64,000 bases of DNA from Bacteroidota bacterium (GTDB lineage: Bacteria; Bacteroidota; Bacteroidia; UBA4408): positions 186,001 through 250,000 of the forward strand of contig CAUJCU010000017.1 in assembly GCA_963169745.1 (NCBI GenBank), written 5' to 3'. Positions 1 through 64,000 of this stretch are shown here, one piece after another. Numbering within the stretch: position 1 is the stretch's first letter; each line of letters starts with the position of its first letter. The notes beneath the pieces were generated by a model. It did no database searches and was not told the origin of the DNA. It saw nothing but the letters and a program-made list of their open reading frames with translations. Position numbers and translations under genes: made by a program.

Positions 1-1
1 A

Positions 2-604
2 ATGGTAGAGCAAATTACTCAAAAAGATATGCTGTTCGCTATTGGCCCGGCAGGTACAGGAAAAACTTATACAGCAGTTGCATTAGCTGTTCGTGCACTA
101 AAAAATAAAGAAGTGAAACGCATTGTTTTAACACGTCCTGCTGTTGAGGCTGGTGAAAATTTAGGTTTTTTACCCGGTGACTTAAAAGAAAAACTTGACC
201 CCTATTTGCAGCCCCTTTATGACGCTTTACGCGATATGATTCCGTCTGAAAAACTAAATCAACATATTGAAAATGGAGTTATCCAAATAGCTCCATTGGC
301 TTTTATGCGTGGGCGTACCTTAGACCATGCCTTTGTGATATTAGACGAAGCACAAAATGCAACACAAAGCCAAATGAAAATGTTTTTAACACGAATGGGC
401 AGTAGTGCTAAATTTATAATTACCGGTGATATGACACAAGTAGATTTGCCTAAAAATCAACCCTCTGGGCTTGCTCAAGCAGTTAAATTACTAAATCATA
501 TAAATGGGATTGCTTTTGTTTATTTAGACGCTACAGATGTAATTAGACATCAATTGGTTAAGAATATAATTGTGGCTTATAATCAAGAACAACAGAAAGA
601 TTAA
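2..604 (+). CDS. phoH: PhoH family P-loop ATPase, 5' end outside the window
   Basis: Cytoplasmic PhoH-like ATPase of the family linked to phosphate-starvation responses and RNA metabolism. The visible 200 residues carry the Walker A motif GPAGTGKT at residues 15-22 and the Walker B-type sequence ILDEAQN at about 113-119, followed by the family's conserved [11 protein letters not shown] stretch. Family members are usually about 310-330 residues and have more than 100 residues before the P-loop, so the frame is open to the left edge and the Met at base 2 is internal, not the start. The stop at 602-604 is the true C-terminus. The identity is clear from the motifs; the exact cellular role in this organism is not known. 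Confidence 0.93.
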
Positions 605-748
605 TAAAGTGAAACCGAACTTTATTAAAAACAAGAACACTCGTTTTTTATATTGGTCTATAATTTGTTTAGTATCTATATGAGTAACCAAACCGATGAA
701 ATCTTATGCCCCACAAAGTTTGCAAATAAAGCCCTTTAGGTATGTACA

Positions 749-826
749 TCAAAGTTTAACACCAACCAGGCAAATATCATCAACTTGTTCTAATTCACCT
801 TTCCAGTCCTGAAATATATTAATTTT
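749..826 (-). pseudogene. C-terminal remnant of a PP2C/SpoIIE-type serine phosphatase
   Basis: Read on the minus strand, this short open stretch ends DWKGELEQVDDICLVGVKL then TGA. That resembles the C-terminal end of SpoIIE/PP2C-family regulators in Bacteroidota, which close with a pattern like W-K-G-x-x-E-Q-V-D-D-[IV]-x-[VL]-[IV]-G-[VI]. An in-frame TGA at 827-829 cuts it off upstream, and the T9SS gene begins to overlap it at 819. I see no other part of such a gene nearby. I therefore read it as a leftover after deletion or rearrangement. The motif match is from memory of the family and the fragment is only 25 residues, so confidence is moderate. Confidence 0.5.
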
Positions 827-1886
827 TCACAAACTTTAAACCATTTCCTTTTTCTGTTTGAATATAGTATATACCGTTTATGAGCTTGCTTACGTCAATG
901 CTATTTTTTCCAACCTTTAAATGCTCTTCTGCAACAGTTTCTCCCAACAAGTTTAGTATTAGAATTTTAGTGTTTTCTTCGGAGTTAATGTTCAAAATTG
1001 AATGTGTTGGGTTCGGAAAAATTTCAATTGATACAATAGGTTTTTCGGTAAGTCCCACAGTAAATTCCGAATTAAAAGTATATTCCCATGAGTTGGGATT
1101 GCCGGTAGAATTAAGATTTAAACTTGCTAAGTTAAATCCGTTTTCTGCATACCAATGATAACTTATTTGTGGAGAAACTAAACCGGTAGTGCTGCTCATA
1201 GCCCAAACTCCATTAGTTTTTTCCCATGTTGTATCGATATTTGTTGTCGTTTTCTTCACTCTTAAGGCATTAAAAGAGCCCAAAGGGGTAATTAGTGTCC
1301 CCCAACCATCACAGTCAAAATCATTAGTTCTGTAATACCTAATATGTGTTGAATCTACGCCTAAAGGTGATGTTGGGGTTTGTAACGCATATTGCTCCTG
1401 TATATAATTATTTATGTTAGTAGTGCCGTATTGTGTTGGAAATGGCAATACTCTAGTGTACGGAATTTCATAAACAGTTGCATCATTAACAACTCCTGGA
1501 TAAGATGTATGATAAGTTGATCCTAAATAATCAAAACCATTTGAGTTTATATTTACAAAAAAATTTATAGTCATAGTAAACCCTGGCGCATTATTTATTA
1601 TTACAGTACCTTTAAGATTGGCTGTAGGAAACAAAGAGTCGGACGATATACTTGTATAGCCATCTGAATGTAAGTCTTGTAAGTTTCCTGAGGAATAAGC
1701 AGAAAAATCCCATGTTTGATTCGTTCCTGAGTTTCCCGGAGAAATACCCGTTGTTCCATTGCTGGTGTCTGAAAGTTGGTGATAGTTAACTTCACCATAG
1801 TAAAAATTTGCCTGGTTAATAACAATTTGTGCATTTGTAAGCATCGTTAAACAAAGCAATCCAAAAGTAAAAGTAATTTTTTTCAT
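819..1886 (-). CDS. T9SS cargo protein of unknown function with type A sorting domain
   Basis: A 355-residue secreted protein. It starts with a typical signal peptide (KK, then a hydrophobic stretch ending TNAQ) and ends with a type IX secretion C-terminal sorting domain, recognisable from IFPNPTHSILNINS about 65 residues before the end and the closing IYYIQTEKGNGLKFVKN. The middle is rich in Asn, Thr, Ser and Tyr, typical of secreted beta-sandwich proteins, and matches no enzyme I recognise. I chose the Met at 1886 rather than 1925 because the signal peptide begins there; the extra 13 residues of the longer frame are not signal-like. It would be exported through the Sec system and then across the outer membrane by T9SS. 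Confidence 0.85.
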   Translation of the reverse strand: MKKITFTFGLLCLTMLTNAQIVINQANFYYGEVNYHQLSDTSNGTTGISPGNSGTNQTWDFSAYSSGNLQDLHSDGYTSISSDSLFPTANLKGTVIINNAPGFTMTINFFVNINSNGFDYLGSTYHTSYPGVVNDATVYEIPYTRVLPFPTQYGTTNINNYIQEQYALQTPTSPLGVDSTHIRYYRTNDFDCDGWGTLITPLGSFNALRVKKTTTNIDTTWEKTNGVWAMSSTTGLVSPQISYHWYAENGFNLASLNLNSTGNPNSWEYTFNSEFTVGLTEKPIVSIEIFPNPTHSILNINSEENTKILILNLLGETVAEEHLKVGKNSIDVSKLINGIYYIQTEKGNGLKFVKN

Positions 1887-2176
1887 GTTCTTAATTTTAA
1901 ATGGGTTAATAAATTGTTTAATCAAAAATATTGAAAAAGCACTACTCCTGAAATACTACTTTAGTAGTAATTTTTACTATTTTTAGTTGCGCCCTCTAAT
2001 TGGTAGTAATTCCACACAAAAGCTATAGTTTTATATTTTCTTTTTGAAAACAATTAGGTTAATTGCTTTAATTATACCATTTTAGCACAAAAATTTATTT
2101 AAGTACAATTAGCTACCCTAAATCATTACTATTTATAACATGCTGTTACAAAACAGATGAAACAAAAATCAAAATA

Positions 2177-2938
2177 ATGAAAACTATTAAATTATTTCTT
2201 TTTGCGTTCATACATTTACTTGCTTTTAATGGATATGCTCAACAACCCCCATGTGGAACTGGAAACCCGGCACCAGGAAATACCTGTGATTTGGCTCCAC
2301 TAATTTGCAATATGGATGGTTATTGCGGCACAACATCATCTACTTATACTGCAGATACGTGGGGAACTCCAACAACATCAATTTTTACTATCGGGACAGG
2401 ACTAACTGGAGGTTTTACCAATGTAGCTGGTAACAGTGGATGTGGAACAGGTGCTACTATTGAAAACAATTCATTTTTCAAGTTTATTGCAGGTGGTACT
2501 ACTGTTACGCTTGGATTATGGGTGGGTAATTGTACCAATCCATCATGGATGAGCGGAGTGCAGGTATTTGTTTTCAAGCTCAATAATTCTTGTGGAGTAG
2601 GTAATGTTACCAATATATTCTGTGATAATCAATTTAACCCAACCCCCGGTGGTAGCCAGCCTATTACATTAAATGGATTAACCCCTGGCGACACTTATTA
2701 CATTATGATAGATGGCTATGAAGGCGATGTTTGTGATTATACCTTTACTGCTACTTCAGGTGTTTCTATTGGAATATCTGCCGATATTGCTCAAAACACA
2801 TCACTTTGTGCTGGTCAAAACGTTACAGTAACAGCAAATGGAGGTTCCGGTACCTATACCTGGTCTGGCGATCAAGGTTTAAGTTCAACTACAGGTGCAA
2901 CAGTTACTATAACACCACCAGCAACACCCGGAACATAA
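2177..2938 (+). CDS. 5' part of a large adhesin-like T9SS protein, ended by an in-frame TAA
   Basis: 253 residues starting with a signal peptide (MKTIKLFLFAFIHLLAFNGYAQ), then a Cys-rich domain with several PGDTYYI/GYEGDVCDY-type segments and the start of an Ig-like module. The frame stops at the TAA at 2936-2938, but codons after it stay open in the same frame for another 677 codons and continue the same Ig-like module (next residues NYSVTSNATSACTG). The gene is therefore the first third of a reading frame that originally ran 2177-4969, about 930 codons. The Asn-Tyr-Ser-Val context suggests the stop replaced an ordinary codon such as TAT or TAC. It could be a real nonsense mutation, a sequencing or assembly error, or readthrough. 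Confidence 0.8.
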   Translation: MKTIKLFLFAFIHLLAFNGYAQQPPCGTGNPAPGNTCDLAPLICNMDGYCGTTSSTYTADTWGTPTTSIFTIGTGLTGGFTNVAGNSGCGTGATIENNSFFKFIAGGTTVTLGLWVGNCTNPSWMSGVQVFVFKLNNSCGVGNVTNIFCDNQFNPTPGGSQPITLNGLTPGDTYYIMIDGYEGDVCDYTFTATSGVSIGISADIAQNTSLCAGQNVTVTANGGSGTYTWSGDQGLSSTTGATVTITPPATPGT

Positions 2939-3025
2939 AATTACAGTGTAACTTCAAATGCAACAAGTGCCTGTACAGGTACTTCAGATTACAGTTTTAC
3001 AATTAATGTTACTGCTGCACAAGTT

Positions 3026-3646
3026 CCAACATTCACAAACCCCGGGCCTGTTTGTACCGGTACTTCACTTACACTACCTACAACATCGTTAGAGGGAATA
3101 CAAGGAACATGGTCGCCTGCATTTAACAATACAGCCACTACAACCTATACTTTTACTCCTACTTCTGGGCAATGTGCTGCTATCACAACAATGGATGTTG
3201 AAATTACAACTTCAATAATACCAACTTTTAATCCAATTGGACCCTTGTGTTTAAACAGTTTAGCACCAGTTTTGCCAACAAGCTCAACCAATGTGTCAGC
3301 TATAAACGGAAGCTGGAGTCCGGCTTTGATAAACACAAACATACTTGGAACTTCGGTGTATAATTTCACAGCTAATCCGGGACAATGTGCTTCAAACACC
3401 TCTTTAAGTATTGAGGTTGTTAGTACAATAACCCCTACTTTTGCTACAATTAGCCCAATTTGCCAAGGGGCAACCGCACCTTTGCTACCAGGTGCTTCAA
3501 ACAATAGCCCGGCTGTTACCGGAACTTGGAATCCGGCCACTATTAATACCAATACCGTAGGAACAGTTACCTATACTTTTACACCAGATGCCGGGCAATG
3601 CAGCAGTCCAATTTCTATGGATGTTGAAGTAATTTCAACATCATCA
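3026..3646 (+). repeat. Three tandem Ig-like protein modules
   Basis: Three consecutive modules beginning at 3026, 3221 and 3434 (spacings 195 and 213 bp) share the pattern PTF-x6-C-x-[GN], W-[SN]-PA, [VN]Y-x-FT and GQC. The first module lies largely in the stretch between the internal stop and the next Met. A second module type, starting PxISI and carrying IC-x-G-[DQ] and QW, repeats three times at about 3647-4465. They look like beta-sandwich domains used as adhesin stalks. DNA identity between copies is visibly lower than protein similarity, which argues for old duplications. Confidence 0.7.
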
Positions 3647-4969
3647 GCACCAAGTATTTCTATTGCTGCAAACAACACAACAATATGTGCTGGTGATACG
3701 GTAATTTTCACAGCTAACCCAAATACGAGTAATTCAGGTGATATTATTCAATGGTATATAAACAATACATTAATTCCAGGTGCTACTGGTGTTTTATTTA
3801 GTTCAAATACTTTAAGTAATAGCGATCAGGTAACTGCGGTTTTTACACCATCGTCAAGTTGCTTATCCGGTCAAACAGCTACCTCTAATTTAATTGTTAT
3901 AGCTGTTAATCAGAGTGTAGCACCAACTATTTCTATCAATACTACAACAACTCAAATTTGTGAGGGGCAAAATGTTACTTTTAGTGCCAATATTACCGGT
4001 GGAGGCAATACCCCTCAAATTCAATGGCTTGTAAACGGGAGTGCATTAAGTGGAGCTACGGGTTCTACTTTAATATTAGATAGTTTAAATAATTCAGATG
4101 TAGTTACTGCTCAATTAACGAGCAGTTCTGTTTGTGCATCGCCTCATACAGCAAGCTCAAATTCATTAGTTATTATTGTTATACCTACCGAGACACCAAC
4201 AATTTCAATTACATCAGACAGAACAATTATTTGTGTTGGACAATCGGTTGTTCTCAATGCGACAGTATCATTTGGCGGCCCTTCACCGCAGTTTCAATGG
4301 CAAATAGGAGGAAACACTTTTACCACCAACGCATCAACATTTACAGTAAATGGCTTAATATCATCTGCAACTGTTTCATGCACTCTAATTAGTGATTATG
4401 CTTGTAAAACAACATCTTCAGCAACATCAAATAGTATTCCAATACAAGTTAATCCGGTTCCGGTGGTTAGTTTAAGCGAAGGTGTTACCATTAATGAAGG
4501 TGAAAGTACAACGTTAACGGCTACTGCACCAGAAGCAATGACCTATTTGTGGACTCCTTCAGAAAGTTTAAGCTGTAGCAATTGTTTAACCCCAACAGCC
4601 ACACCAGAGGAAACAACGGTTTATACCTTTAGCGTTACAGACCCTGCTACTTGGTGTGCCGGATTTGACTCTGTTAGTATTACCGTAATTCGTACATTTG
4701 ATATATGGGTGCCAACTGCCTTTAGCCCTAATGGCGATCATGTTAATGATGTTTTATATGTTCGTGGTAATAATGTGAAAACTTTTACATTTAGAATTTA
4801 CGACCGATGGGGGAACAAATTATTTGAAACAAATGATTTAAAAACAGGCTGGGATGGTGAGTATAACGGAAGTAAGGTAAATGCCGGAATATTTGTATAT
4901 ACTCTAGATTATCAATTAAAAAATGGGAACTCTAAAACCTTAAAAGGGAATATTACAGTGTCTAATTAG
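3191..4969 (+). CDS. 3' part of the same adhesin: Ig-like repeats plus gliding-motility C-terminal domain
   Basis: 592 residues in the same frame as the gene at 2177-2938. It contains two further modules of the first Ig-like type, three of the second type (starting APSIS, APTIS, TPTIS), then a CHU_C-type gliding-motility-associated C-terminal domain: VPTAFSPNGDHVNDVLYVRG, then IYDRWGNKLFETND and W-D-G-x-Y-N-G. This domain is the type B signal for T9SS export and surface attachment. There is no signal peptide at the Met at 3191; that Met sits inside a repeat (TTMDVEI) and is a poor start. This part is therefore very unlikely to be exported unless the stop at 2936 is read through or is an error. 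Confidence 0.8.
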   Translation: MDVEITTSIIPTFNPIGPLCLNSLAPVLPTSSTNVSAINGSWSPALINTNILGTSVYNFTANPGQCASNTSLSIEVVSTITPTFATISPICQGATAPLLPGASNNSPAVTGTWNPATINTNTVGTVTYTFTPDAGQCSSPISMDVEVISTSSAPSISIAANNTTICAGDTVIFTANPNTSNSGDIIQWYINNTLIPGATGVLFSSNTLSNSDQVTAVFTPSSSCLSGQTATSNLIVIAVNQSVAPTISINTTTTQICEGQNVTFSANITGGGNTPQIQWLVNGSALSGATGSTLILDSLNNSDVVTAQLTSSSVCASPHTASSNSLVIIVIPTETPTISITSDRTIICVGQSVVLNATVSFGGPSPQFQWQIGGNTFTTNASTFTVNGLISSATVSCTLISDYACKTTSSATSNSIPIQVNPVPVVSLSEGVTINEGESTTLTATAPEAMTYLWTPSESLSCSNCLTPTATPEETTVYTFSVTDPATWCAGFDSVSITVIRTFDIWVPTAFSPNGDHVNDVLYVRGNNVKTFTFRIYDRWGNKLFETNDLKTGWDGEYNGSKVNAGIFVYTLDYQLKNGNSKTLKGNITVSN

Positions 4970-5480
4970 TTGCCGCCTCAGATTCTATAAAACCTCTATT
5001 AAGAATGGTATTTATTGATATATGTGCCCTAATTGATGGGGCAATCTTGTAAATACAACTCAAAAAAAAGTGGCACTTGTGTTTATACTACGTAAGTGGA
5101 AGAATCTAAATCAACTATATTTTACAGTACTTTTTATGAACAGTTAAATTACATTCATCCTTTATTTCAATTAAAACATACAATTACTTGTGATGATTTT
5201 TGAATATAATTTAGAGGCATTAGAGTTTAAACCAAAAGCATCCGGCAAAACCTAAGCTGTTAATGGTATCTTCCCTTTTTGAGCAATTTTTTTGTCTTTC
5301 TTTTTTCACCTTTTAAGGTACACGTATTTCAGGATATGACTTTCCGGGGAGAATAATCGTCATTAATTATAAAAATTAAATTAAAGTAATCTGACAAGCT
5401 GTCACCGTTTTTATTATGGCAAACAATTTGTAATTTTACACATAATTATAATTATATAAACTTTAATAAAATATTTAATC
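4970..5480. other. Gene-free stretch upstream of trxA
   Basis: About 510 bases of very AT-rich sequence with no convincing reading frame, RNA or repeat. The last 60 bases should hold the trxA promoter. TAATTTTA at 5431-5438 is one base off the TAnnTTTG minus-7 element but has no good TTG partner about 19 bp upstream, so I do not call it. Confidence 0.4.
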
Positions 5481-5801
5481 ATGGCACTAGAACTAACTGA
5501 TGCAAATTTTGAAGAATTGGTAATGAAGTCAGACAAACCCGTATTGGTTGACTTTTGGGCCGAATGGTGCGGACCTTGTCGTATGGTAGGCCCTGTTGTG
5601 GAAGAACTATCTAATGAATATGCAGGAAAAGCTGTAGTAGGTAAGGTTGATGTTGACAGCAACCCTAATGTTTCGGCTAAATTTGGAATTCGAAATATTC
5701 CTACATTATTAGTATTTAAAAACGGACAGATCGTAGATAAGCATGTTGGTGTAGCTCAAAAATCACAACTTGCAGGAAAGTTGGATGCACAATTATCCTA
5801 A
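5481..5801 (+). CDS. trxA: Thioredoxin
   Basis: A 106-residue cytoplasmic thioredoxin that keeps protein thiols reduced with electrons from thioredoxin reductase. The redox centre WCGPC is at about residues 29-33, preceded by VLVDFWAEW; the cis-proline IPTL is at about 74-77 and the conserved [10 protein letters not shown] stretch lies between them. Length and domain order match E. coli TrxA without its last few residues. It is a single-gene unit: a strong hairpin terminator follows 17 bases after the stop. No signal peptide is present, so it acts in the cytoplasm. Confidence 0.97.
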
Positions 5802-5818
5802 AAAATAAACTTTTTTTT

Positions 5819-5854
5819 AAATCCGGTTGTCATAAACAACCGGATTTTTTTTTT
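5819..5854 (+). terminator. Rho-independent terminator of trxA
   Basis: Perfect 12-bp stem AAATCCGGTTGT / ACAACCGGATTT with a 5-base loop (CATAA), followed by a run of T. It begins 17 bases after the trxA stop. Confidence 0.93.
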
Positions 5855-5879
5855 GATATTTACCCACTCATACTTCATT

Positions 5880-6809
5880 ATGGCTACACTGCTTGATTTA
5901 ACACAAGTACACACTTTAAGTAATTTAGAGTTTATTGCTCGTCAGGTTGTTGAAGGTTTTATTACCGGACTGCACAAAAGCCCTTTTCACGGTTTTTCTG
6001 TTGAATTTGCCGAGCATCGTTTGTACAACACGGGTGAATCTACGCGACATATTGACTGGAAATTGTATGGGCGCACCGAAAAATTGTTTATAAAAAAGTA
6101 TGAGGAAGAAACAAACTTGCGCTGTCAAATTGTTTTAGACACTTCATCATCTATGTATTACACGGGTAATAAAGAAAAGAAAAATGACACAAAATTGGCC
6201 TTTTCGGTGTATTGTGCTGCTGCTTTTATTGAAATGCTACGTAAACAAAGAGATGCTGTTGGAGTAACTTTTTTCTCCAATCAAATTGAATGGCATACCC
6301 CTGCAAAGTCTAATTTAGCGCATCAAAAATTGTTATTCTCTAATTTAGAAAAACTTTTGCAAAGCAGTATTCCCGAAAAAAATAAAAAAACAAATGCTAT
6401 AGATGCCCTGCACCAAGTTGCCGAAAATATACATAAACGCTCCTTGGTTATTATTTTGAGCGATTTACTTGATTCATCTTTTCAGAAAAATGATTTACTC
6501 TCGGCCTTGCAACATTTAAAACACAATAAGCACGAAGTTATATTATTTCATGTAGCCGATAAAAAACATGAACTTGACTTTGATTTTGAAAACCGCTTAT
6601 ATTCCTTTATTGACATGGAAACAAACGAGGAAGTAAAGCTTTACCCGGCACAGATTAAAGAGCATTATGTAAGCTCTATGGCTGCCTATAAAAAAGAATT
6701 GCAATTAAAATGTGGGCAATATGGAATTGATTTTGTTGAAGCTGATATAAATTTAGGGTTTTACCAAGTGCTTCTTCCTTTTTTAATAAAACGTTCAAAA
6801 ATGAAATAA
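5880..6809 (+). CDS. DUF58 domain protein (vWA-like)
   Basis: 309-residue cytoplasmic protein. The DUF58 signature is clear: HIDWKLYGRTEKLFIKKYEEE at about residues 59-79. It is followed by a von Willebrand A-type metal site, DTSSSM, at about 89-94 and LVIILSDLLD in the second half. In many Bacteroidota DUF58 genes sit with MoxR ATPases and Bat aerotolerance genes; here it stands alone between trxA and a tRNA. I chose the Met at 5880 (MATLLDL) over 5853 because the longer version would begin inside the trxA terminator. Its exact role is unknown; MoxR/vWA proteins commonly act in folding or metal insertion. Confidence 0.85.
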   Translation: MATLLDLTQVHTLSNLEFIARQVVEGFITGLHKSPFHGFSVEFAEHRLYNTGESTRHIDWKLYGRTEKLFIKKYEEETNLRCQIVLDTSSSMYYTGNKEKKNDTKLAFSVYCAAAFIEMLRKQRDAVGVTFFSNQIEWHTPAKSNLAHQKLLFSNLEKLLQSSIPEKNKKTNAIDALHQVAENIHKRSLVIILSDLLDSSFQKNDLLSALQHLKHNKHEVILFHVADKKHELDFDFENRLYSFIDMETNEEVKLYPAQIKEHYVSSMAAYKKELQLKCGQYGIDFVEADINLGFYQVLLPFLIKRSKMK

Positions 6810-6815
6810 TTTTTT

Positions 6816-6844
6816 TTGCAAATTAAAAAGAAAGGGTATCTTTG
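6816..6844 (+). promoter_or_regulatory. Promoter of the tRNA-Asp gene
   Basis: Minus-33 TTG at 6816-6818 and a perfect minus-7 TATCTTTG at 6837-6844, spaced 18 bp. This is the Bacteroidota primary-sigma consensus. Transcription would start just before the tRNA 5' end at 6864. Confidence 0.8.
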
Positions 6845-6863
6845 CAGCCTCAAATTAAGCAAC

Positions 6864-6937
6864 GGAGTGGTAGTTCAGTTGGTTAGAATGCCTGCCTGTC
6901 ACGCAGGAGGTCGCGGGTTCGAGTCCCGTCCATTCCG
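6864..6937 (+). tRNA. tRNA-Asp (anticodon GTC)
   Basis: 74 bases without an encoded CCA. The acceptor arms GGAGTGG and CCATTCC pair with one G-T pair and leave G as discriminator. The D arm has AGTTCAGTTGGTTAGA, the anticodon GTC is at 6898-6900 in a CCTGC/GCAGG stem, and the T arm GCGGGTTCGAGTCCCGT is canonical. It closely matches bacterial tRNA-Asp. Confidence 0.97.
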
Positions 6938-6938
6938 C

Positions 6939-6977
6939 AAAAAAGAGATCAAATACTTATTTGGTCTCTTTTTTTAT
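6939..6977 (+). terminator. Terminator after tRNA-Asp
   Basis: Inverted repeat AAAAGAGATC / GGTCTCTTTT with an inner AAATA/TATTT pair and a T-run. It starts directly after the tRNA 3' end. Confidence 0.85.
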
Positions 6978-7030
6978 ACTCCATTGGGTCAATTTTGGTG
7001 TCATTAGATTAGGAATAAATGAATTTTGCA

Positions 7031-7062
7031 TTTGCACTTTTCTGTAAAAGCAATTAATTTTG
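7031..7062 (+). promoter_or_regulatory. Promoter of efp
   Basis: TTTG at 7031-7034 and a perfect TAATTTTG at 7055-7062, spaced 20 bp; the start codon of efp lies 33 bases downstream. Confidence 0.65.
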
Positions 7063-7095
7063 CACCCTAATTTTTTAAATCCAAATTAATCGCCC

Positions 7096-7656
7096 ATGGC
7101 AACAACTGCAGATATAAATATTGGTTCTATTATTCGTTTCAATAACGAACTTTGTGTAATTACAGAATACCAACACCGTACACCGGGAAATTTACGGGCT
7201 TTTTATCAAGCCAAAATGAAGAATTTAAAGACGGGAAAGTCAGTAGAATACCGTTTTAGAAGTGGAGAAGAGGTTGTTATTGCCCGTGTTGAGTATAAAA
7301 ACTTACAATACATTTACAGTGAGGGTGATTCTATTGTATGTATGGATAACGAAACTTTTGATCAAGTTCATATCCCATCAGAGTTGTTTGGTAATGGACT
7401 AAAATTTATGAAAGAAGGTATGGAGGTGAAAGTTGCCTTTGAAAATGAAGAGCCCATATCTGCCGAAGCACCTACTTTCGTTGAAGTTGAAATTACTTAT
7501 ACCGAGCCGGGTTTAAGAGGCGACACCGCAACAAATACATTAAAACAAGCTACAATTGAAACAGGAGCAATCGTAAACGTCCCTTTGTTTTGTAATCAAG
7601 GCGAAAGAATAAAAGTAGATACGCGTACCTCTACTTATGTAGAAAGGGTAAAATAA
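7096..7656 (+). CDS. efp: Translation elongation factor P, atypical Asn at the loop tip
   Basis: 186-residue EF-P, which binds between the P and E sites of the ribosome and relieves stalling at polyproline stretches. All three beta-barrel domains are present; the C-terminal signature runs TYTEPGLRGDTATNTLK then GAIVNVPLF and IKVDTRTSTY. In the domain I loop, where E. coli has PGKGQAF and modifies Lys34, this protein reads PGNLRAF, so the tip residue is Asn32 and an Arg sits two residues later. It therefore cannot be lysylated at the usual position. Length and order are otherwise normal. It has its own promoter and is followed by a hairpin and lpxD. Confidence 0.95.
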   Translation: MATTADINIGSIIRFNNELCVITEYQHRTPGNLRAFYQAKMKNLKTGKSVEYRFRSGEEVVIARVEYKNLQYIYSEGDSIVCMDNETFDQVHIPSELFGNGLKFMKEGMEVKVAFENEEPISAEAPTFVEVEITYTEPGLRGDTATNTLKQATIETGAIVNVPLFCNQGERIKVDTRTSTYVERVK

Positions 7657-7658
7657 CA

Positions 7659-7688
7659 TTGCTAAATAAAATGATTTAATTAACTTTG
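7659..7688 (+). promoter_or_regulatory. Promoter of lpxD, just downstream of efp
   Basis: TTG at 7659-7661 and TAACTTTG at 7681-7688 with exactly 19 bp between. It would start transcription inside the hairpin at 7689-7717, so the efp terminator and the lpxD leader share sequence. Confidence 0.6.
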
Positions 7689-7717
7689 AAAGACTAAGAT
7701 ACCCCTTAGTCTTTTTT
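7689..7717 (+). terminator. Hairpin between efp and lpxD
   Basis: AAAGACTAAG and CTTAGTCTTT pair over 10 bp around a loop of 6 bases, followed by T-rich sequence. It fits a Rho-independent terminator for efp. Confidence 0.8.
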
Positions 7718-7726
7718 ATTATTATT

Positions 7727-8677
7727 ATGATTTTTTCAAAGACCTATACCTTATCCGAAATAGCAGCCCTCTTAAAAGCAGACTTTGAAGGAGCCCCTGA
7801 CAAACCAATTACAGGAATCAACGAAATTCATGTAGTAAATGAAGGAGACATTACCTTTGTTGATCATCCTAAATACTACGACAAAGCTCTTAATTCTAAA
7901 GCTACAACTATTATTATAAATAAACGGATGGCCGCTCCTAAAGGGAAAGCATTAATTTTTCATGAAGCCCCGTTTGATGCTTACAATAAATTGGTTAAAA
8001 GCTTTGTAAAATTTGTTCCGGCTCTTCAAAAAATAAGCCCTAATGTAAAAGTTGGAGAAGGAACAATTATACAACCCGGTGTGTTTATTGGAGAACAAGT
8101 TGTGATTGGAAAAAACTGTTTAATACATGCAAACACAACTATTTATGACAATACTATTATTGGAGATCATGTTATTATACATGCCGGTACTGTAATAGGA
8201 AGTGATGCTTTTTATTTTAAGAAAAAACCGGAAACCGGTTATGACAAAATGGTTTCAGCCGGACGTGTTATTATTGAGGATATGGTTGAGATTGGGGCGC
8301 TTTGTACTATTGATAAAGGAGTTAGCAATGACACCCTTATTGGGCAAGGAACTAAACTGGACAATCAAGTGCATATAGGGCATGATACAAGAGTGGGTAA
8401 AAACTGCTTATTTGCTGCTCAAGTTGGAATAGCAGGTGTTGTTGTTATTGAAGATGATGTTATTTTATGGGGGCAAGTAGGTGTACAAAAAGATTTAACC
8501 ATTGGAAAAGGTGCTGTAATTTTAGGAAAGTCAGGCATTTCCAAGTCAATAGCAGGTGGTAAAGTATATTTCGGTGCTCCTGTAGAAGAAGTACGTGAAA
8601 AATGGAAAGAACTTGCTCTGATTCGAAAACTGCCTGAAATTATTGAAGATATAAAAAGCCTTAAAGGACTTGAATAG
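7727..8677 (+). CDS. lpxD: UDP-3-O-acylglucosamine N-acyltransferase (LpxD family)
   Basis: 316-residue acyltransferase of lipid A biosynthesis; LpxD adds the N-linked hydroxyacyl chain from acyl-ACP to UDP-3-O-acylglucosamine in the cytoplasm. The N-terminal uridine-binding domain (GDITFVDHPKYYDKA) is followed by hexapeptide repeats of a left-handed beta-helix ([IV]-G-x4). The likely catalytic His is His219 in LDNQVHIGHD, matching His239 of E. coli LpxD. It is about 25 residues shorter than the E. coli enzyme, at the C-terminus. In Bacteroidota a second LpxD-like gene often sits beside efp, so this may be that paralogue with a different acyl substrate; the first copy is not in the window. 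Confidence 0.88.
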   Translation: MIFSKTYTLSEIAALLKADFEGAPDKPITGINEIHVVNEGDITFVDHPKYYDKALNSKATTIIINKRMAAPKGKALIFHEAPFDAYNKLVKSFVKFVPALQKISPNVKVGEGTIIQPGVFIGEQVVIGKNCLIHANTTIYDNTIIGDHVIIHAGTVIGSDAFYFKKKPETGYDKMVSAGRVIIEDMVEIGALCTIDKGVSNDTLIGQGTKLDNQVHIGHDTRVGKNCLFAAQVGIAGVVVIEDDVILWGQVGVQKDLTIGKGAVILGKSGISKSIAGGKVYFGAPVEEVREKWKELALIRKLPEIIEDIKSLKGLE

Positions 8678-8687
8678 TTCCTTTGGT

Positions 8688-10136
8688 TTAAAAATGAATT
8701 AAAGTTACCCCAATTTGTAAAAGGTACATTTCGGCCCCTTTGTTAGCTTTAAATAAGCCCGATAAGCTGTAGTTAGCAAAAAAATCAATGGGACCATAAC
8801 CTACACGGGCAGTAAGACCATATTGAAAAGGATTCAAATTATAGTCTGACAGGAAAATATCTTTCCGTTTATTACCATCTTTATAAAAAACTTGCTTACT
8901 ACGACTTCCTAATTTTAAGCCTGCTTGAGCCCCTATGGCAAAATGAAAAGTTCTTTTGTGATTAGAGTTGGAGGCAAAATGGAGCAATAGTGGAACAGTA
9001 AGATACGTGGACTTTATCATATTTTTAGTATAAGAATTAGCCGAAAGTATAGGAACTATCGAATCGTGATAAACAAGAAAATTATAGTTGTTATCCATCA
9101 TGTATCGGTTAAACTGAAAGCCAGCTCCGGTAGTTAGGGCTATATTGTTTTTATATAAACAGAAATTTTTTTCCCAAAAATTAATATTTACAACGTTACT
9201 ACGCAAAAAGTCTAAATTGTATGCCCCTGTATAAGGCAAAGTAGTGTTAAAAGGCTTGTTCCCGAATTGATTAAAACCAAACTCAACCCCTTTCCATATA
9301 GGGTTCATCTCTTTTTTTTCTTTTGCCTTTTTATTGTCAGCCTTGTCCTTGTCATCAATAATTATTACCTTTTTGTTCCCTATACTAAGGCGTGTTGTAT
9401 CAATTTTATTTCCCGGAAGGCTATCTGAGTTAAAAGAAAAATTAATTTCCGATTTGTCATTGACATGAGCAGAAGTTTCTGTTATAGAACCCGACCCGGC
9501 AATGTTAACATTTCTGCTTTCCGGTTTCCCTATATAACGAATATCACCCGAACCAGCCACGTTAGCATCCAATACTTTAATGGCATTTACTGTAGCATCG
9601 CCACTACCACTAACCGTTATTTTAACTTCATCGGCTAATAATTGGGGCGCATTTAAATCTCCACTTCCAACTATACTAGCCGTAAATTTTTGTGTATTTC
9701 CACTCAGCTTGATATCACCCGATCCGGCAAGGTCTGCTTGCAATACAACAGTTTTTACTTCAAGGGTAATATCACCCGATCCGGTTAATTTTAAAGTTAA
9801 GTCAGCACTGTTAATGGTTCCGGTTGAACTTACCTCTGAGGCTCCAAAAAGTTCAATAGCATTTATAGTTTTAGCTTCTAAATATAAAGTAATATTACCG
9901 CTTCTAAGCTTGCGCTTTATATTTAATGTACCTTTTTCGTTTTGTACATAAACAGCATCGTTAGATGGTTCAGCATAATAAATCTGATTGCCAGACTGTG
10001 TTATTACAACTTGTATGTTATCTTTAATACTAAGTTTATTAAAATCGTCTAAAGATATTTGTTGTGCAAAAAGATTTTGGGTAAGCAAAAAAACACCCAA
10101 AAAGAAAAAAACTGCTTGTGTTAAATAAGTTTTCAT
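8688..10136 (-). CDS. GIN-domain (DUF2807) protein fused to an outer-membrane beta-barrel
   Basis: 482-residue envelope protein. It has a signal peptide ending LFAQQ, then a putative auto-transporter adhesin head (GIN/DUF2807) at about residues 27-230 with at least six GSGD[IL]-type repeats that form a parallel beta-helix. Next comes a short charged linker (DDKDKADNKKAKEKKE, about 262-277). The last about 200 residues alternate polar and aromatic residues like the PorT/OMP_b-brl_2 barrels of Bacteroidota. GIN proteins usually consist of the head alone, about 230 residues. The fusion suggests a surface-displayed head anchored by its own barrel. Its 3' end lies only 10 bases from the lpxD stop (convergent). 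No enzyme function is implied. Confidence 0.8.
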   Translation of the reverse strand: MKTYLTQAVFFFLGVFLLTQNLFAQQISLDDFNKLSIKDNIQVVITQSGNQIYYAEPSNDAVYVQNEKGTLNIKRKLRSGNITLYLEAKTINAIELFGASEVSSTGTINSADLTLKLTGSGDITLEVKTVVLQADLAGSGDIKLSGNTQKFTASIVGSGDLNAPQLLADEVKITVSGSGDATVNAIKVLDANVAGSGDIRYIGKPESRNVNIAGSGSITETSAHVNDKSEINFSFNSDSLPGNKIDTTRLSIGNKKVIIIDDKDKADNKKAKEKKEMNPIWKGVEFGFNQFGNKPFNTTLPYTGAYNLDFLRSNVVNINFWEKNFCLYKNNIALTTGAGFQFNRYMMDNNYNFLVYHDSIVPILSANSYTKNMIKSTYLTVPLLLHFASNSNHKRTFHFAIGAQAGLKLGSRSKQVFYKDGNKRKDIFLSDYNLNPFQYGLTARVGYGPIDFFANYSLSGLFKANKGAEMYLLQIGVTLIHF

Positions 10137-10309
10137 AGTGTATAATATTAATTTTATAATGTGTTTGCTGATAGGACGAATACGTAATTTGAAAAGTTAC
10201 AGCAGTGCACATATTTTTTAGTACTCATATTCATAAATAAAAGGGGTATAGGCTGTAAAATCAGGAAGTGAAATTATCCAGAGCTTAGAGATTCCGGCTA
10301 AAAAACTGA

Positions 10310-12058
10310 CTAAAACTGACTTACAATACCAAAATGGACTTTGGCAGCACGTAACATAATAGGGTTATTGAACTGCTTACCTAAAGCATAGGAAATAGAG
10401 AATATTCCTGCCTTAGTCTGAAAACTTATACCCGTTCCAAAACCATAGGGTAAATCATGAACGTAATTTGATTGTGTATTTAGTTCGTACCATGCCGCAT
10501 TGAAAAATGCAAATAGAAAAGAGTTTTGTTCAAATAAATAACGGTATTCCAAATTGCCAATAGTATAAGCTGTAGCGTAAATACTTTCTTCATCAAAACC
10601 TCTAAGAGTGTTGTTCCCTCCTATTCTAAAAGCTTCATTTGTAAACATATTTAAGGTGTACATGGCTGCCGTTTTAGTTGCTATGTTAAGCGTGCTTCTT
10701 TTAAACAGGGGTATAAATGCTTCGCCACTCCAATCAGTATGGTACACAGGAGAACGTAGCTGAATTTTATCATATAAATACGGCTTTATTTTGGCATTTT
10801 TCTTTATATTTTTTGTTCCTGTTGAAAGGTTCGCATTTGTCCTAATGCCCCTTCGGGGGTTAAATTTGTAATCGGTATGTTCTATTCTTATTCCTAATCC
10901 ATAGCTTATTGTTTTAACATCAGCATAATCGGGAAGACTGGTTAGTTGTTCCAATCCATTAGTTGAAACTAATGATACGTTACGCTTATTAACAAAAGCT
11001 TTTAAATAATTTTGCCCTTTAATGAGGTATTGCACACCCACGTTTTGATTTACATCAATAAATAAAGTGTCGCGTTGAAAGAGCTTAAATCCTAAATCCA
11101 GTCCTAATGGCGTTCTTAGTACATAAGGATAAACCGCTTTGGCTTTAATATCTTGCGATTGCAGTTGAAGCTTACGCCATTCTACATCAATTAATTCACC
11201 ATGGTTTAAGGCATTTTGTAGCATCATGTGTGCTTGTCCTGTAAACTCAATTTTCCCATTTTTTTCAGAAGGTAAAAAGCCTAAAACACCATCAAATTGA
11301 TTGGCCTTTTTGGGGTCGAGATAAAGAACCAGCTTATTATGCGTTGCCGTAAATGTAAATTCAAAGGGTTTTATAATTTTTAAATAAGGTAACTCCTTCA
11401 ATCGGTTGTTAATCGCTTTTATTTTATTTTCTTGATAGGGCTGTGCAGGCTTTAAGCCCATATATTGTTGTAAAAAATAGGGTGCTATTTTGGATTTACC
11501 TTTAATAATTATACTATCAATTTTAATGAATTGCTTAGGCTCCAAAAGTAGGTAAGCGGCAACCTTATTTTCATTAATTTCAATACTGTCGAGACGTACT
11601 TGAGCAAATGGATACCCCGTATTTTCGCATATCTGAATTGTTTTTTCAAAAAGTTGAACAATTTTGGCATACTTAAAAGGTTTGCTATCATAATCAAAGG
11701 TGCGGTAGCCGGCTTTGTAAAAAATATCTTTATATCGTGCGTTTACACGTAAATTTAGCCATTGGTAATACTTCCCCAATTCAATAAAAATCTCTGTAGT
11801 AACGCTGTCTTTTTTCGTAATGTGGTATGAAGTTTCAGGAAAACCGCTGTTAATTGCTTTTTTTTGAATTTGAGCAGCTATTTCGTGTACTTCAAGGCTG
11901 TCTTTTACTTGATATTTTTTATTCAGCGATTTAAAAAATTGCTCTTCAGATTTGCTTCCAGATGTTGTACTCCTTTGAATAATAATGTTTTGTTGACCGT
12001 AAGATACTGTTGCGGAAAGAATAAAAACAATACAGCACAATGTTGCAACAAATTTCAA
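10310..12058 (-). CDS. Omp85-family outer-membrane protein (BamA/TamA-like), TTG start
   Basis: 582 residues: a signal peptide (CIVFILSATVSYGQ), an N-terminal periplasmic half with POTRA-like segments (for example IDSIIIKGKSKI and the Y-P-F-A-Q-V-x-L-D-S repeat near residue 145), and a C-terminal beta-barrel of the bacterial surface antigen (D15) type with the conserved GGNNTLRGFDEE at about 472-483 and a terminal Phe. Such proteins insert or translocate outer-membrane proteins. It is shorter than BamA (about 800), so it is a smaller paralogue. The frame has no ATG at its beginning: the start at 12058 is TTG, with CTG two codons upstream and a stop just before, so a non-ATG start is required. 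Confidence 0.85.
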   Translation of the reverse strand: MKFVATLCCIVFILSATVSYGQQNIIIQRSTTSGSKSEEQFFKSLNKKYQVKDSLEVHEIAAQIQKKAINSGFPETSYHITKKDSVTTEIFIELGKYYQWLNLRVNARYKDIFYKAGYRTFDYDSKPFKYAKIVQLFEKTIQICENTGYPFAQVRLDSIEINENKVAAYLLLEPKQFIKIDSIIIKGKSKIAPYFLQQYMGLKPAQPYQENKIKAINNRLKELPYLKIIKPFEFTFTATHNKLVLYLDPKKANQFDGVLGFLPSEKNGKIEFTGQAHMMLQNALNHGELIDVEWRKLQLQSQDIKAKAVYPYVLRTPLGLDLGFKLFQRDTLFIDVNQNVGVQYLIKGQNYLKAFVNKRNVSLVSTNGLEQLTSLPDYADVKTISYGLGIRIEHTDYKFNPRRGIRTNANLSTGTKNIKKNAKIKPYLYDKIQLRSPVYHTDWSGEAFIPLFKRSTLNIATKTAAMYTLNMFTNEAFRIGGNNTLRGFDEESIYATAYTIGNLEYRYLFEQNSFLFAFFNAAWYELNTQSNYVHDLPYGFGTGISFQTKAGIFSISYALGKQFNNPIMLRAAKVHFGIVSQF

Positions 12059-12114
12059 TTTCAGGTATTAAATTAAATAATTATGTTGTAAATTAACTAA
12101 AATTACAGACAAAG

Positions 12115-12145
12115 TTTGTAATATAGTTTAAGAAAATTACCTTTG
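12115..12145 (+). promoter_or_regulatory. Promoter of the small lipoprotein gene
   Basis: TTTG at 12115-12118 and TACCTTTG at 12138-12145, spaced 19 bp: a full Bacteroidota consensus. It leaves a leader of about 60 bases. Confidence 0.75.
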
Positions 12146-12210
12146 CACTTTCAGTTGAAACATTATTTTTGTTTTATCGTTTCAGAAAACTGATGAATTA
12201 AAAGCATTTT

Positions 12211-12342
12211 ATGAAAAAAAATATACTCTTTGTTGCTTTATTGACTACAGCAGTTTTGTTTTTAGCTTCATGCAAAACACATGAGCGCTGTCCGGCTTAT
12301 GGCAAAGTAAATTCACCAGCTCAAAAGGCTTTTTCTGCCTAA
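12211..12342 (+). CDS. 43-residue lipoprotein
   Basis: A short gene encoding a type II signal peptide (MKKNILFVALLTTAVLFLAS) with the lipobox LASC, so Cys21 would be acylated. The mature part is only 23 residues (KTHERCPAYGKVNSPAQKAF then SA). The CPAYG motif recurs in small Bacteroidota lipoproteins that I know only as hypothetical. A consensus promoter lies upstream and the YtxJ-like gene follows 27 bases after the stop, so they are probably co-transcribed. I do not know its function. Confidence 0.75.
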   Translation: MKKNILFVALLTTAVLFLASCKTHERCPAYGKVNSPAQKAFSA

Positions 12343-12369
12343 TCATAAATTGATTATTTGATTTAGGTT

Positions 12370-12720
12370 ATGAGTAATTTTTCATTAATTGATGTATCTT
12401 CAACTCCCACTGTTGATCATTTGTTGCACATGTCTGTTGAAAATCCTGAAAATTTATATGCCTTGTTTAAACACAGCACGCGGTGTCCTATTAGTAGCAT
12501 GGCTTTAAATAGAATGGAAAAGTGTTCTATTTTCATTGAAAACAAAGTTCCTTTTTATTATCTTGATTTATTAAAAAACAGAGCTACCTCCAACTATATT
12601 GCTGAAAAACTCCAGGTTGAGCATCAATCGCCCCAACTCATTATTATTAAAAACGGCAAAACAATAGCGCATACAAGTCATAACGATATAACCGAAAACT
12701 GGATTAAAGAGTTTGTTTAA
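12370..12720 (+). CDS. ytxJ: YtxJ-like bacillithiol system protein
   Basis: 116 residues with a thioredoxin-like fold of the YtxJ (DUF2847) family, proposed to be a monothiol redox protein that removes bacillithiol from proteins. The diagnostic sequence FKHSTRCPISSMAL is at about residues 32-45, with a single redox Cys (TRCPIS) in place of CxxC, and QSPQLIIIKNG serves as the cis-Pro segment near residue 86. No signal peptide, so cytoplasmic. It suggests the cell uses bacillithiol as its low-molecular-weight thiol, although the biosynthesis genes are outside the window. Confidence 0.87.
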   Translation: MSNFSLIDVSSTPTVDHLLHMSVENPENLYALFKHSTRCPISSMALNRMEKCSIFIENKVPFYYLDLLKNRATSNYIAEKLQVEHQSPQLIIIKNGKTIAHTSHNDITENWIKEFV

Positions 12721-12941
12721 AGTGCTAAATATTGAATTCAGTTACTAAAAAATGCTATTTGAATTATCTATAAATTGGTAATTTTAAATTTTTGACTTGT
12801 TAAAAAGCAAACAAAAAAGCCATTTCGATTCATAAGCACTTAGCTGTTTCACTAAATTTCTTTTCGAAAAGATAATAAAGCAAAGCATAAAAAATTTAGG
12901 ACTTTTTTCTGTTATTTGTTCTTTCAATAATTGAAATAATT

Positions 12942-14774
12942 ATGTCCTATAGCTCCCTTAATGAAGCCTTAATTGATTTAGAGAAACATGGTCACTTGAT
13001 ACGCATTAAAGAAGAAGTTGACCCGTATTTGGAAATGGCATCCATTCATTTACGTGTTCATGAAGCAGGTGGCCCTGCCCTGCTCTTCGAAAATGTTAAA
13101 GGTTCGCCCTTTAAGGCGGCCAGTAATTTGTTTGGAACCATAGAAAGAAGTCGTTTTTTGTTTCGTGACAGCCTTTCTACCTTAGAAACCTTAACCACAT
13201 GGAAAAACAATCCAATTGCTGCACTAAAAAAACCTTTTCATGTCATTAAAAATTTTCCACACCTGATTCAGGCCTTTCCTTTAAAAAGTTCAAATGCCCC
13301 GGTTATGTATGGAACTACACAAATATCACAATTACCTCAAATAGTGCATTGGCCTCAAGATGGAGGTGCATTTATTACGTTACCGCAAGTATATTCTGAA
13401 GATATTGATCAGCCGGGAGTTAAAAACAGTAATTTAGGGATGTATCGTATTCAACTTAGTGGCAACAATTACCTCGCTAATCAAGAAATTGGTCTGCACT
13501 ACCAGTTGCATCGAGGAATTGGTGTACATCAGAGTAAAAGCGAGAAGAAAAAGGTTCCTCTTAAAATTAGTATATTTGTAGGAGGACCTCCTGCTCATAC
13601 TTTTTCGGCTGTTATGCCTTTGCCTGAAGGAATGAGCGAGCTTTTGTTTGCCGGAGTATTAGGAAAACGCAGATTTCGATACAGCTATGATCAAAATAAT
13701 AATTTTATCAGTAATGAGGCTGACTTTGTCATAACCGGTGAAGTTATGCCAGGCCTTTTGAAACCAGAAGGGCCATTTGGCGACCATTTGGGCTATTATA
13801 GCCTTACACACCCTTTTCCGGTTATGCGTGTGCAGCAAGTATATTACCGTAAAGATGCCATTTGGCCATTTACAGTAGTTGGCAGGCCTCCACAGGAAGA
13901 TACTTCATTTGGAAATCTTATACACGACATTACAGGAAATGCCTTAGCAGGAGTTATTCCCGGTTTGCATGATGTGCATGCAGTAGATGCAGCCGGAGTA
14001 CATCCACTTTTACTGGCCATTGGGAGCGAACGCTACACGCCCTATTTGGCTGAAAGAAAACCACAAGAGATTTTAACAATTGCCAATCATATTTTGGGAT
14101 ATGGGCAAATGTCATTAGCCAAATATTTATTTATTGCTGCTAAAGAAGACGACAAAGACTTAAGTATTCGTAACACTGAAGCCTTTTTAATTCACATGTT
14201 TGAGCGGGTAGATTGGTCTCGTGACTTACACTTTCAAACCAATACCAGCATTGATACACTTGACTATAGCGGAGTGTCTTTAAATAGTGGCTCTAAAGTT
14301 GTTATAGCAGCAGCCGGAGAGCGCATTCGGAAACTATGCACCAAGGTTCAGGAGCTTCATTTACCGGAATCATTTAACAATATACGTTTTATTATGCCTG
14401 GTGTTTTATGCTTAGAGGCATCGGAGTTTAAAAACTATGATCATACAAAAATTGAAATTGACAAACTTTGCAATACTTTACAAGACCAGTGTACCGATGG
14501 AATAGCCCTAATTGTTGTGTGTGATAATAGTGATTTTTGTACCCAATCTTTTTCCAATTTTTTATGGATAACTTTTACCAGAAGCAACCCCTCGCACGAT
14601 ATTTATGGAGTAGATAGCTTTACCTCGTTTAAACATTGGGGTTGTCGTGGGCCTTTATTGATAGATGCCCGTAAAAAACCATTTCATGCGCCCGATTTAA
14701 TAAAAGATAGTGCCGTTGAAAAACGGGTAGATGTTTTGTTTTCAAAAGGCCATTCGCTGTACGGAGTTGGATAA
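12942..14774 (+). CDS. UbiD-family decarboxylase
   Basis: 610-residue member of the prenylated-FMN-dependent UbiD family, which decarboxylates aromatic or unsaturated acids. Family hallmarks are PEGPFGDHLGYYS at about residues 277-289 and FTVVGRPPQEDTSFG at about 306-320, together with the long C-terminal domain. UbiD of E. coli is about 500 residues; the longer form with an extra C-terminal region is the type seen in Bacteroidota, often annotated as a menaquinone biosynthesis decarboxylase. The substrate cannot be read from the sequence. No UbiX partner is nearby. It stands alone between ytxJ and a minus-strand hydrolase. Confidence 0.9.
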   Translation: MSYSSLNEALIDLEKHGHLIRIKEEVDPYLEMASIHLRVHEAGGPALLFENVKGSPFKAASNLFGTIERSRFLFRDSLSTLETLTTWKNNPIAALKKPFHVIKNFPHLIQAFPLKSSNAPVMYGTTQISQLPQIVHWPQDGGAFITLPQVYSEDIDQPGVKNSNLGMYRIQLSGNNYLANQEIGLHYQLHRGIGVHQSKSEKKKVPLKISIFVGGPPAHTFSAVMPLPEGMSELLFAGVLGKRRFRYSYDQNNNFISNEADFVITGEVMPGLLKPEGPFGDHLGYYSLTHPFPVMRVQQVYYRKDAIWPFTVVGRPPQEDTSFGNLIHDITGNALAGVIPGLHDVHAVDAAGVHPLLLAIGSERYTPYLAERKPQEILTIANHILGYGQMSLAKYLFIAAKEDDKDLSIRNTEAFLIHMFERVDWSRDLHFQTNTSIDTLDYSGVSLNSGSKVVIAAAGERIRKLCTKVQELHLPESFNNIRFIMPGVLCLEASEFKNYDHTKIEIDKLCNTLQDQCTDGIALIVVCDNSDFCTQSFSNFLWITFTRSNPSHDIYGVDSFTSFKHWGCRGPLLIDARKKPFHAPDLIKDSAVEKRVDVLFSKGHSLYGVG

Positions 14775-14954
14775 GCTGAGGCGTGTGCTACCCCACTCCT
14801 TTTGCTACTCTCCTATACCAAAACCTGTAATCAGGCCTGTTTTATTGAAGAATTCTAGACAAGGGCAAAAGCTTATCTAAACAGCTTCACATTTAAAATG
14901 TAATTTCTAAACTAAAAAAATAACAATACCTCAATTAATATATTAGTTAACGAA

Positions 14955-16286
14955 TTAATCAATAATATAGAACTTTTCAGCACTTCCATCACTGAATATT
15001 TTTATCAATAATGTGTTTGTTTTTAATGGTGTTTCGCGCCCCAATAAGTCTATTATCTTAATCAACTTTTTTTGTTTGGCAGGTTGTATATTCTCAACTC
15101 CTGTCGTTAAACAAGCTGGAGAAAAACCGCTAGAAGCATTTAATGAAAGAGCATAGTTATAAAGCTCATCACAAATATTTATTCCGGTACCTTCACCATT
15201 AGACAAAACGCAAAGTCCAATGTTATTAACCGGGTCGAGATACATATTTGTTGTTACCCCGCTTGCGCCCCCATTGTGCCCCCATACCCATGAAGAGCCT
15301 CCATTATAATAAAGAATTTGCTTATACCAGTTTAACCCCATATTGGGTTGGAGTAAAGGAAACTGCGCTGTCCACATCTGACTGATAGATGCTTGCGATA
15401 GAATAGAATTGGAACCCAATGATCCGCCATTCAAATAGGCAATCATAAAATTTGCAAGGTCTGTAACATTACTTCTTAGCTGCCCATCAGGATAATCTGC
15501 AAAACCATATTGCGGATAAGCAATATAGTCACCATTTGAAAAATGATAAGGAACAGCAACATCATTCAGATTAAAATCTGAAAAATGCCATGCCGTTTTG
15601 TTCATGCATAGTTTGCTAAATATATTAGCATTACAATACAGATCAAATGACATACCACTGACAAGTTCTGTTAAGTAGCCATTTAAAGCTGTTGCCATAT
15701 TGGAGTATGCAAACACACTTCCGGGAGCCTGAGCAAGAAAATTTGCTGCAGCATTGTAATCGCTTCCATTGGTTGAAAAATATTGTTGCATACAAGCTGC
15801 CAAGCTTATGGTGGGATCAGGGTAACCATAATAACCAACCATTGCCGTCCAGTTATCCTGAATGGAAGAAGTGTGTGTCATCAATTGCCGGAATGTGATG
15901 GTGTCGTTTGGAAATCCAGGTATTTGCAACTGCCATGGTAAATATTGATTAACGTCATCATCAAGACCTATAATATTGTTCTCATACAATTGCATAGTTG
16001 CCGTTCCTGTAAAAATTTTCGAAACAGATGCCAGTAAAAAAACTGTAGTATCCTGAACAGGAATTGTATTAGTTTCATCAGCATATCCGTAAGAATTAAT
16101 CCAGACAATTTTATTGTCTTTAACTATAACAGCAGAAACACCCGGGAAATGCTGTACATTCATTTCATTCTGAATAAATGAATCAACAGCAGCATTGGGG
16201 TTAGGGTTCACTTGACTTAGTGCAGAAATAGAAAATGTTAGCAGTGTAATGGTGAAAAGAAAAAACTTAACTATGGGGAGCATCAT
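14955..16286 (-). CDS. Secreted serine hydrolase, class C beta-lactamase/PBP fold
   Basis: 443-residue exported protein. The signal peptide (FFLFTITLLTFSISALSQ) is followed by a beta-lactamase-type domain with all three active-site motifs: SVSK at residues 87-90, YSN at about 193-195 and HNGG (the HxG/KTG position) at about 334. These enzymes act on D-amino-acid peptides or esters in the periplasm or outside the cell. The C-terminal 50 residues (IKIIDLLGRETP then IKIFSDGSAEKFYIID) look like a shortened T9SS sorting domain, which would place it on the cell surface. No beta-lactam resistance role can be assumed. Two adjacent Met codons at 16283 and 16286 are equally possible starts. Confidence 0.85.
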   Translation of the reverse strand: MMLPIVKFFLFTITLLTFSISALSQVNPNPNAAVDSFIQNEMNVQHFPGVSAVIVKDNKIVWINSYGYADETNTIPVQDTTVFLLASVSKIFTGTATMQLYENNIIGLDDDVNQYLPWQLQIPGFPNDTITFRQLMTHTSSIQDNWTAMVGYYGYPDPTISLAACMQQYFSTNGSDYNAAANFLAQAPGSVFAYSNMATALNGYLTELVSGMSFDLYCNANIFSKLCMNKTAWHFSDFNLNDVAVPYHFSNGDYIAYPQYGFADYPDGQLRSNVTDLANFMIAYLNGGSLGSNSILSQASISQMWTAQFPLLQPNMGLNWYKQILYYNGGSSWVWGHNGGASGVTTNMYLDPVNNIGLCVLSNGEGTGINICDELYNYALSLNASSGFSPACLTTGVENIQPAKQKKLIKIIDLLGRETPLKTNTLLIKIFSDGSAEKFYIID

Positions 16287-16798
16287 AATCTATATACTCA
16301 AGCAACGTACTAAGGCTTAAGTTTAAGCAAAAATACGAATTATATATTTCATAAAAAGTTGATTAAACACTTTAATTGAAAAGCAATTCTTTGAACTTGC
16401 CTGATAAAGTTTCTTGTTTTTACGTCTCCATACGAATCACATAAACATTAATACTAAGTTATAAAGTAGCTGCATCATTAAATGAAGCCCTTTCTGCTTT
16501 TTTCTTTATGTAAGGTATCAACGACTGCATACCGAGTTGTTTAAAATTTATCGTACCTGCAAAAGTGCTTTAATAGAAATTTTATGGTCTTTAGATATCT
16601 GACTCACTAAGTTTTAAAATGTAATTTTTTCATAGTTGTACCTTTGTATTAGAAGAATTATTAATTGCTTTTTTTCTTCTTAAAACTATTGAGATTGATT
16701 TATATTTGTAAATGCTATTGAAATATTTTTTTACAGATTGACCGACAAACAAAAGAAAGAATTAATGTATTATCATACATTTTCAAGCTTAAATTATT
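16287..16798. other. Gene-free stretch between hydrolase and acyltransferase
   Basis: About 510 bases without an intact gene. Two TAnnTTTG-like elements (TACCTTTG at 16639-16646 and TATATTTG at 16701-16708) could serve the acyltransferase, but neither has a TTG at the right distance. On the minus strand near 16480-16560 there is a short coding-like run broken by frameshifts that I cannot identify. Confidence 0.4.
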
Positions 16799-17893
16799 AT
16801 GGCTAATAGCAGCCTTACTATAAGTACTTCTGAAAAAAATATTTTACCCGAACTATATGGGCTAAGGGCAATCAGTATTTTGATGGTAATTACCTATCAC
16901 TTGCAATTAAAATATCACTTATTTGAAGTCGTTTATCAAAATAAATATTATTTTTTATATCCTTTTATTGCCTTAATTACTGATGGCCATTTAGGGGTTA
17001 ATGTTTTTTTTGTTATTTCCGGTTTTTTAATTACTTCAATACTATTGGAAGAAGAAAAGAGAAGCAAAACAGTTTCTTTAAAGAAATTCTATTTCAGACG
17101 AATCTTACGTATTTTTCCTGCTTATTATTTTTTGCTCTTTATACTCTTTATTTTGCAAAAGAAGTCGGTATTGTATATCAGTCCGGACTCATGGTTAACA
17201 GCACTAACCTACACCAAATATATAAACTGGCACCTTGATTGGTTTACAGCTCATGCCTGGTCATTAAGTATTGAGGAGCAATTTTATCTTTTATTTCCAT
17301 TTCTTTTTCTAGCTGGAGATAAACTCCGAAAAGGGATTACCATTTTTCTTGTTTTAGTAGTTCCCTTAATAAGAATATACTATCACTACTACCCTATTTT
17401 TTGGATGAATGACTTGACCCTGTTTCAAAGAATGGACAGTATTGCCACAGGCTGTTTTGTTGCATTTTACAGGAGTACTCTTTTAACCTATTTAAGGCCT
17501 CGATTTAAAATTCTTTTTTTGGCATCGGTAATAGGGATTTTTGCACTCTATTTTGTACCTTTAATCAACTTATATGTAAACCACACTCTTAACTTTTTAA
17601 TTATCCCATTAGGCTTAACTCATGGAACTTTAGCCAATATTTTTATTGCTGTTATTTTACTTTACTCGGTGTATGGTGAAAAAAGAAAATGGCATCATCT
17701 TCTTAACGCTGCCCCCTTTTACTATATTGGTTTATGGTCGTACAGTTTATATCTCTGGCAACAGTTATTTTTAAGTGGATTAAATTCACCATTAACGCAA
17801 TGGCCTCAAAATATCTTATACTTATTTTTTGCAGCTTTGTTCTCTTTTTATTGTATTGAAAAGCCTTTTTTAAGGCTTAAACAAAATTTATAA
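16799..17893 (+). CDS. Acyltransferase 3 family integral membrane protein (OafA-like)
   Basis: 364-residue inner-membrane protein with about ten hydrophobic segments. The family signature is at the start: ELYGLRAISILMVITYHLQ, containing the catalytic-type His at about residue 35, and later WSLSIEEQFYLLFP at about 157-170. Members transfer acetyl or other acyl groups to exported sugars such as O-antigen or peptidoglycan. It lacks the extra C-terminal SGNH domain of longer OafA types. It stands alone, so the acceptor sugar is unknown. Confidence 0.9.
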   Translation: MANSSLTISTSEKNILPELYGLRAISILMVITYHLQLKYHLFEVVYQNKYYFLYPFIALITDGHLGVNVFFVISGFLITSILLEEEKRSKTVSLKKFYFRRILRIFPAYYFLLFILFILQKKSVLYISPDSWLTALTYTKYINWHLDWFTAHAWSLSIEEQFYLLFPFLFLAGDKLRKGITIFLVLVVPLIRIYYHYYPIFWMNDLTLFQRMDSIATGCFVAFYRSTLLTYLRPRFKILFLASVIGIFALYFVPLINLYVNHTLNFLIIPLGLTHGTLANIFIAVILLYSVYGEKRKWHHLLNAAPFYYIGLWSYSLYLWQQLFLSGLNSPLTQWPQNILYLFFAALFSFYCIEKPFLRLKQNL

Positions 17894-17894
17894 A

Positions 17895-17920
17895 CCCTAA
17901 AAGCAATTTTCGTTTTAGGG
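17895..17920 (+). terminator. Hairpin after the acyltransferase gene
   Basis: CCCTAAAA and TTTTAGGG form an 8-bp stem starting 1 base after the stop. A T-run is missing, so terminator function is only likely. A second small hairpin (ATACACG/CGTGTAT) follows at 17941-17958. Confidence 0.5.
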
Positions 17921-18005
17921 ATATAAACACATCTTAAAATATACACGTATGCGTGTATTCTAACTATTGATAATGAAAGTAGGTTTAATAACCTCTTAGA
18001 TAATA

Positions 18006-18239
18006 TTATTTGCTGTCGGTGCAAGTTACAGTTGCTCCATTATCGGTAGCGGCTGCTGCATTTACGGTGCTGCGGTAATTGTCCAATACTTTTTTGTTGC
18101 CGCACTGTTCGGGGTAAGTTTTTACACTATCCTTTCCGGCTATTTGGTATTGGTATGAGCACGTTGTGCATTTGGTACACGAAGCAAAAATCATAGCACT
18201 TAATGCTGTTGCAGCAAATAGGGTAAATAGTTTTTTCAT
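18006..18239 (-). CDS. Cys-rich small lipoprotein, third of a tandem family
   Basis: 77 residues. The lipoprotein signal peptide ends MIFASC, so Cys21 is the lipidation site. The mature part follows the same plan as its two upstream neighbours: Cys-x-Lys-Cys-x-x-Cys directly at the lipidated end (CTKCTTC), then QCGNKK in the middle and TVTCTD near the end. Five cysteines in all. It lies 42 bases downstream of the second copy. The position of CxxC next to the membrane suggests metal or thiol chemistry in the periplasm, but I know no characterised member. Confidence 0.8.
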   Translation of the reverse strand: MKKLFTLFAATALSAMIFASCTKCTTCSYQYQIAGKDSVKTYPEQCGNKKVLDNYRSTVNAAAATDNGATVTCTDSK

Positions 18240-18281
18240 CTTATGTTCTTCTAGTAATGTTTATTATGGGCTTGTTTTGTT

Positions 18282-18515
18282 TTAAAATAATGTGGTTTTT
18301 CGTTCCACACATTGTACTTTGTTTCCATTAGGATTAACAATTTCTTCGTAATGTTTCCTGCGCTCCTCAATATACTTCTTTTTCCCGCATATTTCGGGCC
18401 ATTCTATAACTTTTGTGCCACCGGCATCTGTTTCGGTACACTCTACACATTTATGGCATGCGGTAGTGGCTGTAATCACTAGGAGTAAAAGAGCTAACCG
18501 GATTTTCTTCTGCAT
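18282..18515 (-). CDS. Cys-rich small lipoprotein, second of a tandem family
   Basis: 77 residues. Signal peptide of lipoprotein type ending ATTAC (Cys20), then HKCVEC, ICGKKK in the middle and KVQCVE near the C-terminus, so the five Cys positions match the flanking copies although most other residues differ. Its start codon follows the stop of the first copy by only 2 bases, which indicates co-transcription. Its charged middle part (EERRKHYEEIV) is unlike the others. Function unknown. Confidence 0.8.
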   Translation of the reverse strand: MQKKIRLALLLLVITATTACHKCVECTETDAGGTKVIEWPEICGKKKYIEERRKHYEEIVNPNGNKVQCVERKTTLF

Positions 18516-18517
18516 TT

Positions 18518-18748
18518 TTATTTATCTTTATCTACACATTGAGCTGTTGTTCCGTAGCGCTGTGCATCATCCGAAACAAGCTTCTTAAAAGTTGTAATAT
18601 CTTTACTTTTCTTACTGCAATAATCTCCGGTGTATGGCTTTATACCTGGCGCGCTATAGCTGCAAGTAACACATTTTTTACACGAACTAAGTAAGGTAAA
18701 ACCTAAAATTAAACTTAATCCCCAAAAAAATAATTTCATATTTCCCAA
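18518..18748 (-). CDS. Cys-rich small lipoprotein, first of a tandem family
   Basis: 76 residues. The signal peptide ends TLLSSC; the lipidated Cys is followed by KKCVTCSYS, then DYCSKK and TAQCVD, giving the shared C-x-K-C-x-x-C ... C-[GS]-x-K-[KS] ... [QT]-C-[TV] plan. It is the promoter-proximal gene of the three. The Met at 18739 (MKLFFWG) is an equally good start and gives a cleaner signal peptide. Sequence divergence between copies is high outside the cysteines and lysines, so the duplication is old and the spacing of cysteines appears to be conserved. Confidence 0.8.
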   Translation of the reverse strand: MGNMKLFFWGLSLILGFTLLSSCKKCVTCSYSAPGIKPYTGDYCSKKSKDITTFKKLVSDDAQRYGTTAQCVDKDK

Positions 18749-18937
18749 TTTTTCGTGGCTAAATTAATAAAAAAACAAAATCGAATTTATTTTTATAGCT
18801 AATATCCATAAGGTGCCCTTAAAAACATGAATTTAGTTAAGTCATCAATTTTACAATAAACCGTAGGTCAATAAGAAATTAACAACTCTTTACACTTGCT
18901 GCTTTATAAAATTCTGTTAATTCGTAACACTAATAAT

Positions 18938-19423
18938 ATGACAGGCATTGTAAAACATAAACTTAGCGAGAGTGAAGAAGAAAGTACACTTATTGCCATA
19001 GTATCTTCTTCGCCTGGGTACTCATTATGCTGGCACATGAACAAGTTGCTGCAATGGAACTTATACAGAACCAAAGACTGTGCTATTGAAATTATTGAAA
19101 AAAAGAATCAAAAATTAAAAGTGCAAAATTTGTTTTCGGAAGAAAATGATTTTGTTAATCAGGGCAAAGAATACTCTATACACCAAGCATTTAAATATAG
19201 TGATGAGGCGCAGTTTATTGATTATTATTTTATGTCAAATAAAGGGAGCAAAACCTATTTAGAACCCATTCATAAAAAAGTAAGCTTTTTTCTCGAAATT
19301 TTTGGAAATCATACAGAATCGCCAGAAGAATTGATTTTTAAGTTAAATACTTTAGATATTGTTGATCTGGCCTTTATCATTCCTCAAGAAAGTATTATAA
19401 ATAAGCATAAGCTGTATTTATAA
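18938..19423 (+). CDS. IPExxxVDY-type small protein upstream of pyk
   Basis: 161-residue cytoplasmic protein of the type that precedes pyruvate kinase in many Bacteroidota. Family members are named for an IPExxxVDY-like motif; here the corresponding end reads IPQESIINKHKLYL, so the motif is degenerate. I chose the Met at 18938 because the preceding residues of the longer frame (from 18896) fall in a typical AT-rich leader. It ends 69 bases before pyk and is probably in the same transcript. Its function is not known; constant linkage suggests a role linked to pyruvate kinase. Confidence 0.65.
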   Translation: MTGIVKHKLSESEEESTLIAIVSSSPGYSLCWHMNKLLQWNLYRTKDCAIEIIEKKNQKLKVQNLFSEENDFVNQGKEYSIHQAFKYSDEAQFIDYYFMSNKGSKTYLEPIHKKVSFFLEIFGNHTESPEELIFKLNTLDIVDLAFIIPQESIINKHKLYL

Positions 19424-19492
19424 ATGATGAATGTCATAATATAGTGTCAGTTATACACTTTAAAAAAATATTAATACGTTTGTAAAAAAATT

Positions 19493-20917
19493 ATGGAACA
19501 TTGGACAAAAACAAAAATTGTGGCAACACTTGGCCCGGCTTCAAGTGAGCGTTCTATTTTAAGCGCTATGTTTGATGCAGGACTGGATGTAGCCCGCATT
19601 AACTCTTCTCATGGAAGTTATGAAACGCATCAGCAAACCATTGATTTAATTCGTGATTTAAACCATGCTAAAAAAAATAATGTTGCCATTTTGGTTGATT
19701 TGCAAGGCCCTAAATTAAGGATAGGGACCGTAGCCGATAATGAAGTTCTTTTAGAAGAGGGTAAAACTATTGAGATTACAACACACGAATGTGTTGGAAA
19801 CGCTGAAAGAATATACATTACCTATCCTGAATTTCCAAAAGATGTGAAAGTGGATGATATTGTGAAAATTGATGATGGGAAATTAAAATTAAAAGTAACC
19901 AGTACAAACAGGAAAGATCTGGTTAAGGCTGTAATTGTTAATGGAGGCATCCTATCTTCAAAGAAAGGAGTTAATTTACCCAATACAAAAATTTCGCTTC
20001 CCTCGCTTACACCAAAAGATATTCAGGATTTAGCTTTCGCCTTAAACAATAATGTGGAATGGATTGGCTTGTCGTTTGTACGCTCCGTAACCGATGTTTT
20101 AGATTTAAAAGAACGGATAAAGGAAGCTCGCAAAACCACACGGGTTATTGCAAAAATTGAAAAGCCCGAAGCTATAGCAGAAATAGATCAAATAATTGAT
20201 ATGGCCGATGGGGTAATGGTGGCACGAGGAGATTTAGGTGTAGAGTTACCCTTAGAGAAAGTACCCCTAATTCAAAAAATGATTGTAGAAAAATGTATTA
20301 AAGCTTCAAAGCCGGTAATAATTGCTACACAAATGATGGAAAGTATGATCCTGAATTATACTCCTACAAGAGCAGAAGTTAATGATGTGGCCAACGCTGT
20401 ATTAGATGGGGCCGATTCGGTAATGTTAAGTGGTGAAACTTCTGTAGGAAAATACCCAATACAAGTAATACAACACATGAATCGTATTATTGCTGCTGTG
20501 GAACGAGAAGCAAATATTTATTTTAAAGAACATCCTCCGGGAGTAAAAAATCAAACATTTATTTCTGATTCTATATGCTTTAATGCTTGCGTTATGGCTA
20601 AACACAGTGATGCAAAAGGTATTGTTAGCATGACCAACAGCGGTTATACAGCGTTTAAATTAAGCAGTCATCGTCCTAAAGCCAATATATTTATTTTTAC
20701 TGATAACTTTTCGTTACTTAACACTCTAAATTTAGTTTGGGGGGTAAGGGGTTTTTATTATGATAAATATGAAAGTACCGATAATACCATTGAGGATGTT
20801 AAAATATTTTTGAAAAAACACCATTTAGTTAAAGAAAGTGATTTATTAATTCATATAGCAAGTATTCCAATGAAAGATAGAGGTCGTGCCAATATGATTA
20901 AATTAGGGATGGTGTAA
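19493..20917 (+). CDS. pyk: Pyruvate kinase
   Basis: 474-residue glycolytic enzyme converting phosphoenolpyruvate and ADP to pyruvate and ATP. Signatures include KTKIVATLGPAS at the start, IAKIEKPEAI with the catalytic Lys near residue 223, MVARGDLGVELPLEKVP at about 242-258 for metal binding, and TQMMESM followed by PTRAEVNDVANAVLDGADSVMLSGET. Length matches bacterial PykF. TACGTTTG at 19475-19482 matches the minus-7 consensus only 10 bases before the ATG, so a near-leaderless second transcript is possible. Confidence 0.98.
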   Translation: MEHWTKTKIVATLGPASSERSILSAMFDAGLDVARINSSHGSYETHQQTIDLIRDLNHAKKNNVAILVDLQGPKLRIGTVADNEVLLEEGKTIEITTHECVGNAERIYITYPEFPKDVKVDDIVKIDDGKLKLKVTSTNRKDLVKAVIVNGGILSSKKGVNLPNTKISLPSLTPKDIQDLAFALNNNVEWIGLSFVRSVTDVLDLKERIKEARKTTRVIAKIEKPEAIAEIDQIIDMADGVMVARGDLGVELPLEKVPLIQKMIVEKCIKASKPVIIATQMMESMILNYTPTRAEVNDVANAVLDGADSVMLSGETSVGKYPIQVIQHMNRIIAAVEREANIYFKEHPPGVKNQTFISDSICFNACVMAKHSDAKGIVSMTNSGYTAFKLSSHRPKANIFIFTDNFSLLNTLNLVWGVRGFYYDKYESTDNTIEDVKIFLKKHHLVKESDLLIHIASIPMKDRGRANMIKLGMV

Positions 20918-20961
20918 TAATATTTTTTTGACTTTTCTGATTAATCCTCTAAGTTTGAACC

Positions 20962-21585
20962 ATGAAACAAATAAACACCAAACTAATACTTGTAGCTCTA
21001 ATCTTATTTGTAGCTCCCCTATTCGTTAAAGCACAAGAAAAAGTAACCATGATGAATGGTAATATTCTATTTGTTACCGTAAAAGATACTTTAGGTGAAT
21101 TTGTTAAAATGTCAGATCCTGAGGCAAAAAAAGTAGAAGATGTAGCCATTGAAAAAAGCAGAATTTTCTCAATTTTATTTTCAGACGGAAGAGAATATTT
21201 TGTTTATCAACAAGATACGCTCTCTGAAGAAAATTATTTAAGTGCTGAAGAAATGCGTAGCTACATTACAGGAATGCATGATGCTAACAGTCATTATAGA
21301 GCTCCCTGGGCCTTTTGGGGTAGTTTTGGAATTGGAGCTGCTTCGGGGGTTGTTTTTCCTGCCTTTATTTCGCCATTAGTTGCTGGTGCAGGTGCTTTTC
21401 TTTTTGGTTCGAGTTGGATTAAAATAAACCGAAGACATATTTCAGACCCAAAATTTCTTAAAGACCCTAACTACATTAGTGGATACGAAAATGGTGCTCG
21501 ACAGCAAAGAGTTCAGAATGTGATAAAAGGTGCTGTTGTGGGTGTTTTAATTGGTGCCGGAGCACGATATACGCTTCTATATTAA
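20962..21585 (+). CDS. Secreted or membrane protein of unknown function
   Basis: 207 residues. It has a signal peptide (LILVALILFVAPLFVKAQ), then an about 75-residue domain starting KVTMMNGNILFVTVKDT that resembles the short beta-rich domains many Bacteroidota put in front of membrane segments. Two Gly/Ala-rich hydrophobic segments follow, at about 115-145 and 185-205 (GVVFPAFISPLVAGAGAFLF; GAVVGVLIGAGARY). The Gly-rich helices resemble membrane-spanning segments with a small cytoplasmic tail. It is 44 bases after pyk on the same strand. I do not recognise a family with known function. Confidence 0.7.
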   Translation: MKQINTKLILVALILFVAPLFVKAQEKVTMMNGNILFVTVKDTLGEFVKMSDPEAKKVEDVAIEKSRIFSILFSDGREYFVYQQDTLSEENYLSAEEMRSYITGMHDANSHYRAPWAFWGSFGIGAASGVVFPAFISPLVAGAGAFLFGSSWIKINRRHISDPKFLKDPNYISGYENGARQQRVQNVIKGAVVGVLIGAGARYTLLY

Positions 21586-21896
21586 TATTTGATTACATTA
21601 AATCTAATCACCTTTGGTGTTTACAAAGTTCTTGTAAAGTTTCAAAGAGCATTGGTATGAATCTGTTTTCAAAAACTGAAAACTGTACTAAAATTATTTT
21701 GAGCTTCAACTTTTTTGTTCCATTTGCTTTTATGATATATAATTTTAAAAGAATTATTGGGTAAAAGTATTTCTTAATGAATTATGCAAAAAGCATCATA
21801 TCTTTCAATACACAGATTGTTCTAATGCATTTACTTCTTTATTTTATTGGAATTAATGTGCATATTGCTTAGTTATTAAATAACAAACAACATTAC
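21586..21896. other. Gene-free stretch
   Basis: About 310 AT-rich bases between a plus-strand and a minus-strand gene that both end here. I see no reading frame, clear hairpin terminator or repeat. Confidence 0.4.
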
Positions 21897-22145
21897 TTAG
21901 TTGCTTTTGTATTCCGTTTCATCCAAAATTTCTTGAACCCTGCCAATTTTGCGGTTATCTAATACAACTTTAATTCCTCGGCTATGATAGGCGGCACTGG
22001 TAAGTATCCATTGAATTTTCCCAATCGTTCTTTTTCCTGTTTTTTGATCTTTTTTGAGTACCACTGCAACAGGTAAGCCAATATGAAGTTTAGCACGATA
22101 ATGAGCCGGATTGTTATCTTTGTCTAGTAGCATAGTAATTGACAA
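21897..22145 (-). CDS. YwbE family protein (DUF2196)
   Basis: 82-residue cytoplasmic protein. The core resembles YwbE: GLPVAVVLKKDQKTGKRT at about 27-44, ILTSAAYHSRGIKVVLDN and IGRVQEIL near the end. This small beta-barrel-like domain is found in many bacteria and its role is unknown; a nucleic-acid or translation role has been suggested from its fold, not shown. It is divergent from hemJ with only 19 bases between start codons. An alternative start is the Met at 22133. Confidence 0.8.
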   Translation of the reverse strand: MSITMLLDKDNNPAHYRAKLHIGLPVAVVLKKDQKTGKRTIGKIQWILTSAAYHSRGIKVVLDNRKIGRVQEILDETEYKSN

Positions 22146-22164
22146 AAGTATAATTTTGCACGAT

Positions 22165-22695
22165 ATGAATTATTTATATCTAAAAGCATTACACATAATT
22201 TTTGTGGTTACTTGGTTCTCGGGTTTATTTTACATTGTTCGGTTGTTTATTTACGATGTTGAAGCCAATCAAAAAAAAGAACCCGAGCGCAGTTTTTTAA
22301 TTTCACAATTACAGCTTATGCAAAAAAGACTATGGTATGGTATTACATGGCCTTCTGCTGTTCTTGTATGGATTTTTGGGTTGTTGCTCTTAATTACCAA
22401 TTGGTCATTTATACACATGCCCTGGTTTCATGTTAAGCTTATTTTAGTGCTGTTGCTAAGCTTGTATCATGGTTTGTGTGGCATCATACTAAAACAATTA
22501 AAAAACAATATTTATCGTTATAGCTCTACACAACTTCGTTTATGGAATGAATTAGCAACTGTTTTTTTAGTTGCTATTGTATTTTTGGTAGAGCTGCAAG
22601 ATGCATTAAACTGGTTGTGGGCTATACTGGGCTTGCTTATTGTAAGTATATTGTTGTTATATGGAGTTTACCTGTACAAAAAAATTCGCAGGTAA
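22165..22695 (+). CDS. hemJ: Protoporphyrinogen oxidase HemJ (CopD-like)
   Basis: 176-residue inner-membrane protein with four or five transmembrane helices, of the HemJ family that oxidises protoporphyrinogen IX in haem synthesis. The conserved beginning YLYLKALHIIFVVTWFSGLF contains the invariant His (about residue 9), followed by LFIYD and later MQKRLWYGITWPSAV and HVKLILVLLLSLYH. The Met at 22165 is chosen because the homology starts there. TAATTTTG at 22151-22158 is a good minus-7 element but would leave nearly no leader. A strong terminator follows. Confidence 0.9.
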   Translation: MNYLYLKALHIIFVVTWFSGLFYIVRLFIYDVEANQKKEPERSFLISQLQLMQKRLWYGITWPSAVLVWIFGLLLLITNWSFIHMPWFHVKLILVLLLSLYHGLCGIILKQLKNNIYRYSSTQLRLWNELATVFLVAIVFLVELQDALNWLWAILGLLIVSILLLYGVYLYKKIRR

Positions 22696-22696
22696 T

Positions 22697-22734
22697 AAAA
22701 AAGCCGAACTACAAAGCAGTTCGGCTTTTTTATT
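22697..22734. terminator. Bidirectional terminator between hemJ and a T9SS gene
   Basis: AAAAAAGCCGAACT and AGTTCGGCTTTTTT form a 14-bp stem around a 7-base loop. T-runs on both sides let it serve hemJ and the convergent minus-strand gene. Confidence 0.93.
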
Positions 22735-22748
22735 CTTTTTTATAAGGT

Positions 22749-23612
22749 CTACCTAAGCAGTATTTTGTGATGCGCTATGTGGCTGTTTTGTGTAGTTTTA
22801 ATCACATACATTCCTTTACTCCATAAAGCAGTATTGATATGCATATAATTGTAAAATTGACCCCTATAAATCAATTTTCCTGAAAGGTCCATAATTTGAA
22901 CAGAAGTATGTGCTGTTTGGTCATTTTTGAAAATAATTTCATTGTCTTCACTAGCAAAAACAGTTATTGAGGTGCTTGGGATTTGTTCACTTAATCCTGT
23001 TGTTACAACAGGGTGATTAACAACTACACTATCCATATCGATTATAAATTCATCACCAACATTTCCCTGAAAGTATGAGAACTTAAAGTAAGCTGTTTTG
23101 CCATCGTATGCACCCAGTGGAAACGTAATTTTCTGATAACCGGCACTATCAATATGGTTTAACATACTTACACGACCAATTTCAGCCGTAGGCTCTGGAT
23201 TTGGCCCATCATAAGGGAATATGGTAATTCTATAACCCCCATTAAAAGTTAAGTCATGAGGCAAATTGGATGAACCATCTACAATACGATAATAAAGGCT
23301 TATTTCGGATGTGGGTGTTAAGTTTCCAATTAAAGGTGTTAGCACCGAATCCGTTGGAATGTTATCACTCAACTGAATGGACATAGATTGTGTATTGTTA
23401 ATACCTCGACCGGAAAAGACACTCACGTTACTTTGGTTGGCACCAAAAAAATTTCCGTTCATCCAACCCGCTTGCCCCTCAATAGTTTGAGACGCTGTTA
23501 AAGTATCAAAAGCCTGTTTAAAGGGGTATTGCGCAGTTACTCCAGGTTGTGCTTGTGCCACCAATCCGCAACAAAAAAGTGAAGCCACCAATAAAATAAA
23601 TTTTCTCATCAT
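22749..23612 (-). CDS. T9SS cargo protein with a jelly-roll-like domain
   Basis: 287 residues: signal peptide (FILLVASLFCCGLVAQAQ), a domain of about 170 residues resembling choice-of-anchor J sandwiches (PFKQAFDTLTASQTIEGQAGW; later DEFIIDMDSVVV), and a type A sorting domain at the end (VQIMDLSGKLIYRGQ; GMYVIKTTQNSHIAHHKILL). Choice-of-anchor J domains are found in secreted adhesins and peptidases of this phylum. There is no catalytic motif. Either of two Met codons (23612, 23609) can be the start. Confidence 0.82.
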   Translation of the reverse strand: MMRKFILLVASLFCCGLVAQAQPGVTAQYPFKQAFDTLTASQTIEGQAGWMNGNFFGANQSNVSVFSGRGINNTQSMSIQLSDNIPTDSVLTPLIGNLTPTSEISLYYRIVDGSSNLPHDLTFNGGYRITIFPYDGPNPEPTAEIGRVSMLNHIDSAGYQKITFPLGAYDGKTAYFKFSYFQGNVGDEFIIDMDSVVVNHPVVTTGLSEQIPSTSITVFASEDNEIIFKNDQTAHTSVQIMDLSGKLIYRGQFYNYMHINTALWSKGMYVIKTTQNSHIAHHKILLR

Positions 23613-23640
23613 TTTAATATTAGTTAAAAATACAAATATA

Positions 23641-24519
23641 TTAAAAAACAGGTTCTAAGATATATCCTTTAATTCGCAATAGGTTTAATACTCCTTTCTC
23701 ACCACCTAAATGAGCAGCGCCTACAGCAATAAATGTAGCTTGATTCTTTACTAAATTTTCAATAACCGGAATCCAGTTTTGGTTTCGGTTGTATAAAAAA
23801 GCATCTTCAAATCCCGAAAGGCCACTATCTTCAGCAGTAGTTATATCATGCAACTTTTCAATATTTTGCGATTTATACACTTGAATCATTTCATTAAAAA
23901 TACGAATATTGGCTTTCCCTTCTTTAATAGATTTAAGCATTTCACTTATTTGAGTTTCAACGGGTATGGTATCTAACACACTCATTTGCAAGGCAACAGA
24001 TTCAAGACCCACCTGGTTCATTTTATTTTTTTTCGCTTTTTTAGCAAAAACTTCTTCATAAGATTTGCTGTCTTTTAGTTGCTCTTTTAATAAAGCCGAT
24101 TGTAAATAAACTGGTTTTAAACGCGAATACAATTTCATTTTCAAACCCGATAATTTAACGCTATCGGTCATAAACGATTTAATAATCTGATATTCTTGTG
24201 GAGTACAAAAATCACTAATGGTTTTCCCATCGGGTAAAATCGCTGATTTTCCAACTACTTTTTTTGTTTCATTATCCATATTCAAATCAACTTCAAGGGC
24301 TAAGGTATTACACTCAGAAAACACTTTTTCAACTTGAGGCGACAGAAAAAAATCTTGTTTGGAAATTAAATGTATTGTTCCAAAAACATAAGATGGTTTA
24401 GACAGCCCCTGCCCCGATACTTTCCAACATAAAGCATTTGTGTTGGTAGTTTGGCTGAAACCGGAAAACGAAAACGTAATATAGAGTATAAAACTCCATG
24501 ATTTTATGTATTTTATCAT
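23641..24519 (-). CDS. TraB/GumN family protein
   Basis: 292-residue exported protein with a signal peptide (FILYITFSFSGFSQ). The TraB/GumN (Tiki-like) signatures are VFGTIHLISKQDFFLSPQ at about 45-62, with the conserved GxxH, LALEVDLNM further on, and FIAVGAAHLGGEKGVLNLL near the end with the second metal-binding His. Eukaryotic Tiki relatives are metallopeptidases; the bacterial substrate is not known. It begins 16 bases after the prfB stop is read in the opposite order, that is, it is the downstream neighbour on the minus strand with its own AT-rich start region. Confidence 0.85.
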   Translation of the reverse strand: MIKYIKSWSFILYITFSFSGFSQTTNTNALCWKVSGQGLSKPSYVFGTIHLISKQDFFLSPQVEKVFSECNTLALEVDLNMDNETKKVVGKSAILPDGKTISDFCTPQEYQIIKSFMTDSVKLSGLKMKLYSRLKPVYLQSALLKEQLKDSKSYEEVFAKKAKKNKMNQVGLESVALQMSVLDTIPVETQISEMLKSIKEGKANIRIFNEMIQVYKSQNIEKLHDITTAEDSGLSGFEDAFLYNRNQNWIPVIENLVKNQATFIAVGAAHLGGEKGVLNLLRIKGYILEPVF

Positions 24520-24535
24520 AATTTTAAAGCGTGTG

Positions 24536-25634
24536 TTAGTGATTTACCTTGTTTGAAAACTGCATTAAAAAAGCCTTAATTAAAAAATCAATATCTCCAT
24601 CCATAACTGCGCTCACATTACTTGTTTCTACATCAGTTCTTACATCTTTTACCAGTTTGTAAGGGTGCATTACATAATTACGTATTTGCGACCCCCATTC
24701 AATTTTCATTTTACTTCCTTCAATTGACTCTTGTGTTTCTTTGCGTTTACGAAGCTCTATTTCGTACAATTGGGATTTTAGCAAACGAATGGCATTTTCT
24801 TTATTTTGGAGTTGTGAACGGCTTTCCTGATTTTTAATTATTATTCCGGTGGGTTTATGATGCAGGCGTACAGCCGTTTCCACTTTATTTACATTTTGCC
24901 CTCCTGCCCCACCCGATCGAAATGTATCCCATTCAATATCTCCCATATTTACTTCTACTTCAATAGTATCATCAATTAAAGGATAGGCATACACAGAGGC
25001 AAAAGAAGTATGTCTTTTGGCATTGGAGTCAAAAGGTGAAATACGCACCAAACGATGAACTCCACTTTCTCCTTTTAAGTTCCCATAAGCAAAATCACCC
25101 AATATTTCAATTGTAACCGATTTTATTCCTGCTACATCACCTTCCTGATAATCGCTCTCTACTACTTGATAGCCATGACTTTCTGCCCACATCTTATACA
25201 TACGCAGCAACATACTTGCCCAGTCGCAACTTTCAGTACCTCCAGCCCCACTATTTATTGTAAGCACAGCACTTAAAACATCCTCTTTGCCACTCAGCAT
25301 GTTTTTAAACTCTAACTCTTCAACAGCTTTTAAACTCTGCTCAAAACTTTTTTCCAAATCTTCCTCATCTGTTAAACCCTCGTTAACAAATTCTTGCATC
25401 GTTAAAACATCTTCGGCAGCAGTTTTACAACGTGCAAATGCATCCGTCCATATTTTTTTTGATTGTAAGTACTTTAAGTGCTCCTCAGCTTTTTTAGGAT
25501 CCGACCAAAAATCAGGGGCTAAGGTTTTTTCTTCTGCTTCTTCAATTTCTTTTAACTTCCTATCAATGTCAAAGATACCTCCTCAGAGCTTCAACACGAT
25601 CTCTTAAATCCTTTAGTTGTTCATTTGTTATCAT
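24536..25634 (-). CDS. prfB: Peptide chain release factor 2 with +1 programmed frameshift
   Basis: 365 residues after frameshifting. Translation starts at the ATG at 25634 and runs 21 codons to CTT-TGA; the stop is at 25571-25569. The site AGGAGG-TAT-CTT-TGA-C (25583-25568) carries the internal Shine-Dalgarno sequence and slippery CTT, as in E. coli prfB. Skipping the T at 25571 continues at GAC and gives [15 protein letters not shown] and the rest. RF2 marks are SPF (recognition of UGA and UAA) in VRISPFDSN and GGQ (hydrolysis) in [14 protein letters not shown]. The shift makes RF2 control its own level: low RF2 slows termination at UGA and allows the shift. A simple frame search would miss the first 78 residues. 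Confidence 0.97.
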
Positions 25635-25738
25635 GGCACAAAAATAAATAAAGAATAGGCCGGTACAAATAAATTATTACTGATGTTTTAATAATTTATA
25701 ACATGTAACTAGGTTGCTGGAGCACTACATGAAAATTT

Positions 25739-26206
25739 TTAGAAAAACCATCTGAAAAAGGGACGAGTTACCCAAGGATATACCGACCAAGGGATAGAAC
25801 TTAATATAAGGAGCAAACCAATTAAATAGAATTTATAAACTGTTTTGTGCTTATCGTTATCGCTTTCTTTCTTTTTAGCTTTTACTGCACCAATTGTAAT
25901 AATTAATATGGCTAAAAGCATTACAAAACTATGTTCCATACCAAAAAAGCGAACTTCACGTTGATGAACTGCCGTTTTAAAATGATTTATGAAATAATTT
26001 ACAAAAGGGCTTAAAAAATATAAGTTTATGCCTATTAACAACTGAATATGAGCTAAAATCATACTGCTTATTCTAAAAAAATTATCTGCTTTAGTATAAG
26101 GCAATTTCTTTCTCGTTTTATAATACGAAAAACAAACAGTAGCTAATAAGCTAATAACAATGAGCCATCGTATGAGGCTGTGAAAAACTAAAAAAACAAA
26201 GTACAT
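25739..26206 (-). CDS. Four-helix membrane protein, cytochrome b-like
   Basis: 155 residues with four hydrophobic helices. Conserved features are FLVFHSLIRWLIVISLL at the start, MILAHIQLLIGINLYFLSP in the second helix and RFFGMEHSFVMLLAILIITIG in the third. His residues near residue 9, 53 and 91 could bind haem, and such proteins are often annotated as cytochrome B in Bacteroidota, but no haem binding has been shown that I know of. It is a stand-alone minus-strand gene. Confidence 0.75.
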   Translation of the reverse strand: MYFVFLVFHSLIRWLIVISLLATVCFSYYKTRKKLPYTKADNFFRISSMILAHIQLLIGINLYFLSPFVNYFINHFKTAVHQREVRFFGMEHSFVMLLAILIITIGAVKAKKKESDNDKHKTVYKFYLIGLLLILSSIPWSVYPWVTRPFFRWFF

Positions 26207-26443
26207 ATTTTACATTTGTTTATTAATGCGTCAAAATTGAGAAAAAAATTAATATATCTTAAAGTTTTACATCGTAATGAATACCTTGAATAAACAAATG
26301 TTTATAGCTTTCCTCTAATTTCCTTAGGTTTAATTTTTTAATTCTTTAATTTTTAAAAAAATATTAATTTTTATCTTTTATGTTATACATAAAATTATAG
26401 TACATCTCTGTTGTATATTGCCAGTTTATAGTCTTATTTCCCA
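26207..26443. other. Gene-free leader part of a 667-base gap
   Basis: AT-rich sequence without a gene. The rest of the gap holds a decayed T9SS domain (26444-26699) and the raiA promoter region. Confidence 0.4.
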
Positions 26444-26699
26444 ACTTCAGGTACTGATATAGAGGCTTCTAAAAAAGCAGCAAACATTTTCGTTTACCCG
26501 AATTTTTAAATCGGATTTTAAATCTCGCTTCTTCTAATTCAAATTATGAGATATTAAATGCTTGGGACACTTTAGTTTATACCAGAAAAACCAATCCTAA
26601 TAATAAACCCAATTGAAATATTAATTTATTAAAAAGGGGTATATCTTAATTAAATTTAATGGGTTAATCAGCATTCTGGAATTCAACTCTAAATTTTAG
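26444..26699 (+). pseudogene. Decayed T9SS C-terminal sorting domain
   Basis: Three consecutive frames together spell a typical T9SS type A C-terminal domain. First TSGTDIEASKKAANIFVYPN ending at TAA 26507 (the domain start is IFVYPNP in live genes), then ILNLASSNSNYEILNAWDTLVYT in another frame from 26515 to the TGA at 26614, and finally YILIKFNGLISILEFNSKF to the TAG at 26697-26699. The frames change near 26507-26515 and near 26614-26640. No upstream catalytic or stalk domain is left. I read this as the tail of a lost cargo gene that has since gathered frameshifts. Sequencing errors alone would need two or more in 250 bases. Confidence 0.65.
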
Positions 26700-26815
26700 C
26701 ACTATAAAAAGCAGTTCAAATTCGGGCAACTTTTTTTACTAATCTCCCCCCCTATTCGTGTGTTCTACTTTATGTACTCTTTTATAAAGATTGAATTATA
26801 AATATTTTGAATGAA

Positions 26816-26848
26816 TTGGTTTAATCTCAAATTAAATCGTTATTTTTG
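26816..26848 (+). promoter_or_regulatory. Candidate promoter of the raiA-like gene
   Basis: TTG at 26816-26818 and TATTTTTG at 26841-26848, with a 22-bp spacer, slightly longer than the usual 19. Confidence 0.4.
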
Positions 26849-26873
26849 TTAGAACTAATAATATACGTATTTT

Positions 26874-27185
26874 ATGAACTATACCGAAAACTATCAAGGA
26901 ATTAAATTAGATGTTCAGGCTGTTGACATTACTATTGGAGTTACATTACAAGAACGAATCCGTAAAATGCTAACACGTTTACATAGGCATTACTCTGAAA
27001 TTATTTGGGTCGATATTCATTTTGAAGATAAAAGTGAAAAGTCAACCCATACAAAATCTGTGAATGTAAGGGTTGGTGTTTCTGGAGGTGATGCATTTGC
27101 TAAAGACTCAGGAGATGACTTCATGGCATTGATGACCAATGTGGAGGATAAACTTCTGAAACAATTAGAAAAAATGAAAAACTAA
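26874..27185 (+). CDS. raiA: Ribosome hibernation factor, RaiA/HPF family
   Basis: 103 residues, the size of short HPF. The fold pattern is present: GIKLDVQAVDITIG, then the amphipathic helix LQERIRKMLTRLHRHYSEI, the strand VDIHFED, and the C-terminal GDAFAKDSGDDFMALMTNVEDKLLKQL, which matches the second conserved helix (DDFMALMTNVEDKLLKQLEK). Proteins of this family bind in the mRNA channel of the 30S subunit and inactivate or dimerise ribosomes in stationary phase. The next gene starts 30 bases downstream and may be in the same transcript. Confidence 0.8.
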   Translation: MNYTENYQGIKLDVQAVDITIGVTLQERIRKMLTRLHRHYSEIIWVDIHFEDKSEKSTHTKSVNVRVGVSGGDAFAKDSGDDFMALMTNVEDKLLKQLEKMKN

Positions 27186-27215
27186 CTATTAAATTTATTC
27201 TTAACACGTTATAAA

Positions 27216-29270
27216 ATGAAAAAAATTACTTTACTCATTGCAACTGTAATTTTATATACAGGGGTTTATGCTCAAGCACCAAAGTTTGTGTTATTTGAGC
27301 ACTTTACACAAGCAAGTTGCGGTCCATGTGCCCAGCAAAATCCGGGCTTTGATGCTAACATTCTTACTCCTAACACAGCTATTGTTAGGCATATTGCCTA
27401 CCATACATCGTGGCCTGGAGTTGACGAAATGAATGCTGCAAATCCATCCGAAGTAGCAGATAGGGTTACTTATTACAATGTTAGCGGAGTTCCTACTGTG
27501 GCGCTACAGGGGAATTATAAACAAGGAGCCCCGGGCACAATGACACAAGCTGATGTTGATTATCAATTTTCATTAGGAAGTCCGGTTAAAATTGAATTAT
27601 CTGAAATTGACAACGGAAGTACGCGCGATTTAACGGTTACAATTAAAACTTTGGGCAATGTACCCTCCGGTACATACAAACTATATACAGCTATAGTTGA
27701 AAACCCAAGAGATTATGCTACCCCGCCCGGAAGTAACGGAGAGACACATTTTCCTAATGTTTTTCGTAAAATGTATCCAAGCACAGCAGGTGAAAGTGTT
27801 ACCTTGGCTCCAATAGGCAGTTCTATTACATTTAACTATACATATACTGTTGATCCTAATTGGGTGGCCGCAAATATAAAAGCTGTTTCTTTCTTGCAAA
27901 ACACCACTACCAAAGAAGTGCTGAATGTGGGAACTGTTTTTGATCCAATAATTAACTATTCCTTATCTAATCCTAATGTAGAAGTTTCCAATGTAGGTAA
28001 TGGTGTAAGTACTTCTTTTACCTTAACAAGTGGAAATACCGGAAATACTGATGAAGACTTTATTTATACCATGTCAAGCGATGCACCTGCTGACTGGATT
28101 TCGGGCTTTACAATTGATGGGAATTCATACACAAATACAGCAACAATAACTGCCACAGCAGGTAACACTTCAAATATAGCTATTAATATTACGCCAGGTG
28201 CAACACGTGGTGTTGCTACTTATACTCTTTCAGTTAGTTCTGTTGCCAATCCAAGTTCACCTTCAATGACTAAAAAGGTTTATGTCATTTCAGGTGTAAC
28301 CGATTTAATTGTAAATAACCTTGGAGGTATTGGTGATGGTGTTACTACCGGTGATGCATCAAACTGGGGCACTGTTTTCACAAATGGTTTAATTGCAGCC
28401 AACAATCAGGGGTATGCCTCAACCAACAATCTTGTTATGCAAAAAGCAATTGAAAGTGCTGCCTTTACTGGTATTAATAATGTGTACTACAATGCAGGAT
28501 GGACTTTTCCGGCTCTAACTGATGAAGGTGCTTTGGCAATTCAAAGCTTTTTAGATGCTGGCGGTAACTTATTTATTTCCGGACAGGATATAGGATGGGA
28601 AATTAATGATGCTGCTGCTTCACCTTATTCTAGTCCAACAAAAATTAATTTTTATAAAAACTACCTTCATGCTAAATTTATTTCTGATGGAAGTAGCACC
28701 AATAGTGGTTTAACAACCGTAGTTACAGATCCTATATATTCTGATATTCCTTCTGCTACAATAAATAATTTTTATGGGGGGCAATACTTATACCCTGATC
28801 AAATTGATGTAAATGATACCTTAGCTAAAGTTATTTTTAAATATGCAACAAGTGCCCGAATAGGTGGTATTAGAGCTCAAACAGCAAATTATAAAATTGT
28901 TTACGTAGCTCCAGGAATGGAAATGTTAAGTGCTAACAATTCCGATCAAATATTAAAAAGGGCACATGATTGGTTTTACGGTTATCAAGGAACCGCCTCT
29001 TTAAATGAGTTAGGTGCTTTAGCTGTTGAAATGGGACAAAATTACCCTAACCCAAGTTCTGATTTTACCGTTATAACTTTTGAGCGTATTACTGAAAATA
29101 TGCAATTTGAATTGTTTGATATAACCGGAAAATCGGTTTACAATACGCAGCTATCAAAAGGGACGCATCAAATTAGACTAAACACACAACCATTTGCATC
29201 AGGAAAATATATTTACCGACTAACAGATAGTAAAGGAAATATGTTAACCAAAACTATGATTATAAATTAA
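27216..29270 (+). CDS. Omp28-related secreted protein with thioredoxin-like motif and T9SS domain
   Basis: 684 residues. The signal peptide (LLIATVILYTGVYAQ) is followed by FEHFTQASCGPCAQQNP at about 28-44. CGPC resembles a thioredoxin redox centre, and this region is typical of Omp28-like proteins. A beta-sandwich region follows to about residue 365, then a domain with LFISGQDIGWEINDAA, and a final T9SS type A sorting domain (NYPNPSSDFTVITF; YIYRLTDSKGNML). It would sit on the surface or outside the cell. The redox motif makes disulfide chemistry possible, but I cannot say whether it is active. A strong terminator follows. Confidence 0.85.
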   Translation: MKKITLLIATVILYTGVYAQAPKFVLFEHFTQASCGPCAQQNPGFDANILTPNTAIVRHIAYHTSWPGVDEMNAANPSEVADRVTYYNVSGVPTVALQGNYKQGAPGTMTQADVDYQFSLGSPVKIELSEIDNGSTRDLTVTIKTLGNVPSGTYKLYTAIVENPRDYATPPGSNGETHFPNVFRKMYPSTAGESVTLAPIGSSITFNYTYTVDPNWVAANIKAVSFLQNTTTKEVLNVGTVFDPIINYSLSNPNVEVSNVGNGVSTSFTLTSGNTGNTDEDFIYTMSSDAPADWISGFTIDGNSYTNTATITATAGNTSNIAINITPGATRGVATYTLSVSSVANPSSPSMTKKVYVISGVTDLIVNNLGGIGDGVTTGDASNWGTVFTNGLIAANNQGYASTNNLVMQKAIESAAFTGINNVYYNAGWTFPALTDEGALAIQSFLDAGGNLFISGQDIGWEINDAAASPYSSPTKINFYKNYLHAKFISDGSSTNSGLTTVVTDPIYSDIPSATINNFYGGQYLYPDQIDVNDTLAKVIFKYATSARIGGIRAQTANYKIVYVAPGMEMLSANNSDQILKRAHDWFYGYQGTASLNELGALAVEMGQNYPNPSSDFTVITFERITENMQFELFDITGKSVYNTQLSKGTHQIRLNTQPFASGKYIYRLTDSKGNMLTKTMIIN

Positions 29271-29295
29271 TTAGGTAATTATATTTTTCCTTCAT

Positions 29296-29328
29296 AAAAA
29301 AGCTGCATTATTACAATGCAGCTTTTTT
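29296..29328. terminator. Bidirectional terminator between Omp28-like gene and aroK
   Basis: AAAAAAGCTGCATT and AATGCAGCTTTTTT form a 14-bp stem with a 5-base loop. It also overlaps the aroK stop region, serving both convergent genes. Confidence 0.92.
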
Positions 29329-29833
29329 ATTTTAAGCTTTCTAAATATTCAGCTATGTGGTTTACGTTCATGCTCAATGCGCTTGTTTTGATTAGGCTTT
29401 GATCGTAAAAAGAAACTCTCTCCTGAAGTTTTTGTTCTATAAAAAGCAATAGTTTATCATTGGGTATGTTTTCCAATAACGGGCGTTTTGCTTTCTGTTC
29501 TTTTAAGCGGCTATACAATGCCATAGCACTTAGCTCTATATAGAGCGTTATTCCTTTTTGGTTCATTAATTCCATGTTATTATAATAGCATGGCGTTCCC
29601 CCTCCGCAAGAAATTATGATATCGTTTTGGGTTATTAGTTTCTTTAATGTATTGTGTTCCATTTTTCTAAAGTAATTTTCGCCCTGCTCTTTAAAAATTG
29701 TGTTTATACTTCTCTTCTCCTCCTGCTCTATGGTGTGATCTAAATCTAAAAATTTTAGATGCAGCTTTGCTGCAAGTTTTTTGCCTATTGTGGTTTTTCC
29801 GCTACCCATAAAACCAATAAGAAAGACCCTCAT
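29327..29833 (-). CDS. aroK: Shikimate kinase
   Basis: 168-residue enzyme of aromatic amino acid synthesis that phosphorylates shikimate with ATP. The P-loop GFMGSGKTTIGKKLA is at residues 7-21, the shikimate-binding DLDHTIEQE follows at about 31-39, and ISCGGGTPCYY is at about 74-84, with an Arg of the lid (RPLLENIP) at about 117. It begins 2 bases after the stop of the upstream response regulator gene, which indicates a shared transcript. Confidence 0.94.
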   Translation of the reverse strand: MRVFLIGFMGSGKTTIGKKLAAKLHLKFLDLDHTIEQEEKRSINTIFKEQGENYFRKMEHNTLKKLITQNDIIISCGGGTPCYYNNMELMNQKGITLYIELSAMALYSRLKEQKAKRPLLENIPNDKLLLFIEQKLQERVSFYDQSLIKTSALSMNVNHIAEYLESLK

Positions 29834-29835
29834 GC

Positions 29836-30468
29836 TTATATTAACTGATTTTCAATAGCATATTTTACTAGTCCAACAACTGTTTTTGCTCCTGTCTTTC
29901 GAAAAATATTTTTTCTGTGAGTTTCTACAGTTCTTTCACTAATAAATAAAGTATCAGCAATTCTCTGATTACTGTTTTCGCTAGCAATCATTTTAAGAAT
30001 TTCAAGTTCTCTTTCAGATAATTTAGTTGTTCCAGTAAGAGGTAAGGCCTCCTTATTTATTATACAGTTTATAGCAATATCGCTACTAATAAAAGATTTG
30101 CCCTCCATAATTTTATCTAAGGCTTCAATAAGCTCTTGTTTACCTGTATTTTTAGGCACATAACCATTAGCACCATGCTGCATTACCAAAGCAATTATAG
30201 GTTGATTGGTATGCATTGAAAGTACACAAATTCGAACTTCAGAATTTTTTTTTCGTACTTCTTTAATAAACTGCTCACCGTCCATTTCAGGCATGTTGAT
30301 ATCCGTAATAATTAAATCTGGTTTTAGAAGCTCAATTTGTACTAAAGCCTGTTGCGCCATGGTGTTATGCCCAACTACTTCATACTTATTATGGTTTTGA
30401 AATAAAGCAATTACTCCATCAAGAAACATTTGATGGTCGTCAAGTATATACACTTTTATTTTAGACAT
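29836..30468 (-). CDS. NarL/LuxR-type response regulator
   Basis: 210 residues. The receiver domain starts IKVYILDDHQMFLDGV, has the phospho-acceptor Asp in DLIITDINMPEMDG near residue 57, and Lys near residue 105 (YVPKNTG). The LuxR-type helix-turn-helix is at about 144-205 (LSERELEILKMIASENSNQRIADTLF, then ERTVETHRKNIFRK). It should bind DNA when phosphorylated. No histidine kinase gene is next to it, so it is an orphan in this window. Chosen start is the Met at 30468; the longer frame from 30495 adds nine residues before the receiver domain that do not belong to it. Confidence 0.93.
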   Translation of the reverse strand: MSKIKVYILDDHQMFLDGVIALFQNHNKYEVVGHNTMAQQALVQIELLKPDLIITDINMPEMDGEQFIKEVRKKNSEVRICVLSMHTNQPIIALVMQHGANGYVPKNTGKQELIEALDKIMEGKSFISSDIAINCIINKEALPLTGTTKLSERELEILKMIASENSNQRIADTLFISERTVETHRKNIFRKTGAKTVVGLVKYAIENQLI

Positions 30469-30507
30469 TCGATAAATATTCTTTTTTACATTCAACGAAA
30501 AAACATC

Positions 30508-31014
30508 TTAGTTTGTTTCTGTTGAAATCGGAATGATTTCAAGTAAATGCCTTGAAGTAAAATCATACTGAGGTTGATGAACCCATATAGCAATTGCAGA
30601 AGCAGAAAGTAACATTAATGCGCTAGAAGTGGCCAAGACTGCAGCAGTTTTCTTGTCATTAGCAGTAAAGTATTCAAAAGCACTAGCCCCAGCTGTTAGC
30701 ACGCCTAGATAGATTAATGCACGAGTTGTAAATGATTTGTTTTTTTTTAAAGAAACACCTGAATAGTCAATCCACATCAAATCGGTCGTTTTATAGGTGT
30801 TCCCATCAATAACTATATTTTCCGGTAAAATTTGTTCTAGAGTTCCCTGATATTTTTTGTTATCTATGCTTAAGCCATAATAAAATTTACTGCCTATTTT
30901 AATTTCTTCATATATGTTCTTATTCAAATCAGTTGCAATTAACTTAAATTGAGCTGTACAGCATAAAGGGACCGAAAGCCAAAGCAAAAAAAACAAAATA
31001 CCTTTTTTTATCAT
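30508..31014 (-). CDS. Exported protein of unknown function
   Basis: 168 residues with a signal peptide (FFLLWLSVPLCCTAQ), then an about 75-residue beta-rich part (LEQILPENIVIDGNTYKTTDLMWIDYSG), then two hydrophobic segments at about 103-150 (ALIYLGVLTAGASAFEYF; AAVLATSSALMLLSASAIAIWV). It resembles the gene at 20962 in plan: signal peptide, short soluble domain with a membrane-associated tail. I do not recognise a family. It lies 13 bases upstream of the response regulator frame on the same strand and may be in the same transcript. Confidence 0.65.
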   Translation of the reverse strand: MIKKGILFFLLWLSVPLCCTAQFKLIATDLNKNIYEEIKIGSKFYYGLSIDNKKYQGTLEQILPENIVIDGNTYKTTDLMWIDYSGVSLKKNKSFTTRALIYLGVLTAGASAFEYFTANDKKTAAVLATSSALMLLSASAIAIWVHQPQYDFTSRHLLEIIPISTETN

Positions 31015-31170
31015 AAATTCAAAAATCCTTACAAAAGTAGTGTAATTCTATTGTGAAATTTACATGACTGTGTTCAACTTATAAACAGTACAAGAAGTAT
31101 AAAAAAATAAATGTTCTTATGGCATTTAATTTTTTATCTTTACCATTTCTTTATTTTCTACAAAAATATC

Positions 31171-31653
31171 ATGAATCTATTTAATACTTTTTCACCGCAA
31201 TCAAAACTATGGATCTATCAGTCTGACAAACATTTTAATACTGATCAAGTTAAGCATTTTGAAGATTTAAGTCAAAATTTTCTAAGTCAGTGGGATTCGC
31301 ATGGCAATCCGGTTAAAGGAGATATGAAGCTTGTACATAATTTATTTGTTTTAATTTGTGCCGATGATGCAGATGATAAAATTTGTGGCCGGAGTATAGC
31401 GAGCTCTATGGATTTTATTAAAAATATGGAGTTAACTTTTGATGTGAAGCTTATGGATCGTTTTGTTTTGGCATACAAAAAAGACAATGAGGTAATACCA
31501 TGTACGTTAGATGCTTTTAAACAACTATATCAAAAACAAGAAGTAAACAATAACACTTTGGTTTTTAACAACACGATTCACCAACTTTCCGATTTGACAC
31601 ATAAATGGGAAATTCCTGTGTCACAAAGCTGGATTAGTAATTTCTTAAATTAA
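31171..31653 (+). CDS. Conserved Bacteroidota protein often mislabelled ABC transporter ATPase
   Basis: 160 residues with no P-loop and no membrane segments, so the common database label is not supported. Conserved features I recognise are KLWIYQSDKHF near the start, QWDSHGNPVKGD, SIASSMDFIKNMELTFDVKLMDR in the middle and PVSQSWISNFL at the end. I chose the Met at 31171 because family proteins begin with this Asn/Phe-rich stretch. It ends 5 bases before the M16 peptidase gene, so they are probably co-transcribed. Function unknown. Confidence 0.7.
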   Translation: MNLFNTFSPQSKLWIYQSDKHFNTDQVKHFEDLSQNFLSQWDSHGNPVKGDMKLVHNLFVLICADDADDKICGRSIASSMDFIKNMELTFDVKLMDRFVLAYKKDNEVIPCTLDAFKQLYQKQEVNNNTLVFNNTIHQLSDLTHKWEIPVSQSWISNFLN

Positions 31654-31658
31654 TAGCT

Positions 31659-34556
31659 ATGTATTTATTTCAACTTTCAAAAAAGGTATTATTTTTTACC
31701 TTTTCGTTTTTATACATACATGCTTCTTTTGCACAAAAAAATCCTTTAGAAGTAAAAAAGTATGTTTTAGATAATGGATTTACCATTTTACTAAATCCTG
31801 ATGAGAATGCCAAAGAGGTATATGGAGCTGTTGTAGTAAAAGCAGGAAGTAAAAACGATCCGGCAGATGCTACCGGAATGGCTCACTATTTAGAGCATTT
31901 GCTGTTTAAAGGAACAACCGAATTAGGCACTACATCGTATGATAAAGAAAAACCATTCCTAGACTCAATCAATTATTACTACGATTTACTTGCAAAAACA
32001 AAAGATATTGCCGAGCGCAATAAAATTCAGTTACTCATAAATAATCAAAGTGTGCAGGCTTCGCAGTATGGACTTCCAACTGAGTTTGACAAACTTGTAA
32101 AAAGCATTGGTGGCGTTGGTTTAAATGCATTTACAAGTAACGACATGACGGTTTATCACAATTCATTTCCGGGCGAGCAAATGGAGAAGTGGCTCGATTT
32201 ATACAGCCACCGCTTTCAGCACCCGGTTTTTCGTTCGTTCCAATCGGAATTGGAAGTTGTTTATGAAGAAAAGAATAGAGGAATGGATAATTTTACGATG
32301 AAAATAATTGAAGAGATGAATAAAAATCTTTTTAAGTATCATCCCTATGGCACCCAATCTACCATTGGTACAGTAGAGCATTTAAAAAATCCTTCGCTAA
32401 CAAAAATGTATCAATACTTTAATGATTATTATGTAGCCAATAACATGGCATTAGTGTTAAGCGGAAATTTTGATATTGAACAAACTTTGCCACTTATCAA
32501 AGAAAAATTTTCGCAGCTCAGATCAGGGCGTGTTGCTGAGTTTCCTAAGTACCCCGTTTCTGCATTTAATCGTAAAGAAGTAAAAAAAGTGAGATGGTCA
32601 CCCATAAAAGTTGGTATCATTGGCTTTAAAACCATTCCTAATGTTCATCCCGACAAAGCTGCTTTATCTGTTTTGTCTAGTTTACTTTTTAATGAATCAG
32701 AAACCGGAAGATTTAACAAGTTACAGCAGCAACGCAAAATTATGCTTGCAGCTTCAATGGATTATTCATTTAACGATGATGGAGCTTTAATGTTAATCAT
32801 TGTTCCTAAGTTGGTAGGACAATCTTTTAAAGCGGTTGAAAAATTAGTTTTTAATGAAATTAAAAAAATTCAGCAAGGAGATATCAGTGATGAGGAATTA
32901 AAAATAATAAAAACAGAATTGTACCGAATACATCAGTTAAATTTAGAATCGTATAAAGACCGTACATTTAACATTGTGAATACCTTTAGTCAAGGTATTG
33001 ACTGGAACGAATATCTTAAATTTACGGCTTTAATTGATGCTGTGACCAAAGAGGATGTAGTAAATATGGCTAAAAAATATTTAACCGATAATTATTTTGC
33101 TATTTATTCAAAAACAGGATTCCCTAAGAAAGATAAAATTGAAAAACCAGGATTTAAACCGGTTGTAACAGATCAAAAAGAAGAATCAGCTTTTGCTGCA
33201 AAATTTAATCAAAAGAACATTTCTATTAACAGCCCTCGCTTTTTAGATTTAAAACATGATGCTCAACAAAAACAGATTACACCCGGTACTAAACTATATT
33301 ATGTAAAAAATCCGATAAACGATATTTTTTCATTGAAAGTGATTTACCAAGTTGGGTACGATTCACTTAAAAGTTTAGATTTGACTGCTTCTTTGTTCAA
33401 CTACTTTTACACTTCTTCTAATAATGTTGATAAAATAAAAGAACAGTTTGCATTAAATGGTATTACTTACAGTGCTGATTGTGATAAAAATAGATTTACA
33501 ATTACGTTTGAAGGTTTAGAACGTAATTTGGAAAAGGCTCTTCCAATCATTAATGAACTCATTCAGAAACCCGTTGTAGATAATCAATCAGTAAAAATAA
33601 TAGTTGATGAAATTCTTACTGGGCGCAAAGAAGCCGACAGTTCGCCCTCTAGTATGAACGATGTTATGTTTGATTACATACGTTTTGGCAAAAACTCTGA
33701 ATACTTAACTCAACTGTCAAGCCAAGAGCTTAAAAAACTTAAAGCTAATGAGCTGTTAAACATATACCATCAAGCTACAGCCTGCAACACCATAATACAT
33801 TACACCGGTACTAAAAGCTTAGAGGAACTAAGTACCCTTCTTAGCTCCAGTGCCCTTGTGCATGCTGAAAATAGTGCATCGTACCCTATTCAAGAAAAAA
33901 ACAATAATACCTTTTCAGAAAATACTATTTTTATATTGCATGATGCTAAGGCTATTCAAAGTCAAATAAATTTTATAGTAAACTCGAATGACTATCAGAA
34001 TAATGCTTTTTACAATGCACAAATTAAAGCGTTTAATCAATACATGGGCGGTTCCTTTTCCGGCTTAATTCTTCAGGAAATAAGAGAGTTTCGCTCCCTT
34101 GCTTATTCGGCCTCCGGACGCTTTGTTACCCCTTTGCGAAACGAAGGAAAAACCTGGTTTAAAGCTTATATTGGATGCCAAGCTGATAAAACGAACGAAG
34201 CAATTGAAACCATGAATACCCTCATTACTCAAATGCCTGAAAAACCTGAACGAGTAAATAGTATTAAATCTATGCTAAACAATAGTGTTTCTGCTTTTTA
34301 CCCTGATTTAAGAGACATTTCGGCTAAGATAGATTTATTACAACAATGTGGTTATCAAAGCAATCCATTACAAGAAGAGTACAAACAGTATAATGCTTTA
34401 ACTTTTGAAGATGTCGTTTCGTTTTACAAAAACAATATTCTGCACAAACCCATAGTAATCAGTATTTATGGTAACACTTCTAAATTTGACCTTAAAAAAT
34501 TAGAGCAATTTGGAAAAATTGTGACATTAGAAAAAGATGATATTCGTGTTTATTAA
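31659..34556 (+). CDS. M16 family zinc metallopeptidase
   Basis: 965 residues with a signal peptide (VLFFTFSFLYIHASFAQ), so periplasmic or outer-membrane associated. The inverted zinc motif HxxEH is HYLEH at residues 76-80, with the distal Glu in VVYEEKNRGMDNF near residue 205. Four M16-type domains fit this length, as in pitrilysin/insulinase-like proteins; the C-terminal half (SGLILQEIREFRSLAYSASGRF) carries the inactive but structurally important copy. It degrades peptides rather than proteins. Upstream gene ends 5 bases before its start. Confidence 0.93.
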   Translation: MYLFQLSKKVLFFTFSFLYIHASFAQKNPLEVKKYVLDNGFTILLNPDENAKEVYGAVVVKAGSKNDPADATGMAHYLEHLLFKGTTELGTTSYDKEKPFLDSINYYYDLLAKTKDIAERNKIQLLINNQSVQASQYGLPTEFDKLVKSIGGVGLNAFTSNDMTVYHNSFPGEQMEKWLDLYSHRFQHPVFRSFQSELEVVYEEKNRGMDNFTMKIIEEMNKNLFKYHPYGTQSTIGTVEHLKNPSLTKMYQYFNDYYVANNMALVLSGNFDIEQTLPLIKEKFSQLRSGRVAEFPKYPVSAFNRKEVKKVRWSPIKVGIIGFKTIPNVHPDKAALSVLSSLLFNESETGRFNKLQQQRKIMLAASMDYSFNDDGALMLIIVPKLVGQSFKAVEKLVFNEIKKIQQGDISDEELKIIKTELYRIHQLNLESYKDRTFNIVNTFSQGIDWNEYLKFTALIDAVTKEDVVNMAKKYLTDNYFAIYSKTGFPKKDKIEKPGFKPVVTDQKEESAFAAKFNQKNISINSPRFLDLKHDAQQKQITPGTKLYYVKNPINDIFSLKVIYQVGYDSLKSLDLTASLFNYFYTSSNNVDKIKEQFALNGITYSADCDKNRFTITFEGLERNLEKALPIINELIQKPVVDNQSVKIIVDEILTGRKEADSSPSSMNDVMFDYIRFGKNSEYLTQLSSQELKKLKANELLNIYHQATACNTIIHYTGTKSLEELSTLLSSSALVHAENSASYPIQEKNNNTFSENTIFILHDAKAIQSQINFIVNSNDYQNNAFYNAQIKAFNQYMGGSFSGLILQEIREFRSLAYSASGRFVTPLRNEGKTWFKAYIGCQADKTNEAIETMNTLITQMPEKPERVNSIKSMLNNSVSAFYPDLRDISAKIDLLQQCGYQSNPLQEEYKQYNALTFEDVVSFYKNNILHKPIVISIYGNTSKFDLKKLEQFGKIVTLEKDDIRVY

Positions 34557-34598
34557 ACTCTAAATATTTTTTTTAAATGATGCTGATAAAATCATCTT

Positions 34599-34630
34599 TT
34601 TGATATTTATTTAGGAAATAATAAATTTTG
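34599..34630 (+). promoter_or_regulatory. Candidate promoter of the TnpR-passenger-like gene
   Basis: TTTG at 34599-34602 and AAATTTTG at 34623-34630 (T-to-A in the first base), spaced 20 bp. Confidence 0.4.
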
Positions 34631-34670
34631 CACCTTATTTTGTTTTAACAATATATTTCTTTATTTAATT

Positions 34671-35375
34671 ATGATTTATAAATTCAGGGTACTTTTTGAA
34701 GATTACGATGATGTTTACAGAGATATTGAAATTAAAACCATTCAAACTTTTGAAGAACTTAAAAATACAATTTTAAGTGCTGTTGGTTTTGACCATCATC
34801 ATGACTATACTTTTTATGTAAGTGATGATTTTTGGCGCAAAGGTCGTGAAATTAATAAGAAAAAAGATGGGACTGATGCTAACATGGCTAAGCGCTTTAT
34901 TTGTGATTTTGTAGATGACCCCCATCAAAAATTTTTATTTTTTTATGATGCTAATGCTCAATGGTCGTTTCAAATAGAGCTTATTAAAATATCACAAGAA
35001 GATGCAAAAGCGATTTATCCTAATTGTGTTAAAAGCTCAGGAACTGCACCTAAACAATACAAGATTGTTCATACCCCATCTATCCGATTGGATGATGAAG
35101 ATAATCCGGTTAAAGAGCGCAGAGGGAGAAAGCCCGGTGTAAAAAAGGAGGCTGTTGTTGATGAGGATATTGATACAGAAGACCTAATAGAAGAGGAAGA
35201 AACAGAACAAGAAGAGGAGCGAAATTTCGTTGATGAAGAAGATATGGAAGAAGGCTATCATGATGAAAAAGGTGATGATGAAGATGATTTCTCAAACAAT
35301 GATGATGAAGATTTTGACCCCAATTACGGTGATGGTGATGAAGATTCGTACTCAAGAGCATCTGACGATTATTAA
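34671..35375 (+). CDS. IS1096 passenger TnpR-like (plasmid pRiA4b ORF-3) protein with acidic tail
   Basis: 234 residues. The N-terminal 130 match the pRiA4b ORF-3 type domain: MIYKFRVLFEDYDDVYRDIEI, then FDHHHDYTFYVSDDFWRKGRE and KFLFFYDANAQWSFQIEL. The last 80 residues are strongly acidic (many Glu and Asp, for example EEEETEQEEERNFVDEEDMEE), with a basic patch RRGRKPGVKK before them that resembles an AT-hook. The name derives from a passenger gene of a transposon, but here no transposase is near; a chromosomal housekeeping use is likely. Miner detail: the stop is 14 bases before the miaA start. The function is unknown. Confidence 0.75.
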   Translation: MIYKFRVLFEDYDDVYRDIEIKTIQTFEELKNTILSAVGFDHHHDYTFYVSDDFWRKGREINKKKDGTDANMAKRFICDFVDDPHQKFLFFYDANAQWSFQIELIKISQEDAKAIYPNCVKSSGTAPKQYKIVHTPSIRLDDEDNPVKERRGRKPGVKKEAVVDEDIDTEDLIEEEETEQEEERNFVDEEDMEEGYHDEKGDDEDDFSNNDDEDFDPNYGDGDEDSYSRASDDY

Positions 35376-35389
35376 ATACCACTCCTGTC

Positions 35390-36313
35390 ATGCAAAATAC
35401 GCTTATTGTTATTGCAGGGCCAACCGCTGTCGGAAAAACAGACTTGAGTATTGAAATTGCTCAAAAACTGGATACCGAAATTATTTCTGCTGATTCAAGA
35501 CAAATATACCGGGAGCTTACCATAGGAACAGCCAAGCCCGATACGTTACAATTAAGTTTATGCACGCATCACTTAGTTAACCATAAAAGTATTTATCATG
35601 ATTATACGGCTGCACAATATGGCCGAGATGCACAAGAAATTTTGGTTCGATTGTTTCACACAAAACCACAAGTAATTTTATGTGGAGGGTCAGGTTTGTA
35701 TATTGATGCATTATGTCAGGGATTTGACAACTTACCTGAATCAAATACTCAAATACGTAATGAGTTTGCTGCCATCTATAAACATAATGGTTTAAAAGCA
35801 CTTCAAGAATTGCTGGTACAAGTTGATTATGATTATTCGAAAAAGGTTGATATGAATAACCCACATCGCATAATTAGAGCCTTAGAAGTAAACAAAATCA
35901 GTGGCCATAATATGGCTTTTTTTCAAAAAGGAAATATGAAGCTAACCTCCTACTCTATTCTATATATTTGCGTAAATTTAGAGCGAAAAATACTTTACGA
36001 AAGAATTAATCAGCGGGTTGATAAAATGATTTCCGAAGGGCTTGAAGATGAAGCTTTAGCTTACTATCATCTTCGTAACTTAAATAGTTTGCAAACCGTT
36101 GGCTATAAAGAATTTTTTGACTACTTTGAGGGGAAAACAAGTTATGATGAGGCTGTAGAGAAAATAAAACAAAATACCCGGAATTACGCCAAACGACAAC
36201 TAACTTGGTTTAGGCGAAACAAAGCCTACCAGTGGTTCGATATAGAAAGTCAAAAAGAACAACTTTGGGCCTATATCTATAAAAATATTGAATTGAGTTC
36301 GTACAAGAATTAA
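35390..36313 (+). CDS. miaA: tRNA dimethylallyltransferase
   Basis: 307-residue enzyme that transfers a dimethylallyl group to A37 of tRNAs reading UNN codons. The P-loop GPTAVGKTDLS is at residues 10-20, the family's ISADSRQIYRELTIGTAKP follows at about 34-52, and LCGGSGLYIDALCQGFDNLP is at about 99-118, with RQLTWFRRN near residue 262. Length is normal. It starts 14 bases after the upstream gene and is likely co-transcribed with it. The later modification enzyme MiaE is also encoded in this window at 56149. Confidence 0.97.
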   Translation: MQNTLIVIAGPTAVGKTDLSIEIAQKLDTEIISADSRQIYRELTIGTAKPDTLQLSLCTHHLVNHKSIYHDYTAAQYGRDAQEILVRLFHTKPQVILCGGSGLYIDALCQGFDNLPESNTQIRNEFAAIYKHNGLKALQELLVQVDYDYSKKVDMNNPHRIIRALEVNKISGHNMAFFQKGNMKLTSYSILYICVNLERKILYERINQRVDKMISEGLEDEALAYYHLRNLNSLQTVGYKEFFDYFEGKTSYDEAVEKIKQNTRNYAKRQLTWFRRNKAYQWFDIESQKEQLWAYIYKNIELSSYKN

Positions 36314-36464
36314 TCTATTCAATTATTTTATATAGTTTAATTTCAATTAAGTGTACTTTTTGATTGAGTAAAAAAAATAATTATGATTTGATTTTTACTT
36401 TTTAATTCAATTTTATCCTATTCATTTCTATTCTCATTATATTTGATTGATTAAACTTTACAAA

Positions 36465-38714
36465 ATGAAAAATATACTTTCCAAAATATTCCTTTGTATT
36501 TTGTTATATACTGCTGTTCAAGCTCAGCAAAGAGTGGCTACTCTTTCTGCAACAGCAAAACAATATTTGTATTCACAACAAATAAAAAAAGCCCCACACC
36601 AACTTGCTACACGTTATGTTTATTATAAAGACTCACAAAACCAGGTCTATGTCAACACTATTTTTAAAGTAAACAACCAAATTAACGAAGGGCAGCTTAA
36701 ACAACAAAATGTGATAACCGGAATCAAATCCAATGATATATGGACTGCCAAAGTTCCTATTTCACATTTTCAACAATTTATTAAAAACACAGGAATAGAA
36801 TACATTGATATGGACCAACCCGCTTATCCAGAGTTGGATACAGCTCGCAGATTAACTCGTGTAGATTCGGTACACCAAGGAATATATCTACCTCAAGCTT
36901 ATTCTGGAAAAAATGTAGTAGTAGGAATTGTTGATGCCGGTTTTGATTATACCCATACTACTTTTTTTGATACCAGTTTAACCCATTACAGAATTAAAAG
37001 AGCTTGGGAACAAAAAAACAGCAATGGTCCTGCTCCGGCAAATTTTGGTTATGGAACTGAATATTCAGATTCTGCCGCTATTTGGAATAAATATTACGAC
37101 ATTATTAATGCAACACATGGCACACACGTTATGGGAATTGCCGGTGGTTCGGGAGGCGGAAGCAGCATTGACAATAAAAGGTATAGAGGTATGGCCTTTG
37201 AAAGTGATTTGGTTACTGTTGCCATATACCCAACACCTGATTATTGGCTCAATACCGGAATGGTGGATATGCTAGATGGGATTAAATATGTTTTTGATTA
37301 TGCCACAAGTGTTAATAAACCTGCCGTTGCCAATTTAAGTTGGGGATGCCCCTTAGGACCTCGAGATGGCACATCTTTGTTCAGCCAAGCCTGTAACAGT
37401 ATTGTTGGTTCCGGAAAAATTTTTGTACTTTCTGGTGGCAATAACGGAAACAATAATATTCATTTAAAAAAGTCATTTACAACTACAGATACTATAGTAA
37501 ACACAATTTGTACATTTTCAACTTATTTGAGTGAGCAAAGAAACCAATTAGACGTTTGGGGCGAAGCAGGTAAAAGTTTTTGTATGTCGTTTAGCTTATA
37601 TAATGCCAATACTAAAACTGACAGTTCTTATACGGTATGCCTCGATGACAGCACTCACAATATTTTCCTGATAGGATCTAATGCCGACACTTGCTTTATA
37701 ACACTTACCACAGTATCGAGTGAATTTAATGGAAAGCCTCACATGTTGATTCAACTATACTCTCGCACAAACGATCGTTTAGCTATAAGCATTAAAGCTG
37801 CTGAAGGAACCGTTAATATGTGGCAAGGTATTGTAGTAAACACCTCTGGTTATTATGGAACATTCACAAAATATAGTTATAGTTGGGCGGTTAACGGTGA
37901 CAGTCAAATGACTTGTGGCGATTTAGTAAGCACTTCAGAAGCACTTGCAGTAGCGGCTTATAATAGCAAGCCTAGTTTTACTAATATATCGGGGCAAAGT
38001 TTAACCTATAATGGATATCCCAAAGGTGCCATATCTGCATTTAGCAGCAAAGGGCCCACTGCTGATGGGCGAATTAAACCCGATATTGCAGGACCAGGCT
38101 TGGCTTTAGCATCGTCTATAAGTTCTTTAGATTCTACATATTATATTGGGGGCGATGATTATAGTTCTGTAATTACAAGTGCCACTTCACCGTTTAACGG
38201 AATTTCATACAGCTATGCAGTTGCCGCAGGTACTTCTATGTCGAGCCCTTCGGTAAGTGGTATTGTAGCACTTCTGCTTCAGGCTGATTCGAGTTTAACA
38301 CCGGCACAGGTTAAATCGCTATTGTTTACAACAGCAATTCAAGATTCTAAAACTGGTGTAATTCCGCCCGGAGGAAGTAACACATGGGGCTTTGGTAAAG
38401 TAAACGCTTATAGAGCAATGGCAAAATTATTAGGTGTATTATCCGTTAAAAATCAAAGTTCTAAATTGGCTTGCTCAGTTTTTCCCAATCCCGGAAATGG
38501 CAATTACCATTTGGAACTATATACCCCAAGTGATGATAACCTAACGATTACGATTAGTACTTTAAACGGACAAGTCATAAAACAATGGAATGAGGATTGT
38601 TATTTTGGTGTGAATATGATTCCATTTAACTTGAACACTTCTGCTAAAGGAATTTACTTTTTGACAATTCAAGGAAAAGATACGTTTAAAAGCATAAAAT
38701 TAATTCGAGAATAA
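36465..38714 (+). CDS. Secreted subtilase (S8) with T9SS sorting domain
   Basis: 749-residue exported serine protease. The signal peptide (LCILLYTAVQAQ) is followed by a prodomain-like region to about 140 residues, then the catalytic domain with Asp in VVVGIVDAGFDYTHT, His in THGTHVMGIAGG and Ser in AAGTSMSSPSVSG. A beta-rich insert of about 200 residues lies between His and Ser. The end is a T9SS type A sorting domain (VFPNPGNGNYHLEL; GIYFLTIQGKDTFKSIKLI). I chose the Met at 36465 because it begins the signal peptide; the frame from 36447 adds MIKLYK. It is a surface or extracellular peptidase. Confidence 0.93.
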   Translation: MKNILSKIFLCILLYTAVQAQQRVATLSATAKQYLYSQQIKKAPHQLATRYVYYKDSQNQVYVNTIFKVNNQINEGQLKQQNVITGIKSNDIWTAKVPISHFQQFIKNTGIEYIDMDQPAYPELDTARRLTRVDSVHQGIYLPQAYSGKNVVVGIVDAGFDYTHTTFFDTSLTHYRIKRAWEQKNSNGPAPANFGYGTEYSDSAAIWNKYYDIINATHGTHVMGIAGGSGGGSSIDNKRYRGMAFESDLVTVAIYPTPDYWLNTGMVDMLDGIKYVFDYATSVNKPAVANLSWGCPLGPRDGTSLFSQACNSIVGSGKIFVLSGGNNGNNNIHLKKSFTTTDTIVNTICTFSTYLSEQRNQLDVWGEAGKSFCMSFSLYNANTKTDSSYTVCLDDSTHNIFLIGSNADTCFITLTTVSSEFNGKPHMLIQLYSRTNDRLAISIKAAEGTVNMWQGIVVNTSGYYGTFTKYSYSWAVNGDSQMTCGDLVSTSEALAVAAYNSKPSFTNISGQSLTYNGYPKGAISAFSSKGPTADGRIKPDIAGPGLALASSISSLDSTYYIGGDDYSSVITSATSPFNGISYSYAVAAGTSMSSPSVSGIVALLLQADSSLTPAQVKSLLFTTAIQDSKTGVIPPGGSNTWGFGKVNAYRAMAKLLGVLSVKNQSSKLACSVFPNPGNGNYHLELYTPSDDNLTITISTLNGQVIKQWNEDCYFGVNMIPFNLNTSAKGIYFLTIQGKDTFKSIKLIRE

Positions 38715-39070
38715 AAGAGTTAAAATGATCGCTATATAAGCATCTTTGGGGCTGTTATGTTTAGAAAATTAAACCATTAACATTTCAATAAAAAAAGAAA
38801 CCCCTTATAAGTTAAACTTCAAATTGCCAACTGATAAATACGGCAAAGAGCTTCAGACATAAAGTTTTTAGTTACTTATTATGTGTTCTAAAAGTTAAAA
38901 AAAACTTGAGTAATAGTTTATTCTAGATGGAAACGCACACATCATTTTCCATTAAACACTATTATGAATGTGTATTTACAGCTTCAAAAAAGGGTACAAC
39001 AATCTGTGGTAAAGTTAAAGTAAAACTAAAACACAGAAATTAAAAATATTACAGCCTCCTAAATAAAGGA
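38715..39070. other. Gene-free stretch between convergent subtilase and sucC
   Basis: About 355 AT-rich bases in which both flanking genes end. I see no gene, remnant or convincing terminator hairpin. Confidence 0.4.
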
Positions 39071-40282
39071 TTAAGCCAATACTTTCTTAACCAAATCAGC
39101 TGCTTCTTGCAACTGTATCGCAGAATAAACTTTAAGGCCTGATTGGTCTATAATAGATTTTGCTTCTTCGGCATTAGTGCCCTGTAATCGAACAATAATA
39201 GGCACCTTAATGTTGCCCATATTTTTGTATGCATCAACAATTCCTTGTGCTACACGGTCGCAACGTACAATACCACCAAAAATATTAACCAAAATAGCTT
39301 TCACATTAGGGTCTTTTAAAATAATGCGAAATGCTTGCTCTACTCTTTGAGCATTAGCCGTACCTCCTACATCAAGGAAATTTGCAGGCTCGCCACCACT
39401 TAGCTTAATGATATCCATAGTGGCCATTGCCAGTCCGGCACCGTTAACCATGCACCCCACATTTCCGTCCAGCTTTACATAGTTCAAATTGTGTTCCCCA
39501 GCCTCCACTTCAGTAGCATCTTCTTCTGAAATATCACGTAGTGCCGCTAAATCAGGATGTCTAAACAAAGCATTTTCATCAAGGTTTACCTTAGAGTCAA
39601 CAGCAATTATTTTGTTATCTGATGTTTTTAAAACCGGATTAATTTCAAACATTGCAGCATCTATGCTGTCATAGGCCTTGTACAATGCTGTTACAAAGCG
39701 TACCATTTCTTTATGTGCAGTTCCTTCTAAACCTAAGTTAAATGCAACTTTACGAGCCTGAAAAGCTTGTAACCCAACTTTAGGGTCAATTTCTTCTTTG
39801 TGTATTAGATGTGGGGTATTGTGTGCCACCTCTTCAATATCCATACCTCCCTCGGTGCTGTACATAATAATATTACGCCCTGTGTTTCTATTTAACAAAA
39901 CACTTATGTAAAATTCTTTAGGCTGTGACTCTCCGGGATAATAAACATCTTGAGAAACCAATACTTTATTTACTTTTTTACCCGCCTCTCCAGTTTGAAT
40001 TGTTACCAATACATTTCCTAGAATATTGGTTGAGATATTTTTTACATCATCTAAAGATTTAGCCAAAGCCACGCCTCTTTGTTCTGTTCCTTTAATTTTT
40101 CCTTTTCCTCGTCCTCCGGCATGTATCTGAGATTTTATTACCCACCATCCTGTTCCGGTTTGTTTTTGTAATTCTTGAGCGGCTTTTACAGCGTTCTCGG
40201 GAGTATCAGCTACTATCCCTTCTTGAATAGCTACTCCAAATGATTTAAGAACTTCTTTTCCTTGATATTCGTGTATGTTCAT
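39071..40282 (-). CDS. sucC: Succinyl-CoA synthetase beta subunit (ADP-forming)
   Basis: 403-residue subunit of the TCA-cycle enzyme that makes succinate and ATP or GTP from succinyl-CoA. Signatures are MNIHEYQGKEVLKSFGV at the start, SQIHAGGRGKGKIKG in the ATP-grasp domain, NGAGLAMATMDIIKLSGGEPANFLDVGG, and FGGIVRCDRVAQGI at about 340. I chose the Met at 40282, where the family starts; the frame from 40303 adds seven residues. A perfect promoter lies upstream. The alpha subunit gene sucD is not adjacent, which is unusual, as many bacteria keep sucCD together. Confidence 0.97.
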   Translation of the reverse strand: MNIHEYQGKEVLKSFGVAIQEGIVADTPENAVKAAQELQKQTGTGWWVIKSQIHAGGRGKGKIKGTEQRGVALAKSLDDVKNISTNILGNVLVTIQTGEAGKKVNKVLVSQDVYYPGESQPKEFYISVLLNRNTGRNIIMYSTEGGMDIEEVAHNTPHLIHKEEIDPKVGLQAFQARKVAFNLGLEGTAHKEMVRFVTALYKAYDSIDAAMFEINPVLKTSDNKIIAVDSKVNLDENALFRHPDLAALRDISEEDATEVEAGEHNLNYVKLDGNVGCMVNGAGLAMATMDIIKLSGGEPANFLDVGGTANAQRVEQAFRIILKDPNVKAILVNIFGGIVRCDRVAQGIVDAYKNMGNIKVPIIVRLQGTNAEEAKSIIDQSGLKVYSAIQLQEAADLVKKVLA

Positions 40283-40300
40283 TTTTAAAAAATTATTTTT

Positions 40301-40331
40301 CAAAAGTAGCGTATTTTCGCATACCTACAAA
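40301..40331 (-). promoter_or_regulatory. Promoter of sucC
   Basis: On the minus strand: TTTG (40331-40328), a 19-bp spacer and TACTTTTG (40308-40301). It matches the Bacteroidota consensus exactly and leaves a leader of roughly 12 bases. Confidence 0.8.
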
Positions 40332-40350
40332 GGTGTAACATATAAAATAA

Positions 40351-41592
40351 TTAACTTTTTTCTTCCCAAACAGCAGCCAAATGCACAATAGTATCAACAG
40401 CATGGTGTATATCTTTAACACTTACCCACTCTAGCTTACTGTGAAAAGCATGTTCGCCAGCAAAAATATTGGGGCAAGGCAGTCCCATAAATGAAAGTCG
40501 AGAACCATCAGTACCCCCTCTTATACTGGTTTGTACAGGAGTTAACCCTGCACGTTTTACAGCTTCAACAGCATAATTTGTAACCTGCGGATGATGTTGT
40601 AAGACCTCTTTCATATTACGGTATTGTTCTATGACTTTTAAATCGTATTTGGCTCCCGGGTAGTTCATTATTACTTGCTTAACAATGTTTTCGAGGTAGT
40701 TTTCGTGTTCTTTCAAAAGAGCAACTTCAAAATCTCTGATTATAAAATTAATTTCTGATTTTTCAATTTGCCCATTTATGCTTGTAGGATGTATGAAGCC
40801 TTGCTTTCCCTCAGTAGATTCGGGCGAAAGTTTTGTTACTGGAAGAGCGTGTATGATAGCTGCAGCAATTTTTAACGCATTTTGCATTTTGTTTTTAGCA
40901 AAGCCAGGATGTGTACTTACACCATGTATGGTTAACTTTACAGCATCAGCGCTAAAGGTTTCATCTTCAATATGGCCGGTAGTTTCTCCGTCTATGGTAT
41001 AGGCATAATCGGCCGCTAATTTCTTTAGATTTACATGATTTACCCCGCGACCAATTTCTTCGTCAGGCGTAAATAAAATTTTAATCGTTCCATGTTTTAT
41101 TTCCGGATGGTTTACGAGTTGATATACCGCATCCATAATTTCAGCAACTCCTGCCTTATTATCTGCACCCAAAAGTGTAGTTCCGTCTGATGTAATGATG
41201 TCACTTCCAATTTGGTTTAACAACTCCGGATGTTCACTTGTTTTAATTATTTGGGAAGCATCATCGGGAAGTACAATATCATACCCTGTATAATTAAAAT
41301 GAATAACCGGTTTTACATTTTTTCCGCTGCAATCAGGCGATGTATCAACATGTGAGCAAAAACAGATTGTAGGAACTTTTTTACTTGAATTTGAGGGAAG
41401 AGTAGCATAAACATACCCAAATTCATCAAGGTGTGCATCATCTAAGCCCATTTCAAGGAGTTCACTAACTAATAATTTACTCAAATCTTTTTGTTTTAGT
41501 GTAGAAGGCACTGTGTCTGATTCGGGGTCAGATTGTGTATCAATCTTTACATAGCGTAAAAATCTTTCAACGGCAGTATATTGAAATTTCAT
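40351..41592 (-). CDS. pepT: Peptidase T (tripeptide aminopeptidase)
   Basis: 413-residue cytoplasmic M20B metallopeptidase that removes the N-terminal residue from tripeptides. Zinc ligands and catalytic residues are visible: FCSHVDTSPD near 82, TTLLGADNKAGVAEIMDAVY near 143, FTPDEEIGRGV with the catalytic Glu pair, and RGGTDGSRLSFMGLPCPN then HSKLEWV near the end. Start codon lies 3 bases after the stop of the M1 aminopeptidase gene, so both are almost certainly co-transcribed. No signal peptide. Confidence 0.96.
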   Translation of the reverse strand: MKFQYTAVERFLRYVKIDTQSDPESDTVPSTLKQKDLSKLLVSELLEMGLDDAHLDEFGYVYATLPSNSSKKVPTICFCSHVDTSPDCSGKNVKPVIHFNYTGYDIVLPDDASQIIKTSEHPELLNQIGSDIITSDGTTLLGADNKAGVAEIMDAVYQLVNHPEIKHGTIKILFTPDEEIGRGVNHVNLKKLAADYAYTIDGETTGHIEDETFSADAVKLTIHGVSTHPGFAKNKMQNALKIAAAIIHALPVTKLSPESTEGKQGFIHPTSINGQIEKSEINFIIRDFEVALLKEHENYLENIVKQVIMNYPGAKYDLKVIEQYRNMKEVLQHHPQVTNYAVEAVKRAGLTPVQTSIRGGTDGSRLSFMGLPCPNIFAGEHAFHSKLEWVSVKDIHHAVDTIVHLAAVWEEKS

Positions 41593-41595
41593 ATT

Positions 41596-44010
41596 TTATT
41601 TATTGATGATCACTTTTTGGGTCGTGTGGTTGTATCCGTCATTAAAATCAAAGAAATAAATGCCATTTCTTAAATATTTTATGTCTAAAGAATAGTTTTC
41701 TTTTCGTTGAGCAATTTTATAATTTTTAATCCAACGACCTTGTGCATCATAAATATTACATTCGATGCTGTTATCTGAATTAGAAAAAGTTGAAAGATTA
41801 AGGTTTATAAAATCATGTGCCGGATTAGGTGTAATAATGATTTCATTATTTTTTTTTAGCTCTCTAATCTGTGAAAATCCTGCTTTCATACCAAATGTAT
41901 ATTCACCCTTTAAGATAGAGTCTAACTTTACTGTCCCAAACTTATCTGCTGTGTTACCAGCTTGCTTGGTATAATATAAATATTCTGACCATGACTCATT
42001 TGTTTTAGAGCGATACAACAAAACCAGACTGTCTTCATTAAAAGCACCTGTAAACAACATATTATCGAGGAATTGATTACTAGATGCAGAAGCGCTTCTT
42101 CCATCATAAATTACAGTAGCCGTAGCCTTAAAGCCCGAAGAAAAAATACCATCAATTTTATAAAAACGGTTGGGTGATAATACATATCCTTGATGGTTTC
42201 CATCTGGTGTTGCAAAGTTATGCGCAATAAATAAAAAGGTAGAATCGGTGTTGGCACTTACATTTACAGATACTTTTAAATCCTGAAAATTAACAACACC
42301 AGGGTTTTTTATTACTTTAAATTGTGAAACAGTAGCATCGCACAAAATAGCATCAACGTTAATTCCGGCAAAATCAGGATAAAAAGGAAGCATAACGTTT
42401 ACCATAGTATTTTGACCACTTACTAGCACTTTTACTTTCTCATTCTGAAAGTTATTGTTCATAAAGGATAGTTCTAAAGGTACATTATTAAAGAGACCGG
42501 GAGCCCCGGTAATCCTTTGACGAATAAATACATTCACACTGTAGCTGCCGGAAGTTCCACTTACTTGGATGGAGTCTATTGAAAACTGGGCATAGCCCGG
42601 GTTAAATACCCAATCGTGAAAGCAATCGCTTAAATCAAGTCCGCTCGAAGCCTCAAAATCCTGACGCATCATATCACTATCTACATTCTTAAAGGCATTT
42701 TTATTGGTATAGTATTTTACTGCATTAAAGAATAAGGAATCACCCATATAAGCTCTAATGTTATGTGCAACTGAAGCACCTTTTAAATAGACATGGTCGC
42801 CATACGTATATTCATGTGGAACACCGCTAACTGCCCTATATCCTGCTTCTTTAATATGTGCAAGTTGTAATATTTTAGCTTGATTAGAACGTAAAGCATT
42901 CTTATAAGCATTAGTTCCATAAACACTTTCCGTAAAAATATATGCTGCAAAACTTGCCCAACCTTCATTCAGCCACATATCTTCTGCCGTTTTGCATGTT
43001 ACCAAATCGCCAAACCAATGGTGTGCCAGTTCGTGCGCCATAAGATCGGCTTCATACAATGTACTACCGGATGTTACCGCTACTTTGGGGTAGGCAATAT
43101 TCGTAGCATGTTCCATAGCTCCTCCATTAAAGGGCACTAAAACATATCCAACTTTGCTCCAACGGTAAGGTCCAAAATGCTCCTCAAAAGCATTAAACGC
43201 ATTTTCTAAATTAACAAAGGAGTTTTTCATATTCGTAGTATCTGCCGGAACAGCAGCAAGTTCAACCGGAATATTTCCATTAATGCCCGAAAAATTTTGA
43301 TGTACGGTTGTATAGGCAGCAACAGCTACACAAGCTAAATAGCTGGGAATACTTTGCGTCATTTCCCAGTTCCAAGTAACCGTGCTATCGGGGTTCATTA
43401 TGGAGCCTGTCAGTAGTCCATTGCACACAGCTTTATGCGTGTTTTGTGTGCGTATAGAAAAACTATAAGTAGCGTGTTCTACAAAATTATCGAAACAAGG
43501 ATGCCACACACGACCATAAACATGTGGATCGGCAGAAAATCCGACACCTAAATTATAGGCATATCCGCTACTGAAACTAAAACCCCCAAAGCCACTTTGG
43601 TCAACTTGAGGAACACCATGGTAGGCTACCTGTACCGTAAGTGTATCGCCCATGTTATAAACCGCTCCTAAATTTATTTTTAGCAAGGTATCATTGTAGT
43701 TGAAGTTTAATGTGTTGGTGTTCAGTTTTACAGAATCAATGGTAAATTTTAGTAAGTCTAAATTTAAGGTAGTTATTCCATTTATTTTGGGCACTATTGT
43801 TACATTTGTATAACCACTAATAGGATGCGAAACAACACTTGTAATACTAAGGTTTATATGATAGTGCAAAACATCAATACTATCACTTCTCAAATTATGG
43901 TCAATATTATACGCAGTTGGTTGCATAACAGGTCCTGAAGCCCATGCGTAATAACTTAAGCTACAAAAAGCGATAAGACTAAAAATAAAGGGTAGTTTGA
44001 TTTTTTTCAT
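41596..44010 (-). CDS. Secreted M1 family aminopeptidase with T9SS sorting domain
   Basis: 804 residues. Signal peptide (FIFSLIAFCSLSYYAWAS), N-terminal beta domain, then the gluzincin core with the zinc site HELAHHWFGD near 330 and NEGWASF about 20 residues later, preceded by the exopeptidase GAMEH motif. The C-terminal 300 residues are beta-rich, and the end is a T9SS type A sorting domain (ITPNPAHDFINLNLS; GIYFFDFNDGYNHTTQKVII). It cleaves N-terminal residues from peptides outside the cell. The pepT gene follows at once, which suggests that imported products are finished by PepT. Confidence 0.94.
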   Translation of the reverse strand: MKKIKLPFIFSLIAFCSLSYYAWASGPVMQPTAYNIDHNLRSDSIDVLHYHINLSITSVVSHPISGYTNVTIVPKINGITTLNLDLLKFTIDSVKLNTNTLNFNYNDTLLKINLGAVYNMGDTLTVQVAYHGVPQVDQSGFGGFSFSSGYAYNLGVGFSADPHVYGRVWHPCFDNFVEHATYSFSIRTQNTHKAVCNGLLTGSIMNPDSTVTWNWEMTQSIPSYLACVAVAAYTTVHQNFSGINGNIPVELAAVPADTTNMKNSFVNLENAFNAFEEHFGPYRWSKVGYVLVPFNGGAMEHATNIAYPKVAVTSGSTLYEADLMAHELAHHWFGDLVTCKTAEDMWLNEGWASFAAYIFTESVYGTNAYKNALRSNQAKILQLAHIKEAGYRAVSGVPHEYTYGDHVYLKGASVAHNIRAYMGDSLFFNAVKYYTNKNAFKNVDSDMMRQDFEASSGLDLSDCFHDWVFNPGYAQFSIDSIQVSGTSGSYSVNVFIRQRITGAPGLFNNVPLELSFMNNNFQNEKVKVLVSGQNTMVNVMLPFYPDFAGINVDAILCDATVSQFKVIKNPGVVNFQDLKVSVNVSANTDSTFLFIAHNFATPDGNHQGYVLSPNRFYKIDGIFSSGFKATATVIYDGRSASASSNQFLDNMLFTGAFNEDSLVLLYRSKTNESWSEYLYYTKQAGNTADKFGTVKLDSILKGEYTFGMKAGFSQIRELKKNNEIIITPNPAHDFINLNLSTFSNSDNSIECNIYDAQGRWIKNYKIAQRKENYSLDIKYLRNGIYFFDFNDGYNHTTQKVIINK

Positions 44011-44117
44011 AACTGAGATGCAATGTTTTTAAAATGCAAAAATGCTTATTTTTTTTGTTGTTTACTGTCTGATTATATTAAATATTGTATTAGTTTATAA
44101 ATTTGCGCTTTAAATAA

Positions 44118-44147
44118 TTGCACATAGCATTTAAAAAAATATATTTG
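44118..44147 (+). promoter_or_regulatory. Promoter of the PorT-like gene
   Basis: TTG at 44118-44120 and TATATTTG at 44140-44147 with exactly 19 bp between. The leader is about 42 bases. Confidence 0.78.
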
Positions 44148-44195
44148 CAGCATATTCTTTTGTATAAATTTTGACAAACAAATAACCTACTCATT

Positions 44196-44924
44196 ATGAA
44201 AATATCAAAACTATTAGGAAGTTCATTATTACTAGTATCAATTCTAAGCTTTAGTACCAAGTCAAAAGCTCAGGAATTAGATTTTGGAATAAGAGGCGGT
44301 GGACTTTATAGCAATTTATTAGGTATTGATTCGGCTAAATTTAAACCCGGTATTACCGGTGGCTTAACCTTAAGCATTAGCAATGGTGGACATTGGAGTA
44401 CAACAGCCGATCTTTTATATTCGCAACGAGGTACTCAATTTCAAAAAAACTTTAAAGATACTACATCAAAACAGACTGAAAAGTTTGAATACACCTATAC
44501 GTTAAACTATGTTGAAATTCCTGTGTTGTTTCATTATAATTTCTTATCGGATAGCAGTAATCTAAAATTACGAGGATTTTTTGGTCCTTCATTAAATTTA
44601 AGAACAAAAGCAAACAGTCAATTAAAATATACCAAAATAGTAAGTATTGGCGACTCTGCTATTACAACTTTGCATGAAGGGAATACAAGTTTAGCTTATA
44701 CTTACACACCGTTTGACTTTAATTTTGTTGCTGGTGTGGGTGCTTCATACGTGTTTTCAGATTTTATTACCTTTAGTATAGATGTTAGAGCCAATTATGG
44801 GTTGCTTGACATTAGAGAGTACCTATCAAAAAGCAGCAAGGATGTTAGAAACGTAGGAGTAAATGTGCTCGCTGGTGTTACTTTTCGTTTGTCTGAACTC
44901 AAAGGTAAAGGGGGAGCAAAATAA
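44196..44924 (+). CDS. PorT-like outer-membrane beta-barrel protein
   Basis: 242 residues. Signal peptide (LGSSLLLVSILSFSTKSKAQ), then an eight-strand type barrel of the OMP_b-brl_2/PorT family: LDFGIRGGGLYSNLLG, then WSTTADLLYSQRGTQF, YVEIPVLFHYNF (near 106), GFFGPSLNLRTKA and FVAGVGASYVF. PorT itself is part of the T9SS machinery, but this barrel type is widespread and function cannot be assigned from the fold. Own promoter; the neighbour on the right is on the opposite strand. Confidence 0.83.
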   Translation: MKISKLLGSSLLLVSILSFSTKSKAQELDFGIRGGGLYSNLLGIDSAKFKPGITGGLTLSISNGGHWSTTADLLYSQRGTQFQKNFKDTTSKQTEKFEYTYTLNYVEIPVLFHYNFLSDSSNLKLRGFFGPSLNLRTKANSQLKYTKIVSIGDSAITTLHEGNTSLAYTYTPFDFNFVAGVGASYVFSDFITFSIDVRANYGLLDIREYLSKSSKDVRNVGVNVLAGVTFRLSELKGKGGAK

Positions 44925-44985
44925 GAGGGCTTGTTACCGCTATTAGTGGATTGATAAGACTTTATTCATTAAGGCAACCTAAGCA

Positions 44986-45324
44986 TCACAGCACTTTCTT
45001 TACAAATTCTGATTTTAAAGCCACAGCTCCAAAGCCTTCAATTCGGCAATCAATGTTATGGTCGTTATCGGGTTTTAATTTTATATTCTTTACTTTAGTA
45101 CCCGATCGTATAGGTTTTTGAGCCCCTTTTACTGGTAAATCTTTTATTACCATTACGGTATCACCATTTTGCAATATATTTCCAAAAGCGTCTTTAATTT
45201 GGTTCTCATCTAAAGGCATTTCATTGGGATCAAACTCATGAAAGCATTGGCTGCAAACCTGCAAATGATCTTGTTCATAAGTGTATTGGCTGCCACATTT
45301 AGGGCAAGGTAAAGAATCATTCAT
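44986..45324 (-). CDS. YjdM/PhnA family zinc-ribbon protein
   Basis: 112-residue cytoplasmic protein. N-terminal zinc ribbon CPKCGSQYTYEQDHLQVCSQC (residues 7-27, two CxxC knuckles), then the family's core VMVIKDLPVKGAQKPIRSGTKVKNIKL, and GFGAVALKSEFVKK at the end. The gene name PhnA comes from an old misassignment to phosphonate use; the true role of this family is not known. The gene is alone between two longer genes. Confidence 0.92.
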   Translation of the reverse strand: MNDSLPCPKCGSQYTYEQDHLQVCSQCFHEFDPNEMPLDENQIKDAFGNILQNGDTVMVIKDLPVKGAQKPIRSGTKVKNIKLKPDNDHNIDCRIEGFGAVALKSEFVKKVL

Positions 45325-45362
45325 TTTTTTATTCTCATATTAAAATATTAATACAAATTCAC

Positions 45363-47753
45363 TTAGTTGTTAATTACCAGCTTGTGTGTAGCCGTTTTTA
45401 TTTCATTTTCATAAACCTGAATCAAATAAGTACCCGCTGTTAATTCTTTATTCAATTGTAGGCTTCCGGCTTTTGCATTAAGTCTATAACGCTGTATTTC
45501 ACGCCCTGTAATATCTTGAATAATAATGCTGTTGTTGTTTCCAAAATTTTCAGTCGTGTAATTCAATTGTTCTTTAGTGCTTAGAGGATTAGGGTAAAAC
45601 CAAAAATTATTTTTTACAATTTGGTTCAGTGATGTATTGGTGTCGGGTTCCACTCTAAAATAATCAAAACCAGCCTCTACAATATGTCCGGGTAAGGCAT
45701 CGGCAGTATAAACTATGAGTTTCATTGTAGTTGTAAAGGGTATTGTAGCGTGAGTTATTAAGATATCTTTTTCAACCCATGAACTACTACCCGGAGTTGA
45801 TACCGTAACAACTTCTAAATTAACTATTTGAGTTCCGTTGCTTAATTTAATTATTAAACTGTCATTAGGAGTGCCTGTGCCTCCGGCATTATAAAACCAT
45901 CGAGCATATTTTATATGGGCAGTGTTATAGGTGCTTAAATCAAATTCAGGAGAGTTGAGAATAGTGCTTCCATCATCAACATCATCGGATCCAACAGAAG
46001 CATTGTTATTTCCGGTAACATACGCTTTCTGACCACAATCACCACTAGCATCAAAACCGGGGTTAGCCATGATACTTCCCGACAAAGTAGCTGCGGGTAC
46101 AACACGCATCCATTTTCCTGAAGCTGCATTACTGCTTATGCTCCAGCCAAAATCAAAGGTAAAATCATCATAAATTCCGGGGTTTAAATGCATCAACATA
46201 CTGCTGTTGCTTATACTATCATCAGTACAATAGGTAAGATACCCCCATTTTCCGGCAAAAATACTATACTGATCCTCAATTAACCCACATTGCGAAAACT
46301 CTCCATTGCTGTCGGTAGTATAAGAATAAGAATAGTTAGCATTTGAAAAATTTACTTGTACATCAGCTAAAGGAGCACTTAAGTTATCTTGAACTAAACC
46401 CATTAAACTTACAGACTGATTGCTAAGCATTGTGATATTCAGCATGGTTACCAAGGCTGTATCGAGCACTACTCCGTTTATGGTAACTGTGTTATATCCC
46501 TGTTTTTCAAAAACAACGGTGTACGTTCCGACATCGGGTGTTCCCGTTTTATATATACCTGAAAAATCGGTACTATCAATAACACCGGCACCCATAATTG
46601 TTACTTTTACCCCTGCAATGTGCGCTCCGCAAATGCTGTCAATCACACTTCCTTCCAAATAACAAGCACGTGTATAGGTAGGTGTAAGAACATACAAACC
46701 CTGTTGAATATCTGAAGCTACTAAATTTCCTGAAGGAAGAAAGGGATAAACACCCCAGCAGCCATCATAACCACCACCATTTAAAGGACTTGTATCAAAC
46801 CAAGCAATATTTACTAAATTCTCGGGACGGTGCACATCTGTAATTACCACCCCATCTTTATACCAAGATGTTACAGCATAGTCGTTTTTTATGTGTGTAT
46901 TATGAACAACACTCTGTGAACCTGGAAACTGCGACTGTATTTTATCCATAAAAACTATATTATTCACATCTGACACATCATAAGCAGCCAAATAACTATT
47001 ATCAACTTCATCGGTGGTAAACAAATAGCGACTGTTATCACTTAACCAACTATTATGAGTAAAGTTACTGGGCGTATGTTGTTGTATTAATTGTACCGGA
47101 TTATTTTTATCACTAACATCTATGGCACTAAAAAATCCATCATAAATATGACAAGCCCATACCGTATCATTTCTTACGTAACCATCGTGTACATAATAGC
47201 CATTGTACACCCCTGCCAATACCGGATTCCACGGATCAGCCAAGCTGCCTATAACAATCCCTTCAATACCGCTGCCGTTATTTGCCCCATATAAATAAAC
47301 GTATCCGTTATCAATATGCAAAGCATGGATGGTGTTTAAAGTATAGGTGCCTACATTGGTTGTAATAACCGGTTTCCAATTATGATAAGGAATAACAGTA
47401 TCGGGCAAATGTGACAAATCAACCACCTGCAAACCTTGATTGCCGCCCTCGGTAGTTACATAGGCAAAATGCTGCCATGTTTTTACTTCGCGCCAAATGG
47501 AGTTGGGACCTGGTATTTCTTTTACCACAAAAGGATTGTCAGGATCTTGAACATTTACAATAGCCATTCCTTCACTGTGTCCTACTAAAGCATATTCGTT
47601 GCCCAAAGAATCAACATAGCCACCTATGTTGGCAAGTTGTTTTCCGGGAAAAGTTAAATGACCTCTTTGGACCATATTTTTTTGTGCTAAACTCAAAGTA
47701 GAAGCTGTTAACAGAAATGTAACGGATAGCATCAAGTTTCTATACTTTTTCAT
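45363..47753 (-). CDS. Choice-of-anchor B family T9SS protein with LVIVD-type repeats
   Basis: 796 residues. Signal peptide (VTFLLTASTLSLAQ), then about 340 residues of propeller-like repeats (IVNVQDPDNPFVVKEIPGP, IDVSDKNNPVQLIQQH, YDVSDVNNIVFMDKI), which match choice-of-anchor B regions. Next come two carboxypeptidase-regulatory-like beta domains near 375-510 (GVKVTIMGAGVIDSTDFSGIYKT; ADVQVNFSNANYSYSYTTDSNGEF), a jelly-roll region, and a type A sorting domain (FYPNPLSTKEQLNYTTENFG to the end). It is a secreted or surface protein; ligand unknown. TATCTTTG on the minus strand at 47780-47773 is a possible minus-7 element without a clear partner. Confidence 0.85.
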   Translation of the reverse strand: MKKYRNLMLSVTFLLTASTLSLAQKNMVQRGHLTFPGKQLANIGGYVDSLGNEYALVGHSEGMAIVNVQDPDNPFVVKEIPGPNSIWREVKTWQHFAYVTTEGGNQGLQVVDLSHLPDTVIPYHNWKPVITTNVGTYTLNTIHALHIDNGYVYLYGANNGSGIEGIVIGSLADPWNPVLAGVYNGYYVHDGYVRNDTVWACHIYDGFFSAIDVSDKNNPVQLIQQHTPSNFTHNSWLSDNSRYLFTTDEVDNSYLAAYDVSDVNNIVFMDKIQSQFPGSQSVVHNTHIKNDYAVTSWYKDGVVITDVHRPENLVNIAWFDTSPLNGGGYDGCWGVYPFLPSGNLVASDIQQGLYVLTPTYTRACYLEGSVIDSICGAHIAGVKVTIMGAGVIDSTDFSGIYKTGTPDVGTYTVVFEKQGYNTVTINGVVLDTALVTMLNITMLSNQSVSLMGLVQDNLSAPLADVQVNFSNANYSYSYTTDSNGEFSQCGLIEDQYSIFAGKWGYLTYCTDDSISNSSMLMHLNPGIYDDFTFDFGWSISSNAASGKWMRVVPAATLSGSIMANPGFDASGDCGQKAYVTGNNNASVGSDDVDDGSTILNSPEFDLSTYNTAHIKYARWFYNAGGTGTPNDSLIIKLSNGTQIVNLEVVTVSTPGSSSWVEKDILITHATIPFTTTMKLIVYTADALPGHIVEAGFDYFRVEPDTNTSLNQIVKNNFWFYPNPLSTKEQLNYTTENFGNNNSIIIQDITGREIQRYRLNAKAGSLQLNKELTAGTYLIQVYENEIKTATHKLVINN

Positions 47754-47807
47754 GTTTTTATAATAAGGGGAACAAAGATATTATTTTTAGCCATTCGCCA
47801 TTTTTTC

Positions 47808-49298
47808 TTAACCCGTAATTCGTTTTATACCGGCTTTAGCTTTTTGGTCAATACTTCGCTGATACTCGTGATCTTTCATTTTAAGACAACGCTCAAAGTA
47901 ATATTTGGCTTGTGTATAGTTTTCTAACTCTTCGTAAATTAAACCTATATTAAGAGCAGCATTAGCGGCAAAGTAATAAGGAAAGGAAGAACCGTTTTTT
48001 AGTACGAGCTGATAGTGTTGAATAGCTTTATTAAAATTCTGTTTTTTATGTTGGATGCGTCCTAACCGATAAATAAACTCTAATTGTTCGCGTGTTGTTT
48101 TAAAATCATCTTTATGAGCTCTTATTAGCACTTTTGTAGCTTCGGTATAATTTCCTCCATCAAATAACAGCCTGCTTTTTAGTAAATAAATATTAGGCAG
48201 TGCCGTACTTTTCGAATCTTTTTCAGCTGTTCGATCTTCATCGGTCATATCATTGCCCCTTTTGGGTATCTGCTTCAGATATTTAAAATATAAGTCCTTG
48301 TTATTTTGAAGTGCATAATAATAGGCCATTTTAAGGTAAGCAGCTTTAATAAAGGTGTTTCCTTTAAAATTATTTACATATTGTTCCAGATATACAATAG
48401 CATCGTTTTCTAAGTTAAAGAGTTTGGCTACTCCTGTTAGATAATTTAAATAATCAAGTTTGAAATAGGTATTTTCTGAAAATTTATTGAGGGTAAGGTA
48501 TGCAGCAGCAACTCCGCTCCTGCCTTGATGCAAACAAATATCAGCATAAGCAAAAGCCAAAACAGGATTCGTTCTTGGTGTTTGTTCTATATGTGTTGTG
48601 ATGATTTTAAGTGCTTGGTTATCATTAATAAAATTTATTTGTATAACAGCCCAAACAAGAGCTGCTTCGGTGCGATAACAAGAATATAGGGTATCTGAAA
48701 AGGCTTTATTATAAAAGTCTTGTAACTCTAAATTACCTTGTATTAACGAACCATTAAAACCCAATAAGTTAACAGCCCATTTATATTCGTCAGGAACAAT
48801 TCCTATTAAGGAATGCAATAAACCCAATGATTTTTTATTGGGTATAAAATGTGGATATAAGGCTGTATTTTTTTCGAGCTGCTTATAGGCTTTTCTAATA
48901 CCTAAAACACCATTCAAATAATCACCTGTTTTAAAATATGCAAAACTCCATTGTAAATTTATTTCTGCTTGTGCATATAAATAATAAGGATTTCGACTGT
49001 CTTCTTTTTCTATTTTTTTTAGCCTAAGCTCCTTTCGGCCTATATACTGGTTTAAAAGCTGTTTATTTTCATCAATAATTAACTCCATACAGTCGCGATA
49101 GTTCTCAATAAGTACAATCAAATTATTATTAGGATTTACTTTTTTTTCGGCATTTATATAACGAAGTGCCGTGTTAAAACGCAACGCAGTTACATGGTCA
49201 TAAGCTTGTCGACAATTATAATTGAAATCGAGCGAAGCCCTTGCCGGAACATGAAGTGCCCCTATAAAAAATAAGATAAAAATGATAATTTTATGCAT
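47808..49298 (-). CDS. TPR-repeat exported protein
   Basis: 496 residues with a short signal peptide (IFILFFIGALHVPARA). Helical throughout; several tetratricopeptide-like units are visible in the last third (IYRLGRIQHKKQNFNKAIQHYQLVLK; AALNIGLIYEELENYTQAKYYFERCLKM) and a paired helix near 100-150. TPR proteins act as protein-binding scaffolds; no partner is evident from the neighbours. TAATTTTG on the minus strand at 49324-49317 could be its minus-7 element. Confidence 0.8.
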   Translation of the reverse strand: MHKIIIFILFFIGALHVPARASLDFNYNCRQAYDHVTALRFNTALRYINAEKKVNPNNNLIVLIENYRDCMELIIDENKQLLNQYIGRKELRLKKIEKEDSRNPYYLYAQAEINLQWSFAYFKTGDYLNGVLGIRKAYKQLEKNTALYPHFIPNKKSLGLLHSLIGIVPDEYKWAVNLLGFNGSLIQGNLELQDFYNKAFSDTLYSCYRTEAALVWAVIQINFINDNQALKIITTHIEQTPRTNPVLAFAYADICLHQGRSGVAAAYLTLNKFSENTYFKLDYLNYLTGVAKLFNLENDAIVYLEQYVNNFKGNTFIKAAYLKMAYYYALQNNKDLYFKYLKQIPKRGNDMTDEDRTAEKDSKSTALPNIYLLKSRLLFDGGNYTEATKVLIRAHKDDFKTTREQLEFIYRLGRIQHKKQNFNKAIQHYQLVLKNGSSFPYYFAANAALNIGLIYEELENYTQAKYYFERCLKMKDHEYQRSIDQKAKAGIKRITG

Positions 49299-49373
49299 CA
49301 GTTAAGCACTAGAGAACAAAATTAGGTAAGTATTTCAGTATATTGAATGGAGCAATTTAAAGGGTATCTATTT

Positions 49374-49994
49374 TTATTGGGAATTTGATTGCTGTTTATT
49401 TGGGTTTAAAGATTTCATACAAGGATTATCACTTTGATGGCATTTTTTAGAATAGGTAATGACTAAGTTGTTAATATCCTTATCCAATACTATATCTAAG
49501 TAGCAATCGGCCCAATATTTTCGCATACAATCATTACCTAAGTATTCAAATTTTTCTGAAGATGTGTAATTCTCAAGAGCAAGCGCACGGGTTTGAAAAT
49601 CCTGAAGAATACAATATTTACCCGATTTTAGACGCATAGAAAATGCTCCTGTGGAGTCCACATGAAGAGCATCAATTACCGGGTTTTTAGCACTATTTGC
49701 ATCTCCTTTTTTAATAAAGAAAGTTTTTTCAAGGCAGGGTTTAATAATTTCCTTTGAAGCTTCTTCATCACAAAATTCTTCTTTCAATAAAATCTTTCCG
49801 CTTAAGGTAAACTCCGGAATAACAACTTGAGGTTTGGGTTTTCGTTTGTGTTTTACATGCTTTTTAGAAGTTGGTTTCTTTTTTGGGGCCGTTTGTGCCG
49901 TTGTTGAAGTTGCGTATGTTAAAAAGCTCCATACTATAAAAAGCAGGGCAATAAGTTTTTTCTTTTTCAAATGATATATGTGTTTCGAAATCAT
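49374..49994 (-). CDS. Exported protein of unknown function with basic linker
   Basis: 206 residues. After a hydrophobic N-terminal segment (IALLFIVWSFLTYATSTTAQ) comes a strongly basic stretch of about 20 residues (KKKPTSKKHVKHKRKPKP), then a domain of about 130 residues with five Cys (FCDEEA, KPCLEK, KYCILQ, DCMRK and DCYLDI; NPCMK near the end). No family I recognise. The cysteines and beta-type pattern suggest a periplasmic disulfide-stabilised domain. Confidence 0.65.
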   Translation of the reverse strand: MISKHIYHLKKKKLIALLFIVWSFLTYATSTTAQTAPKKKPTSKKHVKHKRKPKPQVVIPEFTLSGKILLKEEFCDEEASKEIIKPCLEKTFFIKKGDANSAKNPVIDALHVDSTGAFSMRLKSGKYCILQDFQTRALALENYTSSEKFEYLGNDCMRKYWADCYLDIVLDKDINNLVITYSKKCHQSDNPCMKSLNPNKQQSNSQ

Positions 49995-50194
49995 TATTTC
50001 TTTATCAAAAATTGCAGTTTATGGTCTATGTAATTAATTAAATTTTCTATTAAAAAAAGCAACAAAAGCATTTTTTTTCTATTTATGACCCCATGTTGCT
50101 GTTACTAATATTTTTTTAAAAGTAACGATTAATGGGTAAGACCAATAGCAAAAGGAAAGAAATTTTCAATAAAAAGTTGTTGATATAAATATGC

Positions 50195-51076
50195 TTAAAC
50201 TCGAGAGTGCACAATAAGTAAATTACAAGGCATATCAGCAAGTACATATTCAATATCATGCGTAAAAATTCGGTCAAAAATTCCTAAGTGTGTATCCGGA
50301 GAGTTGAATACAATAAGATCGTAATGGTTATTTCGGGCAAATTGACTTATAGCATACCCCGGTTTTCCTTTTATAACTTGTAAGTCTATTTTAACCTCAG
50401 GTATTGCAGTAGTATTGGTTATATTGCTTAGTTTTACAAAATCTTCTTCCTGCATTTCGCGTTTTATTTTAGAAAACTCTTGTTCTGTATCGTTTTCTGT
50501 TAAAGTAGGATTAAGAATGGGGGTATTAACCTCTTGCACCACTGTAAATTCAGGTATTTTTTCGTTTTTGGCAATGTACTGAACCGTTTTTATGGTATGT
50601 ATAGTTTTGGGGTTATCTACTCCACTCACTACTATTTTCCGCATTCGTTTTGGGTTAATTGAAGGGTTGGTCAGTAACATTACCGAACACTTGGCCTTAC
50701 GCCCAATAGACCGAGCAATGGAGCCAACATAATATTTGTATAAGTTTTCTTTTTCTAAAGCTCCTAAAAGCAGCAAATCAACGATGTTATCTTTACATAA
50801 TTTTAATATCGTTTCTACAGGTTCGCCCTCCATCCATATAATACGATATTTAATTCTAGAGAATCCGATTTTATTAATTAATTTTTCCAAAATATCTTCA
50901 TAATCTGGATTTTTTTTACCTACATGAATAATTACCAACTGGGAACCAAATAAATTCAACATTCTTTTAGTTTCCATTAAAATGGCTTCGAGACGAGGTG
51001 AAAAAGCAACGGCTACTGCCATAGTTTCAAAAGGAAAAGAGGGGCGCTTCTTGAGACGGCTATAATCAGGTTCCAT
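50195..51076 (-). CDS. Universal stress protein with two Usp domains
   Basis: 293 residues: two tandem UspA-like domains. The first (about 17-145) begins ETMAVAVAFSPRLEAILMETKRM and ends LLLLGALEKENLYKYYVGSIARSIGRKAKCSVMLL; the second (about 150-293) starts RKIVVSGVDNPKTIHTIKTVQYIA and ends DLIVFNSPDTHLGIFDRIFTHDIEYVLADMPCNLLIV. The glycine-rich nucleotide-binding pattern G-x2-G-x9-G is degenerate in both. Such proteins accompany stress and growth-arrest responses. No signal peptide. It is the last ordinary chromosomal gene before the accessory island. Confidence 0.85.
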   Translation of the reverse strand: MEPDYSRLKKRPSFPFETMAVAVAFSPRLEAILMETKRMLNLFGSQLVIIHVGKKNPDYEDILEKLINKIGFSRIKYRIIWMEGEPVETILKLCKDNIVDLLLLGALEKENLYKYYVGSIARSIGRKAKCSVMLLTNPSINPKRMRKIVVSGVDNPKTIHTIKTVQYIAKNEKIPEFTVVQEVNTPILNPTLTENDTEQEFSKIKREMQEEDFVKLSNITNTTAIPEVKIDLQVIKGKPGYAISQFARNNHYDLIVFNSPDTHLGIFDRIFTHDIEYVLADMPCNLLIVHSRV

Positions 51077-51340
51077 AAATTATTATTTAGTCTAAACAAT
51101 CGCTGTTAAAGTTAAACAAAGTATTCCAATCAAACCAATTTTTCAAATAAATTCTGAAACAATATTTTTGTTTTTGCACTTAAACTCTTTTAAAATAAAG
51201 CATTTCAGATGTCCTTTCAGGTTTTGCTGTATGTGCGCAAGTTAAAACAACTACTGTTAAATTGAACACTTTACCCCAATTTTTCAAACATTGGTTTTGG
51301 TATTGGCTTGTAGCGGTTTGCAAATGTGTGTGATTGCTGC
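51077..51340. other. Non-coding left flank of the accessory island
   Basis: About 265 bases between the universal stress gene and the left inverted repeat. The inner part (51182-51340) looks less AT-rich than the outer part. Read on the minus strand it has a short coding-like run CAHTAKPERTSEMLYFKRV and stop (near 51245-51187), which I cannot place. No promoter found. Confidence 0.4.
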
Positions 51341-51370
51341 GTGGGCTTAACATAAGCATTTAGAAAACGA
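51341..51370 (+). repeat. Left inverted repeat of the accessory island
   Basis: AGCATTTAGAAAACGA at 51355-51370 is repeated exactly, in reverse orientation, at 55606-55621. Allowing single-base gaps the match extends outward to 51341 (TTAACATA here against TTAAACATAC there), about 30 bases. The segment between the copies holds the whole HNH-RmuC operon. Confidence 0.65.
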
Positions 51371-51581
51371 TTTGCCTTTAATTGCGGTGAGCAATGGAAG
51401 TGCTTGCACTTCTGCATCCATAGAACCTTCACATGTATTAATTGCAATGGGCTTAGATGAAGCTGCTGCATTTGACTCTATTCGTTTTTCTATCGGAAAA
51501 TTTAATACCAAAAGGGAAATTGATATTGTGATTGATGCAGTTAAAAATGTTGTAAGCAGTCTTCGTTCAATGGTTTCTTGA
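51357..51581 (+). pseudogene. 3' fragment of a cysteine desulfurase (IscS/DndA type)
   Basis: 75 codons that are the C-terminal end of a cysteine desulfurase: LIAVSNGSACTSASIEPSHV contains the catalytic Cys in the loop, and the following part (GLDEAAAFDSIRFSIGKFNT then REIDIVIDAVKNVV) matches the family's last helix and strand. Full-length enzymes have about 380-400 residues with a PLP lysine that is not present here. A stop (TAA) lies four codons before 51357, just inside the left repeat, so it cannot be translated as a complete enzyme. Either a truncation at the island edge or a remnant. The same family includes DndA, the sulfur donor of DNA phosphorothioation, and housekeeping IscS; the fragment is too short to decide. 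Confidence 0.75.
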
Positions 51582-51630
51582 AATGGAAAAGAAAACAAAA
51601 TCATCTGAATGACCCAAAAACAAAAAGGTA

Positions 51631-51756
51631 ATGAAAGCCTTGATAATTCGTGCCTGTGATGTGATGCACATGCGTGAAGATGGAAAATTAGAATTCACCA
51701 AACAAGGAGACGCTTTTTTGTATTCTTCTGAAAGCGTTTTGAAGCAAAAGAAATAA
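51631..51756 (+). pseudogene. Short coding-like fragment, origin unknown
   Basis: 41 codons from ATG reading IIRACDVMHMREDGKLEFTK, then QGDAFLYSSESVLKQKK and TAA. It sits between the desulfurase fragment and the convergent 102-aa gene, one base from its stop. The residue pattern is protein-like (balanced charges, defined end) and I read it as the C-terminal tail of a lost gene. I do not recognise the family. Confidence 0.35.
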
Positions 51757-52065
51757 CTACTCCAACATTCCCAAATGAAGTAACAAACCTCTTGCAGGTG
51801 AATGTGTAATGGGAACAAAAGGTTTAAAATTTACCGTTGCAAAATCTTCAAGTTCTTTATACGCCCTGTAAACTTCTTTCAAATTCATACTCCATTCTTC
51901 TTCGGTCTTAGCGTCTAAACGGAGAAAAAACATTTCATCATTTTCAATTCTCTGAACTTCATATCGTCTGCCGTTAGAACTGGTAAACGATTTTACTTTC
52001 CTTGCCCTATCAAGAAATTCTGAAAGCGGAATAATCGGTTTTACTTTACGGAATGTCTTTGCCAT
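51757..52065 (-). CDS. 102-residue protein at the end of the island operon
   Basis: Small cytoplasmic protein without a recognisable motif: MAKTFRKVKPIIPLSEFLDR, then RRYEVQRIENDEMFFLRLD, then EEWSMNLKEVYRAYKELEDF, then a C-terminal HSPARGLLLHLGMLE. It begins 5 bases after the rmuC stop and is the last gene of five. The strand/helix alternation suggests a compact alpha-beta domain. Position only suggests that it acts with RmuC or the Bro-N protein. Unknown function. Confidence 0.75.
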   Translation of the reverse strand: MAKTFRKVKPIIPLSEFLDRARKVKSFTSSNGRRYEVQRIENDEMFFLRLDAKTEEEWSMNLKEVYRAYKELEDFATVNFKPFVPITHSPARGLLLHLGMLE

Positions 52066-52070
52066 TACTT

Positions 52071-53579
52071 CTAATTTTCTTCTGTTGGATCACCTTCCTG
52101 ACTTGCATCCAAAATCAATTTCGATTCGGCTGCTGGTAATTCTTGAACTTGTCTTAATTTTCTTTCAATTGTTCTTGTTCTAACCCCGGTGTTGTCAAGT
52201 TCTTTGGTTGCTGCCACAAGTTTATCTCTTGTTTTTTCAATGATACCTCCAAATTTTCCGAACTCGGTTTTAACTGCTCCAAGCAAGTCCCAAACTTCGC
52301 TGCTGCGTTTTTCAATTGCCAATGTTCTAAAACCCATTTGTAAACTGTTAAGCAACGCACTCAAAGTAGTAGGACCGGTTATCGTTATTTTATAATCTTT
52401 CTGCAACTGCTCAAAAAGTCCGGGAACTCTCAATACTTCGCCAAACAAACTTTCATAAGGCAAAAACATGATGCCGTATTCGGTTGTGTTAGGTGGGTCA
52501 ATGTATTTTTCTTTGATGTCTTTAGCGTTCTTTTTAATACCATTGATAAAAGCTTTACGGTATTCTTCAATTTTATCTACATCGCCTTTGTCATAAGCAT
52601 CTACCAAGGCTTCATAGTCTTCTTTCGGAAACTTAGAATCTATTGGCAACCATAATGTTTTTTCAAGGTTGTTACCATGCGGCATTTTGATAGCAAATTC
52701 AACTACTGCACCGCTACCGACTTTTGTCTTTACATTCTTCTCGTATTGCTCATTGGTTAGTAAATCTTCAATGATATTTTGTAACTGATATTCACCTAAA
52801 ACACCTCTTGATTTTACGTTGCTCATTACCTTTTTCAAATCGCCTACACTCACCGCCAAAGTTTGCATTTCGCCCAACCCTTTGTGAACGGCTTCCAATC
52901 TGTCACTTACTTGTTTGAACGATTCGCCAAGTCGCTTTTCTAGTGTTTCATTCAATTTTTCATCAACGGTTTTACGCATTTCTTCCAACTTCTTCTCGTT
53001 GCCTTCCTGCATGGTTTTCACCGATTTTTCCAAACTCATTTTGAGTTCAGAAATTTTCTCGCTGTTGGCCACATTTTGCGTTTTCTGACTTCTTTCAAAA
53101 TCTGAAAACTGTTCTCTCATGCGTTCTTTGTAATCCTTCAAAGCATCGTTCAATTCTTTTTTAAATACTTCCAGTTTTTCTTTCAATTCGTTTCTGCTCT
53201 CTTTACTGTTGGTGTCTATGCTTTTTTGAAAGTCAGCCAATTTTTCTTCAAAGGTTTTGCGTATGGCTTCTAACTTTTCTTCGTTGGATTTGGTGAGGTT
53301 GACGAGTTGCTCTGAAAATGTTTGCGTGAACTTGTTCAGTTGATTGCCAATTTCAGTTCTTAAACCTGTTGCCGTGTCTGAACTTTCCTTTCGGTTGGTT
53401 ACAAATTCATCTTTCAGATTTTTCTCAGTGTCTTTCAAATTGGAAGTAAGTGTTCCGATGGACGATTTTATTTCGGTTAATTCATTGCCTGATTCTTTCT
53501 TGCCAACTTTGAGGGTAAGGAAGATGTTTACGATTAGGAGAATCGCAAGGGATGAAAGAAATATGTAGATGATGGTCAT
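52071..53579 (-). CDS. rmuC: DNA recombination protein RmuC
   Basis: 502 residues. One N-terminal membrane helix (IYIFLSSLAILLIVNIFLTL), then about 200 residues of coiled coil (repeated KLEAIRKTFEEKL, FKKELNDALKDYKE), then the RmuC nuclease-like domain: SRGVLGEYQLQNIIEDLL near 258, LPIDSKFPKEDYEALV near 307, and the conserved YGIMFLPYESLFGEVLR near 369, followed by ITGPTTLSALLNSLQMGFR. RmuC limits rearrangements at inverted repeats in E. coli and is a frequent companion of restriction loci. Its start is 4 bases after the Bro-N stop. Confidence 0.93.
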   Translation of the reverse strand: MTIIYIFLSSLAILLIVNIFLTLKVGKKESGNELTEIKSSIGTLTSNLKDTEKNLKDEFVTNRKESSDTATGLRTEIGNQLNKFTQTFSEQLVNLTKSNEEKLEAIRKTFEEKLADFQKSIDTNSKESRNELKEKLEVFKKELNDALKDYKERMREQFSDFERSQKTQNVANSEKISELKMSLEKSVKTMQEGNEKKLEEMRKTVDEKLNETLEKRLGESFKQVSDRLEAVHKGLGEMQTLAVSVGDLKKVMSNVKSRGVLGEYQLQNIIEDLLTNEQYEKNVKTKVGSGAVVEFAIKMPHGNNLEKTLWLPIDSKFPKEDYEALVDAYDKGDVDKIEEYRKAFINGIKKNAKDIKEKYIDPPNTTEYGIMFLPYESLFGEVLRVPGLFEQLQKDYKITITGPTTLSALLNSLQMGFRTLAIEKRSSEVWDLLGAVKTEFGKFGGIIEKTRDKLVAATKELDNTGVRTRTIERKLRQVQELPAAESKLILDASQEGDPTEEN

Positions 53580-53583
53580 TTTT

Positions 53584-54411
53584 CTATTTATCTAATTTTT
53601 TCGTGCCTTTTGTTGGGGGCAAGAAATTTTCATTTGTTATCACTTTTTTTCCTGTTTTTTGTTCCAATGCGCGTCTTGCATCTTTAGCAATCTTACCGCC
53701 TTTCTTTCCCGCGATGGCATTTTGCTGAATGCCTTTTGCTTTTTCTGTTTCGGCAATTTGGCGTGTGGAGAGTTCTGCTAAAGCTGTAAAAATCAATTCA
53801 GCTTCGCTCATGTGGTCTCGTAGATTTTGTGATTTCAGGCCTTTTAAATCTTTATGCTTCTTAACTGTTAAGCCGGTCCACTCCTGATGTATAATATTGG
53901 TTAGGAAGGCAAACTCATCAGATTTTTGGACACCGCTTTCCTTCCAATAATCGGTCAGTTTATTTCGGGTTTCTTGCCCGGTCATTCGTTGCTGAATCCA
54001 TTTTTCACTTCTACCCAATTTTTGCCAATTTTCTCTGGCTCTTTCGATGCTTTGTTCAGGGTCAGCGATTTCTTGCATTCTTTCATATCCAACTTTAGCT
54101 AACCATTGTTTAAATGGCTCTGCCTTTGGTGAAGGAATGGATTGAATCAGGCGGAGTAGATTAGGCGTATCCAAACAATCTGTTGCATACTTTTTACCAT
54201 CAGCAGCTTCAAATTTCAGTTGTACGATATTTTCGTACAACTGACTTCCTTCCTTGGTGAGTTTCTTTTTCAAATCGCTCCAATACCTTTTTGGAATACT
54301 GCTTCCAGTAAGTATTTCTATCACATCTATCACTGAAAAATACCATGTTTCCGTTTTTTCATCCCAATGGGTTCTTACTTTTTTGCTTTCAAATAGTTTG
54401 ATGTTGGTCAT
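53584..54411 (-). CDS. Bro-N domain protein (phage antirepressor/DinD-like)
   Basis: 275 residues. The Bro-N DNA-binding domain covers about 1-115: LFESKKVRTHWDEKTETWYF then SVIDVIEILTGSSIPKRYW, and ATDCLDTPNLLRLIQSIPSPKAEPFKQWL. The rest resembles DinD-type C-terminal parts (IEQSIERARENW is similar; MTGQETRNKLTDYWKESGV, FAFLTNIIHQEWTGL, MSEAELIFTALAELSTRQIA), ending in a Lys-rich tail (KKGGKIAKDARRALEQKTG). Bro-N proteins regulate phage genes or respond to DNA damage. The ATG overlaps the upstream TGA by 4 bases (ATGA), a sign of coupled translation. Confidence 0.85.
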   Translation of the reverse strand: MTNIKLFESKKVRTHWDEKTETWYFSVIDVIEILTGSSIPKRYWSDLKKKLTKEGSQLYENIVQLKFEAADGKKYATDCLDTPNLLRLIQSIPSPKAEPFKQWLAKVGYERMQEIADPEQSIERARENWQKLGRSEKWIQQRMTGQETRNKLTDYWKESGVQKSDEFAFLTNIIHQEWTGLTVKKHKDLKGLKSQNLRDHMSEAELIFTALAELSTRQIAETEKAKGIQQNAIAGKKGGKIAKDARRALEQKTGKKVITNENFLPPTKGTKKLDK

Positions 54412-54611
54412 TGAATTTTAATTAAATCAGTTTTAAAATATGCTGAAACCTTTTCTTCTTTTTCATAAGGATTGAAGTATAAGTCTCCATCTTCCTTTTT
54501 ATAAACCTTTCTCGGAATTGGGTCAGTTTGCACATCTACTAAATCTCCAATAAAGATTTCATTATTGAATTTATCAAAGCATCTTTTAGTATTCAATTCA
54601 GTAGGTTTCAT
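54408..54611 (-). CDS. 67-residue protein between HNH nuclease and Bro-N protein
   Basis: Starts MKPTELNTKRCFDKFNNEIF, then GDLVDVQTDPIPRKVYKKED and ends YFKTDLIKIQ. Both its ends overlap its neighbours by 4 bases (ATGA), so the three genes are translated in coupled fashion. Its size and SH3-like beta pattern (IGDLVDVQ) would suit a small regulator or accessory binding domain, but this is only a guess. I know no family. Confidence 0.7.
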   Translation of the reverse strand: MKPTELNTKRCFDKFNNEIFIGDLVDVQTDPIPRKVYKKEDGDLYFNPYEKEEKVSAYFKTDLIKIQ

Positions 54612-55585
54612 TTTTTAAAAATATTCTTAAAATGCCAGTGAAAATTATTGGCTGAAGGAAAATAACTTTCTAAAGATGGTAAGTTGATAATTTTGTTTTC
54701 AAACGCCCTTATACTATAACTCGTTTCATCTTCCCTGAAAGTATTTGAAACAACAACTCTATAATTTTCATCAATCGTCATCAATCCCCTGTCAAATGCT
54801 CTGTGTAAGTTCGGGCATAAAGCAATTCCATTCGTTACCGTATCGTCATAACTTACACTGAATGGCACAATGTGACAAGCATCTATCATAGATACATTAA
54901 CAGTTGCATCAATCTTCATCCCTGATATGCAACATGTGTTGTTGTAAATTTTCGGAATTTCTCTTTTGAATAGGCTTCCACGAAGGAATATTTCTTCTTC
55001 GTTTTTTTGTTCGAGTAATTTCTTGATTTCCTGTCGATATTCTTCGGATGGTTCTTTAAGAATTTTATTTTCTATGTCGTCAAATATACTTTGCTGAGCG
55101 CCTTCTATATTGTTGAAATTGCCTTTACTGTTTGGAAAATATTCATCCAATAAAAACTGCATCAAAATTTCATTGCTCTTCTTATCTTTCATTAATGTGC
55201 ATAACGCATCGTCAATGAATGCACAATCAACTGCAACATTCAGATTGGCAAGACTTCGCATGGATGCTGATAGGTGAAGAATATTTTCAAAACCTGGATT
55301 TGGAATGAGTTTCCAGAATTTATCGCTTGTTAAATGATAAAAGGGTAAAGCGAAACGGCAATCGTGATTTGTTGTAACAAGTGAATTCCAATTTGATATG
55401 AAGAGCGCTACTAACTCAGGGGTGATATAAATTCTTTGGTTGTTGTTAACTCCATTTTGGAATGTTTGTAATACAGAAATAAGCAAAACGGGTTTGTGTG
55501 GGGCAACTCCATGCGCCCTGTCAATTCGTAGCTTTTTGAATGCTTTGAGATATTTTTGTAAAAGTTCTTGTAGCTTGTTCGTCAT
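54608..55585 (-). CDS. HNH_2 endonuclease with APHKP-type N-terminal domain
   Basis: 325 residues, first gene of the operon. The C-terminal HNH_2 nuclease is clear at about 215-275: CCISGMKIDA, DACHIVPFS (first His), NGIALCPNLHRAFDRGLMTI (Asn and second His). The N-terminal half starts LRIDRAHGVAPHKPVLLISV and has HDCRFALPFYHLTSDKFWKL. The APHKPxLLL pattern recalls the sulfur-binding domain of phosphorothioate-dependent McrA-type restriction enzymes, in which the same order (binding domain, HNH) is found. A type IV-like nuclease that senses modified DNA is the best reading; specificity is inferred. Start is fixed: an in-frame stop lies 4 codons upstream. Confidence 0.85.
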   Translation of the reverse strand: MTNKLQELLQKYLKAFKKLRIDRAHGVAPHKPVLLISVLQTFQNGVNNNQRIYITPELVALFISNWNSLVTTNHDCRFALPFYHLTSDKFWKLIPNPGFENILHLSASMRSLANLNVAVDCAFIDDALCTLMKDKKSNEILMQFLLDEYFPNSKGNFNNIEGAQQSIFDDIENKILKEPSEEYRQEIKKLLEQKNEEEIFLRGSLFKREIPKIYNNTCCISGMKIDATVNVSMIDACHIVPFSVSYDDTVTNGIALCPNLHRAFDRGLMTIDENYRVVVSNTFREDETSYSIRAFENKIINLPSLESYFPSANNFHWHFKNIFKK

Positions 55586-55637
55586 TGAGATACTGGTCTA
55601 TAATTTCGTTTTCTAAATGCTGTATGTTTAATGACAT
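55524..55637 (-). pseudogene. Truncated start of a gene resembling dndC
   Basis: A 37-codon frame starting ATG at 55637: MSLNIQHLENEIIDQYLND, then EQATRTFTKISQSIQKATN and TGA. The first 19 residues resemble the N-terminus of Bacteroidota DndC proteins, where a YLxDxRPW-type segment leads to the SGGKDST PAPS-reductase motif. After residue 19 the frame runs into the HNH gene, 62 bases of which it overlaps in another frame, so everything beyond is chance coding. It also covers the right inverted repeat (HLENE, like HLEND at the left). Resemblance is from memory and short. It could instead be a leader peptide. Confidence 0.3.
55606..55637 (-). repeat. Right inverted repeat of the accessory island
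   Basis: Reverse complement carries AGCATTTAGAAAACGA (55621-55606), identical to 51355-51370, preceded by a similar but gapped stretch up to 55637. It lies 20 bases upstream of the HNH start codon, in the leader of the operon. Confidence 0.65.
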
Positions 55638-56148
55638 AGTTGTTTCGCTTTTCTCTTGTTATTTTTTCATTTAGTACTAAAGTTTCTCTAATTGTTTAGC
55701 TTGCAAAGTAACCATTTTAAGCGATATGTTAGTTCAATTTCTCGCTGAAAATTGACTACTGCTCTGAACCCTGCACCAAATAAAGCCTTGGCAAAATTTT
55801 TTTTGTGCTGTGGGAGATTTTAACTTTTTTACTGCTCTGGCTTGTGTGTTTTAAAAACACTAAGATGTGATTGAACAAACCGAAGGATTTAAATTAAATT
55901 GAGATACCCTGTTTTTAAAACGGTAATGCCCAATTTGATCATTCGTATTTCACATAACTTGCACATGTACTCGAATACACCTATATAATAGAAGTTTACC
56001 GCTTTATGTATAGGTTTCAAAACAACATACCCTTATAGGCTAAAAACTGTAATTTATGTGTAGAAAAAAAACAGTATTCCATTTTGTTTAATACAAATAA
56101 GCGGCATTAAATAAGCTGTATTGTAACAAATACATTAATTATAAAAAA
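55638..56148. other. Gene-free stretch between the island and miaE
   Basis: About 510 bases. It must hold the promoter of the island operon (reading left), but I find no clear TTG/TAnnTTTG pair. No transposase, integrase or tRNA-like attachment sequence is visible. No terminator hairpin for miaE is obvious. Confidence 0.4.
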
Positions 56149-56730
56149 CTATCCGTGAACCGTTTCTTTATTTCCGTATTTAGCTATTACAGTAGCTTCA
56201 AAATCTAAAAATTCCTGCCAACGTTTTTCAACATCAATACCCTGTGAATATTGACGCGCTAATTTTAAAAATAAAGTGTAATGTTCGGCCTCACTAACCA
56301 TAAGCTCATGATAAAATGCTGCCAACTCTTTATCTTTAATATTTTCAGACAGTACTTTAAAACGTTCGCAACTTCGGGCTTCAATCATGGCCGAAAATAA
56401 GAGTCGGTCAACGAGCACAATGTGGCGCTTATAACCCTTTCGAATAAAGGCATACAGTTCATTTACATAACTGTCTTTTCGTTCAAATCCCAATTCAAAG
56501 TTACGTTCTAAAATAATTTGATGTACGCGTTTAAAATGCTCCAATTCTTCTTGTGCTAAGTCGAGCATTGCATTTACCAAATCTGTGTATTCAGGGTAAC
56601 TAACCGTAAGTGAAATGGCATTTGAAGCCGCTTTTTGTTCGCACCAAGCATGATCGGTTAATATTTCAGGAATATTCTCTTCTACAATATTAACCAAACG
56701 TGGGTCAGTTGGTAATTTTAATCGAAACAA
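56149..56730 (-). CDS. miaE: tRNA-(ms2io6A)-hydroxylase MiaE
   Basis: 193-residue non-haem di-iron monooxygenase that hydroxylates 2-methylthio-isopentenyl-A37 in tRNA. Ferritin-like four-helix bundle with iron ligands in two EExxH-type motifs: AQEELEHFKRVHQI near residue 78 and MVSEAEHYTLFLKLA near 147, plus Glu in IEARSCERFKVL near 114. The substrate requires MiaA (encoded at 35390) and MiaB, which is not in the window. Oxygen-requiring, so its presence fits an aerobic life. It is the first gene right of the island. Confidence 0.93.
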   Translation of the reverse strand: MFRLKLPTDPRLVNIVEENIPEILTDHAWCEQKAASNAISLTVSYPEYTDLVNAMLDLAQEELEHFKRVHQIILERNFELGFERKDSYVNELYAFIRKGYKRHIVLVDRLLFSAMIEARSCERFKVLSENIKDKELAAFYHELMVSEAEHYTLFLKLARQYSQGIDVEKRWQEFLDFEATVIAKYGNKETVHG

Positions 56731-56763
56731 TGCACTAAGAAATTTAAAATTGAGTAAAAAAAA

Positions 56764-57108
56764 TTATAAGTCCCACAGCGTGTATAAAGCATCAATGTAT
56801 TTATTTTCTTCTTTAGAGATAACCTTATCGGCCTTAACCAATTTAAACATGCAGTTTAAAAATCTATTTCGTTCTTCGGGGGTTGTTTGCCAATAGAAAT
56901 CATTTGCAACTTTTTCAAAGTGCTCCATAAAAAGGTCTTTAGGAAGTGTATTTAGTATGCGGTTATGTATTTCGAGGCTAACTAAACTCGGATGGTTCTC
57001 TTTTATGTATTGCAGTACCACTTTTTTTTCAGCAGCACTAAAATATCCATCTATTTCGCTAATGATTATCAGCATGTGATAACCAGCAATGGATTTATCA
57101 AATTTCAT
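56764..57108 (-). CDS. TerB-like helical protein
   Basis: 114 residues, all helical. The pattern ISEIDGYFSAAEKKVVLQYI and FKLVKADKVISKEENKYIDALYTLW matches TerB/DjlA-type domains: two motifs D-G-x-x-[ST]-x-x-E-x-x. Such domains bind metal or partner proteins, but tellurite resistance should not be assumed. It is 33 bases upstream of miaE on the same strand and may be co-transcribed. No signal peptide. Confidence 0.72.
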   Translation of the reverse strand: MKFDKSIAGYHMLIIISEIDGYFSAAEKKVVLQYIKENHPSLVSLEIHNRILNTLPKDLFMEHFEKVANDFYWQTTPEERNRFLNCMFKLVKADKVISKEENKYIDALYTLWDL

Positions 57109-57187
57109 AATATTTATTTGTAAAAAAATCTATGGCAAGATAAAAAAACAAGTGATTTCTACAAAATTTAGTACTTGCCAAGGTTGT

Positions 57188-58147
57188 TTATTTATTAAAA
57201 TGGTTAATGATTAATGAAGCCAGTTCAATTCCAATACGTTCTTGCGCTTCGTTAGTAGCTGCTCCAATATGAGGTGTAAGTGAAATGTTTGGGTGCTCTA
57301 GAAGCTGTTTGCTTGGGTTGGGTTCGTTTTCAAATACGTCTAAAGCTGCGTGGGTTATGTGTTTGGTGTTAAGTCCTTGAATTAATGCCTCTTCATCAAT
57401 TACTCCACCACGGGAAGCATTTACCAGGCAAATACCCTTTTTCATTTGTGCAATTTCTTCTTTTCCTATAATTTTTCCACCAGGAACATGAACTGTTATA
57501 AAGTCACTATTTTGCAATACTTCATTCAGGCTTACCGTATTTATTGTAATAACCGGTGGGCTTGCTAAACCAATAATATCAAGGTTTATTTCTGCTGATT
57601 TAATATAAGGATCATGACTTACTACTTTCATTCCCATACCTAGTGCTAATTGAGCTACTGCCTGGCCAATTCGCCCAATACCTATAATACCTAAAGTTTT
57701 GCCTTTAAGCTCTATACCTTGAGCGTATTTCTTTTTTAAATCACCAAAATGAGCAGCTCCGTTTATAGGCATTTGCCTATTGCTATCATAAAGAGAGCGA
57801 CACATCGAAAACAAATGAGCAAAAACCAATTCGGCAACTGAGTTTGACGATGCAGCCGGGGTATTGTAAACAGCAATACCTTTACTAATGGCATATTCTA
57901 CATCAATATTATCCATACCTACACCACCACGACCTATTAATTTTAATACGGGGCAAGCGTCTATTAGTTCTTTACGTACTTTAGTTGCAGAGCGCACTGT
58001 TAAAGCTTGATAGCCATTTTTGTTGATCGCCTCAATTAATTGTTCTTGAGGTACTTTTTGGGTTATTACTTCAAAACCTTGGGCTTGTAAAAGAGCCTTT
58101 CCTCCATCATCTATACCATCGTTTGCTAATAACTTTACTGTTGTCAT
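57188..58147 (-). CDS. serA: D-3-phosphoglycerate dehydrogenase (short type)
   Basis: 319-residue NAD-dependent D-2-hydroxyacid dehydrogenase. The Rossmann motif GIIGIGRIGQAVAQ is near 150, and catalytic residues are Arg in VNASRGGVIDEEAL near 240, Glu in DVFENEPNPSK, and His in LTPHIGAATNEA. It lacks the ACT regulatory domain of E. coli SerA, as usual in Bacteroidota. It starts 32 bases after serC, so both first steps of serine synthesis from 3-phosphoglycerate are encoded together; this fixes the substrate better than the fold alone. Confidence 0.93.
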   Translation of the reverse strand: MTTVKLLANDGIDDGGKALLQAQGFEVITQKVPQEQLIEAINKNGYQALTVRSATKVRKELIDACPVLKLIGRGGVGMDNIDVEYAISKGIAVYNTPAASSNSVAELVFAHLFSMCRSLYDSNRQMPINGAAHFGDLKKKYAQGIELKGKTLGIIGIGRIGQAVAQLALGMGMKVVSHDPYIKSAEINLDIIGLASPPVITINTVSLNEVLQNSDFITVHVPGGKIIGKEEIAQMKKGICLVNASRGGVIDEEALIQGLNTKHITHAALDVFENEPNPSKQLLEHPNISLTPHIGAATNEAQERIGIELASLIINHFNK

Positions 58148-58179
58148 ATAAAATAAATTTAAAATTAATTGTAGGGCTA

Positions 58180-59256
58180 TCAGCCATTTGTTTTTTCAAA
58201 ATGCTGCATCACTTCTACTAAAGTTTTTACGCTTTCTATAGGAAGTGCATTGTAAAGTGAAGCGCGATAACCACCTACATCGCGGTGTCCACGAATTCCA
58301 CTCAAATTGGCATCTTTAGCCAACTTATCAAATATAATTTCCTTTTCGGGGTTTTCCAAAACAAAGGTTACATTCATTAAACTGCGGTCTTCCACAGCAC
58401 AGGTACCTTTAAAAAGTGGGTTTCTGTCAATTTCCGAATATAAAAGTGCTGCTTTTTGATTGTTCATTTTTTCAATATGAGCTATTCCTCCGTTTTTTAT
58501 TAACCACTCTAAGGTAAGCATAGTTACATATATAGGAAAAACAGGAGGCGTGTTATACATTGACTGTCCTTTAATGTGAACAAGGTAATCGAGCATAGAA
58601 AGCATTTTACGCTCTGTTTTTCCTAAAATACTTTTTCTAACGGCCACCATTGTAGCTCCTGCAGGTCCCATATTTTTTTGGGCTCCGGCATAAATCAAAC
58701 TAAAATCATTTCCATTAACCTCTCTGCTAAAAATATCGCTGCTCATATCGCAAACAAGCGGAACAGATGTTTTAGGAAACGTTTTTATTTGGGTTCCATA
58801 AATAGTATTGTTGCTGGTTAAATGAAAATAATCAAGGTCGTTAGGGATTTCATAATTTTTGGGGATATAGTTGAACTTTCGATCTTCACTCGAGGCCACA
58901 ACAACGGTGTTTCCTAAAAGTTTAACTTCTTTTATTGCCTTACTTGCCCACACTCCGGTATTCAAATAACCGGCTTTACCCGTTGTGCTCAACAAATTAT
59001 AGGGAACCATAGCAAATTGCATACTTGCACCACCTCCTAAAAAAATCACTTCAAAATCATCATCCAAATGAAGTAAATTCTTCACCATATTGCGTGTATT
59101 GTTAATTACCGCCTCAAAATTTTTACTACGATGTGAGATTTCTAGTAGGGAGAGATTAAGATTATCAAAATTAATACAAGCATTTGCAGCCTGTTTTAAG
59201 ACCTCTTGGGGTAAAATTCCAGGGCCGGCACTAAAGTTGTGAACTTTTGTAGTCAT
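58180..59256 (-). CDS. serC: Phosphoserine aminotransferase
   Basis: 358-residue PLP enzyme converting 3-phosphohydroxypyruvate and glutamate to phosphoserine and 2-oxoglutarate. Signatures: VHNFSAGPGILPQEVLKQ at the start, LGGGASMQFAMVPYNLL near 74, the PLP Lys in IYAGAQKNMGPAGATMV near 195, and GIRGHRDVGGYRASLYNALP near 330. Normal length. It is the upstream gene of serA. Confidence 0.96.
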   Translation of the reverse strand: MTTKVHNFSAGPGILPQEVLKQAANACINFDNLNLSLLEISHRSKNFEAVINNTRNMVKNLLHLDDDFEVIFLGGGASMQFAMVPYNLLSTTGKAGYLNTGVWASKAIKEVKLLGNTVVVASSEDRKFNYIPKNYEIPNDLDYFHLTSNNTIYGTQIKTFPKTSVPLVCDMSSDIFSREVNGNDFSLIYAGAQKNMGPAGATMVAVRKSILGKTERKMLSMLDYLVHIKGQSMYNTPPVFPIYVTMLTLEWLIKNGGIAHIEKMNNQKAALLYSEIDRNPLFKGTCAVEDRSLMNVTFVLENPEKEIIFDKLAKDANLSGIRGHRDVGGYRASLYNALPIESVKTLVEVMQHFEKTNG

Positions 59257-59309
59257 AAATTTTTATTTTTTGCTAAGTTATATATTTTAAAGCTGAACGG
59301 AGTATTAAT

Positions 59310-61901
59310 TTATTGTAAATCGTACCAATCACGTCTTCTACTTAGTTTTAAATCTTGCAATACACTCGATTTTACATTAATATCAATAGAATAGCTTTTT
59401 CTAAAGCCAAAAGGTACCATATTAAGTCGAATTTCCCAACAGTGTAAGTCGCGATAAACATTCATGCTGGTGTAGGTAAACTTATTTTGAACCATATCAT
59501 AACCTGAGTTAAAGCCCACTTTCCAATTTTGGGTAACATTAACATCACCGCTAAATGAAACAGTTTGTGTAGTGGTAGAAATAAAATTAGGCTTATTATA
59601 AATGTAATTATAGCTTATATTAAGTGTCCAAGGTATATTAAAGTCAACATATTGATAACGATAACGATTTATTTCATCAAGTTCTTCTTTTGTGGCGTTT
59701 TTTGATTCGGTGCGTGGTTTTGCTTTTTTGCTTTTTAAATTTAAACCTACCGAAACACTCATCGTAGTTAGTCGAGCCAATTTTATTGACTGATTAATAA
59801 TATATTCATTAATTCTCCTTCCGCTGTTTGGATCAAGACTGTATGGGTCGGCACCGGCATTAACATTGATGTTAACAAAATCAATGGGTGTGGTTCTTAA
59901 ATTCATATTGATGGTGGACAGTTGAAAAGAGTCAGCCATAACATTATAGCGCGAGTCAAAGCTTAGGTTTTCAAATATTTTAATTTTTTTGAAACCGCTA
60001 ATAGTGTCTTTAGATGATCTAACTTTCATTTCAAGATTATTTACAAAACCCATATTTACGAAACCCGATTGAGTTTGAGATGGGGCTCCAAACATGGCTC
60101 CTTCAAAAGCGCTATAGGTTGTAGTACTACCAGATGAATTAGTCATTACTGTATTGTAGCCTGAAAGGCCGGGATTATAAGTAAAACCGGCCGATGGTGT
60201 AATTACGTGTCGTATGGCTTTAACATTTCCGGCTTTTAACTGGTACATACCATAAATAATAGTACGCAGTGAGGCATTGATACTTAAATCTTTAGCTCTT
60301 GAAAATTTTTGAATAGTATCGGTAACTACACGGTTAAGTTCGCTATCAAAAGATTTCCGAATGGATTGCAAATACCAAGACTCGGTATAAGTTGCCGTTG
60401 GGCTAAGGGTAAAGTATTTTAGTAGTTTTACAGAGGTGGTTATTGGGATAACATGGTTAGCACCTTTGTTTACTTCCTTATTCCAATTTACTTTTCCAGC
60501 ATACAACAGCGTATCAATGGTAGATATTTGAGCTCTTGTTGAATTCGTATAAGTAATTCCAATATCCTGATACCATTTTTTGGTTCCGGAAGCGTTTTTG
60601 AATTTAAAAGGATAAAAACGATTTACGGCATAAGTAAGTTCGGGAGCGCTAATATCAAATTTTCTATTGGACGTATTTTGTGACTGACGAGCACTTAAAG
60701 TAAGATTGCTATGTGTAAATGTTTTGGTGTACTGTACCGATGACTGGAATGTGTTTGCTAATATATCACCCGTATTTGTGGCATTTAATTGATTGTATGA
60801 ACTGGTTCCAAAATTTACATTGGCACTAAATCGGCTCGATGGGTTTGCCTTAGCATCTTGGGTATGATTCCAGCGCACAAAAAAATCTTTTCGTTTTTGA
60901 AAATTGGGAAAGCCCTCCTCTCCCATTTTAAAGACTGCATAACTAATGCTGGCATTGCCGGTATATTTATAGATATTGGCATATTGACTTTCTGTTCTAA
61001 GAGCCCAACTGCCTCGTGTATAAATATCACCTCGCAGAAGCAAATCTACATGGTCATTAATTCCCCAATAATAGCCCCCATCTTTTAAAAAGAAACCATA
61101 ATTGTTGGCCTCTCCGTATGTAGGCATTAAAATACCATTTGCCCTACCTTTAGTGTTCGGAAAAAAACCGAATGGCAAGGCTAATGGAGTAGGAATTCCG
61201 GCTATAACCAAGTTAGCAGGGCCCGTAATTATTTTATCATCGGGTATTACTTTTAGTTTACTTAATGCAAAATGAAAATGCGGCTTTTCTAAATTACAGG
61301 TTGTATAAACCCCGTGCTGCATATAGGTTACATTATTACTGTCTTTTTTTACACTTTCGCCTCTAAGGTAATTTTCACCTTCGATGGTGCTTATATCTTT
61401 AATTTTACCTTTTTTAGTTTTGGTGTTATAAATCATGTGTTTCGCATTAAAGTTTTGAGTGCCATCACTAAACTCAGGATTTTCGACCATTTTATCCAAA
61501 CTATCAGGAACTCCATGCGCTGTAACCAAGTTCTTTTCCTGGTCCATTGCAATTACTCCGGCTTTTAAATTAACTTCACCATACTGCACTTCGGCTTTTC
61601 CAAACATATAAACTTTTTGACTGTCAACAACAAATACTATGCTATCCTCAGCTTGGTACTTAACAACTTCATCAATTGCATTTTTTGAGATTTTTAAACT
61701 ATCTTTTTTAATTTTATTTGCATTTATTGAATCTGAAATTATAGAATCTGTATGTACAATACTGTCATGAATTGAATGCATAGCAGGCACAGACAGAGCA
61801 TCTGAAAAAGAATACCAGAACAGCATTACTGTTAGCGGCAATAAAACACCTGTATATCTAATATGCTTTTTAATCCTAAAAACGATTTCTGTTTCAGCCA
61901 C
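59310..61901 (-). CDS. lptD: LPS assembly protein LptD (Bacteroidota type), GTG start
   Basis: 863 residues. After a signal-like segment (TGVLLPLTVMLFWYSFSDALS) comes an OstA/LptA-like domain (VYMFGKAEVQYGEVNLKAGVIAMD near 112-135; DGTQNFNAKHMIYNTKTKKGKI), then a large barrel with segments such as ALPFGFFPNTKGRANGILMPTYGEA near 240 and many alternating strands. LptD inserts lipopolysaccharide into the outer leaflet; it fits the LpxD gene in the window. It has no ATG at the predicted beginning: the start at 61901 is GTG (GTG-GCT-GAA). An inner ATG in VMLFW is too late. A hairpin precedes it. Confidence 0.87.
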   Translation of the reverse strand: MAETEIVFRIKKHIRYTGVLLPLTVMLFWYSFSDALSVPAMHSIHDSIVHTDSIISDSINANKIKKDSLKISKNAIDEVVKYQAEDSIVFVVDSQKVYMFGKAEVQYGEVNLKAGVIAMDQEKNLVTAHGVPDSLDKMVENPEFSDGTQNFNAKHMIYNTKTKKGKIKDISTIEGENYLRGESVKKDSNNVTYMQHGVYTTCNLEKPHFHFALSKLKVIPDDKIITGPANLVIAGIPTPLALPFGFFPNTKGRANGILMPTYGEANNYGFFLKDGGYYWGINDHVDLLLRGDIYTRGSWALRTESQYANIYKYTGNASISYAVFKMGEEGFPNFQKRKDFFVRWNHTQDAKANPSSRFSANVNFGTSSYNQLNATNTGDILANTFQSSVQYTKTFTHSNLTLSARQSQNTSNRKFDISAPELTYAVNRFYPFKFKNASGTKKWYQDIGITYTNSTRAQISTIDTLLYAGKVNWNKEVNKGANHVIPITTSVKLLKYFTLSPTATYTESWYLQSIRKSFDSELNRVVTDTIQKFSRAKDLSINASLRTIIYGMYQLKAGNVKAIRHVITPSAGFTYNPGLSGYNTVMTNSSGSTTTYSAFEGAMFGAPSQTQSGFVNMGFVNNLEMKVRSSKDTISGFKKIKIFENLSFDSRYNVMADSFQLSTINMNLRTTPIDFVNINVNAGADPYSLDPNSGRRINEYIINQSIKLARLTTMSVSVGLNLKSKKAKPRTESKNATKEELDEINRYRYQYVDFNIPWTLNISYNYIYNKPNFISTTTQTVSFSGDVNVTQNWKVGFNSGYDMVQNKFTYTSMNVYRDLHCWEIRLNMVPFGFRKSYSIDINVKSSVLQDLKLSRRRDWYDLQ

Positions 61902-61916
61902 AAATCTAAATAAATA

Positions 61917-61943
61917 GCCCTAAGTACCATAGGCACTTAGGGC
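61917..61943 (-). terminator. Hairpin between T9SS cargo gene and lptD
   Basis: GCCCTAAGT and ACTTAGGGC form a 9-bp stem (9-base loop), in the 78 bases between the stop of the cargo gene and the lptD start. T-rich but not a clean T-run afterwards, so a weak terminator or attenuator. Confidence 0.55.
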
Positions 61944-61979
61944 ATTCTTAACATGTTTTTATTTACAACAACTACTTTT

Positions 61980-63818
61980 TTACTCTTTACTCCATTTGCT
62001 ATTGTAAATTTTTCCATCTTGAATGATGCGGAAAAAATATAGGCCCTTACTTAAATGACTAATATCTATTTGAGTATGTGTTTCATAAAGTTCTTTAGAC
62101 ATAATTTTCTGGCCAGAAGTATTGAATAAATCGATCACAAGTGGTAAGGTAGCACTCTTTTTCTCGAAATCTATATAAAGCTTCTCCTGTGCTGGGTTAG
62201 GATAAATAAGGAAGTTGTTATCTACAGACCATGGTTTTACTGAAGATGTTGTGTTAATCGTATTTTTGACAGTATTGGTCACAATTGGAGTATTTAAGTC
62301 AAAGTATATATAGGCCGTATTATTAATTTTTGTACCTAAAGCAAGATTGTTTTTGAGTTTTACTTTAAAAGTAATAAATCCGTGACTGGCCGGTTCGTTA
62401 CTAAAACTATCAGGTAAATTAATGTTATTAAAATTTAACCCCAATACGTTTGGAGCTACCCATTGTGGAATAACATGATGACTGTTTCCTAAAATAATTA
62501 AGCTTTCGGGTACTATGTGTTGCGACAAAGTATCAATTATTTTAACATTAAAAGCAGGCGCATTCCCTGTGTTCTGAAAATGTATTGTATAAGTTAGTTC
62601 TGATTGACTAGGAGGTATAACGCCATCAACACCTATTCCTTTGGGCTCAACTTCTTTAGCATTAGGGTCAAACGAATTAACTACGGCATAACATACTTGA
62701 TTTTGATTATTAACAGGATTTATATCATTTGAAGGTACGTTGCTAAAAATAGAAAAACAAAGTGTGTCGCCAATATTTACAGTAGAATCGGGGGTTAAGT
62801 GCAGCATAGATGAAAAACTATTCCAATATCCTCCGGCACTTAAATTACTCAATGCACTATAATTCCAAATTAATGTATCTCCATTAATATTGCTCGGATT
62901 GTTTGTGCTCAACAAAGGATTATAGGAAACTCTGCTATCTAATAGTACCTTCATCCAGCCTGAAACGGTATCGCAACCCATATTGCTTACCTGCGGATAA
63001 AGCATAAATGGAATAGCTGGCCTTAAAACTCCCGAAGCAGCAAGCCAAGTTGCCACATCAATATTTGAAGTACAATGTAATGCAAAATCAGCATTATTTA
63101 ATGGAAACGTTGAATTGGTATTAAAATTATAGAATAATGGAGAACACGTATTCGGGTATGCAAAGGGTAAAGAGTTGGAATAAGAAATACTCCCATTGTT
63201 TAAATATGAGGTTTGTACTAACATACTGTATGTTCCGTTTGGCCCAGGGTAATAGGAAAAATAGTTGCCAAAGCTTCCATTATAATTAGCATTAACCCCT
63301 ATGTTGTAATTGCTCTGAAAAACATCATCACCCGCATTATACACACAGTCGTTGTTGTTATCAATATATACTCTTCCATTAATCGAGCCATATGAACACG
63401 GATTAGGAACCGGAACTTGATAAGAAGCAAAATTTGTAACAACTGAATCGGGAGTATTTTTAAATTTAACAGGAAATGCCATAAATTCTGCAATTCCGTT
63501 AGTTATTGCGAAATCAGGAATGAAAGGCGAGGTATTTACAGAGGGAACTGAAACACTCCAAGGACTCTGTCCAGTATTATTGACAAGTACCATCAGCAAG
63601 GCATTGGTATTTGCATCTTTCATAAGTAAAGAATCATTTATGAATGAATTGTTTACTGTTACCATGTAAACTACATTCCCGTTACTTCCACAGACTGTTG
63701 AGTCGTGGCTGCCACTAAAATTTGGAACAACACTAAGGTCGCCCTGTTGGTAAACTTGCCCAAAGCTAAAGGCCGAAGCAAATAAAAAAGTAAATAGTAA
63801 TTGATGTTTCATTTTCAT
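61980..63818 (-). CDS. T9SS cargo protein with DUF11-like domain
   Basis: 612 residues. Signal peptide (LLFTFLFASAFSFGQ), a region with SdrD B-like repeat (GSINGRVYIDNNNDCVYNAGDD near 150), then a conserved DUF11-type segment (YTIHFQNTGNAPAFNVKIIDTLSQ near 420; LGTKINNTAYIYFDLNTPIVTNTV) and a type A sorting domain at the end (IYPNPAQEKLYIDF; GLYFFRIIQDGKIYNSKWSKE). This is the usual layout of large surface adhesins in this phylum. Nothing suggests catalysis. It is upstream of lptD on the same strand, separated by a hairpin. Confidence 0.87.
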   Translation of the reverse strand: MKMKHQLLFTFLFASAFSFGQVYQQGDLSVVPNFSGSHDSTVCGSNGNVVYMVTVNNSFINDSLLMKDANTNALLMVLVNNTGQSPWSVSVPSVNTSPFIPDFAITNGIAEFMAFPVKFKNTPDSVVTNFASYQVPVPNPCSYGSINGRVYIDNNNDCVYNAGDDVFQSNYNIGVNANYNGSFGNYFSYYPGPNGTYSMLVQTSYLNNGSISYSNSLPFAYPNTCSPLFYNFNTNSTFPLNNADFALHCTSNIDVATWLAASGVLRPAIPFMLYPQVSNMGCDTVSGWMKVLLDSRVSYNPLLSTNNPSNINGDTLIWNYSALSNLSAGGYWNSFSSMLHLTPDSTVNIGDTLCFSIFSNVPSNDINPVNNQNQVCYAVVNSFDPNAKEVEPKGIGVDGVIPPSQSELTYTIHFQNTGNAPAFNVKIIDTLSQHIVPESLIILGNSHHVIPQWVAPNVLGLNFNNINLPDSFSNEPASHGFITFKVKLKNNLALGTKINNTAYIYFDLNTPIVTNTVKNTINTTSSVKPWSVDNNFLIYPNPAQEKLYIDFEKKSATLPLVIDLFNTSGQKIMSKELYETHTQIDISHLSKGLYFFRIIQDGKIYNSKWSKE

Positions 63819-63875
63819 TTTTTGTTTGGTTATAATTTAATATACGCTTAAATATGTTTAAGTGTTAGAATTACA

Positions 63876-64000
63876 TTATTTTGAATGAGACTCGTCAATT
63901 AATTTTTGGTCTGAATCTAGCTCCAATAATTTTACCTCTTGAATAGCGCTTCCGGCAATTCCTTTTATAGATCCATACATTTCAATTGTATTTTGGGTAA
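63876..64000 (-). CDS. 3' end of an unidentified gene, 5' part outside the window
   Basis: Read on the minus strand, an open frame enters from the right edge and ends at 63876-63878 (TAA): NTIEMYGSIKGIAGSAIQEV, then KLLELDSDQKLIDESHSK. Its residue use is protein-like and continuous over 41 codons. The neighbour (61980-63818) begins 58 bases further on the same strand. I do not recognise the family. Confidence 0.5.
   Translation of the reverse strand, partial: TQNTIEMYGSIKGIAGSAIQEVKLLELDSDQKLIDESHSK

Follow-up and report, generated by a model that had tools for sequence, protein, structure and literature searches.

A Bacteroidota Dnd island probably re-occupied by a predicted phosphorothioate-dependent nuclease

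A defence locus in the 64,000-nt stretch of Bacteroidota DNA analysed here (the window) was judged probably to be a re-occupied Dnd island, the dnd cargo of which was replaced by a nuclease with a sulfur-binding domain and an HNH domain (SBD-HNH) that is predicted to cut phosphorothioate (PT) DNA. Comparison with related islands shows the five-gene unit at this locus to be a mosaic, for which a Dnd phosphorothioation island supplied the frame.

Genes and gene remnants at the locus

The five minus-strand open reading frames described in an earlier, sequence-only reading (HNH, 67 aa, Bro-N, RmuC and 102 aa) were recovered with their coordinates (Table 1). Their spacing was as it had been given, with 4-nt overlaps between HNH and p67 and between p67 and Bro-N, RmuC following after a gap of 4 nt and p102 after one of 5 nt. 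Pfam families were assigned in three of the five (HNH_2, Bro-N and RmuC), and no transposase was found among the locus ORFs in the ORF list or with Pfam. The same reading had proposed a defence module; that the locus is of a defence type and that its HNH nuclease belongs to the modified-DNA class was borne out, but a single conserved five-gene module was not. The order HNH-p67-BroN-RmuC-p102 was seen in this genome only, and HNH homologues in 20 fetched loci were without p67, Bro-N, RmuC and p102, which ruled out a conserved module. Partial orders recurred (HNH-p67-...-p102 in L104; RmuC-p102 in L105, L109 and L147).

Table 1. Features of the locus, with positions counted from the first nucleotide of the window
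Feature	Position	Strand	Description
SBD-HNH gene	54608-55585	-	SBD at about residues 5-152, HNH at about 205-275; matches to 8h0l, HNH_2 and NF045808
p67 (67 aa)	54408-54611	-	Small protein, paired with SBD-HNH here
Bro-N gene	53584-54411	-	PADLOC candidate family PDC-S13
RmuC-domain gene	52071-53579	-	Pfam RmuC, 254 bits; N-terminal hydrophobic anchor and coiled coil
p102 (102 aa)	51757-52065	-	Uncharacterised small protein; 3'-terminal gene in several defence operons
dndC remnant, codons 1-24 (MSLNIQHLENEIIDQYLNDEQATR)	55566-55637	-	87.5% identity to DndC N-terminus
DndA/SspA-type cysteine desulfurase C-terminal remnant, codons 322-393 and stop	51363-51581	+	5' part deleted
Frameshifted remnant of a tiny HTH_17-like gene	51582-51758	+	Alignment to L103/L104
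Inverted-repeat left arm	51355-51370	+	Last 8 nt (GAAAACGA) are native dndA codons
Inverted-repeat right arm	55606-55621	-	Equals dndC codons 6-11

The dndC remnant (21/24 residues identical to the DndC N-terminus, E 2e-9; focused search, E 1.7e-12) lay directly over the start of the HNH gene, whose start codon (55585) fell inside it and out of frame. At the other end, the desulfurase remnant was matched by PADLOC to SspA (77 bits) and DndA (73 bits) and was 84.7% identical over 72 aa (E 1e-33) to the intact desulfurase of L104; intact dndA-type desulfurases were found in L104, L105 and L147. The label dndA rests on context, because dndA-type desulfurases resemble housekeeping IscS/NifS. Between the desulfurase remnant and p102, an HTH remnant was 85-89% identical to L103/L104 at 51608-51738 and carried a frameshifting deletion visible in the alignment; the intact L104 copy of this gene gave a weak HTH_17 match (E 0.002). 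KilA-N, which stands between the HTH gene and dndA in L103, L104 and L105, was gone.

A search for full dndC in this genome (99.96% complete) gave no TIGR03183 match, so that codons 1-24 are what remains. dndC was not found in the genome of L104 and was present in those of L103 and L105. The locus does not qualify as a Dnd system (dndC absent, dndA a 72-codon C-terminal fragment), and no PT can be made, because dndC-D-E-B are gone and dndA is truncated. Over codons 1-17 of the dndC leader, the window and L104 differed by synonymous changes only (5:0), which would mean either continued selection on the leader or separate replacements in the window and in L104.

Related islands

A pattern scan for p102 in 84,980 genomes gave 7 loci, and a profile search of 365 genomes gave one more (G613). 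Several of the relatives compared were MAGs; G519 and L104 designate the same genome. Four related islands (L103, L104, L105 and L147) had cargo followed by RmuC-p102 and converging on dndA. Two of them carried a dnd operon as cargo, one SBD-HNH-p67 and one SBD-HNH together with Hachiman. RmuC was reduced to 36 codons in two of the four. L103 carried dndC, DndD/PbeC, DndE, a DndH-like gene, DndB, a 36-codon RmuC stump, p85, p102 and Bro-N, with KilA-N and a dndA bearing an internal deletion in convergent orientation; in L105, DndB-RmuC-p102 converged on KilA-N and an intact DndA. L104 consisted of dndC codons 1-32, SBD-HNH (80%), p67 (68%), an RmuC stump, p93 and p102, converging on HTH, KilA-N and an intact DndA. 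L147 held a decayed dndC scrap (codons 1-32), SBD-HNH (64%), HamA and HamB (Hachiman), RmuC (68%) and p102 (55%), converging on DndA, and L109 an RmuC end with a truncated p102. The RmuC-p102 frame converging on dndA is thus common to these islands, and its cargo varies. The locus resembles the Dnd/Pbe islands of Bacteroidota (L103, L105) in the dndC start, the RmuC-p102 tail and the convergent KilA-N/HTH and dndA genes, but is without dndC-D-E-B and has a truncated dndA.

A dndC remnant preceded SBD-HNH in all three close islands (E 1.7e-12 in the window, 1.4e-20 in L104 and 3e-6 in L147) and in none of the 13 more distant SBD-HNH loci tested. The scraps of L104 and L147 were 32 codons long and stood directly before SBD-HNH, and that of the window was shorter; since both of the longer ones end at about dndC codon 32, at least one replacement is old. 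RmuC-p102 was found beside none of the other 12 sampled dndC-like loci, which suggests that the frame is confined to one Dnd subgroup.

A scar of the reverse kind was seen in L132 (G106), where a complete dndC-D-E/H-B operon was preceded, at a distance of ~130 nt, by an SBD N-terminal fragment ending in a stop. It thus appears that writer and cutter replace one another at one site, in opposite directions in different lineages. Among 395 genomes, 12 were dndC-like, ~20 had full-length SBD-HNH and 1 had both (~0.6 expected), numbers too sparse to show avoidance.

The SBD-HNH nuclease

A profile of four homologues matched the solved SBDHga1 (8h0l) over residues 10-152 (E 1.4e-21). The pocket residues H30-K31 and P81 were present, in keeping with the HK/P pattern known from published SBDs (PMC6224610, PMC7461809); the Y usual in those domains is replaced by L at position 80, and the solved SBDHga1 likewise has LP. 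The HNH domain was assigned by HNH_2 (48 bits), with motif residues H238, N259 and H261 invariant, and NF045808 (PT-DNA_restrict) matched over the whole length at 118.2 bits, below the cut-off of 180. An AF2 model of SBD-HNH built from two sequences (pLDDT 37) was set aside. The protein is probably a PT-dependent type IV restriction enzyme, as predicted from these domains. Binding of PT-DNA and restriction of dnd+ plasmids are on record for published SBD enzymes (PMC6224610, PMC7461809). The predicted nuclease would be harmless to its host, because the genome is without dndC.

SprMcrA, EcoWI and ScoMcrA (NF045808) are similar in having an N-terminal sulfur-binding domain and a C-terminal HNH in ~300 aa, in being solitary nucleases without need of a partner and in their HK and P pocket residues. 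The enzyme here differs from them in its score (118 bits to NF045808, cut-off 180), in LP for YP as in SBDHga1, and in its place in a dnd wreck, in an operon with p67, Bro-N, RmuC and p102.

Other genes of the unit

The RmuC gene directly followed DndB in L105 and HamB in L147, and its product is probably a membrane-anchored nuclease. Shield has an RmuC protein as its effector (PMC10270631). Shield (ShdA) is likewise a membrane-anchored RmuC-domain protein in a defence locus, an arrangement predicted here from sequence, but has been described only from Pseudomonas (PMC10270631), whereas the RmuC here is tied to dnd, SBD-HNH and Hachiman operons and to p102.

Bro-N gave a full-length profile match to PADLOC PDC-S13 (416 bits, residues 2-271). 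Copies 81-93% identical lay at different positions in L103, L104 and L105, and Bro-N stood alone, and interrupted, in G003; from this distribution it is taken to be an individually mobile passenger. PDC-S13 (Bro-N/DinD-like) is a candidate family only, and the member here differs in being a passenger between p67 and RmuC.

The sole other copy of p67 was found in L104, directly after SBD-HNH and 68% identical; a further 394 genomes sampled from the phylum had none. Neither p67 nor p102 had a Pfam, NCBIfam or PADLOC match above cut-off, and p102 had none above cut-off in PHROGs and was not found in plasmids, phages or viral contigs. The AF2 model of p102 was of fair confidence (pLDDT 84) and its fold had no PDB match (best E 0.13). 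p102 was the last gene of a McrB-McrC operon (L107) and of a PLD-SNF2 helicase operon (L108), and in L106 it lay beside type I restriction and GmrSD-like genes. Judged from these positions, p102 is an undescribed small family that ends several defence operons.

Proposed history

The ancestral island would have been dndC-D-E(-H)-B-RmuC-p102, serving DNA phosphorothioation and converging on KilA-N/HTH and dndA. As the scars show, the stretch from about dndC codon 32 to the end of dndB was swapped for SBD-HNH, leaving the old 5' end of dndC as the nuclease leader. In this genome, p67 and the mobile Bro-N lie behind the nuclease, KilA-N has been lost and dndA retains only its last 72 codons. Writer and cutter kill the cell if both are present and act on common sites; one exchange within dndC would have killed the writer as the cutter was installed, and would so have avoided a lethal intermediate. 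In the present unit, the SBD would read sulfur in incoming PT-DNA, for example on plasmids, islands or phage genomes that come from Dnd+ cells, and cutting would fall to the HNH domain; RmuC, probably a DNase anchored in the membrane, would degrade or hold DNA that is cut or foreign, with p102 as a putative accessory.

Alternative explanations

The inverted repeat had been read as the possible ends of a mobile unit. That the five genes form a defence module carried by a mobile cassette with terminal inverted repeats was considered very unlikely. The 16-bp repeat is exact; the claimed extension to about 30 bp did not hold, as the ungapped match ends at 16 and one 1-nt gap gives 22/23 bases. No inverted match in the window at a spacing within 5 kb was better than the gapped repeat, and next to the flanking genes in relatives the island genes were missing or had no match, both as a cassette would predict. 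The same gapped score was nevertheless reached by 6% of 2,123 dinucleotide shuffles of the window, and 0.8 exact 16-mer inverted pairs at <=5 kb were expected per shuffled window, 40% of shuffles having at least one. Both arms lie on or against the dndC and dndA remnants, which had been overlooked: the right arm is dndC coding sequence kept in the sister island L104, which is without the left arm, and 8 of the 16 bases of the left arm are native dndA codons, the other 8 being absent from the relatives compared. These other 8 may be either chance or a second dndC-derived scrap joined at GAAAACGA. The lack of a transposase and the restriction of the exact gene order to this genome also count against a cassette, and mapping of the ends against relatives gave no empty site, Usp and MiaE not being neighbours there in this order.

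The locus might instead be a random pile-up, a variable defence hotspot beside a cysteine-desulfurase gene in which SBD-HNH came to stand next to dnd scraps by chance, unrelated to phosphorothioation. That the frame also takes Hachiman, that Bro-N inserts at several places and that cargo exchange is general in defence islands (PMC12707154) all agree with this, but it was rated unlikely, since the newcomer is a sulfur-DNA reader in three of three re-occupied islands, it stands at the same dndC junction in L104 and L147, and in L132 these two antagonists were again the ones exchanged, in the reverse sense. The intact dndA beside SBD-HNH in L104 and L147 would suit a living PT-gated system, in which SBD-HNH, RmuC and p102 cooperate with PT writers in the way that DndFGH or SspE do and the dnd genes come from elsewhere. 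Such a system is hardly credible here, given that dndC is missing from this genome and from that of L104, that dndA is fragmentary at this locus and that a host with PT in its DNA would be destroyed by SBD-HNH enzymes of the published kind, which cut PT-DNA (PMC7461809). Re-occupation of a Dnd island was preferred to all three.

Implications

Cargo replacement in defence hotspots is already known (PMC12707154). The immigration control region and other hotspots likewise exchange different defence systems between common anchors (PMC12707154), whereas the anchors here come from the old system itself, whose product the newcomer would, by prediction, attack. The new elements are the antagonistic pair, the use of the dndC stump as leader and the p102 family; in the open-access literature, dndC/SBD swaps were not found described. 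A wider proposal is offered with some doubt, as one that may well prove wrong: that DNA-sulfur writers and cutters swap at one island site both ways, the exchange falling within dndC or within the SBD gene and the lethal pair thus never being present together, and that p102 is an unrecognised accessory common to many otherwise unrelated defence operons (Dnd, SBD-HNH, Hachiman, McrBC and PLD-SNF2 helicase).

It was already known that PT-dependent nucleases seldom lie next to Dnd systems (in under 3.6%, some cases being unresolved; PMC7461809). The locus shows one route to this pattern, a nuclease seated on the stump of a dnd operon with its start taken from dndC. An island that marked its own DNA would have been turned into a weapon against the sulfur mark, nuclease activity being predicted. 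p102 provides a new small defence-linked protein family for testing, and the evolution of antagonistic epigenetic defence becomes testable, as to whether islands flip between marking and anti-marking and whether one exchange is enough.

Traces in the window

The dndC scrap overlapping the SBD-HNH start was compared with the sister SBD-HNH island L104. Over the first 17 codons, five synonymous and no amino-acid changes were found, so that the leader looks, from these synonymous-only differences, as if it were still under selection. Two near-identical 13-mers flank the mobile passenger Bro-N and are possibly a trace of its insertion: AATGACCAACATC lies where p67 and Bro-N join, and AATGACCATCATC where RmuC starts. 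A congener (L054) carries a Bro-N copy, about 88–93% identical, whose reading frame is broken by a short, stop-containing insertion.

Related loci

The small protein shared by L104 and L103 (dnd operon on the same frame) was 97% identical between these two distant MAGs. Pfam and PHROGs gave no match for either copy, and PADLOC gave none for that of L103. The split genes in the L103 MAG reflect either decay or assembly error.

The best SBD-HNH match in the 395-genome sample was L065 (45%), where SBD-HNH and an intact DndA-type desulfurase converge 2.5 kb apart with a Uma2-like gene in between. The SBD-HNH operon of L067 is a different defence operon. In L147, the Hachiman pair is embedded in the same island frame as that of the window, in a single run convergent with dndA. 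L132 mirrors the scar seen in the window: a truncated SBD fragment with an in-frame stop has an intact dnd operon directly downstream.

Coordinates of features in the window and in loci of other genomes
Locus	Position	Feature
Window	55566-55637	dndC scrap
Window	53567-53580; 54399-54412	13-mers
L054	155-1027	Bro-N copy
L104; L103	9727-10008; 9751-10008	93/85-aa protein, in RmuC's place after first 36 RmuC codons
L103	4112-7759	dndD and dndE/H gene, each in two frames
L065	4810-9395	SBD-HNH to desulfurase
L067	9099-18896	AIPR, DUF4420, Z1-like protein, GHKL-type ATPase upstream; SBD-HNH at operon end
L147	3839-10007	SBD-HNH, HamA, HamB, RmuC, p102
L132 (genome G106)	8662-8982	SBD N-terminus
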